DNA from: Betaproteobacteria bacterium
GTDB lineage: Bacteria; Pseudomonadota; Gammaproteobacteria; Burkholderiales; SHXO01
Assembly (NCBI GenBank): GCA_009693245.1
Contig: SHXO01000011.1
Span: 1-51,380 of the forward strand
Length of the DNA: 51,380 bases
Direction of reading: 5' to 3'
Each line of letters starts with the position of its first letter. Position 1 is the stretch's first letter. Below, piece after piece: positions 1 to 51,380 of the stretch. Position numbers and translations under genes: made by a program. Under the pieces are notes generated by a model that worked only from the letters and a program-made list of their open reading frames with translations, was not told where the DNA came from and did not search any database.

Positions 1-1125
1 ATTCAATCCGCCTTGCTGAGCATTGGCTACTTCGCCACTGCCTGGCTGGCTCACACGCTGGCGTGCTACACGGTGGCGAGCGAACGGCTTGCCGCCCAGC
101 GTGAGGTGGACTTGGCGAACTTGGCGCAGGTCAATCAGTTGGTGATACAGGACATGCAAGACGGTGTTCTCGTGGTCGATGAGCAAGGTGTGGTGCGCCA
201 GATAAACCGCCGGGCCATCGAGATCTTGGGGCCCGTGCCCCCAGGCGGGCGGGAACTGCGGTTGGATCAATACGCGCTCACATTGTCCGAGCGTTTGGGA
301 AAATGGCGGGAAGACCCGGACGGCAATGCGGAGCCCCTAAGAACAGTCATCGCCCATAAGCTGACTGGCGCGCGCTTCGTGCCCGTAGCCCGGGACCGAA
401 AAGTGGGAGTGGTGATTTTTCTGGAAGACTTGACTCGTGTCCAGGCCCAGGCCCAGCAGATGAAGCTCGCGGCCATGGGTAGGCTCACGGCCAACATCGC
501 CCACGAAATCCGCAATCCGCTTTCGGCCATCAACCACGCCACGGAGTTGTTGTTGGAGGAGCCCGATATTCCGGAGACTCAGGCACGCCTCCTCCAGATC
601 GTGCACGAGAACGCCCAGCGCCTCGACCGCATGGTGCAAGATGTTCTTAAGCTTAGCCGCCGCGACCGCGCCCACCGCGAGACTTTTCTGCTGAGCGAGT
701 TTCTGGGCACCTTCGTCGGACAGTTCTGCCAAATAGAGAAGATCGACCCCGGGATCATCTCCTTGGTGGTGGAGAAGGATTTGTCCATCGTGTTCGACCG
801 CAGCCACTTGAACCAGGTGATGTGGAATCTTTGCCGCAACGCGCTGCGCTATTGCCAGCGTAAACCGCGTAGCATAGCCATCCGAACGCGGGCGGGAACG
901 GGCGCCGGGACAGTAGAATTATCGGTGAGAGATGACGGGCCGGGCGTGCCGGAAGCGATTCGGCCCCATCTCTTCGAACCCTTCTTCACCACGGCCGCGA
1001 GCGGTACCGGGCTCGGCCTGTACATCGCCCGCGAGATCTGCGAGGGTAACGGGGCTTCGCTGGACTTCGTGGATTTGCCCGCCGGGGCCCAGTTCATTGT
1101 CATCTTCAAGGGAATCAAGAGTTGA
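1..1125 (+). CDS. pilS: Sensor histidine kinase PilS (5' end outside window)
   Basis: Membrane sensor kinase of the PilS type, which phosphorylates PilR to control type IV pilin transcription. The frame is open from base 1, so most of the transmembrane domain is missing; only the tail of a hydrophobic segment (about visible residues 4-22) is seen. Next come a PAS-like region (about 45-145, DGVLVVDEQGVV), a HisKA helix with the phospho-acceptor His near visible residue 168 (IAHEIRNPLSAI), and a HATPase domain with N box NLCRNALRY, G1 box DDGPGVP and G2 box GTGLGLYIA. Its stop overlaps the TTG start of the adjacent response regulator (TTGA), which indicates translational coupling. The specific name rests on the kinase type and that partner; a general NtrB-like kinase is the alternative. 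Confidence 0.85.
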   Translation: MQSALLSIGYFATAWLAHTLACYTVASERLAAQREVDLANLAQVNQLVIQDMQDGVLVVDEQGVVRQINRRAIEILGPVPPGGRELRLDQYALTLSERLGKWREDPDGNAEPLRTVIAHKLTGARFVPVARDRKVGVVIFLEDLTRVQAQAQQMKLAAMGRLTANIAHEIRNPLSAINHATELLLEEPDIPETQARLLQIVHENAQRLDRMVQDVLKLSRRDRAHRETFLLSEFLGTFVGQFCQIEKIDPGIISLVVEKDLSIVFDRSHLNQVMWNLCRNALRYCQRKPRSIAIRTRAGTGAGTVELSVRDDGPGVPEAIRPHLFEPFFTTAASGTGLGLYIAREICEGNGASLDFVDLPAGAQFIVIFKGIKS

Positions 1126-2507
1126 AACGAAAAGAGCAGAACGGACCCGCCGCGCGCCTGCCTGGACAGGAGCGCTGTGTATTGGTGGTCGATGACGAAG
1201 TCGATATTCTCGAATTGATCGAACTGACGCTGCTACGCATGGGCCTGGACGTGGAGCGGGCCATGAGCGTCAAGGAGGCCACTACCAAGCTGCAGCAGCG
1301 GCACTTCGATTTGTGCCTCACGGACATGCGGCTGCCCGACGGAAGCGGCGTCGAGATCGTGGAATTCGTGACCAAGAACAACATGGATTTGCCAGCGGCC
1401 ATCATCACGGCCCACGGCAATACCGAGAACGCCGTGGCGGCCCTCAAGGCGGGTGCCTTCGACTACTTGGCCAAGCCCGTGGGCTTGGACCAGTTGCGCA
1501 CCTTGGTGAAATCGGCCTTGAATTTACCCAAATCCGAGGCCAAGGGCGCCGACGGTAATCTGGGCGAGCGCTCCTTGCTGGGGAGCTCTCCGGCCATCAT
1601 TCAAGTACAGCAATTGATCGAAAAGCTGGCGCGAAGCGAGGCGCCAGTACACATTAGCGGCGAGTCTGGGAGCGGGAAGGAATTGGCGGCGCGCCTCATC
1701 CACCAGAAGAGCGCCAGGAGGGAGAAACCCTTCGTGCCGGTGAACTGCGGCGCAATTCCAGAGAATCTCATGGAGAGCGAATTCTTCGGTTACAAGAAGG
1801 GCGCCTTCACGGGAGCGGATTCCGAGCGGGATGGTTTTTTCCAGGCGGCCAATGGCGGCACGCTGTTTCTCGACGAGGTAGCCGATCTACCCTTGCCCAT
1901 GCAAGTGAAGTTACTGCGCGCCATTCAAGAGAAAAAGGCGCGCAAAGTCGGATCGACCCAGGAAGACTCCGTGGACGTTCGCATCATCAGCGCTACCCAT
2001 CAAAATTTGTCCCAGTGCGTGGAAGCTGGAAAGTTCCGCCATGATTTGTATTACCGGCTCAACGTCATCGAGCTTCGCATGCCGGCCCTGCGAGATATGC
2101 GCGAGGATGTACCGGACATCGCGGCGGCCATTCTGGACCGGCTGGCGGTACAAGCCCGCGTGTCCAAGCCTTTGCTCGAACACGATGCGGTCGAGGCACT
2201 TGCCCAGTACGATTTTCCCGGCAATGTGCGAGAACTGGAAAATGTGCTGGAACGCGCCATCGCCTTGTGTGACGGATTGAAGGTCACGAAGGAAGACCTG
2301 CAGTTGACTCCGCCAGAAGTGACCGAGGTGCCACGAGACTCCACCGACGGCAAATGGCCTCTTCAAGAATATCTGGACCGCGTGGAGCGCGAGGCAATTC
2401 TCGAAGCATTGGAGAAGACGCGCTTCAACCGCACGGCGGCGGCCAAATTACTGGGGATCACCTTTCGCGCCATGCGCTATCGCATGGAGCGCTTGGGGAT
2501 CAATTAA
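1122..2507 (+). CDS. pilR: Sigma-54-dependent response regulator PilR
   Basis: NtrC-family activator that, after phosphorylation by PilS, drives sigma-54 promoters such as that of pilA. The 461-residue protein has an N-terminal receiver (acidic pocket VVDDEVDI, acceptor Asp in CLTDMRLPDG, Lys in YLAKPVG), a central AAA+ domain (Walker A GESGSGKE, sigma-54 contact loop GAFTGA, Walker B GGTLFLDEV, arginine-finger region) and a Fis-type helix-turn-helix at the end (RTAAAKLLGITFRAMRYRM). The start is a TTG overlapping the pilS stop; no better ATG exists upstream. All catalytic motifs are intact. No pilin gene lies in this window. Confidence 0.92.
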   Translation: MKRKEQNGPAARLPGQERCVLVVDDEVDILELIELTLLRMGLDVERAMSVKEATTKLQQRHFDLCLTDMRLPDGSGVEIVEFVTKNNMDLPAAIITAHGNTENAVAALKAGAFDYLAKPVGLDQLRTLVKSALNLPKSEAKGADGNLGERSLLGSSPAIIQVQQLIEKLARSEAPVHISGESGSGKELAARLIHQKSARREKPFVPVNCGAIPENLMESEFFGYKKGAFTGADSERDGFFQAANGGTLFLDEVADLPLPMQVKLLRAIQEKKARKVGSTQEDSVDVRIISATHQNLSQCVEAGKFRHDLYYRLNVIELRMPALRDMREDVPDIAAAILDRLAVQARVSKPLLEHDAVEALAQYDFPGNVRELENVLERAIALCDGLKVTKEDLQLTPPEVTEVPRDSTDGKWPLQEYLDRVEREAILEALEKTRFNRTAAAKLLGITFRAMRYRMERLGIN

Positions 2508-2531
2508 GTAAGCCCGCATCACGCCGGCTCG

Positions 2532-3104
2532 ATGTCCGAACCGAACGCATCCAGCGGCGGCGCTTTTTCGAACGACGGCGTCTGGTCTGGCGCGCTTTTC
2601 ATTCCGTCTCCTAATTGCGACGACCGGCCAGCAGGCGAGCCGGTGACCTTGCTGGTGGTCCACAACATTAGCCTGCCTCCAGGTGAGTTCGGCGGCAGTG
2701 GCGTGGTGGATCTCTTCCTCAACCGCCTGGAGCCCCAATCGCATCCCTACTTTGCCCAAATTACCGGGCTGCAAGTGTCTTCTCATTTTTTCATTAGGCG
2801 AACGGGCGAAGTCATCCAGTTCGTCGCCGCCAACCGGCGCGCCTGGCATGCGGGCCAATCCCGCTGGCGCGGCCGCGAACGTTGCAACGACTTCTCCATC
2901 GGCGTGGAGTTGGAGGGCACCGATCACGAAGCATTCGCCGATGCGCAGTACGAAGCGCTTGCAAGGCTCACCCGCGCGCTGCGCGAGCGTTATCCCATCG
3001 CGGATGCCGCTGGACATTGCGACATTTCTCCCGGCCGAAAAACCGATCCCGGTCCCCACTTCGACTGGCACCGCTATCGTCATTCCATTGGCGGGTTTGT
3101 TTAG
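2532..3104 (+). CDS. ampD: 1,6-anhydro-N-acetylmuramyl-L-alanine amidase AmpD
   Basis: Cytoplasmic zinc amidase that removes the peptide from anhydro-muropeptides in cell-wall recycling. At 190 residues it has the usual length. The amidase_2 fold spans about residues 37-180; likely Zn ligands are His in LLVVHNIS, His in GHCDIS and Asp in KTDPGPHFDW, and the SSHFFIRRTG and ELEGTDH segments are typical. It starts 24 bases after pilR with no strong ribosome binding site. In many proteobacteria AmpD also sets ampC induction; no ampC or ampR is seen here. Confidence 0.93.
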   Translation: MSEPNASSGGAFSNDGVWSGALFIPSPNCDDRPAGEPVTLLVVHNISLPPGEFGGSGVVDLFLNRLEPQSHPYFAQITGLQVSSHFFIRRTGEVIQFVAANRRAWHAGQSRWRGRERCNDFSIGVELEGTDHEAFADAQYEALARLTRALRERYPIADAAGHCDISPGRKTDPGPHFDWHRYRHSIGGFV

Positions 3105-3168
3105 CCGCTAGGCGCGCGGGAGTTTCCCGGTTTTGTATTTTTTTCGCACCGTGACATCCGCGCGAAGC

Positions 3169-3196
3169 TTGACAGTGGCATACGGAACACTAGAAT
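3169..3196 (+). promoter_or_regulatory. Sigma-70-type promoter of nrdAB
   Basis: TTGACA at 3169-3174 and TAGAAT at 3191-3196, separated by 16 bases. It lies about 130 bases upstream of nrdA and its -10 element is covered by the first NrdR-type box, the arrangement expected for repression. Assigned by pattern only. Confidence 0.65.
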
Positions 3197-3202
3197 TGGT
3201 GT
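3187..3202 (+). promoter_or_regulatory. NrdR box 1 upstream of nrdA
   Basis: ACACTAGAATTGGTGT resembles the NrdR consensus acaCwAtATaTwGtgt with intact ACAC/GTGT ends. It overlaps the -10 element and lies exactly 32 bases before a second box, close to three helical turns, the spacing usual for paired NrdR sites. Confidence 0.75.
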
Positions 3203-3218
3203 CCGTGCGCGGATTGGA

Positions 3219-3234
3219 ACACAATATCTAGTGG
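3219..3234 (+). promoter_or_regulatory. NrdR box 2 upstream of nrdA
   Basis: ACACAATATCTAGTGG matches the NrdR consensus in nearly every position. With box 1 it forms a 32-base-spaced tandem pair, so NrdR (gene not in the window) probably represses nrdAB when dATP is high. Confidence 0.8.
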
Positions 3235-3323
3235 TTTCTCGGTTCGCTGGCTAAAGCTCATTCAAGCTTTGCAAGACAAAATGCGTCGTCCGGATGCGAC
3301 GGCGAAAAACAGGAGGCAGTTCA

Positions 3324-6194
3324 ATGCAGGTTGTATCGGAGGCAGCGGGATCTTTCGCGGTTCCCCAGGATCTGGCTATCGCGCCCGCCGCGGTGGCGGA
3401 CCCTCGGTACGGGCAATACAGGGTCATTCGCCGAAATGGCTCGGTGGTCGGATTCGAGCCTGTCAAAATTTCCGTGGCCATGACGAAAGCATTCTTGGCC
3501 GTCAACGGAGGCCAAGGCGCGGCTTCCGCGCGAGCGCGAGAAATGGTGGCCAGCTTGGCGGAAATGGCGGTGAGCGCCCTGATGCGGCGCCAGCCACAGG
3601 GCGGTACGTTTCATATCGAGGACATTCAAGACCAGGTTGAATTGGCGCTCATGCGATCCGGAGAGCACGATGTGGCGCGTGCCTACGTGCTGTATCGCGA
3701 GGAGCGCTCCCGCGTGCGCGCGAAGCAGAAGGAAGCTCAGCGCGCGGTTCACGGAGATCACGTTATCCGCGTCAAGGATGGCACGCAGATCAAGCCGCTC
3801 GATTTCAACCAGTTGCACCGTATCGTGAGCGATGCTTGCGACGGACTGGGCCAATCCACCAGCGTCGAAGCGATCATGCAGGGAATTCTCAAGGACATCT
3901 ATGACGGGGTGTCCATGGACGAAGTGCGCAAGTGCGCCGTTTTATCCGCGCGGGCCCTGATCGAAAAGGATCCCGCCTATAGTTATGTCACGGCGCGGCT
4001 CCTCCTGCACACGATCCGCCATGAGGTGCTTGGAGGCGAGTACGTGCAGAGCGACATGCATATGCAATACGCCCAGTATTTCCCAAATTTCATCAAACGC
4101 GGGATTAGCGCCGGGTTGCTGGATCCGCGGTTGGGGCGCTTCGATCTCAGGGCGCTCGGAATCGCGATCCAAGCCAACCGCGACTTGAAATTCGGCTACC
4201 TAGGCTTGCAGACACTCTATGACCGCTACTTTCTGCACGTCAACGAGCAGCGCATCGAGTTACCCCAGGCGTTCTTCATGCGGGTTGCCATGGGTTTGGC
4301 GATCAACGAGCGGGACAAGGAAGCGCGCGCGATCGAGTTCTACAACGTGCTGTCCTCTTTTCTCTTCATGAGTTCTACCCCGACCCTCTTCAATTCGGGG
4401 ACGGTGCGTGCGCAGCTTTCAAGTTGCTACCTCACCACGGTAGCCGACGACCTCGAAGGGATCTACGACGCCATCAAGGAAAACGCGCTGCTATCCAAGT
4501 ATGCCGGCGGCCTGGGAAATGACTGGACGCCGGTGCGCGCCCTGGGGTCCTATATCAAGGGAACAAACGGAAAGTCGCAAGGTGTCGTTCCTTTCCTCAA
4601 GGTCGTGAACGACACGGCCTTGGCGGTGAACCAGGGGGGTAAGCGCAAAGGGGCGGTGTGCTCCTATCTGGAGACGTGGCACCTCGATATCGAGGAGTTT
4701 CTGGAATTGCGCAAGAACACTGGGGACGATCGCAGGCGTACGCACGACATGAATACGGCCAACTGGATTCCAGACCTATTCATGAAGCGGGTGATGGACA
4801 ATGGCGAATGGACTCTGTTTTCGCCCTCGGAAACCGCGGACTTGCACGAGAAATTCGGCAAGGCCTTTGAGGGTGCCTATACCGGCTACGAAGAAAAAGC
4901 CGCGCGAGGCGAGATAAAGCTGTTCAAGAAAGTGGCTGCTACACAACTATGGCGGAAGATGCTGACCATGCTTTTCGAGACGGGCCATCCTTGGGTCACT
5001 TTCAAGGATCCGTGCAATATCCGCTCGCCGCAGCAACATGTGGGGGTAGTGCATAGCTCCAATCTTTGCACGGAGATCACGCTAAACACCAGCGGCAGCG
5101 AAATCGCGGTGTGTAACCTGGGGTCCGTCAATCTGGTGGCGCATCTCAAGGACGGAGAGCTGGACCTGGATAAGGTAAGGCAGACCGTCAGCAGCGCCAT
5201 GCGAATGCTCGATAACGTTATCGACATCAACTATTACGCCGTGGAAAAGGCGCGCAATTCGAACTTGAAGCACCGTCCGGTGGGCTTGGGCATCATGGGC
5301 TTTCAGGATTGTTTACATGAACTGCGCTTGAGCTACGCCTCCAAGAAGGCGGTGGAGTTCGCCGACAAATCCATGGAGGCCGTGTCCTACTTCGCCTATT
5401 GGGCCTCGACGGAACTGGCCGCCGAGCGTGGGCCGTATTCCACCTTCGATGGTTCGCTGTGGAGCCGGGGTATTCTTCCTCCCGATACGGTGAAGCTCTT
5501 GGCGGATGAGCGTGGCGGATTTGTCGAGATGGATGCCTCGGCCACCATGGATTGGAACGCACTGCGCGGACGCATCAAGGAGTTTGGCATGCGTAACTCG
5601 AACTGCGTCGCGATCGCCCCAACGGCCACCATTGCAAACATCATCGGAGTGTCGGCGAGCATTGAACCCACGTACCAGAATCTCTACGTGAAGTCGAATC
5701 TCTCGGGAGAGTTCACGGTTGCTAACGAATACCTCGTGGCGGATTTGAAGAAGCTCAATCTGTGGGACGAGGTCATGGTAGCGGACCTCAAGTATTTCGA
5801 CGGGAGCCTCGCGCGCATCGACCGGATACCCGCGGATACGCGCTGGCTCTACGCGACGGCGTTCGAAGTTGACGCGACATGGTTGGTGGAAGCCGCCGCA
5901 CGGCGTCAGAAATGGATCGACCAGGCGCAATCGCTCAACATTTACATGGCGGGCGCATCCGGGAAAAAACTCGACGACATCTACAAGCTTGCGTGGTTGC
6001 GCGGTTTGAAAACGACGTACTACCTGCGCACCTTGGGAGCTTCATCGGCGGAAAAATCGACGGTGCAGGCGGGGCATCTCAATGCCGTTCCAGTGGGTGG
6101 CGCAGTGAGAGCCGCCGCGGTTCTAGCCCCTGCGCAAGGCGATGACATGAAGTTTTGCGCCATCGATGACCCGGATTGCGAAGCTTGCCAGTGA
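3324..6194 (+). CDS. nrdA: Ribonucleoside-diphosphate reductase, alpha subunit
   Basis: Catalytic large subunit of class I ribonucleotide reductase, reducing NDPs to dNDPs in the cytoplasm. The ATG at 3324 is chosen because AGGAGG stands at 3311-3316; an in-frame ATG at 3294 lacks such a site. The 956-residue protein has two N-terminal ATP-cone-like modules (about 34-120 and 145-235), the active-site Cys in SSCYL, the NLCTEI catalytic signature near residue 583, the partner Cys in AVCNLGS, the Tyr pair in TTYYLRTLG for radical transfer, and the C-terminal shuttle pair CEAC at 952-955. Two ATP cones suggest strict allosteric activity control. The gene forms an operon with nrdB. Confidence 0.96.
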   Translation: MQVVSEAAGSFAVPQDLAIAPAAVADPRYGQYRVIRRNGSVVGFEPVKISVAMTKAFLAVNGGQGAASARAREMVASLAEMAVSALMRRQPQGGTFHIEDIQDQVELALMRSGEHDVARAYVLYREERSRVRAKQKEAQRAVHGDHVIRVKDGTQIKPLDFNQLHRIVSDACDGLGQSTSVEAIMQGILKDIYDGVSMDEVRKCAVLSARALIEKDPAYSYVTARLLLHTIRHEVLGGEYVQSDMHMQYAQYFPNFIKRGISAGLLDPRLGRFDLRALGIAIQANRDLKFGYLGLQTLYDRYFLHVNEQRIELPQAFFMRVAMGLAINERDKEARAIEFYNVLSSFLFMSSTPTLFNSGTVRAQLSSCYLTTVADDLEGIYDAIKENALLSKYAGGLGNDWTPVRALGSYIKGTNGKSQGVVPFLKVVNDTALAVNQGGKRKGAVCSYLETWHLDIEEFLELRKNTGDDRRRTHDMNTANWIPDLFMKRVMDNGEWTLFSPSETADLHEKFGKAFEGAYTGYEEKAARGEIKLFKKVAATQLWRKMLTMLFETGHPWVTFKDPCNIRSPQQHVGVVHSSNLCTEITLNTSGSEIAVCNLGSVNLVAHLKDGELDLDKVRQTVSSAMRMLDNVIDINYYAVEKARNSNLKHRPVGLGIMGFQDCLHELRLSYASKKAVEFADKSMEAVSYFAYWASTELAAERGPYSTFDGSLWSRGILPPDTVKLLADERGGFVEMDASATMDWNALRGRIKEFGMRNSNCVAIAPTATIANIIGVSASIEPTYQNLYVKSNLSGEFTVANEYLVADLKKLNLWDEVMVADLKYFDGSLARIDRIPADTRWLYATAFEVDATWLVEAAARRQKWIDQAQSLNIYMAGASGKKLDDIYKLAWLRGLKTTYYLRTLGASSAEKSTVQAGHLNAVPVGGAVRAAAVLAPAQGDDMKFCAIDDPDCEACQ

Positions 6195-6407
6195 TGCGGA
6201 ATTCTAGGATGGCGGTGTGGATTGTCGGGGCAGTGAATCGCGCTGGAAAGTGCGCGAAGGCCATTATGCGCGCATCATCATGCACGCATGACGGCGCGTT
6301 GAAGCGCGCGATAAAAACGAATTTTCATGGCGGGGCACAGAGCTTGCTAAATATTGCGCCCGTGTGCCGCCCAGCGAGCGAAGCGAACAAGAAAGGGAGC
6401 GCACGAG

Positions 6408-7550
6408 ATGCTGCAGTTTGAAGAGACAAGGGGCGTGGCGGGATTGGCGGTGGGGCACGTCAACGCTTTCGTATCGGTTGAACCGAACATAGGGACCGGG
6501 CCGTTGGTAAAGACGCCGGTGCCACAAGACTTCCGCCGTATTAGGCTGGAAGACAAGCGAATCATCAACGGCAAGACCGACGTCAACCAGTTGGTGCCGT
6601 TCAAGTACAAATGGGCATGGGAGAAGTATTTGGCAGCATGCGCGAATCACTGGATGCCGCAAGAAGTCGCGATGAACCGCGACATCGCGCTTTGGAAGAA
6701 CCCAAACGGGCTGACCGACGATGAGCGGCTCATCGTCAAGCGCAATCTCGGGTTTTTCGTGACCGCCGATTCCCTGGCCGCCAACAATATCGTCTTGGGT
6801 ACCTACCGCCACATCAGCGCGCCGGAATGCCGCCAGTATTTGCTACGCCAGGCCTTCGAGGAGGCGATTCATACCCACGCGTACCAGTACATCGTCGAGA
6901 GCCTAGGGCTGGATGAAGGCGAGGTTTTCAATGCCTATCACGAAGTGTCCAGCATTCGCGAAAAGGACGAGTTTCTTATCCCTTTCATAGACACGCTTAC
7001 CGATCCGTTGTTCAAGACGGGAACCCCGGAGGCCGATCAAAAGCTGCTGCGAAGCCTGATAGTGTTTGCGTGCGTCATGGAAGGACTGTTTTTCTATGTG
7101 GGGTTCACCCAGATCTTGGCTTTAGGGCGGCAGAACAAAATGACGGGGGCTGCCGAGCAATACCAATACATTCTTCGCGACGAGTCCATGCATTGCAATT
7201 TTGGCATCGACCTCGTCAATCAAATCAAGATGGAAAACCCTCACCTGTGGACGGCGGAGTTTCGCGAGGAGATCCGCGAGATCATGCAAAAAGGGGTGGA
7301 ACTGGAGTATCGCTATGCCGAGGACACCATGCCGCGTGGAGTTCTTGGCTTGAACGCCCCGATGTTCAAGGAATATCTGCGCTATGTCGCCAACCGCCGG
7401 TGCACACAAATCGGCTTGGATCAAATTTATCCGGGGGCGATGAATCCCTTCCCCTGGATGTCAGAAATGACCGATCTGAAGAAGGAACGCAACTTCTTCG
7501 AAACCCGGGTTATAGAGTATCAGACCGGCGGGGCCCTGAGTTGGGATTAG
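6408..7550 (+). CDS. nrdB: Ribonucleoside-diphosphate reductase, beta subunit
   Basis: Small subunit that holds the di-iron centre and tyrosyl radical used by NrdA. The ATG at 6408 follows a GGGAG ribosome site; 380 residues is normal. The first ligand helix reads [10 protein letters not shown] (about 149-158) with Glu, His at +3 and the radical Tyr at +7, so this is a tyrosyl-radical enzyme and not the Tyr-less chlamydial class Ic type. The second iron motif is DESMHCNFG near residue 258. It lies 213 bases after nrdA; that gap shows no clear promoter, so co-transcription is likely. Confidence 0.95.
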
Positions 7551-7693
7551 CCAAGCACCCTTGGCAACTCGTCGTGAGCCGCGGGGAGGCGGCGCAAAGA
7601 ACTGCTAGGAGAGGCCGGGTTCGGCTTCTTCAGGCGGTCGCACTGTGAAGTGCGTTAGTTGTATCCATCGTAACTTTGATTAGGAGGTTGTAA

Positions 7694-8134
7694 ATGGCTA
7701 TTAAGAAAGCAGCAGCTAAGAAGCCGGCCGCCAAGAAGAAGGCTCCGGCTCGCAAACCCGCAGCGAAGAAAGCCGCGGCCAAGAAGCCCTCGGCGAAGAA
7801 GAAGGCGCCGGCTAGGAAAGCGGCGGCGAAGAAGCCCGCGGCGAAGAAGAAAGCGCCGGCGAAGAAGAAGGCGGCAAAGCGGACAGCGGCTAAGAAGAAG
7901 CCGGCAGCTAGGAAAGTCGCGAAGAAGAAGCCAGCGGCTAAGAAAGCGGCAAGGAAGCCGGCAGCTAAGAAAAAGGCAGCGAAGAAGCCAGCCGCCAAGA
8001 AAGCGGCGAAGAAGCCTGCTGCCAAGAGGGCGGCTAAAAAGCTCGCAGCAAAGTCGGAATCGGCATCTGCGCCAAAACCCGCTCCCGCGCCGGCAGCTTG
8101 GCCGTTCCCGGTTTCAGGCAACAGGCCGAACTAA
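7694..8134 (+). CDS. Histone H1-like, lysine/alanine-rich DNA-binding protein
   Basis: A 146-residue, extremely basic protein built almost wholly of AAKKPAAKK-like repeats (about residues 4-118), followed by a short Ala/Pro tail. Such H1-like proteins of betaproteobacteria and other bacteria (AlgP and BpH1 types) bind DNA nonspecifically and help compact the nucleoid. TAGGAGG at 7680 gives a strong ribosome site 7 bases before the ATG. Repeat number is expected to vary between strains because the coding DNA is itself repetitive. The opposite-strand open frame here is a shadow of the repeats. Exact function and targets cannot be read from the sequence. Confidence 0.88.
   Translation: MAIKKAAAKKPAAKKKAPARKPAAKKAAAKKPSAKKKAPARKAAAKKPAAKKKAPAKKKAAKRTAAKKKPAARKVAKKKPAAKKAARKPAAKKKAAKKPAAKKAAKKPAAKRAAKKLAAKSESASAPKPAPAPAAWPFPVSGNRPN
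7703..8056 (+). repeat. Degenerate short tandem repeats inside the H1-like gene
   Basis: Units of the form GCNGCNAAGAAG(CCN) recur throughout, encoding AAKK(P). The phase is kept in triplets, so copy-number slippage would lengthen or shorten the protein without frameshift. Confidence 0.8.
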
Positions 8135-8140
8135 GCTCCA

Positions 8141-8205
8141 GGATGCCTGCGGGCAGCCTGCATCCGTGACGGATACCAGCACCTGATCCGCGGGCTTTGT
8201 TTTTT
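8141..8205 (+). terminator. Probable terminator after the H1-like gene
   Basis: Two small hairpins (GGATGC/GCATCC at 8141-8165 and CGGAT/ATCCG at 8170-8190) are followed by GCGGGC and a T-rich run at 8196-8205. Placement just after the stop fits intrinsic termination, although the stem next to the T run is short. Confidence 0.5.
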
Positions 8206-8214
8206 CTGGGCAAG

Positions 8215-8235
8215 CGTTAGGCATCGCGCCTAACG
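8215..8235. repeat. Perfect 8-bp hairpin in the intergenic region
   Basis: CGTTAGGC and GCCTAACG form a perfect inverted repeat around a 5-base loop, 10 bases after the T run that ends the H1-like gene. No T run follows. It could be an operator, a second terminator stem or an RNA-stability element. Confidence 0.45.
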
Positions 8236-8393
8236 AAATGTCTAGAGAGTTGCACCATCTCAGTGAGCACGCCGTAGATGCTCATTGGGGCGTATTACCC
8301 TTCGTTCGATGGGGGGTTGTGTCACGGGCGACGCAGACCCTAGGCACAACGAGTTTCATTGGCCAGGCGAGGCTCTCCGTGTAACCGGCATGG

Positions 8394-8615
8394 ATGAACG
8401 CGATGGAACGCAAGAAGGTCACGTCAGCCGGCATTCGCTCCATTGGTTATGACCCCAGGGAGCAATGCCTAGAGATCGAATTCAGCGACGGCAGGATTCT
8501 TCAGTACCGGCGCGTTAGCTCGGAGATTCACCGGCGGCTCATCGCGGCTCCGTCCATTCTGAGTTATTTTAGCGATCACATCGAGGACGAATTCTCCAAG
8601 ACGCAGGTGCGATAG
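8394..8615 (+). CDS. KTSC-domain small protein
   Basis: A 73-residue protein that matches the KTSC domain pattern: a short strand-rich fold with VTSAGIRSIGYDP, LEIEFSDGRILQYRRV and a C-terminal FSDHIEDEF. KTSC domains occur alone or fused to lysyl-tRNA synthetase-like or phage proteins; their role is unclear, with nucleic-acid binding suggested. ATGs at 8394 and 8403 are both possible starts, and neither has a strong ribosome site. It stands alone between the H1-like gene and the kinase. Confidence 0.7.
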   Translation: MNAMERKKVTSAGIRSIGYDPREQCLEIEFSDGRILQYRRVSSEIHRRLIAAPSILSYFSDHIEDEFSKTQVR

Positions 8616-8740
8616 CCCATCCCCCGGGATTGGCGGGCCGCAGGCTGTTCCGTCGTAAGAGCCTTCAGATTATCCGCTGCGGGCCGTTGGTGGCTTGATG
8701 CCGAGGAAGATGCCCTGGTACGACGGCTCCCTCTAAACCT

Positions 8741-11284
8741 GTGTCGAAAATCCTTCTAATCGATCCTAATCCCGCGACCCGGTCCGTGTTGCGAGCACAC
8801 CTCGCCGATGCCGGACATCATGTCGAGGGCGTGGGTGGCCTGCTAGCCGCGCGCGGCGCGCCGGCCAAATTCCAACCTGACGGACTGGTCGTCGACGTTT
8901 GCCATCCCCGTGCAGAGGAATTGTTGCATGGGCTGGAACAACTCCCCGCTACCGAGGGAATTCCCATCGCGATCGTTGCGTTGCCCGAAGACTTCGATTC
9001 TCTCCGGCGCATCGCCCCCGGTAAAAATTACCGCATCCTGGACAAGTCCAGCGACGAATTCGTCCTGGTCGCGCAGATCACAGCGGACTTGGATGGCGCA
9101 AGCGCTTCAGTTGCTTGGGAGCACACAAAGGACGATGCCGGCGAGGCGAAAGAGAACGGCGGGGAAAACGACGAAGACGAAATGGATGGCGAAGAGGACG
9201 ACGAAGGGGACGACGAAGGGCCAGGATCGGTACAAGATGTTTACAGGGAATTAGGTGTCGGCGGGCAACTCAGCCAGCGCGTCCTGCTCTTCTGCGATAT
9301 CCACAGGATGACGGACGTTGTGGCGTCCCTGCCTCGTCCAGAGCAGGCGGAGCTTCATAATGCATTGAAGACCAAGCTCGACCAGTGTGTGAGGAGTCAT
9401 GACGGAAGCCCCATCATGGCGAACATGAATGGATTTTCGGCGTTATTCGAGGGCGCGCAAACAGAGGTGTCCCGTTGTTTTAACGCGGCCATTGAAATGA
9501 TCTACATCGCCCAGCAATTTAGCATCTGGCTCAAGCACCGGCACCCTGGACGCGGAATGCGCGATTTCGCGGTGAGTATCGCCATGGACTTGGGCGATTT
9601 CGATGACGAGGGGAACGGCGGCGGGGAGATCGATCGCGACCTTAAAGAAGCGATTACCTTGGTAGCGAAGTTCGCGGCCGTCGGCGCAAGAAAAGGATGG
9701 GGTATTACGGCGACTTCCAGTGCCATGCGGATAGCCGAGAAAGTTTGTAGCGGCGGGCAGCGCAGCGCGGTTCGGCTGGGCACGCACGGTACGGCCGAGC
9801 TACATGAGGTGGCCGCCGTGGCCATGGAAAGCAAGGCCGGCGAGCGCGTGGCGCGCTCGATGGAAACCAATAGCGCCGTGCTAAGGCGAGAGGCATCGTT
9901 ATCCTCTGGGCCAACCGCAAGCGGCAATACCGGGCTCGATAAGCCATCCAGTACACCATCCAAGGCTCCGGTCCAGCAGGCCTTGGAAGTTACTTCTAAC
10001 CGGACCGAATCGAAGCCACCCTCGCCGGCGGAATCCGAGGGCGTGCCTGACCCGGCAACCGGGCTCTACGTTCCGGGATACCGCTTTGAGCATCCCCTTG
10101 GAAAAGGCGGGATGGCGGAAGTATTTCTTGCTACCCATATTCAGTCTGGAACCGAGCGCGTGCTCAAGATGCTGCCCATCAACGATGGCGAGGAAGAGCA
10201 GCTCCAGCGCTTCATACAAGAATACGCCTTGATCAGCCAGATTCGCGACCCCAACGTGGCGCGTATCCATGAGCAGAGTTTCACCCAATCGCACGCCTAT
10301 ATCGCCATGGAGTATCTCCCTGGAAGCGAACTGGGCGCCATCATGAAACATGGCTTGGACGCAGAGCAGGCGCTGGAGTGCGCCCTAGCCGTTGCACAGG
10401 CGCTGGTGGCGGCGCATGCGAAGGGGATCGCGCACCGCGATCTAAAGCCCGCGAACCTCATGTTACGGGCGGACGGAACGCTAGTCCTGGCTGATTTTGG
10501 CATCGCAAAAGGGCAGTCGGATCTTCTCAACCGCACCGCAAGCGGACATATCGTGGGAAGTCCCTATTATCTAAGCCCCAAACAGGCGGAATCCAAACCC
10601 ACGGATGCGCGTTCGGATTTGTATAGCCTTGGGGTCATGCTTTTTGAGATGCTTACGGGCAAGAAACCCTACCGCGCCGGGAATTTGAGCGACCTCATTC
10701 GCCAGCATGTGGTGGCGCCGATTCCGCGCTTGCCAGAAACTCTCGCCCAATTTCAACCCCTGATTGACCGCTTATTGGCCAAGAAGCCCAGTGATCGCCT
10801 TGCTTCCGCCGAGCTATTGGTCGCCGAATTGAAGGCGCTGCGCAAAGCGCTAGGCCAGCCCCCTGTGAAGGCGGCCGCAACGACTCTAAACCATGTGGCT
10901 GCGCCACGAAGCGCCCCCTCGCGCTCGAAGCCCAAGGATGCCTATAGCGTCGCGGTGATTGGATTTGATGAAACCGAGAAGATTGTTCTAAGCAGCACGC
11001 TTAACCTATCGGTGCGCCGCAAGCAGAGGTTCGTTGAATTTGACGCCAATACCAATCCAGATGGCCGCCCCGACCTCTATCTTGTTGACGCGCGCGACAT
11101 GCTCTACCTGCAAACCATGCTTGCTTCCAACTTGGACCGAGCGGTTCCCACCGTGCTCATCGGAAACTCGGATTTCGGCACGCGCTGGCCAGTGCTGAAA
11201 CGCCCCATTCAGTGGATGAAGATCTTCGAAGCATTCGACCGGGCGCTTACGCAGCATGGGCATACGATTCCCGCGCCTACCTAG
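8741..11284 (+). CDS. Multidomain Ser/Thr protein kinase with receiver-like and cyclase-like domains
   Basis: An 847-residue signalling protein starting at GTG 8741. In order: a receiver-like domain (about 1-120) with LLIDPN, putative acceptor Asp in LVVDVCHP and Lys in RILDKS; an acidic linker (about 130-162); a region resembling class III nucleotide cyclases (about 178-350; LFCDIHRMTDVVASL, ANMNGFSALFEGA) that seems to lack the metal-binding Asp pair and is probably regulatory; a Ser/Pro-rich linker; a complete Hanks-type kinase (about 446-705: GKGGMAEVF, Lys near 476, HRDLKPAN near 566, DFG near 585, GSPYYLSPKQ); and a C-terminal receiver-like module (about 735-840; LYLVDARD, VLKRPIQ). No transmembrane segment is evident, so it is likely cytosolic. 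The stop TAG lies in the CTAG at the edge of the adjacent inverted-repeat element. Confidence 0.85.
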   Translation: MSKILLIDPNPATRSVLRAHLADAGHHVEGVGGLLAARGAPAKFQPDGLVVDVCHPRAEELLHGLEQLPATEGIPIAIVALPEDFDSLRRIAPGKNYRILDKSSDEFVLVAQITADLDGASASVAWEHTKDDAGEAKENGGENDEDEMDGEEDDEGDDEGPGSVQDVYRELGVGGQLSQRVLLFCDIHRMTDVVASLPRPEQAELHNALKTKLDQCVRSHDGSPIMANMNGFSALFEGAQTEVSRCFNAAIEMIYIAQQFSIWLKHRHPGRGMRDFAVSIAMDLGDFDDEGNGGGEIDRDLKEAITLVAKFAAVGARKGWGITATSSAMRIAEKVCSGGQRSAVRLGTHGTAELHEVAAVAMESKAGERVARSMETNSAVLRREASLSSGPTASGNTGLDKPSSTPSKAPVQQALEVTSNRTESKPPSPAESEGVPDPATGLYVPGYRFEHPLGKGGMAEVFLATHIQSGTERVLKMLPINDGEEEQLQRFIQEYALISQIRDPNVARIHEQSFTQSHAYIAMEYLPGSELGAIMKHGLDAEQALECALAVAQALVAAHAKGIAHRDLKPANLMLRADGTLVLADFGIAKGQSDLLNRTASGHIVGSPYYLSPKQAESKPTDARSDLYSLGVMLFEMLTGKKPYRAGNLSDLIRQHVVAPIPRLPETLAQFQPLIDRLLAKKPSDRLASAELLVAELKALRKALGQPPVKAAATTLNHVAAPRSAPSRSKPKDAYSVAVIGFDETEKIVLSSTLNLSVRRKQRFVEFDANTNPDGRPDLYLVDARDMLYLQTMLASNLDRAVPTVLIGNSDFGTRWPVLKRPIQWMKIFEAFDRALTQHGHTIPAPT

Positions 11285-11475
11285 TGTAGTGCTTCACTCT
11301 TAACGGCACAAAAGATAGCGAGAATCGGCCCCATACTTCGTTGCAAATCCTCGCGAGGTGTGCAACCTCGCTGCGGTTTTCGCCTCGTCTGGGACCGATT
11401 TCGCCACTTTTGCCCCAATCCCAGGCCTTCTGATTCTTCAACTTAGGCGCCATTAAGAGCGAAGCACTACACTAG
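11281..11475. mobile_element. Miniature inverted-repeat element (MITE-like) flanked by CTAG
   Basis: Imperfect terminal inverted repeats of 23 bp at 11285-11307 and 11449-11471 match at 21 positions. Both are bordered by CTAG (11281-11284 and 11472-11475), which may be a 4-base target duplication. Inside are further inverted segments (around 11308-11335 against 11389-11414) and a central palindrome (CCTCGCGAGG) within GTTGCA...TGCAAC, so a single strand could fold into one long hairpin. There is no coding capacity. Both flanking convergent genes use the CTAG copies for their TAG stops. A long bidirectional terminator is the alternative. Confidence 0.65.
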
Positions 11476-12074
11476 CAATCCGGATCGCCGGGCGCTGGAG
11501 ATGGATCCGCGACGAAGCGAAATTTCGCGGGGGCATCCTCGGATCTGAGCGAGGCGACCGGGATTAGACCAGGGCCGTATTGCAGGGTGAGCCCTGGGGC
11601 GGTACCTAGTTGGGCCCTATTGAGGGCATCGCTCAATTTCTCGTCATCCAGGCAAGCACCCCGTGTAGTTCGAATCCACGGCAGCACCTCCCCCAGGTCT
11701 TGGCCGCTTACCAATCCGGCCGTGCCATCGAAACCCACCACTAGGTTGCCCTGCTCGTCGATCCAAACGTGATTGGGGGCAAGGATTTCTCCCCCCGTAT
11801 GAGTGAATAGCCGAAGCCCGTCCGGACCCGCGGCGGCTCGTGCTATGTAGGGTAGGTAAGCGATTCGAACGTACACGCGCTGCGGCCCATTCTGGAAATA
11901 CCAGCGTCCCTCGTGGTCGCACGTGTAGTTGCGAGAAATGAACTCGTTGAAACCCGCGTGGTTGATGGGGGCGCCCTTGATGCACCATCGTCCGCGCCGG
12001 TCCAATTCCAGCCATCCATGAACGGATGGAACGTTGGGCCACTTGGCCATGCTCCTTATTACTGTTTCATCCAT
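11472..12074 (-). CDS. Conserved hypothetical protein (about 200 aa)
   Basis: A 200-residue protein with no signal peptide or membrane segment, beginning MDETVIRSMAKWPNVP. It contains many aromatic and Gly residues (GWLELDRRGRWCIKG, HEGRWYFQNGPQRVYV, TRGACLDDEKL), suggesting a compact beta-rich fold. The family resembles an uncharacterised group seen in betaproteobacteria, but I cannot assign a function or a reliable family number. The stop codon is provided by the CTAG at the right edge of the neighbouring inverted-repeat element; only the last codon or two could have been altered by that insertion. Confidence 0.7.
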   Translation of the reverse strand: MDETVIRSMAKWPNVPSVHGWLELDRRGRWCIKGAPINHAGFNEFISRNYTCDHEGRWYFQNGPQRVYVRIAYLPYIARAAAGPDGLRLFTHTGGEILAPNHVWIDEQGNLVVGFDGTAGLVSGQDLGEVLPWIRTTRGACLDDEKLSDALNRAQLGTAPGLTLQYGPGLIPVASLRSEDAPAKFRFVADPSPAPGDPDC

Positions 12075-12140
12075 GACGCGGCTCGCGCATCCTTGGCTGT
12101 ATTATGTGCACCGCTGATCATAACTCACGAGTAGAACGCT

Positions 12141-12785
12141 GTGGCACTCACTTTCTATTACGGCTCCGGTTCGCCGTTCGCGTGGCGGGTGTGGCTCGCC
12201 TTGGAACACAAGAAAATTCCCTACGAGATGAAGACCATTTCATTCTCCTCGGGCGACCTTACCCAGCCAGAATTCCTGGCCATCAATCCGCGGCATAAAG
12301 TTCCGGCCATCGTCGATGAAGGATTCGCGTTGTATGAATCCACGGCGATCGTGGAGTATCTGGAGGAGAAGTATTCCTCGGGCGACAGGCTTTTCCCGGA
12401 GGATACGAAGCAACGAGCGCTGGCCCGGCGCTTGGTTCAAGAGGCGGATCTCTATCTCAATTCTTCCATGCGCCTTCTAATCGAGCAAATTTTCTTCGCG
12501 CCCGAGGAGAAGTGGGACGCGGCCAAGATCGAACGCGGTGCGCAGGCCTTCTCCGAGGAGCTTGCAATGTGGGAAAAAGCTGGCATTGGCCGCTTCATGG
12601 TGGGCTCGTCATTGAGCGCCGCCGATTTCGCCGTCTATCCCGTGGTGGCTCTAGCGCTTCGCCTGGAAAAGAAAAAGCGCGATCTAGGCATCCGGCAAAT
12701 GATCGGGCCGAAGGTCGCGACGTGGATGGAGAACATGACCCAGCAACCCATTATTCGTACTACATGGCCACCACATTGGAAGTGA
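12141..12785 (+). CDS. Glutathione S-transferase family protein
   Basis: A 214-residue cytosolic GST. The N-terminal thioredoxin-like domain (about 1-80) includes the active-site region YYGSGSPFAWRVW, where Ser replaces the classical Tyr, the cis-Pro motif HKVPAI and the glutathione-binding YESTAIVEYL. An all-helical C-terminal domain follows (about 90-205), with SLSAADFAVYP as the N-capping box. The start is GTG at 12141. It is followed 53 bases later by otnK on the same strand, but no metabolic link is evident. Substrate cannot be predicted. Confidence 0.88.
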   Translation: MALTFYYGSGSPFAWRVWLALEHKKIPYEMKTISFSSGDLTQPEFLAINPRHKVPAIVDEGFALYESTAIVEYLEEKYSSGDRLFPEDTKQRALARRLVQEADLYLNSSMRLLIEQIFFAPEEKWDAAKIERGAQAFSEELAMWEKAGIGRFMVGSSLSAADFAVYPVVALALRLEKKKRDLGIRQMIGPKVATWMENMTQQPIIRTTWPPHWK

Positions 12786-12838
12786 TAGCACGTCATGAAC
12801 ACCCAAATTGGCCGGTCTCGGGGAGAATTGAGGCGTAA

Positions 12839-14104
12839 ATGACGGTATTGCTAGGCTGTATCGCAGACGATTTTACCGGCGCCTCGGATTTGGCCAACAC
12901 ATTGGTGAAGGCCGGCATGCGCACCATTCAGTTATTGGGCGTGCCAAGCCCGTCGTTGCAAGTGCCGCGGGCCGATGCGCTCATCGTCGCGCTGAAGTCA
13001 CGCAGCAATCCTTCCGCGGAGGCGGTGCAAATGTCTCTGGCCGCGCTGCGTTGTTTGCAAGAGCGCGGAACCCAGCAGTTTTACTTCAAGTACTGCTCGA
13101 CCTTCGATTCCACTGACCAAGGCAATATCGGTCCCGTGGCCGACGCGCTGCTCGATGCGCTGGGCGAATCGTTCACCGTCTTCAATACCTCGTTTCCCAC
13201 CAACAAGCGCACCGTTTACAAGGGCTATCTGTTTGTGGGAGATGAGTTGCTTTCCGAATCCGGCATGCGGCACCATCCTCTCACGCCCATGACCGACCCA
13301 TCCCTGGTGCGTGTGCTGCAAAGGCAGACGTCGCACAAAGTGGGTCTGGTGGCCCATGCGACGATTACCCGCGGGGCGGCAAGCGTGCGCGAAGCGTTTG
13401 CGCAACTTCGCGACGCAGGAATTCGGCATGCGATTCTGGATTCTCTCTCCGACGAGAATTTGATGGTATTGGGAGAGGCTTGTGGCAACCTCAAATTGGT
13501 TACAGGCAGCTCGGGAATGGCCATGGGGTTGCCCGCCAATTTCATCAAACAAGGCCTGTTGCAACCTGGGCAACCTTCAGTGTTGCCCAAGGTTACAGGG
13601 CCCACGGCGGTCCTTGCGGGTAGTTGTTCCGTGGCTACGCAAGCGCAGGTTGCTCACATGCGGCAGCAGCATGAGACTTTCAAAATCGACCCCTTGCATC
13701 TTGCCGCGGGTGAGGACGTTGTTGGAGCGGCGCTAAAGTGGGAGGGCTCCTTATTGTCGGAGAAACCCATCCTGTTCTATTCCACGGCTGCACCGGAGGT
13801 GGTGAAAAACGTTCAGAAGCGAGTGGGCCGTGACCAGGCGGGAGGACTCGTCGAGCACGCCATGGGTAGCATCGCGAAGGGACTGGTTCAGAGGGGAGTG
13901 CATCGCCTGGTCGTGGCGGGAGGGGAGACTTCGGGAGCCGTCGCCAGCGCATTGGGTGTGCAAGGGCTCTACATCGGTCCGGAAATCGATCCCGGAGTGC
14001 CCTGGACTTTCAGTATCGGCCAGCCCTCGCTGGAGCTGGCGCTCAAGTCCGGTAATTTCGGCGGGCAAGATTTCTTTACCAAGGCTTTTCGCGCGCAGCC
14101 ATGA
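12839..14104 (+). CDS. otnK: 3-oxo-tetronate kinase (four-carbon acid sugar kinase family)
   Basis: A DUF1537-family kinase of 421 residues. Members of the OtnK subgroup phosphorylate 3-oxo-tetronates, the second step in tetronate (four-carbon acid sugar) catabolism. Visible marks are the N-terminal CIADDFTGASDLAN substrate-binding motif, FKYCSTFDST, and the C-terminal nucleotide-binding VAGGETSGAVASAL with GPEIDPGVPW. Its stop overlaps the start of otnC (ATGA), as in the known otn operons. The dehydrogenase (ltnD) and isomerase (otnI) that normally accompany it are not in the window, so the pathway here is at best partial. The substrate is inferred from the family and the otnC neighbour. Confidence 0.88.
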   Translation: MTVLLGCIADDFTGASDLANTLVKAGMRTIQLLGVPSPSLQVPRADALIVALKSRSNPSAEAVQMSLAALRCLQERGTQQFYFKYCSTFDSTDQGNIGPVADALLDALGESFTVFNTSFPTNKRTVYKGYLFVGDELLSESGMRHHPLTPMTDPSLVRVLQRQTSHKVGLVAHATITRGAASVREAFAQLRDAGIRHAILDSLSDENLMVLGEACGNLKLVTGSSGMAMGLPANFIKQGLLQPGQPSVLPKVTGPTAVLAGSCSVATQAQVAHMRQQHETFKIDPLHLAAGEDVVGAALKWEGSLLSEKPILFYSTAAPEVVKNVQKRVGRDQAGGLVEHAMGSIAKGLVQRGVHRLVVAGGETSGAVASALGVQGLYIGPEIDPGVPWTFSIGQPSLELALKSGNFGGQDFFTKAFRAQP

Positions 14105-14733
14105 GCGAGGCCAAGGTACGTGAACAAATCGCCGAATTCGGAAAGAGCCTCTTCGATCGCGGACTCAGTGCCGGGTCTTCCGGAAATATCAGTGTGCGCC
14201 TTGACGACGGTTGGTTGGTTACTCCGACCAACTCCTGCCTGGGCCGGCTCGATCCGGCGCGTATTTCGAAAATAGACGGTGCGGGCAAACTTCTATCGGG
14301 AGACAAGCCGTCCAAGGAGGGATTTTTACACCTTGCGATGTACGGAGAACGGCCTCGCTAGAACGCCGTGGTGCACTTGCATTCGACGCATGCGGTCACG
14401 GTTTCAATTTTGGCGCGGGACCATGCCGAGGATCCTATTCCGCCCATCACGGCCTACTACGTGATGAAGATAGGCAAGCTAATACTGCTACCCTACTATC
14501 CGCCAGGTGATGTTTCCCTGGCCAACGCGGTGAAACAGGTGGCGTCAAGACATCATGCCGTGCTGCTTGCCAATCACGGCCCTGTCGTCGCGGGAAACGA
14601 TTTGGAATCGGCGGTCTACGCGACCGAAGAGCTGGAAGAGACCGCGAAGCTGTATCTGTTGCTTCGACGCGAGAAGCTGATGTTGCTCACGGCGGAGCAA
14701 GTGGAGGATCTGGGTAGGCGATTCCCGAACTAG
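14101..14733 (+). pseudogene. otnC: 3-oxo-tetronate 4-phosphate decarboxylase, interrupted by an in-frame TAG
   Basis: A class II aldolase-family decarboxylase that would act on the product of OtnK. The same frame encodes the whole 211-codon protein but contains TAG at 14359-14361, between ...YGERPR and NAVVHLHSTH, just before the metal-binding HxH motif. A CAG-to-TAG change would explain it. Residues before the stop include SAGSSGNISVRL and LLSGDKPSKEGFLH; after it come HLHSTH, LLANHGPVVAG and a complete C-terminus with no further stop. The 86-residue fragment would lack the metal site; a GTG restart at 14368 has no ribosome site. A sequencing error is the main alternative. Confidence 0.85.
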
Positions 14734-14744
14734 CTGGCTTTTAT

Positions 14745-15029
14745 TTACATGTCGGACCAGCGGCGGGTTTCGCTGGTCTCCTCGCCCGCGCGCGGTACGC
14801 GGACATATTCGGTCCAACCCAGGCAATATTCCTGGTCCGTACCGTTAAGGGTGCTTTCGTACTCCACCAGTTCGCGTATCAGAGCCTCCACGCGATACTC
14901 GCCGCGATTGGCGACGAGGCCAAGCACCGTCGTGCTTTTTAACAGTGACTTCACGGACTGATAATCGCGTGCACTGACAATGGGCCGTGCGTGTTTCGTG
15001 GTGGACTGGAAGTAGATACGGCTGCCCAT
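14745..15029 (-). CDS. Hypothetical protein (94 aa)
   Basis: A small soluble protein starting MGSRIYFQSTTKH at 15029, chosen because AGGGAGCC precedes this ATG; a longer form from 15068 is possible. It contains ARDYQSVKSLLKST and a C-terminal half rich in Glu and Arg (RVEALIRELVEYE, EYCLGWTEYVRV). No family is recognised. It converges with the otnC remnant, whose stop is 11 bases away. Confidence 0.5.
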   Translation of the reverse strand: MGSRIYFQSTTKHARPIVSARDYQSVKSLLKSTTVLGLVANRGEYRVEALIRELVEYESTLNGTDQEYCLGWTEYVRVPRAGEETSETRRWSDM

Positions 15030-15184
15030 ATGGCTCCCTTTTCGGATAGGTGTTGCGATCTGTATCACCAGATAGCAATTTCTTGACCGCGCATTCTAAG
15101 GGAGGGGTGTTTCCGGGATGTTACGAGGGGGAAAAGGTGGCCGCCATGGACACGGCTGGGTTACGCCGCCGTGCTCTCGCATTG

Positions 15185-15210
15185 GCCGCTGACGGACTCC
15201 CGTCAGCGGC
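15185..15210. repeat. Perfect 11-bp inverted repeat downstream of the GFA gene
   Basis: GCCGCTGACGG and CCGTCAGCGGC form a perfect stem with a 4-base loop, 18 bases beyond the GFA gene's stop on the minus strand. An outer pair TTACGCCGC/GCGGCGTAA extends the symmetry. No T run follows on either strand, so it may assist Rho-dependent termination or protect the 3' end of the transcript. Confidence 0.6.
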
Positions 15211-15227
15211 GTAAAGGGTGTTCGAGA

Positions 15228-15614
15228 TTACGCCGCGGACCCGTCAAGTAAGCCGCCGATGCTGGCTTCCCAATGAGCCCCATCGAAAGGCGTGACCTTC
15301 ATCCCCGTGACGGAACCCGGATCGAGACAGCGGGCGTTGACGCTAAACCCTTCGGGATGGGAGCGCGGGACATAGAACGATTTGATGCCGCAATAACGGC
15401 AGAACAGGTGTTTGGCAACGCCGGTATTGAAGGTATAGGTAGTGAGAGCGTCTTCGCCTTGGGCCAACCTAAATGCTGATTTGTCCACGATCAGATGCAG
15501 GTACCCTGTCTTGTTACAGATAGAGCAATTGCATTCGGTTACGTCAATCCGCGCGGGCGCCTCGACCTCGAACCTCACTCGCCCGCAATGGCATCCGCCG
15601 CGATGAGCCGCCAT
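15228..15614 (-). CDS. GFA-family (CENP-V/GFA domain) protein
   Basis: A 128-residue member of the family named for glutathione-dependent formaldehyde-activating enzyme. Paired zinc-binding cysteines are seen as GGCHCG near residues 6-10, the CNCSICNKTG cluster near 30 and CRYCG near 75. The true enzyme adds glutathione to formaldehyde, but most short single-domain members are uncharacterised and several are thought to be zinc-binding structural proteins. It starts 10 bases after the rho stop on the same strand, so it may be cotranscribed with rho. Confidence 0.85.
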   Translation of the reverse strand: MAAHRGGCHCGRVRFEVEAPARIDVTECNCSICNKTGYLHLIVDKSAFRLAQGEDALTTYTFNTGVAKHLFCRYCGIKSFYVPRSHPEGFSVNARCLDPGSVTGMKVTPFDGAHWEASIGGLLDGSAA

Positions 15615-15624
15615 TCAAGAAACG

Positions 15625-16884
<1,260 letters not shown>

Positions 16885-16904
16885 AGGGTAATAACTCTCG
16901 GGAG

Positions 16905-17012
16905 AGAAGGAGGTGCGGCGCTAGGAACTAGAAGGAAGAGGCGAAAGAAGTGGGGAAAAGCGCGGAAAATAAGGAGATTGCTTAGGGAGATTGCCAGGGG
17001 ATGAGGGTGTCA
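16905..17012 (-). promoter_or_regulatory. C/U-rich, G-poor rho leader (rut-like)
   Basis: Read on the minus strand, the RNA between trxA and rho is strikingly C- and U-rich and nearly free of long G runs (segments such as CACCTCCTTCTCTCCCG and CTTTTCCCCACTTCTTTCGC). Such unstructured pyrimidine tracts are classical Rho loading sites, and rho is known to attenuate its own transcription in other bacteria. Just upstream (about 17019-17046) a GC-rich hairpin region may close off the trxA transcript. Confidence 0.55.
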
Positions 17013-17081
17013 TCTCGGTTTCGGGGGCGCCCCGAGAGGGGGGCGGAGGCAGCCAGAAACAGGGGAGAAAGACTATAGGAT

Positions 17082-17408
17082 TTATATATTGCTGTCAATA
17101 AAGGCGGTTAGTTGGGATTTGGAGAGCGCTCCGACCTTGGTGGCTTCGAGGCTGCCATTCTTGAAAATCATCAGCGTCGGGATTCCACGGATTTGGTACT
17201 TCGGAGGGGTTTGCTGGTTCTCATCGACATTAAGCTTGGCGACCTTTAGCCGTCCCGCGTATTCTTTTGCGACTTCGTCGAGTATTGGGGCGATCATTTT
17301 GCAAGGTCCGCACCACTCAGCCCAATAATCCACTAGGACGGGGACGGCCGACTGAAGCACCTCGGGCTCGAAGGAATCGTCAGTCAAATAGCGTATGTGC
17401 TCACTCAT
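17082..17408 (-). CDS. trxA: Thioredoxin 1
   Basis: Small cytosolic dithiol reductase of 108 residues with the WCGPCK active site (about 31-36), buried Asp in LVDYWAEW and cis-Pro in RGIPTLMIF. It reduces ribonucleotide reductase, methionine sulfoxide reductases and others. AGGT precedes the ATG at 17408. It lies 197 bases upstream of rho on the same strand. Its electron source, thioredoxin reductase, is not in the window. Confidence 0.97.
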
Positions 17409-17704
17409 TAGGTAAACCTCTTAACGGAAGAATTCTGGGAATCGCGCCCGGAACCGGATCGGGCGGGCTGGGGAGACACGAGCGCATATCCTAAACCATA
17501 ATCGGCCCGGGCGGGAGGGGGACTAAGACTCGGGACTGAGACTAGGGCTGTCATGGGCTACGCCGGCAAGGTTCGCCACCGGCGCGCCTCGCTCGGTTCG
17601 TGTACTTGTGCCGCCGCGGGCCGGAAAACACCCTCTGTTATCATCCTTATCCATAAGGCACGATGCTGCCCCACCCTCCCGCGACTCATCAAGGAAGAAT
17701 CCGG
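17409..17704. other. Divergent intergenic region trxA/fdxA
   Basis: This 296-base stretch holds the ribosome sites of both neighbours (AGGT for trxA, AAGGAAG for fdxA) and GC-rich inverted segments around 17450-17475. No confident -35/-10 pair, tRNA or small open frame was recognised. Confidence 0.5.
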
Positions 17705-18028
17705 ATGACCTACGTTGTCACCGAGAGCTGTATCAAGTGCAAGTACACAGATTGCGTGGATGTATGTCCAGTAGATTGTTTTCGCGAAGGACCCAACATG
17801 CTCGTTATCGATCCGGACGAGTGCATCGACTGCACCTTGTGCGTGGCGGAATGTCCAGTGGAGGCAATTTTCGCCGAAGACGATGTGCCCGTGGACCAGC
17901 GGGAGTTCATCGCGCTCAATGCCGAACTCGCCAAGGATTGGAAGACCATCGTCGAGAAAAAGGACGGACCTCCCGATGCGGATGAATGGGCCAAGACCAA
18001 GAACAAGCGATCTTTGCTTGAGCGATGA
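17705..18028 (+). CDS. fdxA: Ferredoxin FdxA (7Fe-8S type)
   Basis: A 107-residue ferredoxin. The N-terminal half carries [18 protein letters not shown], the three-cysteine pattern of a 3Fe-4S site plus a partner Cys, and [12 protein letters not shown] for a 4Fe-4S cluster. The acidic C-terminal extension (about 60-107) is usual for the proteobacterial FdxA type. The ATG at 17705 is preferred because AAGGAAG precedes it. It is transcribed divergently from trxA; the 296-base gap must hold both promoters, though no sharp consensus was found there. Confidence 0.95.
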
Positions 18029-18096
18029 GGGCTCCACGAAATCACTGTTAGGGCTGCCCGGCAGTTCGCTTTCGATGGCGCGCATTTGACGGCGAA

Positions 18097-20769
18097 ATGA
18101 CCGCCAATCTCCACGAGAATCTCTCCCGCGGCGGCACGGTTGTAACACCCAACCAGCGCCTATCCAGGCATATCAAGGACGGCTTTGACCAGGCGCAGCT
18201 AGACACAGGCAAGAAAGCCTGGCTCGCGCCCGATGTGCTGCCATGGAGTGCGTGGCTCGAGCGCGGCTACGCGATGGACGATCGCCGGCGCTCCAGTGCC
18301 ATGCTCATGGCACCGATACAGGAATTGGCGCTGTGGGAGCAGATCGTGGGCCAATCCCGTCACAGACATGCGTTGCTCGACACGGGTGTCATGGCGCGCT
18401 TGGCGCGCGAAGCATGGACGTTGCAAAACGCGTGGCGCGCGGACTTCTCGGAGCGTACACACGCGCTCTCGGACGATGTACTCGCCTATCGCGACTGGGC
18501 CCTGGAGTTCGAGGCCCAATGCCGTGATCGCAACTGGGTTTCGCGCGCGAGGATCGCGGACCTCTTGGCCTTCCAGGCTCACGCAGGGCAGATGCCAGAC
18601 CGCAAGCCGCTCGTGCTATATGCGTTCGACGCATTGACGGCCCAGGAACGAGATCTCATGGAGCGGTATCGCGCGTGTGGAGTGCCGGTAGAAATATCGG
18701 CCCCCGCCACCGCCACCGCTCAATGCCAGCGCCGGATCTATCCAACACCGGACGATGAATTGACCGGTGTCGCATGCAGGATTCGCGCTCTCCTGGAGAG
18801 GCAACCCGGCGCCCGCATCGGCGTGGTGATACCGGATTTATCCGCGCAAAGGGCGCACATGATGCGAGTCTTCGATGATGTTCTGGATCCTGGCCGTATT
18901 CTTCAATCCAATCCCACTTCCGCGCGCGCCTACAACGTTTCCCTTGGAGTACCCTTGGGCCAGTACGCCCCCGTGCGTGCAGCCCTGAGTATTCTTCGCA
19001 TGGCGGCCAAGGATCTTTCGTTGCAAGAAACTGGTGCGCTATTAGTGGGACCTTTCGTGGCCGGCGCGGCGCGTGAACTCGCGGACCGTGCCTTGCTCGA
19101 TGCGCAGTTGCGCCAGCGGGGGAACCTCCTCATCACCTTGGAACGGCTGTGCGAATTCGTTGCCGAGATGAACCAGCGCTCCGGCGGGAAGTGCGAGATC
19201 CTCGATCACAAGTTGTCGCAACTGCTCTGCGCCGCGGTGCCCATGCGGCGCAAGCGCCAATTGCCTTCGGCGTGGATCGATGGATTTCTCTCCTTGCTTT
19301 CCGTGCTTGGATGGCCTGGGGAGCGCGCGCTTAACAGCGAGGAATACCAAGTCGTTGGAAAATTCCGCGAGATCGCGCAGAGCTTGTCTTGGCTCGACGC
19401 AGTGGAAGGGGTGCAAAGTTTTGGCGGCACACTTTCCTGGCTATCTCGCACGCTGGCTGATACCCCATTTCAAGCCGAGTCGAAGCATGCGCGCGTGCAA
19501 GTATTAGGCGTTTTGGAGTCGGCGGGTATCGCCTTCGAGCATCTGTTCGTCGTGGGATTGCACGACGAGGCTTGGCCTTTTCCGGCGCGGCCCAACCCGC
19601 TGTTGCCGGTCTCCGTGCAACGCAGCCAGGATATGCCACACGCGAGCGCTTCGTGGGAGGCAGGTTTTGCCCAACGCATGATGAGCCTGTGGCGGAACAC
19701 GGCGCGAAACCTTACCTATAGCTGCGCCATTCAACACGACGATCTAATGCGCCACCCCAGCCGCCTGCTCGTGAACATGGACGAGGCTCAAGACGACCCA
19801 CAATCAACATGGGTGAGCTATGCGCGATCCATGCAGGAATCGGTGATGTTGGAGGACATCGGGGGCGAATCCGCCCCTTCCTTGCCTTCCGGTTACGAAG
19901 CCGTGGGAGGTGCCGCGGTTTTGCACAACCAAGCGGCCTGTCCCTTCCGCGGTTTTGCCATTCACCGGCTGGGGGCCCGCCCATTGGAAGCAGGAAGATT
20001 GGGACTGGACGCGCGTGAGCGCGGTGCACTCTTGCACCGGGTGCTCGCGTCGTTCTACTCCGAAGTGACGTCGCAGAGCGCATTGCTCGCCTTGAGCGAG
20101 GAAGCGCTAGAGAAGACTCTCGTCCGTTGTGTGGACCGCGGCCTTATGCTGGCTAAGCAGCACAATCCTGGCGCGGTTTCGCCGGCTTTCGGTGCCATCG
20201 AGCGGCGGCGCTTGGCGGCGCTCCTGGCGAAGTTCTTCGAGATGGAGAAAAAGCGTGCTCCCTTTGAGGTTGCGGCGTGCGAAGAAGCACGTGTGGCCGA
20301 GGTGAGCGGATTGCGGCTGAAGGTTCGCATCGACCGCATCGACAGACTCCCCGGTGGCCGTAGTGTGATCCTCGACTATAAGACAGGCAGGGCATCCACT
20401 TCGGGTTGGTGGGATGAACGCGTGGATGAACCTCAACTTCCCCTCTATGCGATCACGGACTCTGGAGAGGTCGCCGCGGTGAGCTTCGCGCAATTGCGCG
20501 CGGATCAGGTGGCGTTCAAGGGTGTCGCGCGGGATGAGGGCTTATTGCCGGGGGTTTCCGTATTAGGAGATGGCGAGAGTTGGCCGGCGTTTCTCGGCAA
20601 ATGGCGAAAGTCATTGGAACATTTGGCGCGCGAGTTTCTGGCTGGGCATGCCGCGGTGGATCCAAAAAAATATCCAGGCACCTGCCAGTACTGCCATTTG
20701 GGTCCGCTTTGCCGGGTCAAGGAAGTGCTCAGTGCAGTGGCTCCCGATGAGGAGGTTCCCGATGAATAG
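18097..20769 (+). CDS. AddB-like PD-(D/E)XK exonuclease (TIGR03623-type DNA repair protein)
   Basis: An 890-residue subunit resembling AddB/RecB nucleases and the betaproteobacterial 'probable DNA repair protein' family. The N-terminal two thirds is a helicase-like scaffold with a degenerate start (VVTPNQRLSRHI) and no intact Walker A. The C-terminal nuclease includes RGALLHRVLASFY and VILDYKTGRA (the D-x-K of PD-(D/E)XK). A Cys near residue 614 and the C-terminal cluster CQYCHLGPLC (about 862) match the four-cysteine Fe-S staple of AddB nucleases. It overlaps the helicase gene by 8 bases, so the two are almost certainly a two-subunit double-strand-break end-processing enzyme. Confidence 0.88.
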   Translation: MTANLHENLSRGGTVVTPNQRLSRHIKDGFDQAQLDTGKKAWLAPDVLPWSAWLERGYAMDDRRRSSAMLMAPIQELALWEQIVGQSRHRHALLDTGVMARLAREAWTLQNAWRADFSERTHALSDDVLAYRDWALEFEAQCRDRNWVSRARIADLLAFQAHAGQMPDRKPLVLYAFDALTAQERDLMERYRACGVPVEISAPATATAQCQRRIYPTPDDELTGVACRIRALLERQPGARIGVVIPDLSAQRAHMMRVFDDVLDPGRILQSNPTSARAYNVSLGVPLGQYAPVRAALSILRMAAKDLSLQETGALLVGPFVAGAARELADRALLDAQLRQRGNLLITLERLCEFVAEMNQRSGGKCEILDHKLSQLLCAAVPMRRKRQLPSAWIDGFLSLLSVLGWPGERALNSEEYQVVGKFREIAQSLSWLDAVEGVQSFGGTLSWLSRTLADTPFQAESKHARVQVLGVLESAGIAFEHLFVVGLHDEAWPFPARPNPLLPVSVQRSQDMPHASASWEAGFAQRMMSLWRNTARNLTYSCAIQHDDLMRHPSRLLVNMDEAQDDPQSTWVSYARSMQESVMLEDIGGESAPSLPSGYEAVGGAAVLHNQAACPFRGFAIHRLGARPLEAGRLGLDARERGALLHRVLASFYSEVTSQSALLALSEEALEKTLVRCVDRGLMLAKQHNPGAVSPAFGAIERRRLAALLAKFFEMEKKRAPFEVAACEEARVAEVSGLRLKVRIDRIDRLPGGRSVILDYKTGRASTSGWWDERVDEPQLPLYAITDSGEVAAVSFAQLRADQVAFKGVARDEGLLPGVSVLGDGESWPAFLGKWRKSLEHLAREFLAGHAAVDPKKYPGTCQYCHLGPLCRVKEVLSAVAPDEEVPDE

Positions 20770-23700
20770 TGCCGCGCATCCTCCCGACGCGGCACAGCGT
20801 GCGCAAGCCTTGGATACTAAGTGCTCGTTCATCGTGCAGGCCCCGGCGGGTTCGGGGAAAACCGAGCTTCTTGTGCAACGCTTCCTCGCGCTCCTCGCCA
20901 CGCTGGAGGCCCCGGAAGAAGCGATCGCGATCACCTTCACACGGAAGGCGGCGGCGGAAATGCGCCAGCGCGTTTTGGAGGCGCTTGATCTCGCGGATCA
21001 CGATCAAGCTCCTCGCGAGCCGCACCGCTACCAAGCGTGGATGCTGGCGCGTGCCGTGCGGGAGCAAGACCGCCGCCTTGATTGGGGGTTGATGGAAGCG
21101 CCTGCTCGCTTGCGTATCCAAACGTTCGATTCGTTGTGTGCAAGCTTATGCCGCCAGATGCCATTGGTGGGCGGATTTGGGGCGCAGTACAAGGCCATCG
21201 AGGACGCGGGCCCGATGTACATCGAGGCCGCGCAGCGCACGCTAGTCATGCTCCACGAGGATACGCAATGGGCCGCCTGTATTGGCCAAGTCCTCGCCCA
21301 TCTCGATAATGATTTCGCGGCGGCGCAAAGCTTGCTCGTCGAAATGCTCCGCAAGCGCGATCAGTGGTTGCGGCATGTGACGAGCCAGGAGTGCCTGGAA
21401 AGGCAGACCTTGGAGGAAAGTCTTGCCCACATGATCGAGGATGATCTCGCGTGGTTGCTGGCGCTTTTTCCAATGCAGTTCGAGCAAGAGTTGGTGGCGC
21501 TTGCGCGGTATGCCGCGGGCAATCTCGAGGCCCAAGGCAGGGCATCTCCTATCCGGGCGCTGCTTGATCTTCCATCGCTTCCCGGTACGCGCGTGCAAGA
21601 TCTTCCTGGCTGGCTGGCAATAGCCGAGTTGCTCTTGACGCAAGCTGGGTCACTGCGTGCCACGGTGGATGCGAGGATAGGTTTCCCGGCTGCAAAGGCC
21701 GCGGCGGCTAAACGGTTGTGCGATGAATACAAGGCGCGGTACCAGTCTTTCCGCGCGGTGCTCGCAGTTCATGATGAGTTCTTGGAAGCCTTGCATGCCA
21801 CCCGGGAACTCCCGCCTGCCCAATACACCGGCGCGCAATGGGCCGCCCTAGAAGCCCTCATGGAGGTGCTGCCGCTCGCGGCAGCTCAGCTTACCTTGGT
21901 TTTTCAAGAGCAGGCGAGGGTGGATTTCGCCGCCATTTCCCAAGCGGCCATTCGAGCCATGGGGGCCAGTGATGCTCCCACCGATCTTGCTCTGTCACTC
22001 GATTACCGTATCCGCCACTTGTTAGTGGATGAATTTCAGGATACCTCACAGAGCCAGTACCAATTGCTGGAATGCCTTACCGCGGGCTGGCAGCCGGGCG
22101 ACGGGCGCACGTTGTTTGCCGTGGGAGACCCCATGCAGTCCATCTACCGCTTTCGGGAAGCCGAAGTGGGGCTCTATCTGCGTGCCCGCGCGTCGGGGAT
22201 CGGGTCAGTTAGATTAGAGCCTCTCACGCTGTCGGCTAATTTCCGTTCAGACGCGAGCTTGGTGGACTGGAGCAACGAGTGTTTTTCGAAACTGCTGCCT
22301 AAATCGGAAAATACGCCGAGCGGAGCGGTACCCTTTAGCCCTTCTACCGCGATGCGCACTGGCCTACCGGCGCCTGGGGTAAGCGTGCATGCGTTGATAG
22401 GCGGCGCCCGGCAACAGGAAGCGGCACGCGTACGCGGCATCATCGAAGATGAGCGCCAGCGTGGGAGCGAGGGACGCATCGCGATCCTTGTTAGCAGCAG
22501 GACCCATCTTACAAGTATTCTTCCCGCGCTTCGCCACGCCGGGTTCGCGGTGCAGGCGGTGGAAATCGAATCCTTGGCGGACCGCCCGGTGGTGATGGAT
22601 TTGTCCGCGCTCGCGCGCGCCCTTGCGCATCCCGCCGATCGTATCGCGTGGTTGGCGGTCTTGAGGGCACCTTGGTGCGGCCTCGGTCTGGCGGATCTGG
22701 AAGTTCTGGCGAGTGCCGGCGGCCGCCCGCACGATAGACCGATTCTGGAGACCCTGCGAAGCATGCCGGTGCTGGAATCCATGAGTGTTGACGGACGCAT
22801 GCGGGCCGCGGACCTAGCCTCGAAGTTATCGCGGTTCATGGAAGACCGGCAACGGCAGCCAGTGCGCCGCTGGGTTGAAGGAGCATGGACCGCGCTCGGC
22901 GGACCGGCGTCCTATGACGATGCTAATGCCTTGGCGGATGCGCAAGTGTTTTTCGAGCTTCTCGATGCGTTGGAAGAGGAGGGCGGCCTTGATGCTGGCC
23001 GGCTCTCCGGAGAAGTAAAGCGGCTGTTCGCGAGCGCGAACACGGCCGGGGAAAACCCCGTGCAAGTGATGACGATCCACAAGGCAAAGGGGCTGGAGTT
23101 CGATACAGTCATCATTCCTGGTCTTGGATACAAGCGTGCCGCGGATGCACAACAATTGTTGCGTTGGATGGAATGGCCAAGACCTCGCGGCGGTTCCGGC
23201 CTCTTGTTAGCTCCCATTGGAATCAACCGATCGTCCGATGATCCCATCTATCGCGCCCTATCTCGCATGGAGCGAGTTCGTGCAAGACACGAAGAAGTGC
23301 GGCTACTCTACGTGGCGGCGACGCGCGCGAAATCCAGCTTGCATTTGATCGGACACTTGAATATTGGGAGCCAGGGCCAAGTGCGCGCTGCCCCCAATAA
23401 TGGCTCCTTGCTGGAGCATCTATGGCCGGTTATCGGCCATCACTTCGGCACTTTGCCCCTACCCCCGCCGGTTGTTCCTTCGGTAGGCCGCGCACCACGG
23501 CCGCTACGGCGCCGGCTGTCCAACCGGGAGCTTCCGTTTCCCGCCGCCGGTATTCGTGGATTGGACATGTCTCAGATTGCAGTATCCACGGCGGAGGTGG
23601 AATTTTCTTGGGCGTCGGAGGCCGCCAGGACGGTGGGTGTGGTGGTACACCGGGTGTTACAGCGGATTGCCGCGGAAGGCGCGGAGCATTGGACATCCAC

Positions 23701-24148
23701 TAGAACCGGCGGCAACTCATTTGAACGCGATCTGCGAGAGTTGGGACTGCCCGACTTGGAAATTCCCGCGGCGACTGCGCGAATTCGGCGGGCGGTCATT
23801 CAGGTCATGGAGGATCCCCGGGGCCGGTGGATCCTCTCATCTCATCAAGAGGCGGGCTCCGAGGTGCGCCTGACGGGATTGCTAGATGGGCAACTTATCA
23901 CGGCGGCCCTTGATCGTACCTTCATCGATGACCATGGTGTGCGATGGATCATCGATTTCAAGACTGGAACCCACGAGGGAGCGGGCCTAGCGCAGTTTCT
24001 GGATAGGGAGCAGGCTCGTTACATCGGCCAGCTCGAGCGCTACGCCGCCCTAATGCGCCAACTCGGCGAGCAGCGCCCCATAAGGCTGGGGCTGTATTTC
24101 CCTATCATGCGCCAATGGAGGCAATGGGAGCCAACGTCACACAATTAG
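20762..24148 (+). CDS. AddA-like UvrD/Rep-family helicase-nuclease
   Basis: An 1128-residue SF1A helicase. The ATG at 20762 overlaps the upstream stop and is chosen because the protein then opens just before the Q motif and Walker A APAGSGKTELL. Motif II is LLVDEFQDTSQSQ, motif III VGDPMQSIYRFREAE, motif V MTIHKAKGLEFD and motif VI LLYVAATRAK. The C-terminal domain holds a RecB-type nuclease (WIIDFKTGTHEGA). With the preceding AddB-like gene it resembles the AddAB/RecBCD machines that resect broken DNA ends for RecA. No recB, recC or recD is in the window, so this pair may fill that role or act beside it. Confidence 0.9.
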   Translation: MNSAAHPPDAAQRAQALDTKCSFIVQAPAGSGKTELLVQRFLALLATLEAPEEAIAITFTRKAAAEMRQRVLEALDLADHDQAPREPHRYQAWMLARAVREQDRRLDWGLMEAPARLRIQTFDSLCASLCRQMPLVGGFGAQYKAIEDAGPMYIEAAQRTLVMLHEDTQWAACIGQVLAHLDNDFAAAQSLLVEMLRKRDQWLRHVTSQECLERQTLEESLAHMIEDDLAWLLALFPMQFEQELVALARYAAGNLEAQGRASPIRALLDLPSLPGTRVQDLPGWLAIAELLLTQAGSLRATVDARIGFPAAKAAAAKRLCDEYKARYQSFRAVLAVHDEFLEALHATRELPPAQYTGAQWAALEALMEVLPLAAAQLTLVFQEQARVDFAAISQAAIRAMGASDAPTDLALSLDYRIRHLLVDEFQDTSQSQYQLLECLTAGWQPGDGRTLFAVGDPMQSIYRFREAEVGLYLRARASGIGSVRLEPLTLSANFRSDASLVDWSNECFSKLLPKSENTPSGAVPFSPSTAMRTGLPAPGVSVHALIGGARQQEAARVRGIIEDERQRGSEGRIAILVSSRTHLTSILPALRHAGFAVQAVEIESLADRPVVMDLSALARALAHPADRIAWLAVLRAPWCGLGLADLEVLASAGGRPHDRPILETLRSMPVLESMSVDGRMRAADLASKLSRFMEDRQRQPVRRWVEGAWTALGGPASYDDANALADAQVFFELLDALEEEGGLDAGRLSGEVKRLFASANTAGENPVQVMTIHKAKGLEFDTVIIPGLGYKRAADAQQLLRWMEWPRPRGGSGLLLAPIGINRSSDDPIYRALSRMERVRARHEEVRLLYVAATRAKSSLHLIGHLNIGSQGQVRAAPNNGSLLEHLWPVIGHHFGTLPLPPPVVPSVGRAPRPLRRRLSNRELPFPAAGIRGLDMSQIAVSTAEVEFSWASEAARTVGVVVHRVLQRIAAEGAEHWTSTRTGGNSFERDLRELGLPDLEIPAATARIRRAVIQVMEDPRGRWILSSHQEAGSEVRLTGLLDGQLITAALDRTFIDDHGVRWIIDFKTGTHEGAGLAQFLDREQARYIGQLERYAALMRQLGEQRPIRLGLYFPIMRQWRQWEPTSHN

Positions 24149-24153
24149 CGGGG

Positions 24154-24558
24154 TCATGGAATCTGAATATTTCCGCCACCGGGCATTCCCGTGGGTGGAA
24201 ACCCTGAAGCTCCTGCCTGCGGGATAACGATGGACGAGGCCGATTGCCTTCTTAACTCCTGGATGTCCCGCATGGTTCGCTCGACTGCGTCCTTGGCGGC
24301 TGCGGCGTAGTTAGACACGGCCTCTTGCAAGGAGTCCGCATAGATTTCAAAGCTAAGCGGTAGCGCGCCCATGGAGGTATACATCTGGGCTTCGCCCACG
24401 TATAGGGTGGTGCGCACGCCATCCGCGGCGCCGTCCGCTTTGACCGGATACATCACCCGAATCATGCCTACCTTCCTGTCGGTAAAGACCTCCTATTTGT
24501 AGAGGGAGTTAGGATCCATTTTCGCATCGGCCGTACGGTCGTCGTGGCGCTCAGCCAT
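24154..24558 (-). pseudogene. Conserved hypothetical protein split by an in-frame amber codon
   Basis: Reading from ATG 24558, which has an excellent ribosome site (GGAGGT), the frame gives a 21-residue peptide ending DPNSLYK, then TAG at 24495-24493, then continues in the same frame EVFTDRKVG into MIRVMYPVKADG and on to 24154. The joined 134-codon sequence reads as one protein: the stretch around the stop resembles the DPNSLYREEVFTDRKVG type of start that I recall from uncharacterised betaproteobacterial proteins, so a GAG-to-TAG change is likely. The downstream 103 residues could restart at ATG 24465, which has its own AGGAAGG. The rest is Glu/Ala-rich helix (AVSNYAAAAKDAVERTM) and a Gly/Pro tail. 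Function unknown. Confidence 0.7.
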
Positions 24559-25093
24559 GGGGATTACCTCCAGTTTCAAGGGGTTGGGCAGATGAAAGAG
24601 TAACAGACATTGCCCTATTCATAGATTGAACGCCCATTGCGCCCATCCCCTGGGTTTGTCGAAATCTTGACCTTCCCATAACCGGCGGGCGACGGTATCC
24701 AGACACCAATATCTTCAAACCTCGCCGCCGCCTATCTTCGCCGCCGTGATTCAGGGCGTTCCATTGAAGTCATGCGCTATCTAGGGTGGCGTTGGGGCGA
24801 GATCCTTTCGACGGATGCGGCGCCATGAATCCGGAATGTCAATTTAATGTTCGTGTTCATCATGATCCGGCATCAGGCTGAATTAACTAAAAAAAGCTAG
24901 TGAAGACCAACGGGGATGGACTGTTGGCCGGATCCCAAGCATTGAGCATGGTCAAGCTTCCTGAGTTTCAAGGAGAGCTCGTTGCATTCTTTCGTTTTGA
25001 CACTTGAGGGTTTGATGTAGGGAAATACCAGTTACGCACTGCATGGCATGGATCGCGCTGAATGCCCCCCACAACAAACGAGGATGGATAAGC
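24559..25093. other. Long non-coding gap before the sugar transferase remnant
   Basis: This 535-base stretch has no convincing open frame, tRNA or repeat. Part of it, around 24835-24900, is AT-rich compared with the rest of the window and includes a run of seven A residues. A TTGACA occurs near 24997 without a good -10 partner. It may be the promoter region of the former exopolysaccharide gene downstream, partly decayed. Confidence 0.4.
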
Positions 25094-25890
25094 ATGGTCG
25101 ATCTATTCGGGAGGCAAGTTCGGGTCGCTTCTTTTCTTCATGCATGCGTGGAGGGAAGCGTGTTCTTCCTTCTCATGCTGCTGGCGACTAGCATGAGTGA
25201 GCAATCCTTGTCGTCCTTAGCATTGAATCCCATGGTCCCCGCGGCGTTATTCGCGGGCATGCTTGTGGCCGTCAATGGCGTGCTTGGGGTTTACCAAATC
25301 GGTAGGCAGGCAGTCAACGGCGAGTCCGCGTTGAGATCCCTAACGGCGCTCATTATCGGTTGTGGCGGGGCCTACGCAGTCTTTCGGCTGTTGCCCGACG
25401 GTGAGCTGTACCAAACGGCCATCGGATGGACGACGATCATTGGCGTCGTCGCAGTAGTTACTTTTCGTAAGCCCATCTTGGATACGATCTCCCGGGCAGT
25501 CACGGGGTGGTTCTCCCATAGAGTGCTAGTGCTCGGTACAGGCGCGGGAGCCTTGGAGGTCGATAAGACCCTGAGCGCAATGAGCGGAAGTGGAATCAAG
25601 CTAATTGGCTTCTATCCTGTTAGCGCATCCGAGCCTGTTTTGGTTTCCGGAAATCGCGTGCTTAATACTCAAGTGGGGGTCGAAGAGCTTGTTCGAACCT
25701 ATCGTGTGGACCAAGTCATCGTGGCGGTAAAGGAACAACGCGGTGGCGTTTTGCCCTTGCGCCAATTGCTCGATTGCCGTCTTCATGGCGTGAAAGTCAC
25801 CGATTTGGCGGGGTTCGTGGAAGCCGTTCGAGGTGCGGTGCCCATCGAGTCTCTTAAGGCGAGTTGGCTGATATACGGCGAAGGTTTTCG
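25094..25890 (+). pseudogene. PEP-CTERM-type sugar transferase, 3' half missing
   Basis: The N-terminal about 265 residues resemble the TIGR03013 (EpsB-like) polyprenyl glycosylphosphotransferases of exosortase/PEP-CTERM exopolysaccharide loci. Visible are four or five hydrophobic segments (about 12-135) and a CoA-binding-like Rossmann region (RVLVLGTGAGALEV, VDQVIVAVKEQRGG, ending ASWLIYGEGF). The catalytic bacterial sugar transferase domain that should follow is absent: after about 25890 the DNA is the antisense of an SLC13 transporter. The open frame runs on to 26164 but that tail is meaningless. The start is ATG 25094. A rearrangement, or a chimeric contig, is implied. Confidence 0.75.
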
Positions 25891-25894
25891 ACTT

Positions 25895-26892
25895 CCCGTC
25901 CCGGATGGTGGAGCCCACGATAGGGCAACTGTTGGACACGACCGCTTCCACCATGACGCGGTCAAGCCTGGGCACGTCCAGATTGAACAGCCGCGAGGCG
26001 GCCGGTGCAAGGCCGCGCATCTTCTGAAGGTCCACAACGGAATCCACCACGCCCACGAACACAAGGTGATCATGAGCTTGAAGCCTTTGCCCGGCGCCAA
26101 CAGCCGCGATGACCTCGCCCGCGCGGTCGATCTCCATGAGATACATGCCATGCAAGTGGCGTAGCCCCGCCTCCTCGATGGTTTGGCCAACCATGGGGCT
26201 GCCGGGTTCGACCACCATTTCCACCGTGTACTCGCGCGGGTCATCGCCCAGGGAAAACGCCTTCTTGCGTTCCGGTAGCAGCCACCTCCCAGCCACCATC
26301 AGATAGACAATGCCGGCGATGGCCACGGGTAATCCTAAAGGTGTGATATCGAGGAGGCGAAAGGAGGGATTACCGCTTTGTATCCAGAGGCCGTTCACGA
26401 CAAGGTTGGTGCTCGTACCGATAATCGTGATGACCCCCCCAAGAACCGCCGCGAAGCTCAGGGGAATGAAAAGCTTGCTGGGGCTGAGCGCGGTTTGCTT
26501 ACACCAGTCGTTCACGACCGGAATGAACATGGCGACGATGGGGTGTTATTGAGAAACGCGGACAGGCTGGCAACGGGAAACATCAGCCGCGATTGTGCTT
26601 GCATCACATTTTTTGGCCGTCCCAGGAGGGGGGCGGAGATCAGACTCAAAGCACCTGCGTGGACCAAGCCACAGGCAACGATGAAGAGCGCGCCCACAGT
26701 CACCAGCGCCTCGTTGCCATAGGCGCTAAAGGCCTCTTTCGCGCTTGGAAGTCTCGGCGAATTCGTGAAGCCTTGGATTAGACACACGAGCGATACGGCG
26801 CCTACCACCACCACGTCCGTGGCGTAATTGCGGATGAGTGCGACCAGCACCAGTCCGACCACGGCGAGCGTGAACCAAGCTTCCCATGGCAT
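25895..26892 (-). pseudogene. SLC13-type transporter with TrkA_C domain, frameshifted and truncated
   Basis: The gene starts at ATG 26892 (MPWEAWFTLAVVG), two bases after the dehydratase stop. The first part carries membrane segments up to AFLNNTP; a one-base loss near 26543 then shifts the frame, and the protein resumes as IVAMFIPVVNDWC, restoring the signature NNTPIVAMFIP. Further membrane segments and a TrkA_C-like regulatory domain follow (VEMVVEPGSPMVGQTIEEAG, DHLVFVG, then a second unit ending PIVGSTIRDG). At about 25895 homology ends at the junction with the sugar transferase fragment, so all distal membrane helices are missing. The family imports dicarboxylates, sulfate or similar anions with sodium; this copy cannot be functional. 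Confidence 0.8.
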
Positions 26893-26894
26893 CC

Positions 26895-27860
26895 TTACTC
26901 CGAAAGAACTGGACCCATCAAAAGGCGGTCTACGTTTCCGCCCGATAGAACGCATCCCACCTGCTTACGTTTGAGCCGCGGCCGGTCTTTGTACACCGCG
27001 GCTAAAGGGGCGGCCCCCGCGCCCTCGGCGACGTTGTGGGTGCTTGAAAAGCACAAGCGCATGGCCTCTTTTATTTCGTGGTCGGTCACTTCCACGATGC
27101 GCGATACATGACGTTGAATGATATCGAGGGCGTCCGGTTCGGGCACCCTGCACGCGAGGCCATCCGCGATTTGCGTGCTCACCGGGGCCTCGACGAGAGA
27201 CTTCGCCTGGAAGGAGCGTGCATAGGCGGGTGCGTGCGCGGATACGACCCCCACGATGTCAACTTTACGGCCGAGGGCTTCGCGGGCCGCCACGGCGCCG
27301 CAAATTCCAGAGCCCAATCCTATGGGCACGTAAAGCACATCCAGGCTGGGGACTGCCTGCATTAGCTCCAACGAATAGCTAGCCACGCCGCGTACAAGAA
27401 GCGGATGGAAGGATGGGACCATGTGCAAATTTTGTTGCGCCGCCAGCGCTTGGGCATGTTCCTTCGCGGCCTGAAAATCCTCTCCATGCTCGGCCAAATG
27501 CACTCCGAGCGCACGCATGGCTTGGTTTTTCTCGATGCTATTGCCGCGTGGGACCACCACGGTGGCGGGAATGCCGTGTTTTCGCGCCGCGAATCCGATG
27601 GATTGGCCGTGATTGCCCCGCGTGGCGCTCACCACACCTAGAGGGGGATGACGCGATAAGTCATCGAAGTAAGCCAGGCCGCCTCGAATTTTAAAGGCGC
27701 CTATGGGCGTATGGTTTTCATGCTTCAGCCAAATATCGAGTCCAAGTGCCTGGCTCAGGACGGGCCAGTTGTATTGTGGAGTGGGCGGCATGACCGCGTA
27801 CACGATCTGGGCGGCCGCTTCGAGTTGGGCCAAGCTGGGAAGATATTCCGAGAGATTCAC
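26895..27860 (-). CDS. PLP-dependent threonine/serine dehydratase
   Basis: A fold-type II PLP enzyme of 321 residues that probably deaminates threonine or serine to the 2-oxo acid. The Schiff-base Lys is in GAFKIRGG (about residue 58), the substrate loop is SATRGNHGQSIG, and the phosphate-binding loop is GLGSGICGAV. There is no C-terminal ACT domain, as in catabolic TdcB-type or threo-3-hydroxyaspartate ammonia-lyase enzymes, so it is not the feedback-regulated IlvA form. The GTG start overlaps the upstream MBL gene (GTGA). The next gene in the operon is the broken SLC13 transporter. Confidence 0.85.
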   Translation of the reverse strand: MNLSEYLPSLAQLEAAAQIVYAVMPPTPQYNWPVLSQALGLDIWLKHENHTPIGAFKIRGGLAYFDDLSRHPPLGVVSATRGNHGQSIGFAARKHGIPATVVVPRGNSIEKNQAMRALGVHLAEHGEDFQAAKEHAQALAAQQNLHMVPSFHPLLVRGVASYSLELMQAVPSLDVLYVPIGLGSGICGAVAAREALGRKVDIVGVVSAHAPAYARSFQAKSLVEAPVSTQIADGLACRVPEPDALDIIQRHVSRIVEVTDHEIKEAMRLCFSSTHNVAEGAGAAPLAAVYKDRPRLKRKQVGCVLSGGNVDRLLMGPVLSE

Positions 27861-28513
27861 TGGGCCACGGCGTGGTCGCCGACGAAAGGATTGCTCGTGC
27901 GCTCCTCACCGAAGGTGGACATGGGGCCGTGCCCAGGAACGAAAGCGATGTCGTCGCCCAACGGAAAGAGTTTTTCGCGAATGGAGCGGATCAGCGTGGA
28001 ATGATCGCCTCTGGGAAAGTCCGTGCGGCCGATGGAGCCCTGAAATAACACGTCACCTACGATGGCGAGCCGCTCCTTACGCGAAAAAAAAACGATATGG
28101 CCAGGGGTGTGACCGGGGCAGAACTTTACCTCCAGCGTCACTTCTCCGAAGCTCACCGTATCCCATTCCTCAAGCCAGCGGTCGGGGGTAAAGGCTTCGA
28201 TCCGAGGGAAACCGAACATGCGGCCTTGCTCGGGCAACTGGTCGATCCAGAAGCGCTCTTCTTTTTGCGGCCCTTCCACGGGCACTCCGAGGCGCTTGCG
28301 CAGTTCCGCCGTTCCTCCGCAATGATCGATGTGCCCGTGCGTCAAGAAGATCTTCTCTGGTTCCATGCCGAGTTTTTTTGCCGCTGCGAGGATTCGGTCG
28401 AGATCGCCGCCCGGATCGATTATCGCGCCCTTGCCCGTCGCCTCGCAGCGCAGGAGAGAGCAATTTTGTTGGAGGGGGGTAACCGGGACGATGGAGAGTT
28501 TGAAGGAAGGCAT
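27857..28513 (-). CDS. MBL-fold metallo-hydrolase (glyoxalase II-like)
   Basis: A 218-residue metallo-beta-lactamase-fold hydrolase with the HGHIDHCGG metal motif (about 58-66), a second His in CPGHTPGHIVFF, bridging Asp in AIVGDVLFQGSIGRTDFP and the final His in FVPGHGPMST. This is the short YcbL-like type, related to glyoxalase II but lacking its C-terminal substrate domain; thioester hydrolysis is likely, but the substrate is unknown. ATG 28513 is used, with a GTG one codon upstream that touches the stop of the permease gene. Confidence 0.85.
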   Translation of the reverse strand: MPSFKLSIVPVTPLQQNCSLLRCEATGKGAIIDPGGDLDRILAAAKKLGMEPEKIFLTHGHIDHCGGTAELRKRLGVPVEGPQKEERFWIDQLPEQGRMFGFPRIEAFTPDRWLEEWDTVSFGEVTLEVKFCPGHTPGHIVFFSRKERLAIVGDVLFQGSIGRTDFPRGDHSTLIRSIREKLFPLGDDIAFVPGHGPMSTFGEERTSNPFVGDHAVAQ

Positions 28514-28515
28514 CA

Positions 28516-29532
28516 CTAGACATGCCCCCGGCTTGTAAGTTCATCCTTGATATAGGCGTAGTAAATGGGCGCGGCCACCACTCCGGGAATGCCAAAGGCC
28601 GCCTCCATGGTGAGCATGGCCATCAATATTTCCCAGGCGCGCGCACGAATTTGTGTACCGACGATCTTCGCGTTCACAAAATACTCGAGCTTATGAATGA
28701 CCACCAGGAACGCGAGCGAGCCGAACGCGATGTTTACCGAGTGCCCTAGGCTGATCACCACGATCACGGTGTTGGAGATCAGGTTACCGACGACAGGTAG
28801 CAGTCCCACCAGGAAGGTCACGGCGATCATGGTCTTGGTGAGCGGCAAGTGCACTCCGAAGAGCGGGAGAAGCACCGTCAGATAAATTGCCGTGAGCGTC
28901 GTATTGAGCGCCGAGATTCGGATCTGCGCGAATACGATCCGGCGAAAGGCATCGCCTAGCCGATCCACGCGTTCCGTGAGCGCGCGGGCAAGGGGTTTTT
29001 GCACATCCCCGGGACGTACCTCGTGCAAGGCCACCATGGCACCGATGATCATTCCGATCAAGATGTGAATGAACGCGCGGCCGGCCACCGTGCCGATTTG
29101 TTGCAAGTCCTGGGTGTGCTCGCGTAACCAATGCACGGAAATAGTGCGTAGCTCATCGACATTGGCGGGCAGTCCCTGGGCCGCCCATTCAGGAAGCCGC
29201 AAGCGCGCGCCATCGAGAATACCGATCATTTGTTTGAGCAACGCTTCCGGACTCCCTGCCTCGCGCCGTAGCATGGTCAAGAGGCCGACGATGACGATCG
29301 TAATGATCAACACCACTATGCTCGACAGCACCGCCACCGCGATAATCTTGCTGGTATCGTGGCTCAAGCGCCATAAACGCAACCGGGGTGCCAGCATATG
29401 CACGAGTTCGTAGACCAACAGGCCCGCCAGCAGGGCCGGAAGCAGATGAAACACCAAGGCGGTCACCAGCAACGTACCCGTGACGATCCAGGCCGCGGCG
29501 TCGTGCTTCGTTGGAGGTGAACTAGAGGCCAT
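28516..29532 (-). CDS. AI-2E family transporter (PerM-like permease)
   Basis: A polytopic inner-membrane protein of 338 residues. Hydrophobic segments occur near 12-40, 60-85 and 140-175, and a cluster of three to four in the last 130 residues, the usual layout of the AI-2E/YdgG/PerM family. Despite the family name, members have varied or unknown cargo, including autoinducer-2 export and sodium/proton exchange. ATG 29532 is preferred; it lies two bases after the aminotransferase stop. The stop touches the MBL gene start, so the genes are in one operon. Confidence 0.85.
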   Translation of the reverse strand: MASSSPPTKHDAAAWIVTGTLLVTALVFHLLPALLAGLLVYELVHMLAPRLRLWRLSHDTSKIIAVAVLSSIVVLIITIVIVGLLTMLRREAGSPEALLKQMIGILDGARLRLPEWAAQGLPANVDELRTISVHWLREHTQDLQQIGTVAGRAFIHILIGMIIGAMVALHEVRPGDVQKPLARALTERVDRLGDAFRRIVFAQIRISALNTTLTAIYLTVLLPLFGVHLPLTKTMIAVTFLVGLLPVVGNLISNTVIVVISLGHSVNIAFGSLAFLVVIHKLEYFVNAKIVGTQIRARAWEILMAMLTMEAAFGIPGVVAAPIYYAYIKDELTSRGHV

Positions 29533-29534
29533 GA

Positions 29535-30737
29535 TTACCGGTGCGAGGGCATTGCATTCAGCGCTTTCTCGAAGCGCGCCATCCCTTGCTCCAGGCGCTG
29601 AGCGGAGGAGGCGAAACACCAGCGCAAGTAACCTTCACCCTCCGGTCCGAAGGCGGCGCCAGGAGCCAATCCAAGCCCGAACTCGCGCACCATGCGTTTG
29701 CAGAAATCCATGCTGTTGGACATGTCCTTCACCCGAAAAAAAGCGTACATGGCCCCTGGCGGCACGGCGGCCTCGACCCCGGGCATGGCCCGTAACCGGT
29801 GGAGGAGCGTATCGCGCGCGAACCGAAAGCGCTCGAGGGTGCGGGCCACCACCGGTTCACCGTGGCGGATGGCGGCGATTCCCGCGCGCTGTACGAAGCC
29901 AGGTGCGCAGCAGGTGTTGTATTCGATCAACTTGCTCAAGGATACCATTAACGGTTTGGGGGCCACGATCCATCCCAGGCGCCATCCCGTCATCAACCAG
30001 GATTTGGAGAAGGTGTTCGCGCATACGATCCGGTCGTCTGGCTCGCGTACATCCATGAACGATGGCGCGGCGCGCTCCGAAGGAGTATCCGAATAGTACA
30101 AGCGCTCGTAGGCGTCGTCCGCGAGGACCCAAATTCCATACTTGCGGCAATGGCTGGCGATGACATCGCGTTCGCTTGGAGCAAGAGTCCAGCCCGTGGG
30201 GTTGTTCGGCGAATTGATGTACAGGGCGCGCGTGTTAGGTGTGAGCGAATCGGTCAGAAGGCCCAGATCCAGCCGCCAACCTTCGCTGTTGAAATGCAGC
30301 GGGACGGTGACTACCTGCGCCCCCATGATCTTAGGTATCTCGGCAAGATTAGGCCATAGGGGGGTCACGATGACCACACGGTCACCTGGCCCCACCAGGG
30401 CTTGCGTCGCGAGCATCAAGGCGGACATGCCCGAATTGGTGGCTGCCACCTCTTCGGGAGAAACCGGCGTGCGGAGTTCCGTTACGTAGGCAGCAATGGT
30501 CTCGCGCAGATCGGGGATGCCGAGGTTCTGGGTGTAGAAGGTCTCGCCCGCATTCAGGGCATCGATGCCGGCCTGGCGTATGAAGTCCGGGGTGATCTCG
30601 TCAGGCTCGCCGAACCAGAACGCAATGACATCCTCGCGGCCCATGCCCTCATCGGCGACCTCGCGAATTTTGGAGGCGCGAAGGCTTTCGACGGTTGGGC
30701 GTGCTAAGAGGGAGTAAGGCGGGCTGGTGGTTTTCAA
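29535..30737 (-). CDS. Class I/II PLP-dependent aminotransferase
   Basis: A fold-type I aminotransferase of 400 residues resembling aspartate/aromatic aminotransferases. Visible marks are NSPNNPTGW (about 190), the DDAYERLYYSD region, the PLP Lys in NTFSKSWLMTGWRLGW (about 245) and the C-terminal Arg in GYLRWCFASS that binds the substrate carboxylate. The start is TTG 30737; no in-frame ATG sits at a suitable place upstream. It heads an operon of tightly packed minus-strand genes ending in the SLC13 remnant. Substrate cannot be fixed from the sequence. Confidence 0.88.
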   Translation of the reverse strand: MKTTSPPYSLLARPTVESLRASKIREVADEGMGREDVIAFWFGEPDEITPDFIRQAGIDALNAGETFYTQNLGIPDLRETIAAYVTELRTPVSPEEVAATNSGMSALMLATQALVGPGDRVVIVTPLWPNLAEIPKIMGAQVVTVPLHFNSEGWRLDLGLLTDSLTPNTRALYINSPNNPTGWTLAPSERDVIASHCRKYGIWVLADDAYERLYYSDTPSERAAPSFMDVREPDDRIVCANTFSKSWLMTGWRLGWIVAPKPLMVSLSKLIEYNTCCAPGFVQRAGIAAIRHGEPVVARTLERFRFARDTLLHRLRAMPGVEAAVPPGAMYAFFRVKDMSNSMDFCKRMVREFGLGLAPGAAFGPEGEGYLRWCFASSAQRLEQGMARFEKALNAMPSHR

Positions 30738-30843
30738 AGGGGCATTTAATTTTACGGCTTAGGCGATTCTCGCACGTCGCGCGACGGTGAAACTCGCGCT
30801 CCAAGCTGCTAGCATCTCGGCCTGATTTTTTAGGAGACCGGCT

Positions 30844-32286
30844 ATGCCTACTCAACAGCATTCCAATTACATAAATGGCCAATGGGTCGCGGGCGCGGTC
30901 TGGACCAAGAATACCAATCCCTCCGACTTGGCCGATGTTATTGGCGAGTATTCGCAAGCCGATGCCGCGCAGACCGAACAGGCGGTGGCTGCGGCCCGTG
31001 CCGCGGCGCCGGCCTGGGGGCAATTCAATATTCAGGCGCGTGCCGACATGCTAGAGAAAATCGGCAATGAAATTTTGGCGCGCAAGGACGAACTCGGGAC
31101 TTTATTGTCCAGGGAGGAAGGCAAAACCTTGCCCGAAGGTATCGGAGAGACGGTACGGGCGGCCAATATTTTTAAGTTCTTCGCCGGTGAGGCGCTTCGC
31201 CGCAATGGCGAACTCGTGACCTCGGTGCGCTCGGGCGTGGACGTGGAAATCACCCGCGAGCCCATGGGCGTGGTGGGCATCATAGCGCCATGGAATTTCC
31301 CCATCGCCATTCCGGCTTGGAAGATCGCTCCAGCGCTTGCCCATGGCAATAGCGTCGTATTCAAACCGGCCGATCTGGTGCCTGGTTGTTCCTGGGCCTT
31401 GGCCGAGATCATCTCTCGGGCGGGATTGCCGGCCGGTGCCTTCAATCTGGTGATGGGGCGGGGCAGCATCGTGGGCGAGGCCATGGTAAACGATCCGCGC
31501 GTGGATGCCATCAGCTTTACAGGTTCCGTGGAAACCGGCCGCAAGCTAGCGGCCAAGGCTGTCTCCCAAATGAAGAAAATTCAACTGGAAATGGGCGGCA
31601 AGAATCCCCTCGTGGTGCTCGATGACGCGGACCTCGATACCGCCGTCGAGTGTGCCGTGAATGGAGCTTTCTATTCCACGGGGCAGCGCTGTACCGCGTC
31701 CTCCCGTTTAGTGGTCACCCAAGGCATCCACGATAAATTCGTCGATGCGCTCATCGGCCGCCTGAAGAATTTGAAAGTCGGTCACGCCCTCAAGCAAGGT
31801 ACCCAGATCGGCCCCGTGGTGGACAAGAGCCAGCTCAACCAGGATCTCTTCTACGTCGAGGAAGGCAAGAAGGAGGGCGCCAAGCTCGCCTTCGGCGGCA
31901 ACTTGCTCAAGCGCGACACCGAAGGGTTCTATCTGGAACCCGCACTGTTCACCGAGACCTCCAGCAACATGAAGATCAATCGCGAGGAAGTGTTCGGTCC
32001 CGTGGCGAGCGTCATCGCCGCCAAGGACTACGATGAGGCCCTGGCACTCGCTAACGATACGGCCTTTGGATTGTCTTCCGGTATCTGCACCACGTCCCTC
32101 AAGCATGCTTCCCACTTCCGCCGCAATGCCCAGGCTGGGATGGTGATGGTCAACTTGCCCACTGCTGGGGTGGATTACCACGTGCCCTTTGGCGGCCGTA
32201 AAGGCTCAAGCTACGGCCCCAGGGAGCAAGGCCGCTATGCCGCCGAGTTCTACACGACTGTCAAGACCTCATACGTGTTGGCCTAA
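30844..32286 (+). CDS. NAD(P)-dependent aldehyde dehydrogenase, alpha-ketoglutaric semialdehyde type
   Basis: A 480-residue aldehyde dehydrogenase. The coenzyme region APWNFPIAIPAWKIAPAL, catalytic Glu in LEMGGKNP (about 253) and catalytic Cys in TGQRCTASSR (about 287) are intact. The sequence resembles alpha-ketoglutaric semialdehyde dehydrogenases, which complete the oxidation of glucarate, arabinose or hydroxyproline to 2-oxoglutarate; succinate-semialdehyde-type activity is an alternative. TAGGAG precedes the ATG by eight bases. Genes for the upstream pathway steps are not adjacent. Confidence 0.88.
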   Translation: MPTQQHSNYINGQWVAGAVWTKNTNPSDLADVIGEYSQADAAQTEQAVAAARAAAPAWGQFNIQARADMLEKIGNEILARKDELGTLLSREEGKTLPEGIGETVRAANIFKFFAGEALRRNGELVTSVRSGVDVEITREPMGVVGIIAPWNFPIAIPAWKIAPALAHGNSVVFKPADLVPGCSWALAEIISRAGLPAGAFNLVMGRGSIVGEAMVNDPRVDAISFTGSVETGRKLAAKAVSQMKKIQLEMGGKNPLVVLDDADLDTAVECAVNGAFYSTGQRCTASSRLVVTQGIHDKFVDALIGRLKNLKVGHALKQGTQIGPVVDKSQLNQDLFYVEEGKKEGAKLAFGGNLLKRDTEGFYLEPALFTETSSNMKINREEVFGPVASVIAAKDYDEALALANDTAFGLSSGICTTSLKHASHFRRNAQAGMVMVNLPTAGVDYHVPFGGRKGSSYGPREQGRYAAEFYTTVKTSYVLA

Positions 32287-32289
32287 ACG

Positions 32290-32310
32290 GCATTGCCGTG
32301 TTGGCAATGC
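32290..32310 (+). terminator. Hairpin after the aldehyde dehydrogenase gene
   Basis: GCATTGCC and GGCAATGC form a perfect 8-bp stem with a 5-base loop four bases after the stop codon. No real T run follows, so termination strength is uncertain. Confidence 0.5.
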
Positions 32311-32344
32311 GCCCGAAATTCCTAACTGAGTATTGGAGACTTTG

Positions 32345-32986
32345 ATGCATCGAGAGATAGTGCCTCTCAAGTGGTTGTACATATCATTTCTATTGTGCGT
32401 ACTGGGAGTGGATTTCGCGTTTGCCGATCCCCCCGAATGGACGCCTGCCCATGGCTGGCGCAAAAAACATGAGCGCGAGCATGACGATGAGCGCCACGAG
32501 CGTAAGCACAAGCGCAAGCGCGAGCGCGAGGAACGGCGCGTGGGGTACGAAGGTAAGCGCTGGCCCAGCGATTATGGGATCTTGCGCAGCCAGTGCGACC
32601 GCGAGACGGTCGGTGCCGTGCTCGGCGGCGTGATCGGAGGGGTGGTCGGTTCAAGGGTCGGCCGGGAAGAAGAACGTGCCATTGCGACCGTCATTGGCGC
32701 CGTGGTGGGTGCCGTCATCGGCGCGCAGGTCGGCCGTAGCATGGACGAAAGAGACCGTGCATGCGTGGGGCATGCCTTGGAGTTGGCCGATTCCGGCCGC
32801 GCCGTGCATTGGGTCAACGAGGAAACTGGTGTGGCCTACTTGCTATCTCCAATTGACGACTACGAACAAGGGGGCAGGACTTGCCGCGAGTTCACGCTGG
32901 AAGTGACCGCCGGGAACAAGCGCGACATGTCGCGGCAGAAGGCCTGCCGGGGCGGTGACGGTGTTTGGGCGATGCAATCGCGGTAA
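32345..32986 (+). CDS. Glycine-zipper 2TM-domain outer-membrane-type protein
   Basis: A 213-residue exported protein. A signal peptide is clear (KWLYISFLLCVLGVDFAFA, cleavage after about residue 28). A very highly charged segment rich in His, Lys, Arg and Glu follows (about 38-70). The core is a Gly-zipper pair (AVLGGVIGGVVGSRVG and AVVGAVIGAQVG, about 95-130), as in 17-kDa surface antigen and SlyB-like proteins, then a C-terminal domain with Cys residues (about 140-213). Lipoprotein cysteine is not evident. Such proteins sit in or on the outer membrane. ATG 32345 has GGAG at the right distance. Confidence 0.82.
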   Translation: MHREIVPLKWLYISFLLCVLGVDFAFADPPEWTPAHGWRKKHEREHDDERHERKHKRKREREERRVGYEGKRWPSDYGILRSQCDRETVGAVLGGVIGGVVGSRVGREEERAIATVIGAVVGAVIGAQVGRSMDERDRACVGHALELADSGRAVHWVNEETGVAYLLSPIDDYEQGGRTCREFTLEVTAGNKRDMSRQKACRGGDGVWAMQSR

Positions 32987-33013
32987 TGGGTTTTCACTCC
33001 GAAGAAGAATCCC

Positions 33014-34099
33014 GTGACTAGCCAACTTTTTTCGCCCCTGCAATTAAGAGGGCTTACCTTGCCAAACCGCATCGTCGTATCGCCGATGTGCCAGTACATG
33101 TCGGAGGACGGCAGCGCGAACGACTGGCACTTGATGCACCTGGGGCAATTCGCCATGGGTGCGGCAGGATTGCTCATCACCGAAGCCACCCACGTATCCG
33201 CCGCGGGGCGCATCAGCCATCGCTGTCTCGGACTTTTTAGCGATGACAACGAGGCTACGCTCAAACGCGTGATGGATTTTTGCCGCAAGTACGGCGTCGC
33301 GCACTTAGGTGTTCAATTAGCCCATGCGGGACGCAAGGGTTCAGTGCATCCTCCGGCGAAAGGCAGCAAGCCGCTCACGACGGAGGAAAACGCCTGGACC
33401 ACGCTGGCACCGTCGGCCATTCCTTTCGGCCCCGGGTGGCATACGCCCAAGGCACTCACGCGTTCGGATCTGAGTGAAGTCAAGCAACAGTTCGCGGACG
33501 CCGCGCGGAGGGCTGCGCGTATCGGCTTCGATTTGCTCGAACTGCATGCGGGGCACGGTTATTTGCTGCACGAATTCTTGTCGCCCCTCTCCAACCAACG
33601 CGCCGACGAGTACGGGGGCAGCACCGCCAATCGCATGCGTTTCCCGTTGGAGGTGTTTCAGGCCGTGCGCGCGAATTGGCCCGCGGACAAGCCTTGCGGT
33701 GTGCGCCTTTCCGCGACCGATTGGGTGGACGGTGGCTGGACGCTGGAGGAATCCGTGATGCTTGCTCGCGAATTGAAAGCCAAGGGCTGCGATTTTCTCG
33801 ACGTGACTTCAGGGCAATTGGATCCACGGCAGCAGATTCCCCTGGCCGCTGGCTATAACGTTTTTCTCGCGGAGCGCATCAAGCGCGAAACGGGTATAGC
33901 GGTCATGGCGGTGGGCATGATCACATCGGCGAAACAGGCCGAGGACATCGTCGCGGGCAACCGAGCCGATATGGTGGCCATTGCGCGCGGCATGATGGAT
34001 GACCCGCGTTGGGCATGGCATGCGGCGCGCGAGTTGGGTGCGCAGACCGCCTACGCACCCAATTACCAGCGCTGCCACCCTTCGGTCTGGAAACCGTAG
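33014..34099 (+). CDS. NADH:flavin oxidoreductase, Old Yellow Enzyme family (YqjM-like)
   Basis: A 361-residue FMN-containing TIM-barrel ene-reductase. VVSPMCQYMSEDG carries the Cys typical of the YqjM/thermophilic-like class, HLGVQLAHAGRKG holds the flavin-contacting residues, HAGHGYLLHEFLSPLSNQR is the active-site loop, and GMITSAKQAEDIV with ADMVAIARGMMDDP binds the FMN phosphate. It reduces activated C=C bonds at NAD(P)H expense. It starts at GTG 33014. It precedes the M20 peptidase by seven bases. Confidence 0.92.
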   Translation: MTSQLFSPLQLRGLTLPNRIVVSPMCQYMSEDGSANDWHLMHLGQFAMGAAGLLITEATHVSAAGRISHRCLGLFSDDNEATLKRVMDFCRKYGVAHLGVQLAHAGRKGSVHPPAKGSKPLTTEENAWTTLAPSAIPFGPGWHTPKALTRSDLSEVKQQFADAARRAARIGFDLLELHAGHGYLLHEFLSPLSNQRADEYGGSTANRMRFPLEVFQAVRANWPADKPCGVRLSATDWVDGGWTLEESVMLARELKAKGCDFLDVTSGQLDPRQQIPLAAGYNVFLAERIKRETGIAVMAVGMITSAKQAEDIVAGNRADMVAIARGMMDDPRWAWHAARELGAQTAYAPNYQRCHPSVWKP

Positions 34100-34106
34100 G
34101 ACCACG

Positions 34107-35516
34107 ATGGACTCGCAACAAGCGCAGCGTTGGATTGCCGCCCAATGGGACGAGAGCATCGTTCCTTGCTTGACGGAGTACATCCGCATTCCTTGCAAGT
34201 CGCCGCATTTTGACGCGGACTGGCAAGCGCATGGCCACCTCGGACGGGCTGTCTCCCTGGCCAAACAATGGGCCGAGCAGCAGGCGATTCCGGGGCTGGT
34301 GATCGAGGTGATTCAATTGCCCGGCAGGACACCATTGCTGTGGTTCGAATTACCAGGCGATGTGAACCGCACGGTCTTGCTCTACGGCCATCTCGACAAG
34401 CAGCCGGAGATGACCGGATGGCGCGAGGGATTGGACCCATGGACTCCTGTCATGGAAGATGGGAAGCTGCACGGACGCGGTGGGGCCGATGACGGATACG
34501 CCGTATTCGCGTCCCTGACAGCGCTTCGCGCGCTGCATATGCAAGGCATTGCCCACGGGCGTTGCGTGGGCATGATCGAGTGTTGCGAAGAAAGCGGTAG
34601 CTACGATTTGCCCTTTTATCTCGATGCCTTGCGAGCCCGCATCGGCAGCGTGGATTTGGTCGTCGGTTTGGATTCTGGTTGCGGAAATTACGACCAACTC
34701 TGGGTGACCACCTCGCTACGCGGCTTGGCGGCCGGCACGTTGAGCGCCGAGGTTCTAAGAGAAGGCGTGCATTCAGGTGACGCCAGCGGCATCGTGGCCT
34801 CATCCTTTCGTATCGCGCGCCATCTTTTGGACCGGATCGACGATGCGCGCACAGGGGAAGTTTTACCCAGGGAATTTCATTGCGAGATCCCCGCCGAGAG
34901 GATTGCGCAGGCAAAATTGGCGGGCGAAGTGCTCGGCGATGAGATAGTGCGGAAATTTCCCTTCGTCCCTGGGATGAGGCCCATGACCGAGGATCCGCAG
35001 CGAGCCGTGCTGGCACGTACCTGGGAACCCTATCTTTGCGTGGTGGGCGCCGGCGGAATGCCCGCCATTAAGGACGCTGGTAACGTGCTGCGCCCCGCCA
35101 CATCCCTCAAGCTGTCCTTGCGCCTACCTCCAACTTTGGATGGGGCGCAGGCCACGCGGGACATGAAGCGCATCCTCGAAGCCAGTCCGCCCTACGGCGC
35201 CCGCGTTAGTTTCGAGCCCGATCAGGGGGCTACCGGTTGGAATGCACCTCCGGCCGCGCCTTGGCTCTTGAGTGCGCTCAATGAGGCCTCGCGGACCTTC
35301 TATACAAAACCCTCCGTGATGATGGGCGAGGGAGGGACCATACCTTTCATGGCGATGCTCGGTAAGGAGTTTCCGCGGGCGCAGTTCCTTATCACCGGAG
35401 TTTTGGGGCCGCGTTCCAACGCCCATGGACCCAATGAGTTCTTGCACGTTCCCTACGCCAAGAAGCTTACGGCCTGCGTTGCCCATATCATAGCCGCCCA
35501 TCGCGCTTGCGATTAG
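34107..35516 (+). CDS. M20 family metallopeptidase (dipeptidase-like)
   Basis: A 469-residue di-zinc peptidase of the M20 family. Metal ligands are His in YGHLDKQPEM, the bridging Asp in GRGGADDGYA and Glu in ECCEESGS, with the catalytic Glu pair intact. A lid domain (about 200-360) is inserted, and the final ligand His is in SNAHGPNEFLHVPY. The length and motifs resemble carnosinase/CNDP-type dipeptidases. The ATG at 34107 lies just after the OYE gene's stop; the two are likely cotranscribed. The substrate is unknown. Confidence 0.9.
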   Translation: MDSQQAQRWIAAQWDESIVPCLTEYIRIPCKSPHFDADWQAHGHLGRAVSLAKQWAEQQAIPGLVIEVIQLPGRTPLLWFELPGDVNRTVLLYGHLDKQPEMTGWREGLDPWTPVMEDGKLHGRGGADDGYAVFASLTALRALHMQGIAHGRCVGMIECCEESGSYDLPFYLDALRARIGSVDLVVGLDSGCGNYDQLWVTTSLRGLAAGTLSAEVLREGVHSGDASGIVASSFRIARHLLDRIDDARTGEVLPREFHCEIPAERIAQAKLAGEVLGDEIVRKFPFVPGMRPMTEDPQRAVLARTWEPYLCVVGAGGMPAIKDAGNVLRPATSLKLSLRLPPTLDGAQATRDMKRILEASPPYGARVSFEPDQGATGWNAPPAAPWLLSALNEASRTFYTKPSVMMGEGGTIPFMAMLGKEFPRAQFLITGVLGPRSNAHGPNEFLHVPYAKKLTACVAHIIAAHRACD

Positions 35517-35599
35517 CGCGCGCAGCACACCTCGGCATGCTCAATGCTCGCCTTGAAAACTATTGCGGGTGTATAGGTAGGTAAAGCGATACTAAGAAC

Positions 35600-36472
35600 A
35601 TGAGCTGGATACTGCGATCCATGGGACGGCTGCTGGGAAAATACCTCAGCCAACCTGTCAAACAATATAAACCGCTGGCGACGTCGTCGCCCGCGTTGTT
35701 AGCCGCTGCGTTGCGCCCAGGCGACGTGCTTCTCGTGGAAGGCAACACCCGCGTTAGCGCGGCCATCAAGTATCTTTCCCAGTCGACCTGGTCGCACGCC
35801 GCCATATGTATCGGTGATGTTCTGGTATCTCCCGAGAACGAATCCGATCCACCCATTTTGGTGGAGGCGGACATGCTTGATGGCGTGTGCGCCGTTCCGC
35901 TGAGCAAGTACGCCAGTTTTCACACCCGCATATGCCGCCCAGTGGAACTGACGGAGCACGACACAAAGCGCGTCGTGGACTATGTTCTATCTCGTATCGG
36001 TCATACCTACGATATGAAGAACATGTTCGACCTTGCCCGCTATTTGTTTCCCGCTCCGCCTTTGCCGCGAAAATGGCGCCGGCGCGCTCTTGCCATGGGT
36101 AGCGGCGAGCCAAGCAAGGCCATATGCTCGTCTTTGATCGCGCAGGCCTTCCAGGCCGTGCGTTATCCTATCCTTCCTGACATCAAGCGCCGCAAGACCG
36201 ATCCGCATGCCGCGGATCACAACAGGGAGATTCTGTACATTCGGCATTACAGTCTTTATATGCCGCGAGATTTCGACATCTCGCCTTATTTTCAGGTCGT
36301 AAAACCGACTATCGAGAATGGATTCAACTACAAAGGGCTTACATGGGAAGACACGCCGGGGGCGGAACCTCATAAACCTGCTGGCGAGCCCCCGCAACTG
36401 GTGCCTGCCTTCGCTCGTGAAGGGGCCCAAAAGGAATCCTCCGGCTCCGTGGGACTCGAACCCCAAATCTGA
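35600..36472 (+). CDS. YiiX/YebB-like NlpC/P60-superfamily cysteine hydrolase
   Basis: A 290-residue protein of the permuted papain-like fold. The catalytic His lies in TWSHAAICIGD (about residue 72) and the catalytic Cys in AICSSLIAQAF (about 176); RPGDVLLVEG marks the domain start. There is no signal peptide, so it is likely cytosolic or membrane-associated. Family members hydrolyse amide or thioester bonds and are linked to envelope lipid or peptidoglycan turnover, but the substrate is not known. The htrA remnant begins 40 bases downstream. Confidence 0.82.
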   Translation: MSWILRSMGRLLGKYLSQPVKQYKPLATSSPALLAAALRPGDVLLVEGNTRVSAAIKYLSQSTWSHAAICIGDVLVSPENESDPPILVEADMLDGVCAVPLSKYASFHTRICRPVELTEHDTKRVVDYVLSRIGHTYDMKNMFDLARYLFPAPPLPRKWRRRALAMGSGEPSKAICSSLIAQAFQAVRYPILPDIKRRKTDPHAADHNREILYIRHYSLYMPRDFDISPYFQVVKPTIENGFNYKGLTWEDTPGAEPHKPAGEPPQLVPAFAREGAQKESSGSVGLEPQI

Positions 36473-36512
36473 GGGGATACTCGGGGCGCGCAGCCCGGGA
36501 AGCGCGCTTTCA

Positions 36513-37427
36513 TTGAAGCTTGCCAGGTCTTTTATCTTCCTGCTCTGCCTCGGGGGTTCCGCGCAAGCGGCCATAAGCCACACCGGCGCCGATGGCAAGG
36601 CGCCCACCTTGGCACCATTACTCCAAGAAGTTACTCCTGCCGTGGTCAACATCGCGGTGAGTTCCGGCTCTCCCGAAGAAGATAACCCGCTGCTGTAAGA
36701 TCCCTTCTTTCGCCGCTTCTTTGGGTTGCAGGAGCGGCCGGAACCTCGCATGAGCGCGGGTTCCGGTGTGATCATCGATGCCGCCAAGGGCTATGTGCTC
36801 ACCAATCATCACGTTATCAAGGGCGCGCGCGAAGTGATGGTGACATTAAAGGACAGGCGGCAGTTTCAAGCGAAGCTCGTTGGGAGCGACGCCGGAACCG
36901 ACATCGCGCTGTTGAAAATCGAGGGGCAGAACATTGTAGCGTTGCGCTTTGGGGACTCCGATGCCCTGAACGTGGGGGACTACGTGCTCGCCATCGGCAA
37001 TCCCTTCGGCCTAGGACAAACGGTCACCTCGGAAATCGTCAGCGCCTTGGGCCGTACCGGCTTGAATATCGAAGGCTACGAGGACTTTATTCAGACCGAT
37101 GCTGCCATCAACTCTGGCAATTCAGGCGGCGCTCTGATCAACCTTAGGGGCGAGCTGATTGGTGTCAATACCGCCATCATCGGCCCGGCCGGAGGCAACG
37201 TGGGGATCGGATTCGCCGTGCCGTCCGCCATGGTGAAAGCCGTGATGAACCAGTTGATCCGCTACGGCGAAGTCCGGCGCGGGCGTTTCGGCGTGACGGC
37301 CCAGGACGTGACGCCGGAACTGGCAACCGCCATGAACATAAAAACCCTTGAAGGGGCCGTGATGGTGGAGGTCGCCAAGGAGTCCCCGGCGGAGAAGGCG
37401 GGGCTCAGGCGTGCGGACACCATTTGA
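36513..37427 (+). pseudogene. DegP/HtrA-family periplasmic protease, interrupted and 3'-truncated
   Basis: The frame starts at about TTG 36513 with a signal peptide (LARSFIFLLCLGGSAQAA) and PLLQEVTPAVVNIAV, then meets TAA at 36696-36698 where NPLL is followed by DPFFRRFFGL; CAA-to-TAA explains it. The protease domain beyond is complete, with His in LTNHHVIKG, Asp in GTDIALLKI and Ser in NSGNSGGAL. The frame ends at 37427 after ADTI, early in the first PDZ domain, where a full-length DegQ would continue for at least 150 residues. The terminal TGA lies inside the -35 element of the rubrerythrin operon. Two independent lesions make inactivity very likely. Confidence 0.85.
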
Positions 37428-37453
37428 CACTGTGACCGAGGCAACCCTATACT
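37424..37453 (+). promoter_or_regulatory. Sigma-70 promoter of the rubrerythrin operon
   Basis: TTGACA at 37424-37429 and TATACT at 37448-37453, with 18 bases between, give a near-consensus promoter. The start point would fall near 37460, leaving a leader of about 130 bases. The stop codon of the htrA remnant is embedded in the -35 box. Confidence 0.75.
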
Positions 37454-37464
37454 CGTTTGATGGT

Positions 37465-37500
37465 TTAGATCAAGTCTAAGATTGGCTCTAGCATAGAGCC
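37465..37500 (+). promoter_or_regulatory. Inverted repeats in the rubrerythrin leader
   Basis: Two symmetric motifs lie just after the predicted start point: TTAGA-5-TCTAA at 37465-37479 and the hairpin GGCTCTA-3-TAGAGCC at 37484-37500. Either could bind a dimeric regulator of peroxide or iron response, or form an RNA structure controlling translation. No specific regulator is identified. Confidence 0.5.
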
Positions 37501-37589
37501 CGGATTGATCGACCGATCGAGCAGCTGATCGTCCCGGAGAGCCCAGGCCCCGGCCGAGTTACTGTGACAACACAACCCAGGAGAAACCC

Positions 37590-38012
37590 ATGAAATCCCT
37601 CAAAGGAACCAAGACCGAAGGCAATTTGAAGGCGGCCTTCGCCGGCGAATCCCAAGCTAACCGCCGTTACCTATACTTCGCGAACAAGGCCGACGTGGAA
37701 GGCCAAAACGACGTGGCGGCGGTGTTCCGTTCCACCGCCGAGGGCGAGACAGGTCACGCCTTTGGCCATCTGGAGTATTTGGAGTCCGTGGGCGACCCCG
37801 CCACCGGGCTTGCCATTGGCCCCACACGTGACAACCTCAAAGCCTCCATCGCGGGCGAAACCCACGAGTACACCGACATGTACCCCGGAATGGCCAAGGC
37901 TGCACGCGACGAAGGATTTGAAGAGGTGGCCGACTGGTTCCAGACCTTGGCGAAGGCCGAGCGCTCCCACGCGAACCGCTTCCAAAAGGCCTTGGATACG
38001 CTGGCCGATTAA
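37590..38012 (+). CDS. Rubrerythrin (without rubredoxin domain)
   Basis: A 140-residue ferritin-like di-iron protein that reduces hydrogen peroxide to water. Ligand motifs are [32 protein letters not shown] and [10 protein letters not shown]. The C-terminal rubredoxin domain of classical rubrerythrin is absent, so electrons must come from another protein; the Fe-S protein next door is a candidate. AGGAG is well placed before the ATG. It heads an operon with the Fe-S protein and DUF3501 genes. Confidence 0.94.
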
Positions 38013-38100
38013 TTCATCGCAGTCCCAAGGGGCGAGATGTGCGGGGCCACCCCCCAAACTCTTGCCCTTTTTCATTGAATTCACTCCCGCACCGAACCCC

Positions 38101-39429
38101 ATGACTACCCGTGAAGGCAGCCTCGAAGCGCCCACCCGCCATGCCATCGAATGGAAGAGCGCGGATTACTACGACGAGGGAAAACTCAACCACGAACTCG
38201 AACGCGTGTTCGACATATGCCATGGATGCCGGCGCTGCGTGAGCCTTTGCAACGCCTTTCCTACCCTGTTCGATTTGGTGGACGAGAGCAAGAGCGGCGA
38301 GCCGGACAGCGTGGACAAGAAAGATTTCGCGAAGGTGGTGGACCAGTGCTACCTGTGCGACATGTGCTACATGACCAAGTGTCCATACGTGCCTCCGCAT
38401 CCTTGGAATCTCGATTTCCCGCATTCGATGCTGCGTGCGAAGGCGGTGAAATTCAAGAAGGTAGGGGCGAGTTTTCGAGACAAGTTGCTATCGGACACGG
38501 ATGCGCTAGGAAAGCTCGCCACGATTCCCGTGGTCGTGCAATCCGTAAACGCCGCCAATAAGAGCGCGCCCGTACGCAAGCTGATGCAAGGCGCACTGGG
38601 CATTCACAAGGACCGCGTGCTTCCCGAATACGCGGCGTCGAAGTTTCGCGGCACTGCCCGGCCCCGGGACGATTTTCCGGTGAAGCCGGGAGCGAACACG
38701 CCAGGGAAGGTGGCGGTCTATTCGACTTGTTACGTGAACTATAACGAACCCGGCATAGGGCAGGATTTATTGCGCGTGCTCGAACACAACGAGATTCCCA
38801 GCATTCTGGTGGAAAAGGAAGCGTGTTGCGGGATGCCCAAACTCGAATTGGGCGATTTGGACGCGGTGGAAAAGTTGAAGCGCTCCAACATCCCCGTACT
38901 GGCGCGGCTGGCGCGCGAGGGCTACGCGATTGTCGCGCCCATCCCCTCATGTTCTCTGATGTTCAAGCAGGAAATCCCCTTGCTGTTCCCGGACGATCAG
39001 GACGCGAAACTGGTGTCCGATGCCATGTTCGATCCATTCGAATACTTAGCACTTCGTCATCGCGATGGCCTGTTGAAGACGGATTTCAAGAATACGCTGG
39101 GCAAAGTGTCCTACCATGTTCCTTGCCATTTGCGTGTACAGAACATGGGGTTGCGCACCCAAGAGGTGCTTAAGCTCGTACCGGGTACGCAACTCAATAC
39201 CGTGGAAAGGTGCTCGGGTCATGATGGCACTTGGGGCGTCAAGCGCGAATTTTTCGAGCAATCCATGAAGATTGGCCGGCCCGTGTTCCGGCAGATGGCC
39301 GCCACCGAGCCCCAATACATAAGCTCCGATTGTCCCATCGCCGGGCGCCATATCCAGCAGGGGATGGGCGAATCCGGCGCGCGCAGGGAACATCCCCTTT
39401 CCTTGCTTCGTATCGCTTACGGACTTTGA
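38101..39429 (+). CDS. GlpC/heterodisulfide-reductase-like Fe-S oxidoreductase
   Basis: A 442-residue protein with two 4Fe-4S motifs near the N-terminus (CHGCRRCVSLC about 41-51 and CYLCDMCYMTKC about 84-95) and two CCG-type domains (STCYVNYNEPG with ACCGMPKLELGD; YHVPCHLR with RCSGHDGTWG). This is the layout of GlpC and HdrD-like subunits, which pass electrons between quinones, flavins or ferredoxins and a partner. The ATG 38101 sits 88 bases after rubrerythrin. Supply of electrons to rubrerythrin is an inference from position. Confidence 0.9.
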   Translation: MTTREGSLEAPTRHAIEWKSADYYDEGKLNHELERVFDICHGCRRCVSLCNAFPTLFDLVDESKSGEPDSVDKKDFAKVVDQCYLCDMCYMTKCPYVPPHPWNLDFPHSMLRAKAVKFKKVGASFRDKLLSDTDALGKLATIPVVVQSVNAANKSAPVRKLMQGALGIHKDRVLPEYAASKFRGTARPRDDFPVKPGANTPGKVAVYSTCYVNYNEPGIGQDLLRVLEHNEIPSILVEKEACCGMPKLELGDLDAVEKLKRSNIPVLARLAREGYAIVAPIPSCSLMFKQEIPLLFPDDQDAKLVSDAMFDPFEYLALRHRDGLLKTDFKNTLGKVSYHVPCHLRVQNMGLRTQEVLKLVPGTQLNTVERCSGHDGTWGVKREFFEQSMKIGRPVFRQMAATEPQYISSDCPIAGRHIQQGMGESGARREHPLSLLRIAYGL

Positions 39430-39441
39430 AGATTGACGCCA

Positions 39442-40029
39442 ATGCCTAGTATTTCCCGAGATAGTCTACTCACCCTGGAGTCGTACGCGAGGACCCGGAA
39501 GGAATTTCGCGCCAAGGTTCTAAACCACAAGAAGCTTCGTACCGTGCATCTGGGCGAGCACGTGACTTTGGTATTCGAGGACGAACTGACCGTTCGCTAC
39601 CAGATTCAAGAGATGCTGCGCGTGGAGAAGATATTCGAGGAGGAAGGCATCCAGAGTGAACTCGGTGCTTATAACCCGCTCATCCCGGATGGCGGCAATT
39701 GGAAAGCCACCATGATGATCGAGTATCCCGATCCCGATGAGCGCCAGCGCCAATTACAGCGGTTAAAAGGCATCGAGGACCGGGTATGGGTTGAGGCTCG
39801 GGGCGCGGGGCGGATCTACGCCATCGCCGACGAAGACATGGAAAGAGCGAACGACACCAAGACCTCGGCCGTGCATTTTCTACGGTTCGAACTGGATCCA
39901 GCCACGAAGAACTCCTTGCGCGCGGGGGGGGCGCTGTCCATGGGCCTGGACCATGCGAACTACCGGTGCATCCTGAACCCGGTCCCGCCAGGTATCCAAG
40001 ATTCCCTGCTTGAGGATATCGAGTTTTGA
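39442..40029 (+). CDS. DUF3501 family protein
   Basis: A 195-residue soluble protein of the DUF3501 family, rich in charged residues (YARTRKEFRAKVLNHKK, FEDELTVRYQIQEMLRVEKI). It is regularly found after rubrerythrin and a GlpC-like Fe-S gene in beta- and gammaproteobacteria, as here, with a 12-base gap. Its function is unknown; the fixed neighbourhood implies a role in the same peroxide or electron-transfer process. No cofactor motif is obvious. Confidence 0.88.
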   Translation: MPSISRDSLLTLESYARTRKEFRAKVLNHKKLRTVHLGEHVTLVFEDELTVRYQIQEMLRVEKIFEEEGIQSELGAYNPLIPDGGNWKATMMIEYPDPDERQRQLQRLKGIEDRVWVEARGAGRIYAIADEDMERANDTKTSAVHFLRFELDPATKNSLRAGGALSMGLDHANYRCILNPVPPGIQDSLLEDIEF

Positions 40030-40096
40030 GGAAAGGGATGGCGTAAAGCGCTCGAATCGCTAGAATAGTACTCCCAGGGTACAGCGGCTACGTGGC

Positions 40097-41314
40097 GTGT
40101 TTCTCCTTCCATCAGAGGACCGGCTTGTCGGGCTCGTAGAGTCTCGCATCAGGGCACTTCCCGTGCCCATCAATTTGCGCCTATGGAGCGGGCGCATGGT
40201 GAATGCCGCAACGGCGGCGCCTATCACGGTGACCGTCCGCTCCCCTAAGGCATTGCTCAGTCTTTCCAATCCCAGTTTGGGCCGGTTGGCCAAAGCCTAC
40301 GTCGAAGGGCAAATCGACCTGGACGGGGATTTTCGCGATGTGTTAAGTATCGGCGAGGCTTTCATTTCCCAGGGCCGCCAAATTTACCGCGGGAAAGCGC
40401 GTTCCTGGAAATGGTGGCGGCACACGCATAAGAAAGACCGCGAAAATATTCAACGCCACTACGATGTCGGCAACGATTTTTATGCCCTGTGGCTGGACGC
40501 GAACCTGGTCTATTCCTGCGCCTACTTCAAGGATCCCGATGACTCCCTGGACCGCGCGCAGGAGCAAAAGCTCGATCATATTTGCCGCAAACTCCTGCTT
40601 AGGCCCGGCGAGCGTTTCCTCGATATTGGTTGCGGTTGGGGAGGGCTGATCCTTTGGGCCGCCAGTCATTACGGCGTGAAGGCCCTCGGCATCACCTTGA
40701 GCCAGGGCCAGTTCGATCATGTGCGTGAGCGAATAAACTCCATGGGCTTGGCGGATCAATGCGAAGTACGCCTGCTCGATTACCGCGATGTCCCCGAGGA
40801 CCGTCCCTATGACAAGATCGCGAGCGTGGGAATGTTTGAACATGTGGGACTGCGTAATCTCCCCGGTTACTTTGGGAAGATCAACCGCCTGCTCAAGCCC
40901 GGCGGGTTGGTGATGAATCATGGCATCACGACCAATTCCCTGGATGATGCCGAACTCGGTAGCGGAATTGGCGAATTCGTGGACCGCTACGTGTTCCACG
41001 GCGGGGAGCTTCCGCACCTGGGTACGGTGGTGCGGGAGATGTCTGGCCATGGCCTGGAGCTATGGGATGCGGAGAGCCTGCGACCGCACTATGCCAAGAC
41101 CCTTTGGCATTGGGTAGACCGGTTGCATGCCCAGCGGGATAAAGCTCGCGGATTGGTGGGCGAGAAAACTTTGCGCGTTTGGTTGATTTACATGGCGGGT
41201 TCCGCGCACGCGTTCGCACGTGGCTGGATATCCATCTACCAATTGCTTGGCGTGAAACCGGCGGACAACGGCACGGTGATTTGCCCGCTGACCAGATCGC
41301 ACTTGTACCAGTGA
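40097..41314 (+). CDS. Cyclopropane-fatty-acyl-phospholipid synthase-type methyltransferase
   Basis: A 405-residue S-adenosylmethionine-dependent enzyme of the CFA synthase family, which adds a methylene to double bonds of membrane lipid acyl chains. The N-terminal lipid-binding part (about 1-110) precedes the methyltransferase domain with IQRHYDVGNDFYALWLD, LDIGCGWGGL (about 174-184), GITLSQGQFDH and VGMFEHVGLRN. The GTG start at 40097 is tentative because no ribosome site is obvious. Its stop overlaps the GTG of the CNP1-like gene. Related methyltransferases with other acyl substrates cannot be excluded. Confidence 0.88.
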   Translation: MFLLPSEDRLVGLVESRIRALPVPINLRLWSGRMVNAATAAPITVTVRSPKALLSLSNPSLGRLAKAYVEGQIDLDGDFRDVLSIGEAFISQGRQIYRGKARSWKWWRHTHKKDRENIQRHYDVGNDFYALWLDANLVYSCAYFKDPDDSLDRAQEQKLDHICRKLLLRPGERFLDIGCGWGGLILWAASHYGVKALGITLSQGQFDHVRERINSMGLADQCEVRLLDYRDVPEDRPYDKIASVGMFEHVGLRNLPGYFGKINRLLKPGGLVMNHGITTNSLDDAELGSGIGEFVDRYVFHGGELPHLGTVVREMSGHGLELWDAESLRPHYAKTLWHWVDRLHAQRDKARGLVGEKTLRVWLIYMAGSAHAFARGWISIYQLLGVKPADNGTVICPLTRSHLYQ

Positions 41315-41850
41315 GGCCCCCGCTTTTTTTTAACGCCACGCACTATTTATTATGCGCGCTGCTGTGTTGCGCGTTGCCAGCGCGCGCCGGCGTTCTATCG
41401 GCGCTTAAGACCGAGCCAGAGGAAAAGTGGGTGGAGGATATGGTGAACGAGTTACCACCCTACCCCACGCCCTCGTCGTTATTGCCGTTTGTCGTTCAGA
41501 GGTCATCCAAATATAGCTACCGGTCGGACCAGCGTTCGCTTTCCATTGGGAAGGACGGTGTCGTCCGGTTTGTCCTTGCGATAGAAGGAAGCGGGGCGGG
41601 ACCGCAAGTTAGCTATGCCGGCATTCATTGCCAGACCAAGCAGTGGAAAACCTACGCCATCGGAACCGGCGCGAATGCCTGGCGGCGCTTGAGTAAGCCA
41701 GCTTGGGAAGCCATCGAAAAGAAGTCCCTGGAGAATTACCGCGAAGAAATGTATGAAACTTACTTCTGCTCGGGAGGCGCCCCGCGGGGAGATGAGAAAG
41801 TCCTTCTAAGTAATTTGCGCCAGCCCCCGAGCAAGAAAGTGTACCGCTGA
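41311..41850 (+). CDS. CNP1-like family exported protein
   Basis: A 179-residue exported protein. A short signal peptide (THYLLCALLCCALPARAG, cleavage near residue 27) is followed by a region typical of the CNP1-like family (EEKWVEDMVNELPPYPTPSSLLPF, GVVRFVLAIEGSG, SYAGIHCQTKQWKTYAIG), named after a neisserial cryptic protein. Function unknown, presumably periplasmic. GTG 41311 overlaps the upstream stop and is the natural start; translation is probably coupled to the upstream methyltransferase. It converges with exbD, two bases apart. Confidence 0.8.
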   Translation: MRPPLFFNATHYLLCALLCCALPARAGVLSALKTEPEEKWVEDMVNELPPYPTPSSLLPFVVQRSSKYSYRSDQRSLSIGKDGVVRFVLAIEGSGAGPQVSYAGIHCQTKQWKTYAIGTGANAWRRLSKPAWEAIEKKSLENYREEMYETYFCSGGAPRGDEKVLLSNLRQPPSKKVYR

Positions 41851-41852
41851 CC

Positions 41853-42272
41853 TTAACGCGGCTGTTTTTGCGTCGTGAACGTAATCTTTCCAAAGCCGGT
41901 CAGGCGGGCGGCCTCCATCACGTTAATGACTGACTGATGGGTGGTCGTTGCATCGGCATTGATGATGATCGTCGGATCGGGGTTGCCCTTCGCCGCGCGT
42001 TTGAGTTCCGCTCCAATGACCGAGGGGTCCGTCGCCGTGAGTGCTACCCGCTCGATCACGTATTTGCCTTGGGCCGTGATGGCAACGGTGATCTGCTTGG
42101 GCCGGTCGGCAGGCGCATTAGCGTCCGCCGTGGGCAAGGTGATCTGCAATTCGGCATAACGGGAATAGGTGGTCGTCACCACGAGGAAGATGACGATGAC
42201 CAATAGCACGTCGATCATCGGTACCAAATTCATCTCGGGTTCTTCGCGGTGGGCACCGCGCCGGAAATTCAT
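41853..42272 (-). CDS. ExbD/TolR family biopolymer transport protein
   Basis: A 139-residue single-span inner-membrane protein. The N-terminal EEPEMNLVPMIDVLLVIVIFLV has the conserved membrane Asp (about residue 22) that carries protons, and the periplasmic domain follows (about 45-135). With the ExbB-like partner immediately upstream it would convert proton motive force into mechanical work for TonB- or Tol-type systems. No TonB gene is adjacent, so which system it energises is open. Confidence 0.9.
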   Translation of the reverse strand: MNFRRGAHREEPEMNLVPMIDVLLVIVIFLVVTTTYSRYAELQITLPTADANAPADRPKQITVAITAQGKYVIERVALTATDPSVIGAELKRAAKGNPDPTIIINADATTTHQSVINVMEAARLTGFGKITFTTQKQPR

Positions 42273-42881
42273 CTATTGCTCGCGCTGGCCGTGCACGATC
42301 TCGACCAGCTTTAGCGCTTGCATTTCCATCTCCACGACGAGCCCATCGACGTGGGCGCGGTAATGACGGTAGAAGATCATGCTGGGAATCGCCACGATGA
42401 GGCCGAAGGCCGTGTTGTACAAGGCCACGGAAATACCGTGCGCCAACTGGGTTGGATTATTTCCGACCGCGGTTTGAGAAGCAAAAATCTCTATCATTCC
42501 GACAACTGTTCCGAATAATCCCATGATCGGCGCCAGGGAGGCGATGGTGCCGATGGTGGTCAGAAAACGCTCCAATTCATGCATGGCGATTCTTCCCGCT
42601 TCCTCGATGGATTCCTTCATGACTTCGCGCGAGCTTTTCGCATTGCGCAGTCCCACCGCGAAGATGCGCGCCAGTAACGACCCTTGCGCCAAACGATCGA
42701 GCAAGTCCTGCGTGATTCCCTTGGACTTCACTTCCTGGACAGTCTTCGGCAGCAGCGTGCGAGGCACGACACGATCGCGGCGCAGGGCCCAACCCCGTTC
42801 GACGATGATGCCCAAGGCGACGATGGAAGCAAATATCAAGGGCCAGATGGGCCAGCCGGCGGCTTCTACAATCGCGATCAC
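42273..42881 (-). CDS. MotA/TolQ/ExbB family proton channel
   Basis: A 202-residue inner-membrane protein with three predicted helices (about 8-28, 108-135, 155-178). The conserved channel region reads TIGTIASLAPIMGLFGTVVGMIEIF and ALYNTAFGLIVAIPSMIFY. Its TAG stop directly precedes the ATG of the exbD gene. ExbB and TolQ proteins cannot be told apart safely here; absence of tolA, tolB and pal in the window favours an ExbB-type pair. Confidence 0.9.
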   Translation of the reverse strand: MIAIVEAAGWPIWPLIFASIVALGIIVERGWALRRDRVVPRTLLPKTVQEVKSKGITQDLLDRLAQGSLLARIFAVGLRNAKSSREVMKESIEEAGRIAMHELERFLTTIGTIASLAPIMGLFGTVVGMIEIFASQTAVGNNPTQLAHGISVALYNTAFGLIVAIPSMIFYRHYRAHVDGLVVEMEMQALKLVEIVHGQREQ

Positions 42882-43355
42882 TAGACGTACTCCTCAATAT
42901 CGGCAAGGGGGGCGGATTGTAACTTCCATCCTGGCCTGGGCAAGCAATATGCCAACGGAATTATAACGGCCGCCGCGAAAATATCTTGACTTTCCAGGCA
43001 TCCACATCCGCTGTGGACAACTATGTGGGCAGTTTGTATAGAAAGCTACTAAGTGGATTGCACGTAAGCGGTTTTTCCATCTTGATTAAATTTTATGCAA
43101 AGCGAATATGAAGCGAATTCATGGCTTTGCCTGCCATAACTCAGAGTGGCGCCGGTCTCCGGCAACACCAGCGCGAAACCTGCGCCAGTTGTGGATTTCC
43201 AACGAGGCCACGGCCGCATCGAGCAGGCAAAAGGCACTCTGGGGGGTGTAGCCCGCGAGCCTTTATGTGCGCGCATGCCAGCTTGTGCGAGTCGAAGGCG
43301 TGCGGCGCTCAAATCGAACTTTTTGGCGCTCGCGCGTCGTTGGTAAGATACAGCC
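42882..43355. other. Intergenic region between exbB and xseA
   Basis: This 474-base stretch separates divergent genes, so it must hold two promoters. It has an inverted repeat TCCACA-5-TGTGGA at 43001-43017 and an AT-rich part near 43080-43115. The minus-strand open frame over 43049-43357 may be a gene remnant and is listed separately. Confidence 0.45.
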
Positions 43356-43357
43356 AT
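43049..43357 (-). pseudogene. Possible small gene remnant upstream of xseA
   Basis: A minus-strand frame opening opposite the xseA start reads into a segment with protein-like character (FALVLPETGATLSYGRQS, then YSLCIKFNQDGKTAYVQ) and a proper stop. The preceding part is less convincing in that frame, whereas another frame gives GYTPQSAFCLLDAAVASLEI nearby, so a frameshifted gene of about 70-100 residues is plausible. I recognise no family, and chance open reading cannot be excluded. Confidence 0.28.
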
Positions 43358-44702
43358 GAGCACGGACACGGAATCCATCCCTTCTCTTTTTAGCGAGCCC
43401 ATCAGCGTGAGCGCCCTCAATGCGATGGCGCGAGGGTTGTTGGAAGCGCACCTGCCCATGCTGTGGATATCTGGAGAGATCTCGAATTTCACGCGCGCCA
43501 GTTCCGGGCATTGCTACTTCGTGCTCAAGGATGCCGGTGCCCAAGTACGCTGCACGCTGTTTCGGCACCGCTCGCAGTATCTGGACATGGCCATCAAGAA
43601 TGGCGATCACGCCGATGTACGGGCGCTGCCGACACTCTATGAGGCCCGCGGAGAGTTCCAGCTAAATGTGGAATACATTCGGCCTCGCGGCGTGGGCCGG
43701 CTCTTCGAGACTTTCGAGCGGCTTAAGGCGAAGCTGGCGGCGCAGGGGCTGTTCGCGCCCGAACACAAGAAGCCTCTGCCAGCGTTTGCGCGCAAAATTG
43801 GAGTGGTCACGTCGCCAGCCGGCGCGGCCCTGCGCGATGTGCTGACAACCTTGCGCCGGCGCATGCCCGGCGCGGGCATCATCATCTACCCGACTTTGGT
43901 GCAAGGGGAGGGCGCGGCTAGAAATATCGCCGCGGCAATCCAGAGCGCCGCCGCGCGCGCGGAGTGCGATGTGCTTATTGTGTGCAGGGGCGGGGGCAGC
44001 ATCGAAGATCTTTGGGCTTTCAACGAGGAGATCGTGGCGCACGCAATCTTTCAGTGCCCGATTCCAGTGATCGCTGGAATTGGGCACGAAACGGACTTCA
44101 CCATCGCGGACTTCGTTGCCGATATGCGCGCACCCACGCCCACGGCGGCAGCCGAGCTGGCGAGCCCGGACCGCCTGGATTGGCTGCGCCGGTTGGACGG
44201 ATTGCGTCTCGCCCTGCGCCGGGGATTTACCCGGCGGGCCGAGGACGCCGCGCAGCGCGCCGATTTTCTTGGGCGGCGCCTAGTACACCCGGAGGAAAAG
44301 TTGCGGGGCCAGGCGCGCACCGTTGGCCTTCTGCAAGACCGTTTGGCGTTGGCCTTAGAGCGGAATATGGAGCGTGCCCGCTGGCGTGTTTCGGCGGACG
44401 TGCGTCGCTGGCATGGGGCACGGCCGCAATTCAAGGAGATGTTATTCCGGATCGAGCGCGGTGCCGCGCGCATCCGCGCCCAGGGGGAAAGCCGACTTCT
44501 CGCGTTACGCGCCACCACGACGCTTCTGGGCCGCCAATTGGAGAGCCTTGGCCCTCAGCGCGTGTTGGAGCGCGGGTACAGCATTGTGTGGGATCCAAGC
44601 GGTGTCCCGGTGCTGTCCTCCGCTCAGGTCAGCGCGGGTACGGCGCTCTCGATACAGTTTGCCCAGGGTAGAGCAACGGCCATGGTGTCGGAGAAGGAAT
44701 AG
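43356..44702 (+). CDS. xseA: Exodeoxyribonuclease VII large subunit
   Basis: The 448-residue catalytic subunit of a single-strand-specific nuclease. The N-terminal OB fold (about 15-110; LWISGEISNFTRASSGHCYFVLKD) is followed by the nuclease domain with GVVTSPAGAALRDVL, DVLIVCRGGGSIEDLWAFNEE and IPVIAGIGHETDFTIADFVAD, and a coiled helical C-terminus ending QRVLERGYSIV. The small subunit xseB is not adjacent, which is common. Confidence 0.96.
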   Translation: MSTDTESIPSLFSEPISVSALNAMARGLLEAHLPMLWISGEISNFTRASSGHCYFVLKDAGAQVRCTLFRHRSQYLDMAIKNGDHADVRALPTLYEARGEFQLNVEYIRPRGVGRLFETFERLKAKLAAQGLFAPEHKKPLPAFARKIGVVTSPAGAALRDVLTTLRRRMPGAGIIIYPTLVQGEGAARNIAAAIQSAAARAECDVLIVCRGGGSIEDLWAFNEEIVAHAIFQCPIPVIAGIGHETDFTIADFVADMRAPTPTAAAELASPDRLDWLRRLDGLRLALRRGFTRRAEDAAQRADFLGRRLVHPEEKLRGQARTVGLLQDRLALALERNMERARWRVSADVRRWHGARPQFKEMLFRIERGAARIRAQGESRLLALRATTTLLGRQLESLGPQRVLERGYSIVWDPSGVPVLSSAQVSAGTALSIQFAQGRATAMVSEKE

Positions 44703-44781
44703 GCACCTATACTTGCGCATGCCGCGACAAAGCATCTCGCGCGAGCACCTTAGCAGCCCCACCGACTACCTAGGAGGAGAT

Positions 44782-45270
44782 ATGCGTTTCGCGAACAAAC
44801 TGAAGTGGGTCTTGGCATCCCTGTGTTTTGCCGCATCCGTTCAAGCCCAATCCATCAGCTCGGACTTGGGCGACAAGAAATCCCTGAGCTTGGCCGCCGC
44901 GAAGAAAATCGCCGCGGCCGCCGAGGCCGAGGCGCTCAAGAACAAATGGAACGTGGTGATTGCCGTGGTGGACGATGGCGGTCATCTCGTTTACTTGCAG
45001 CGCATGGATGGTACGCAGACCGGAAGCATCGAGGTGGCCATCAAGAAGGCTCGGACCGCGCAGGCTTTCAAGCGGGCCACCAAGGTATTCGAGGACGCCG
45101 TGGCGGGAGGGCGGACGGTGATCCTGGCGCTTGACGGCGCCCTGCCGATCGAGGGCGGACTGCCACTTAGCGCAAGCGGCCAGGTAATCGGGGGCATCGG
45201 CGTCAGTGGTGTCACGGCGCCGCAAGACGGTATGGTCGCCAAGGCAGGCGCGGACTTGCTGGCTCAGTAA
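44782..45270 (+). CDS. GlcG/HbpS-like protein with signal peptide
   Basis: A 162-residue exported protein. The signal peptide (KWVLASLCFAASVQAQ, cleavage after about residue 22) leads to a GlcG/HbpS domain (SLAAAKKIAAAAEAEAL, VVIAVVDDGGHLVYLQRMDG, GGLPLSASGQVIGGIGVSG). Members bind heme or small ligands, and some sit next to glycolate or degradative genes. AGGAGGAGAT directly before ATG 44782 fixes the start. Periplasmic location is predicted; ligand unknown. Confidence 0.87.
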   Translation: MRFANKLKWVLASLCFAASVQAQSISSDLGDKKSLSLAAAKKIAAAAEAEALKNKWNVVIAVVDDGGHLVYLQRMDGTQTGSIEVAIKKARTAQAFKRATKVFEDAVAGGRTVILALDGALPIEGGLPLSASGQVIGGIGVSGVTAPQDGMVAKAGADLLAQ

Positions 45271-45281
45271 ATCAAGTGAGC

Positions 45282-45310
45282 GCGTTGGCGGGTTTGATAC
45301 CCGTCAACGC
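45282..45310. terminator. Long hairpin between convergent genes glcG-like and miaA
   Basis: Twelve-base arms at 45282-45293 and 45299-45310 pair completely if one G-U is allowed, with a 5-base loop. The right arm overlaps the miaA stop codon (45304-45306). No T run is present on either side, so it may block readthrough from both directions with Rho, or act in RNA stability. Confidence 0.6.
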
Positions 45311-46245
45311 AGAAATGCTTCGACGTGACGCAACGCCTGCTGAGTCAGTTCTGAGTGAAACGGGTCCAGCGCAATCGCATCGGGAATCGAACGTAACCAA
45401 GTCATTTGCCGCTTGGCGAGTTGCCGGGTGGCGGCGGTGCCTTTTTCGCGAAAGTTTTCCACCGGCGTATTCCCTTCCAAGTGTTCCCACGCTTGCCGGT
45501 AACCCACGCAGCGCATGGAGTTGTGGTTCTCGTGCAGCGCAAAGCGTTGCCGTAGTGCCCTTACTTCTTCGGCGAGTCCCTGGGCCAGCATGATGTCAAA
45601 GCGGCGCGCAATGCGCTCGTGCAGGCGGGCTCGATCCTGGGGCATCAACGCCAGGGTTAAAAGCCGGTGGCTGTCAAACTCCGGCCGCCCTCCCGAGGTC
45701 AAGGCGGATAGAGGGTGCCCAGTGAGTTGGAAAATTTCCAGCGCGCGCTGAATTCTCTGAGCGTCATTCGCGTTGATACGAGCCGCCGCCGCCGGGTCCA
45801 CCACGGCTAATTGCGCGTGCAGCGCGGGCCAGCCTTGCGTGCGTGCGCTCTCGCCTAGTAGTTGCCGAATCTCCGGGTTGGCGGTGGGGAGATCGTTGAG
45901 CCCTTGCCGTAGGGCGTGAAAGTAGAGCATGGTGCCACCGGCGAGAAGCGGAATGTTCCCGCGCCTGGTAATGGCTTGCATCAATCCCAAGGCGTCCGCG
46001 CGGAATTGCCCTGCGGAATAAGTTTCCGTGGGATCTCGTATGTCTATGAGATGGTGTGGAACGCGTGCCTGCATCCATGGTTCCGGTTTGGCCGTGCCTA
46101 TGTCCATGAAACAGTAAATTTGAGCGGAGTCCACGCTCACGATTTCCACGGCGAACCGCTCGGCGATCCGCATCGCCAAATCGGTTTTGCCGCTGGCCGT
46201 GGGACCCATTAGAAGAATCGCGGCGGGAAGCCGTTCCGGGCCCAT
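45304..46245 (-). CDS. miaA: tRNA dimethylallyltransferase
   Basis: Adds an isopentenyl group to A37 of tRNAs that read UNN codons. From ATG 46245 the protein has 313 residues, the family norm; an upstream in-frame ATG at 46341 would extend into mutL. The P-loop is LMGPTASGKTDLA (about 9-21), with SVDSAQIYCFMDIGTAKP, the DMAPP-pocket DPTETYSAGQF and PLLAGGTMLYF. Some bases of its start region overlap the end of mutL only if the longer start were used. The mutL-miaA order on one strand is conserved in many proteobacteria. Confidence 0.96.
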   Translation of the reverse strand: MGPERLPAAILLMGPTASGKTDLAMRIAERFAVEIVSVDSAQIYCFMDIGTAKPEPWMQARVPHHLIDIRDPTETYSAGQFRADALGLMQAITRRGNIPLLAGGTMLYFHALRQGLNDLPTANPEIRQLLGESARTQGWPALHAQLAVVDPAAAARINANDAQRIQRALEIFQLTGHPLSALTSGGRPEFDSHRLLTLALMPQDRARLHERIARRFDIMLAQGLAEEVRALRQRFALHENHNSMRCVGYRQAWEHLEGNTPVENFREKGTAATRQLAKRQMTWLRSIPDAIALDPFHSELTQQALRHVEAFLR

Positions 46246-46265
46246 GAAATGAAGGCCAACCGCCC

Positions 46266-48032
46266 CTAGCGGCCGCGAAGAAACAGACGGTCCAGCTCCG
46301 TCATGGAAATTTGCGTCCAAGTCGGGCGGCCGTGATTGCATTGCCCGGAGCGCTCCGTTTTCTCCATTTCGCGCAGCAATGCGTTGATCTCCTGCAAGGT
46401 CAGCGCGCGATTGGCGCGCACGGCACCGTGACAGGCCATGGTGGCTAGCAATTGGTCGCGCTGGGCATGCAGCACTTGGGTGGCGCCAAACTCCGCGATG
46501 TCCCTTAATACGGCGCGCGCGAGTTCCACGGGGTCCGCCGCTCTCAGCAATGCGGGAACGGAGCGCACCGCGAGGCTGTTGGGCCCCAGCACCGCGGTTT
46601 CGAATCCCAGATCCAGGAGCAAATCCGCATGCTCCTCCACCACGCCGTGCTCGGCCGGGGTGGACAAGAATGTCACGGGTATTAGTAGCCGTTGTGTAGG
46701 CATCGCACGCTGGTCCAACGCGGTCTTCAGCTTTTCATAGACGATGCGCTCGTGGGCCGCGTGCATGTCCACGATCACCACCCCTTGGGAATTTTGCGCC
46801 AGCACATAGACCCCGCGCAGTTGGCCGATGGCGAATCCTAGGGGCGCCTCGCTGCCGGCTTCCAATACGGCGCTCTTGGACTCCTCGAAAAGTTTCTCGT
46901 AAAAGCCGCTGGCATTCGTGGCGGCGCCTAATCCCAAGGATGGTTGCGCCGCGGGCATGGCGCTGATTCTGTCGAAATACGCTGGCGGGATGGGCTCGGA
47001 CATGTTCTGCACCGTTACTGGTGCGGCAGTCCCGGCTTTGGTTTGCGCCAAGGTTCTGGCTAGGACGCGCGTGACGAACTGGTGAATGGCCTGCGAATCG
47101 CGAAAACGCACCTCGCTTTTACTGGGATGCACGTTCACATCCACCTTGTGGGGGTCGGTGTTCAGAAATAAAACGTAGGAGGGGTGGCGCTCGTGATGCA
47201 GCACGTCGCGGTAGGCTTCCTTCACGGCATGGGCGATGACGCGGTCTCGCACGAAGCGCCCGTTGACGAAGAGGTATTGGTGATCGCGATCCCCGCGGCT
47301 GGCGGCCGGTGAGCCGATGGCGCCTTCCAAGCGAAATCCTGTTACCTCCTCCTCGACGGGCAGGCACGCGCGGCAGAATTCCGCGCCGAGAATAGCTTCA
47401 ATTCGCTCTTGCAAGGAGTGCGCTGGTAGGCGGCGCTGCGGACGCCCGTTATGCTGGAGGCGAAATTCGACGCGGGGGTGGGAGAGCGCGATGCGCTTGA
47501 ACGCTTCATCGCAATGGGCGTATTCCGTGGCTTCGCTGCGCAGAAATTTTCGGCGTGCCGGGGTGTTGTGATAGAGGTCGCGGGCTTCCACGCGAGTCCC
47601 GGCGGTGAGGGACACCGGCACCAAATCGCCGAGGATGCCGTTGGAGGCATCCACTTGCCAGCCGTGATCCGCATGCGCTCGCCGGGAACTCAAAGTCATG
47701 TCGGAGATGGCGGCGATGCTGGCAAGCGCTTCGCCGCGAAAACCCAGACTGCCCACCTGTTCAAGATCCTCCAAGGTGGCGATCTTGCTCGTGGCGTGGC
47801 GTGCCAATGCCAGGGGCAAGTCTTCGCGCTCAATGCCTTGGCCGTCGTCGGACACGCGAATCAAGCGCACGCCGCCCGCCGCCAGCTCCACGCCGATGGA
47901 GGCCGCGGCCGCATCGATACTGTTTTCGAGAAGCTCCTTCAATGCCGAGGCGGGCCGCTCCACGACCTCGCCCGCGGCGATTTGATTGATGAGCAGATCC
48001 GGTAGCGGGCGAATGGGTGGGTGCATGGGCAT
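46266..48032 (-). CDS. mutL: DNA mismatch repair protein MutL
   Basis: A GHKL ATPase of 588 residues that links mismatch recognition by MutS to downstream repair steps. The N-terminal ATPase carries LINQIAAGEVVERPASALKE, the DDGQGIERED box, ATSKI and SLGFRGEALASIA; the transducer domain has VNGRFVRD and the VDVNVHPSKSEVRF motif. The C-terminal dimerisation domain follows a variable linker (about 320-400). It has no obvious DQHA(x)2E(x)4E endonuclease motif (DMHAAHERIVYEKL is seen), though the similar DxHAxxE string deserves a closer look. It precedes miaA. Confidence 0.96.
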   Translation of the reverse strand: MPMHPPIRPLPDLLINQIAAGEVVERPASALKELLENSIDAAAASIGVELAAGGVRLIRVSDDGQGIEREDLPLALARHATSKIATLEDLEQVGSLGFRGEALASIAAISDMTLSSRRAHADHGWQVDASNGILGDLVPVSLTAGTRVEARDLYHNTPARRKFLRSEATEYAHCDEAFKRIALSHPRVEFRLQHNGRPQRRLPAHSLQERIEAILGAEFCRACLPVEEEVTGFRLEGAIGSPAASRGDRDHQYLFVNGRFVRDRVIAHAVKEAYRDVLHHERHPSYVLFLNTDPHKVDVNVHPSKSEVRFRDSQAIHQFVTRVLARTLAQTKAGTAAPVTVQNMSEPIPPAYFDRISAMPAAQPSLGLGAATNASGFYEKLFEESKSAVLEAGSEAPLGFAIGQLRGVYVLAQNSQGVVIVDMHAAHERIVYEKLKTALDQRAMPTQRLLIPVTFLSTPAEHGVVEEHADLLLDLGFETAVLGPNSLAVRSVPALLRAADPVELARAVLRDIAEFGATQVLHAQRDQLLATMACHGAVRANRALTLQEINALLREMEKTERSGQCNHGRPTWTQISMTELDRLFLRGR

Positions 48033-48195
48033 CGCGAAAAATTATAGCTGCTGTCTGCCCGAGAAAATTTATTTTCGCGCCAGCGCACCGGTGCCGGCCT
48101 GCTAAGCACGCGGATTCTCAACTATAATCCGCCGCCTTTTGCCTCCGTCGCGCAGGTGCGGCGAAGGCGTGCCGAGTAGTCAGGGAGAGATAAAG

Positions 48196-49326
48196 ATGCA
48201 GATCGGAATCCCGGCCGAGATACGCGCCGGCGAAACGCGTGTGGCCGCGACCCCGGAGACGGTGAAGAAACTCGCCGCCACCGGGAAACACAAGCTCGTT
48301 ATTCAGGCAGGTGCCGGCGAGCGCGCCTCGTACACCGATTCCGAGTACACCGCCGCAGGCGCCACCTTGGCGGGCAGCGCCGCGGAGGTGTATTCGCAAT
48401 CCGCCATCGTGCTCAAGGTGCGAGCGCCGCAGACCGCGGAATTGGAGCAATTCAAACGCGGAACCATCCTGGCCGGCTTGCTTAATCCCTTTGATGCGCA
48501 AGGTGTGCAGGCCATGGCACAAGCCGGATTGGCGGCATTTGCCATGGAATGGCTTCCGCGTATCACGCGGGCGCAGGCCATGGACGTATTGTCGTCGCAA
48601 GCCAATATCGCTGGCTACAAGGCGGTGATGATCGCGGCCAACGAGTACCAGCGCTTCATGCCCATGCTCATGACCGCGGCCGGAACGGTGAAGGCAGCCC
48701 GTGTGATGGTCCTGGGAGCGGGTGTGGCTGGATTACAGGCCATCGCCACGGCAAAACGCCTGGGGGCGGTAATCGAAGCTTCCGATGTGCGCCCAGCCGT
48801 GAAGGAACAAGTGGAAAGCCTCGGCGCCAAATTCTTGAATGTGCCTTTCGTCACGGACGAGGAGCGCGAAATTGCGCAAGGAGTGGGTGGCTACGCCCGC
48901 CCCATGCCGGCCGATTGGATGCGCCGCCAAGGCGAGTTGGTGCATGAACGCGCCAAGCAGGCGGACATCATCGTTACGACGGCCTTGATTCCGGGCCGTC
49001 CCGCTCCGGTCCTGCTGAAAGAAGACACCGTCAAGGCGATGAAGCCTGGCTCGGTCATCGTCGATATGGCGGTGGAGCAAGGCGGCAATTGCCCGCTCAC
49101 GGAGCGCGACCGGATCGTCATGAAGCATGGCGTGAAACTCGTGGGCATCACGAACTTGCCGGCGTTGGTGGCGGCCGATGCGAGCGCCTTGTACGCTCGC
49201 AATCTCCTCAATTTCATCAACCTCCTTGTGGATCCCAAGGGCGAACTCAATATGGACCGGCAAGATGAAATCATCGCGGGTAGCTTGATTTGCATCGATG
49301 GCGAAACCGTCAAGCGTGCCCCTTGA
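48196..49326 (+). CDS. pntAA: NAD(P) transhydrogenase alpha subunit, part 1
   Basis: The 377-residue NAD(H)-binding domain I of proton-translocating transhydrogenase, which makes NADPH from NADH using proton motive force. Marks are [41 protein letters not shown] (Rossmann), [15 protein letters not shown] and [15 protein letters not shown]. The alpha chain is split into two genes, as in Rhodospirillum rubrum and many proteobacteria. ATG 48196 is chosen over upstream in-frame codons for its GGGAGAG ribosome site and correct N-terminus. Confidence 0.95.
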
Positions 49327-49358
49327 AACGTACCTATTGGCTTGTTAAAGGAAAACCG

Positions 49359-49664
49359 ATGCTCGATCCCACCATCGTCAATCTCACGGTGTTCGTGCTG
49401 GCCATATTCGTGGGTTACCACGTTGTCTGGAACGTCACACCGGCATTGCATACGCCTCTCATGTCGGTCACCAATGCCATATCCGGCATCATCATTGTAG
49501 GCGCCATGTTGGCGGCGGGCCCGAAAGACACTGACTTCGCCGCCATCCTGGGCTTCGTGGCGGTGGTGCTCGCTTCCATCAATGTATTCGGCGGATTCCT
49601 GGTGACGCAACGCATGCTGGAGATGTTCAAGAAGAAAGAACCCGCGGGCACCAAGAAAGGCTAG
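49359..49664 (+). CDS. pntAB: NAD(P) transhydrogenase alpha subunit, part 2
   Basis: A 101-residue membrane protein that supplies the first membrane helices (three segments, about 6-27, 35-55 and 60-84) of domain II, with [18 protein letters not shown], the conserved family core. It lies 32 bases after pntAA and 38 before pntB. Confidence 0.95.
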
Positions 49665-49702
49665 CGATCAACCCCCTGTCCAACTAGAACCGATTCTTAT
49701 CC

Positions 49703-51082
49703 ATGAGCGCAAACAGCGCCGCTCTTTTCTACCTCGTTGCCTCCGTATTGTTTATCCTGGCGCTGAAGGGTTTGTCGGGACCACAGACCGCACGGCGCGG
49801 CAACGCCTTTGGCATGACCGGAATGTTGCTGGCGGTGGTGACGACCTTCATCATCACGCAAAACCTCACACTCATCGTGCTGGGTATCGCCGTGGGCGGC
49901 ACTATCGGCACCGTGGTCGCGAGACGCGTGCAGATGACGCAGATGCCCGAGTTGGTCGCCGCCATGCACTCCCTGGTGGGGCTTGCGGCGGTACTCATCG
50001 CTATCGCGGCGGTGCATAACCCCGCCGCTTTCGGACTGGCTGTCCCCTTGCCCATGGGCAACCGCCTGGAGTTGTTCATCGGGACTTTCGTGGGCGCGAT
50101 CACCTTTTCCGGGTCCGTGGTGGCCTTCGGGAAACTCTCGGGGAAAATCTCCGGCGCGCCCATCACCTACAAGGGCCAGCACCTATTCAATTTGCTGCTG
50201 GCCCTGGTGATGATCGGTGCCGGTGTGGCATTCTTCCTGGGGGCGAGGGAGGCTCAGTGGACGCCCTTCATCGTGATGACCGTGATCGCCTTCGTGTTGG
50301 GCGTGCTCATCATCATTCCCATCGGCGGCGCGGATATGCCGGTGGTGATCTCCATGCTGAACTCCTATTCCGGCTGGGCGGCGGCCGGAATAGGATTCTC
50401 GCTTAACAACACCATGCTGATCATTTCGGGTTCGTTGGTGGGATCCTCGGGCGCCATTCTTTCCTACGTGATGTGCAAGGCCATGAACCGCTCGTTTTTC
50501 AGCGTCATACTGGGCGGCTTCGGTGCGGCGGAAAGTGCCGGCGCTCAGGGTGCCGGCCAAAAGAATGTGCGTTCCGGTAGCTCCGAGGACGCGGCCTTTC
50601 TGCTCTCCAATGCCGAATCGGTCATGATCGTCCCCGGTTACGGACTGGCGGTGGCGCGGGCGCAGCACGCGGTGAAGGAAATGGCGCAGAAACTCACCGA
50701 GAAGGGCGTTCAAGTGCGCTACGCCATCCATCCCGTGGCGGGGCGTATGCCGGGTCACATGAACGTGCTTCTAGCGGAAGCCGAGGTTCCCTACGATCAA
50801 GTGCATGAGATGGAAGACATCAACAGCGAGTTCGGTACCACCGACGTGGTGTTGGTGCTGGGTGCCAATGACGTCGTCAATCCCCTGGCGCACGAAAAGG
50901 GCAGTCCCATCTATGGCATGCCCATATTGGAAGCGCATAAGGCCAGGACCGTCCTGGTCAACAAACGAAGCATGGCGGCGGGTTACGCAGGCTTGGATAA
51001 TCCTTTGTTCTACCTGGACAAAACCATGATGGTCTTCGGTGACGCCAAGAAAGTCGTGGAGGATATCGTCAAGGCTATTTAG
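49703..51082 (+). CDS. pntB: NAD(P) transhydrogenase beta subunit
   Basis: A 459-residue subunit with about nine membrane helices (residues 5-265), including the proton-channel region (TQMPELVAAMHSLVGLAAVL), and the C-terminal NADP(H)-binding domain III (about 290-459: VPGYGLAVARAQHAVKEM, HPVAGRMPGHMNVLLAEA, LVLGANDVVNPLA, VLVNKRSMAAGYAG). All signature regions are present. It ends the pnt operon, just before a strong terminator. Confidence 0.96.
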   Translation: MSANSAALFYLVASVLFILALKGLSGPQTARRGNAFGMTGMLLAVVTTFIITQNLTLIVLGIAVGGTIGTVVARRVQMTQMPELVAAMHSLVGLAAVLIAIAAVHNPAAFGLAVPLPMGNRLELFIGTFVGAITFSGSVVAFGKLSGKISGAPITYKGQHLFNLLLALVMIGAGVAFFLGAREAQWTPFIVMTVIAFVLGVLIIIPIGGADMPVVISMLNSYSGWAAAGIGFSLNNTMLIISGSLVGSSGAILSYVMCKAMNRSFFSVILGGFGAAESAGAQGAGQKNVRSGSSEDAAFLLSNAESVMIVPGYGLAVARAQHAVKEMAQKLTEKGVQVRYAIHPVAGRMPGHMNVLLAEAEVPYDQVHEMEDINSEFGTTDVVLVLGANDVVNPLAHEKGSPIYGMPILEAHKARTVLVNKRSMAAGYAGLDNPLFYLDKTMMVFGDAKKVVEDIVKAI

Positions 51083-51090
51083 TCCGGTCG

Positions 51091-51120
51091 CGCGCCATTC
51101 CACCGGAATGGCGTGTTTTT
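51091..51120 (+). terminator. Intrinsic terminator of the pnt operon
   Basis: CGCCATTCC and GGAATGGCG form a perfect 9-bp stem with a 3-base loop at 51093-51113, followed by TGTTTTT. It lies 10 bases after the pntB stop. Confidence 0.88.
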
Positions 51121-51229
51121 CGCACTCTCGCGAGCGGCGCCGGGCGTGAGTGGCCTCTTTCTGAACGCGCCGCGTACCCGTGTCTTGATCCGTAGCGCCC
51201 CTCCGTGGCGCGTTCCGTCTCCCGCCTTA

Positions 51230-51380
51230 AGGGCACCTCTAATAATCACTTTTCTACGACGGATCTCTTACCGCGTTAGCGAAATGAGTTTCATTCTCGG
51301 CCAGGTGACCTTCAGTCGGGTTATTTCTCGCCTTTCAAGGCGTTTTGCGAGCCTCTTCACTGGCTTTGTATCAAACTTAC
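51230..51380. mobile_element. Possible end of an insertion sequence (cut by the window)
   Basis: GGGCACCTCTAATAATC near 51231-51247 resembles the outer terminal repeat of some IS5-group elements, and beyond it the base composition shifts away from that of the neighbouring genes, with a small hairpin CGCCT-4-AGGCG followed by TTTT at 51329-51346. The other end and any complete transposase lie outside, so this rests on pattern memory only. Confidence 0.3.

Follow-up and report, generated by a model that had tools for sequence, protein, structure and literature searches.

The insertion sequences closest to the element described here are those of the IS630 family, which duplicate TA at their target according to PMC2170065. 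IS630 from Shigella sonnei and ISY100 have this duplication in common with our element, which differs from both in lacking a transposase gene and in carrying a conserved hairpin core. Some bacterial repeats resemble it in other respects, as described in PMC3049150. RUP of Streptococcus pneumoniae is also a short repeat, its ends resemble those of IS630-Spn1, and it is thought to be moved in trans; however, its sequence is different and it is enriched between convergent genes, whereas our family is not by the count presented here. BOX, from the same species, reportedly supplies the stop of an overlapping gene at its 3' end in 36 cases, but the BOX stop lies inside the repeat, while in our element we read the stop as the duplicated TA and a terminal G. 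Nezha of cyanobacteria is a MITE for which mobilization by ISNpu3-like elements has been proposed, and it differs from our element in its hosts.

Here, we analyzed 51,380 nucleotides of a Betaproteobacteria bacterium (contig SHXO01000011.1), referred to as the window, in which a palindromic mini-element lies between a protein kinase gene and a DUF2944 gene. This element is an IS630-type MITE of a family that is widespread in its bacterial order and undescribed in the sources that we searched. We demonstrate several copies of it, an IS630 relationship of its tips, a CTAG context, and empty sites with a single CTAG for two sister copies. Very probably, it is a non-autonomous element of the IS630/Tc1-mariner type that inserted at the TA of a CTAG shared by the ends of the kinase and DUF2944 genes, with both stop codons rebuilt in the process.

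A palindromic element whose borders hold the stop codons of two convergent genes

The border CTAGs, read directly from the sequence, occupy 11281-11284 on the left and 11472-11475 on the right. Sequence and folding both confirm the palindromic mini-element with CTAG borders that the initial annotation had placed at 11281-11475. The terminal inverted repeats are present as claimed but are longer than the 23 bp reported, with arms of 34 nt that are 85% complementary (Table 1). The element folds with z scores of -9.8 on the plus strand and -10.9 on the minus strand, and 0 of 200 shuffles folded as well on either strand. An ORF scan found no reading frame of at least 60 aa inside it, and in both directions its tips carry stops in every reading frame within 23 nt. 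No Rfam covariance model matched the window at the gathering score, and relaxing the threshold to E up to 1 across 18 loci gave a single match, to nos_TCE, at 8-58 of locus L033 and outside the element.

Table 1. Coordinates of the mini-element, its parts, and the adjoining genes in the window
Feature	Position	Strand	Basis and remarks
Protein kinase gene (PF00069)	8741..11284	+	Stop TAG 11282-11284, formed by TA and the element's first G
Left terminal inverted repeat arm, border CTAG included	11281..11314	+	Inverted-repeat comparison
Putative left copy of the duplicated TA target	11282..11283		Sequence, TA model, IS630 biology
Mini-element proper under the TA model	11284..11472		189 bp; first base G, last base C; IS630-type MITE without ORF; tips shared with autonomous IS630 elements
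Conserved covarying hairpin core, covariance model R1	11306..11413	+	Covariance model match
Right terminal inverted repeat arm, border CTAG included	11442..11475	-	Inverted-repeat comparison
DUF2944 gene (PF11161)	11472..12074	-	Stop TAG 11474-11472, formed by TA and the element's last base
Putative right copy of the duplicated TA target	11473..11474		Sequence, TA model, IS630 biology

The stop codons of both neighbors lie within the border CTAGs, as had been observed initially. Since the IS630 family duplicates TA, each stop can be read as the duplicated TA followed by the terminal G of the element. Before insertion, the kinase and DUF2944 genes would probably have met tail to tail at one CTAG. 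An IS630 transposase, not seen in this genome's own assembly, would have been supplied in trans, and cut-and-paste transposition into the TA of that CTAG would have duplicated the TA. As the first base of the element is G whichever strand is read, the TA together with this G would then re-create TAG at both ends, giving each gene a stop of its own and leaving neither protein changed.

Consistent with this, the insertion appears to have left both neighboring proteins as they were before. The initial annotation had proposed as much, and the proposal is backed by the C terminus of the DUF2944 protein, which ends in Asp-Cys, as Asp/Glu-Cys also ends 7 of 8 other homologues (ends found by pattern among the 11 loci read). 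One homologue, from a genome of the same genus that has no match to the hairpin core (G002), ends in TGC TAG and thus holds a single CTAG, with no kinase seen beside it, and comes closest to suggesting an empty site for the window locus; the remaining seven homologue ends use TGA or TAA as the stop. DUF2944 homologues were present in 15 of 40 other genomes, and, in the listed part of 11 loci inspected by eye, no adjoining kinase was seen. The C terminus of the kinase was present in 5 of 199 other genomes, none of them (0) in the same genus. The two genes were seen side by side in no other genome searched, and no empty site of the window locus was found among them.

The tips match complete IS630-family elements

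The initial annotation had suggested an IS5-type origin with a 4-bp duplication and had proposed a search for an autonomous insertion sequence with matching ends. Such elements were found, but they are complete IS630-family elements of about 1.16 kb. One of them, L158, has two facing tips, TAGTGTAGTGCTTCG, 1165 bp apart, which enclose one IS630 transposase (NF033545; score 274.9 bits, cut-off 100, E 8.7e-82). The first 14 bp of the window tips are identical to those of L158 at both ends, and 15 bp are identical at the right end. Among the matches listed, five more tip pairs, 1162-1166 bp apart, enclose a transposase (58-76% identical), in one case split in two pieces. The transposase domain of these autonomous relatives is DDE_3. 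The ISNpu3-like elements of Nezha are also related to IS630.

The scan with a 15-bp tip returned at least 120 stretches; since a 15-mer also matches by chance in a large collection, matches in unrelated phyla may be fortuitous. Among the matches listed, an IS630 coding sequence starts less than 260 bp inside 30 of 124 tips, and all 30 are preceded by C, as are 102 of the 124 overall. One genome (G072) holds an apparently frame-broken IS630 with these tips together with mini copies. The hairpin core was present in 15 of 32 genomes with an L158-like transposase, compared to 77 of 367 without one (p 0.002, a guide only since the genomes are related). No IS630 transposase was detected in the window's own genome with either PF13358 (E 0.001) or the L158 protein (E 1e-30), and the copies there therefore look like orphans, at least in an assembly of 130 contigs. 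PF13358 was found in 3 of 7 relatives with copies, one of these under the cut-off.

We considered a different element as the source, one with an rve_3 transposase in genome G008 and tips TAGTGTCCAGAAA, and rejected it: its protein scores best to IS481/IS3, and its tips diverge from ours after the first bases. At two loci of this genome (L069 and L071, contig C9), the rve_3 element is bordered by TA, and its best NCBIfam scores, to IS481 and IS3, are below the cut-off. The tips at these loci resemble IS630 tips in their first bases even though the transposase family differs.

The open-access literature that we searched contained nothing joining miniature inverted-repeat elements, IS630, and Burkholderiales, and nothing naming this family. 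There, oligonucleotides from the tip and core matched a single paper, on plant microsatellites.

Copies occur at unrelated sites within and between genomes

A search for further copies, also proposed initially, yielded three full copies in the own genome (assembly of 3.0 Mb in 130 contigs, 97% complete), on contigs C11 (the window), C98, and C115. Relative to the window copy, the others show 96% and 83% identity and have unrelated flanks, and each of the three is bordered by CTAG at both ends. Searching this genome for tips with at most 3 mismatches recovered the six tips of these copies and one lone, more divergent tip. Beyond the own genome, which is counted in both totals, matches were found in 8 of 60 genomes of a first set, and a covariance model of the core (built from 19 sequences and applied with strict filters to at most nine candidates per genome) matched in 92 of 399 genomes of the order. 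The occurrence of copies at unrelated sites and in other genomes of the order bears out the earlier view that the mini-element is mobile. No match was found in the plasmids and phages searched.

To survey the copies, we picked 80 by hand from the top of the core-match list, leaving out matches near contig starts. One was dropped because no ends could be placed (L292) and seven because they fell under the score cut-off (L241, L243, L247, L289, L290, L309, and L312). The remaining 72 and the three own copies gave 75 copies with both ends located, from 21 genomes.

The very stable fold on both strands and the strong covariation of the core would suit a fixed terminator or regulatory hairpin that belongs to the kinase/DUF2944 pair and does not move, but we regard this as extremely unlikely given that other copies occupy unrelated sites and that sister copies have empty sites. 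The initial annotation had also raised the idea of a bidirectional terminator. A consensus scan of 11100-11650 found no terminator-like site on which this idea, or the fixed hairpin, could rest, with 0 intrinsic terminators against 0.6 in shuffles (stems of up to 20 pairs and loops of 3-8).

Probable duplication of TA within CTAG, and empty sites of sister copies

TA is kept on both sides in 61 of the 75 copies. Of these 61, 46 have C and G as outer bases and 15 have other bases there; G and C are the inner bases of 60, a figure biased upward by our end-finder, which rewarded TAGTGT tips and leans to TA tips. The 4-base flanks are clearly unequal in eight copies (TTAG/CTAG in 4, CTAG/CTAA in 3, and TTAG/CTAA in 1), and GTAG/CTAC flanks in four copies are probably due to misplaced ends. 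Because complete elements with these tips encode an IS630-family transposase, duplication of TA within CTAG is indicated. Tenzen and Ohtsubo, in 1991, are said to have described a preference for TA in CTAG, to judge from their title.

An IS5-type MITE that duplicates the 4-bp CTAG would also account for the CTAG on both sides of 46 of the 75 copies, and a precedent exists in MITEPsy1, which is tabulated as 'IS5?' and is reported to duplicate CTAG or YTAA (PMC3189936). The flanks of the window copy, CTAG/CTAG, are compatible with both kinds of duplication, and the two empty sites described below can equally be read as CTAG duplications. The eight copies with unequal flanks and the IS630 transposase of complete elements with the same tips nonetheless make this origin very improbable. 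Assignment to IS5 would call for equal 4-bp CTAG/YTAR duplications together with an IS5 relative; the relatives that the tip scan returned are IS630. The duplicated unit is thus more likely TA than CTAG, which for the window copy we infer.

Empty sites were found for two sister copies. The first (L286), in genome G010, lies between convergent genes, one of which has its stop at the border. In relative G403, the flanks of this copy, 95% and 93% identical, are joined at exactly one CTAG, which supports the earlier proposal that such copies insert at a single CTAG. Genomes G402 and G406 also have the flanks joined without the element, with the CTAG itself altered. The second (L285) lies within the stop of a gene with a GNAT domain and is present in G010 and G402, whereas G403, G406, and G409 have a single CTAG and the gene ends in CTAA in G410 and G412. 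The protein ends in QKKL both in the occupied gene and in G403. The outer bases of the occupied copy are T and A, unlike the CTAG of its relatives, which fits either a TA or a 4-bp duplication; either the target was TTAA or the flanks changed.

By eye, a second palindromic element at about 1694-1860 of L012 (G047, contig C61), with tips TAGGAGCCTGTCGGACTT, appears to lie directly against the right border of a copy, with one CTAG common to both. Since insertion makes a new CTAG, each event would provide a fresh target.

Border TAGs serve as stops for many neighbors, and no preference for convergent genes was found

With genes called by our own gene caller, the neighbors of the 75 copies are arranged in tandem in 48, convergently in 14, and divergently in 11, with 2 not determined. 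The initial annotation had favored convergent genes as a niche for insertion, but we found no convergent enrichment (14 of 73 copies compared to 55 of 316 gene spacers). The border TAG is the stop of a neighbor in 25 of 75 copies, or at 26 of 77 gene ends that face a copy, while among 110 control CTAG sites, all intergenic and distant from any copy, 23 are stops. The difference has a p value of 0.06 for all copies and of 0.003 for the 46 CTAG/CTAG copies, 21 of which are at a stop; both values are guides only, since the copies are related. Pfam domains were present in 18 of the 20 proteins scanned out of the 26 that end at a border TAG. In a second set, a frame of at least 150 codons ends at 21 of the 92 tips that had sufficient outer flank, compared to 89 of 813 other CTAG sites (p 0.002), a control that includes sites within genes. 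Only rarely do both stops arise from one CTAG, as in the window (1 of 75 copies and 1 of 110 free sites). None of the copies (0 of 75) lies inside a gene, which is partly so by construction and on which we do not rely, because a gene split by a copy would emerge from gene calling as two pieces.

These observations offer a concrete sequence-level reason why entry into a stop codon may be free of cost: the duplicated TA and the element's own first base spell TAG whichever strand is read. The ends of genes, stops common to two genes among them, would then become safe harbors for insertion.

The copy on contig C115 of the own genome (L003, G000 C115:2173-2397) also lies between convergent genes. 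The minus-strand gene has its stop at the border TAG, and the plus-strand frame reads CTA GTG TAG across the border, with its stop inside the tip.

One hairpin core is carried by different IS630 tips

The core occurs under more than one type of tip, and this modularity of tip and core was the least expected part of our results. Tip A, TAGTGTAGTGCTTC, or near variants of it flank an IS630 subtype with 71-86% identity to L158 (L351, L352, and L355), and in L352 the tip is exact at either end. Tip B, TAGTGTCCTGAGTC, is present at one end of an IS630 element that is 48% identical (L362, G328), with one change at the other end, and a fragment in L344 supports its pairing with IS630. Seven viral contigs with tip B contained no mini-element and no full insertion sequence pair; one of them, L344, runs into an IS630-like end.

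The same core is carried by tip A in 30 copies, by tip B in 32, and by other tips in 13. A core tree that keeps the A copies apart from the B copies was rejected (p-AU 0.0005, with 108 columns, many unresolved forks, and tip labels assigned by strict criteria). Conversely, 21 mini-elements bearing tip A on one or both ends, hand-picked among the matches listed, group into 10 clusters by their interiors. Of these 21 interiors, 18 fold better than shuffles (z -2.6 or lower), while three do not. One covarying core thus occurs with tips from two or more IS630 subtypes, and a single tip is found around ten unrelated interiors, most of them palindromic.

A broader reading is that of a modular system, in which IS630 subtypes re-tip the same core, the same tips carry many palindromes, and IS630 transposases spread a wide class of the hairpins that lie between genes in Proteobacteria. 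We consider the case for it evenly balanced. Such dispersal would have gone largely unnoticed because insertion into a CTAG stop codon rebuilds the stop on both strands.

In the core alignment of 19 copies, both sides had changed in 19 of 26 pairs; 82 cells were of this kind, compared to a shuffled mean of 26.9, and 94% of cells were paired. When 71 distinct copies were aligned to the core model, 1721 of 1846 cells were Watson-Crick. These paired changes, and the carriage of the core by different tips, would fit an element that is mobile but is kept because its core benefits the host through termination, RNA stability, or a bound protein. We regard this as a possible but doubtful addition to the IS630-type MITE reading, with which it is compatible. 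Template switching can keep a palindrome paired even in the absence of selection, so the symmetry of the core may stem from either process. The core is also found in only the 92 of 399 genomes noted above, under strict filters. Finally, the mismatches lack a clear strand bias: in the plus reading, A-C mismatches outnumber G-U by 59 to 20, but by only 25 to 19 once two pairs are set aside, and since these two pairs carry 34 of the 59 A-C mismatches, we make no claim of an RNA strand bias.

A wide family in which one hairpin occurs under several IS630 tip types provides a tractable test of whether cargo is selected by the transposon, the host, or neither. In one tip-A element of 333 bp (3221-3553 of L144), the loop of the core hairpin appears to hold a further G+C-rich palindromic insert, and the interior folds with a z score of -12.3.
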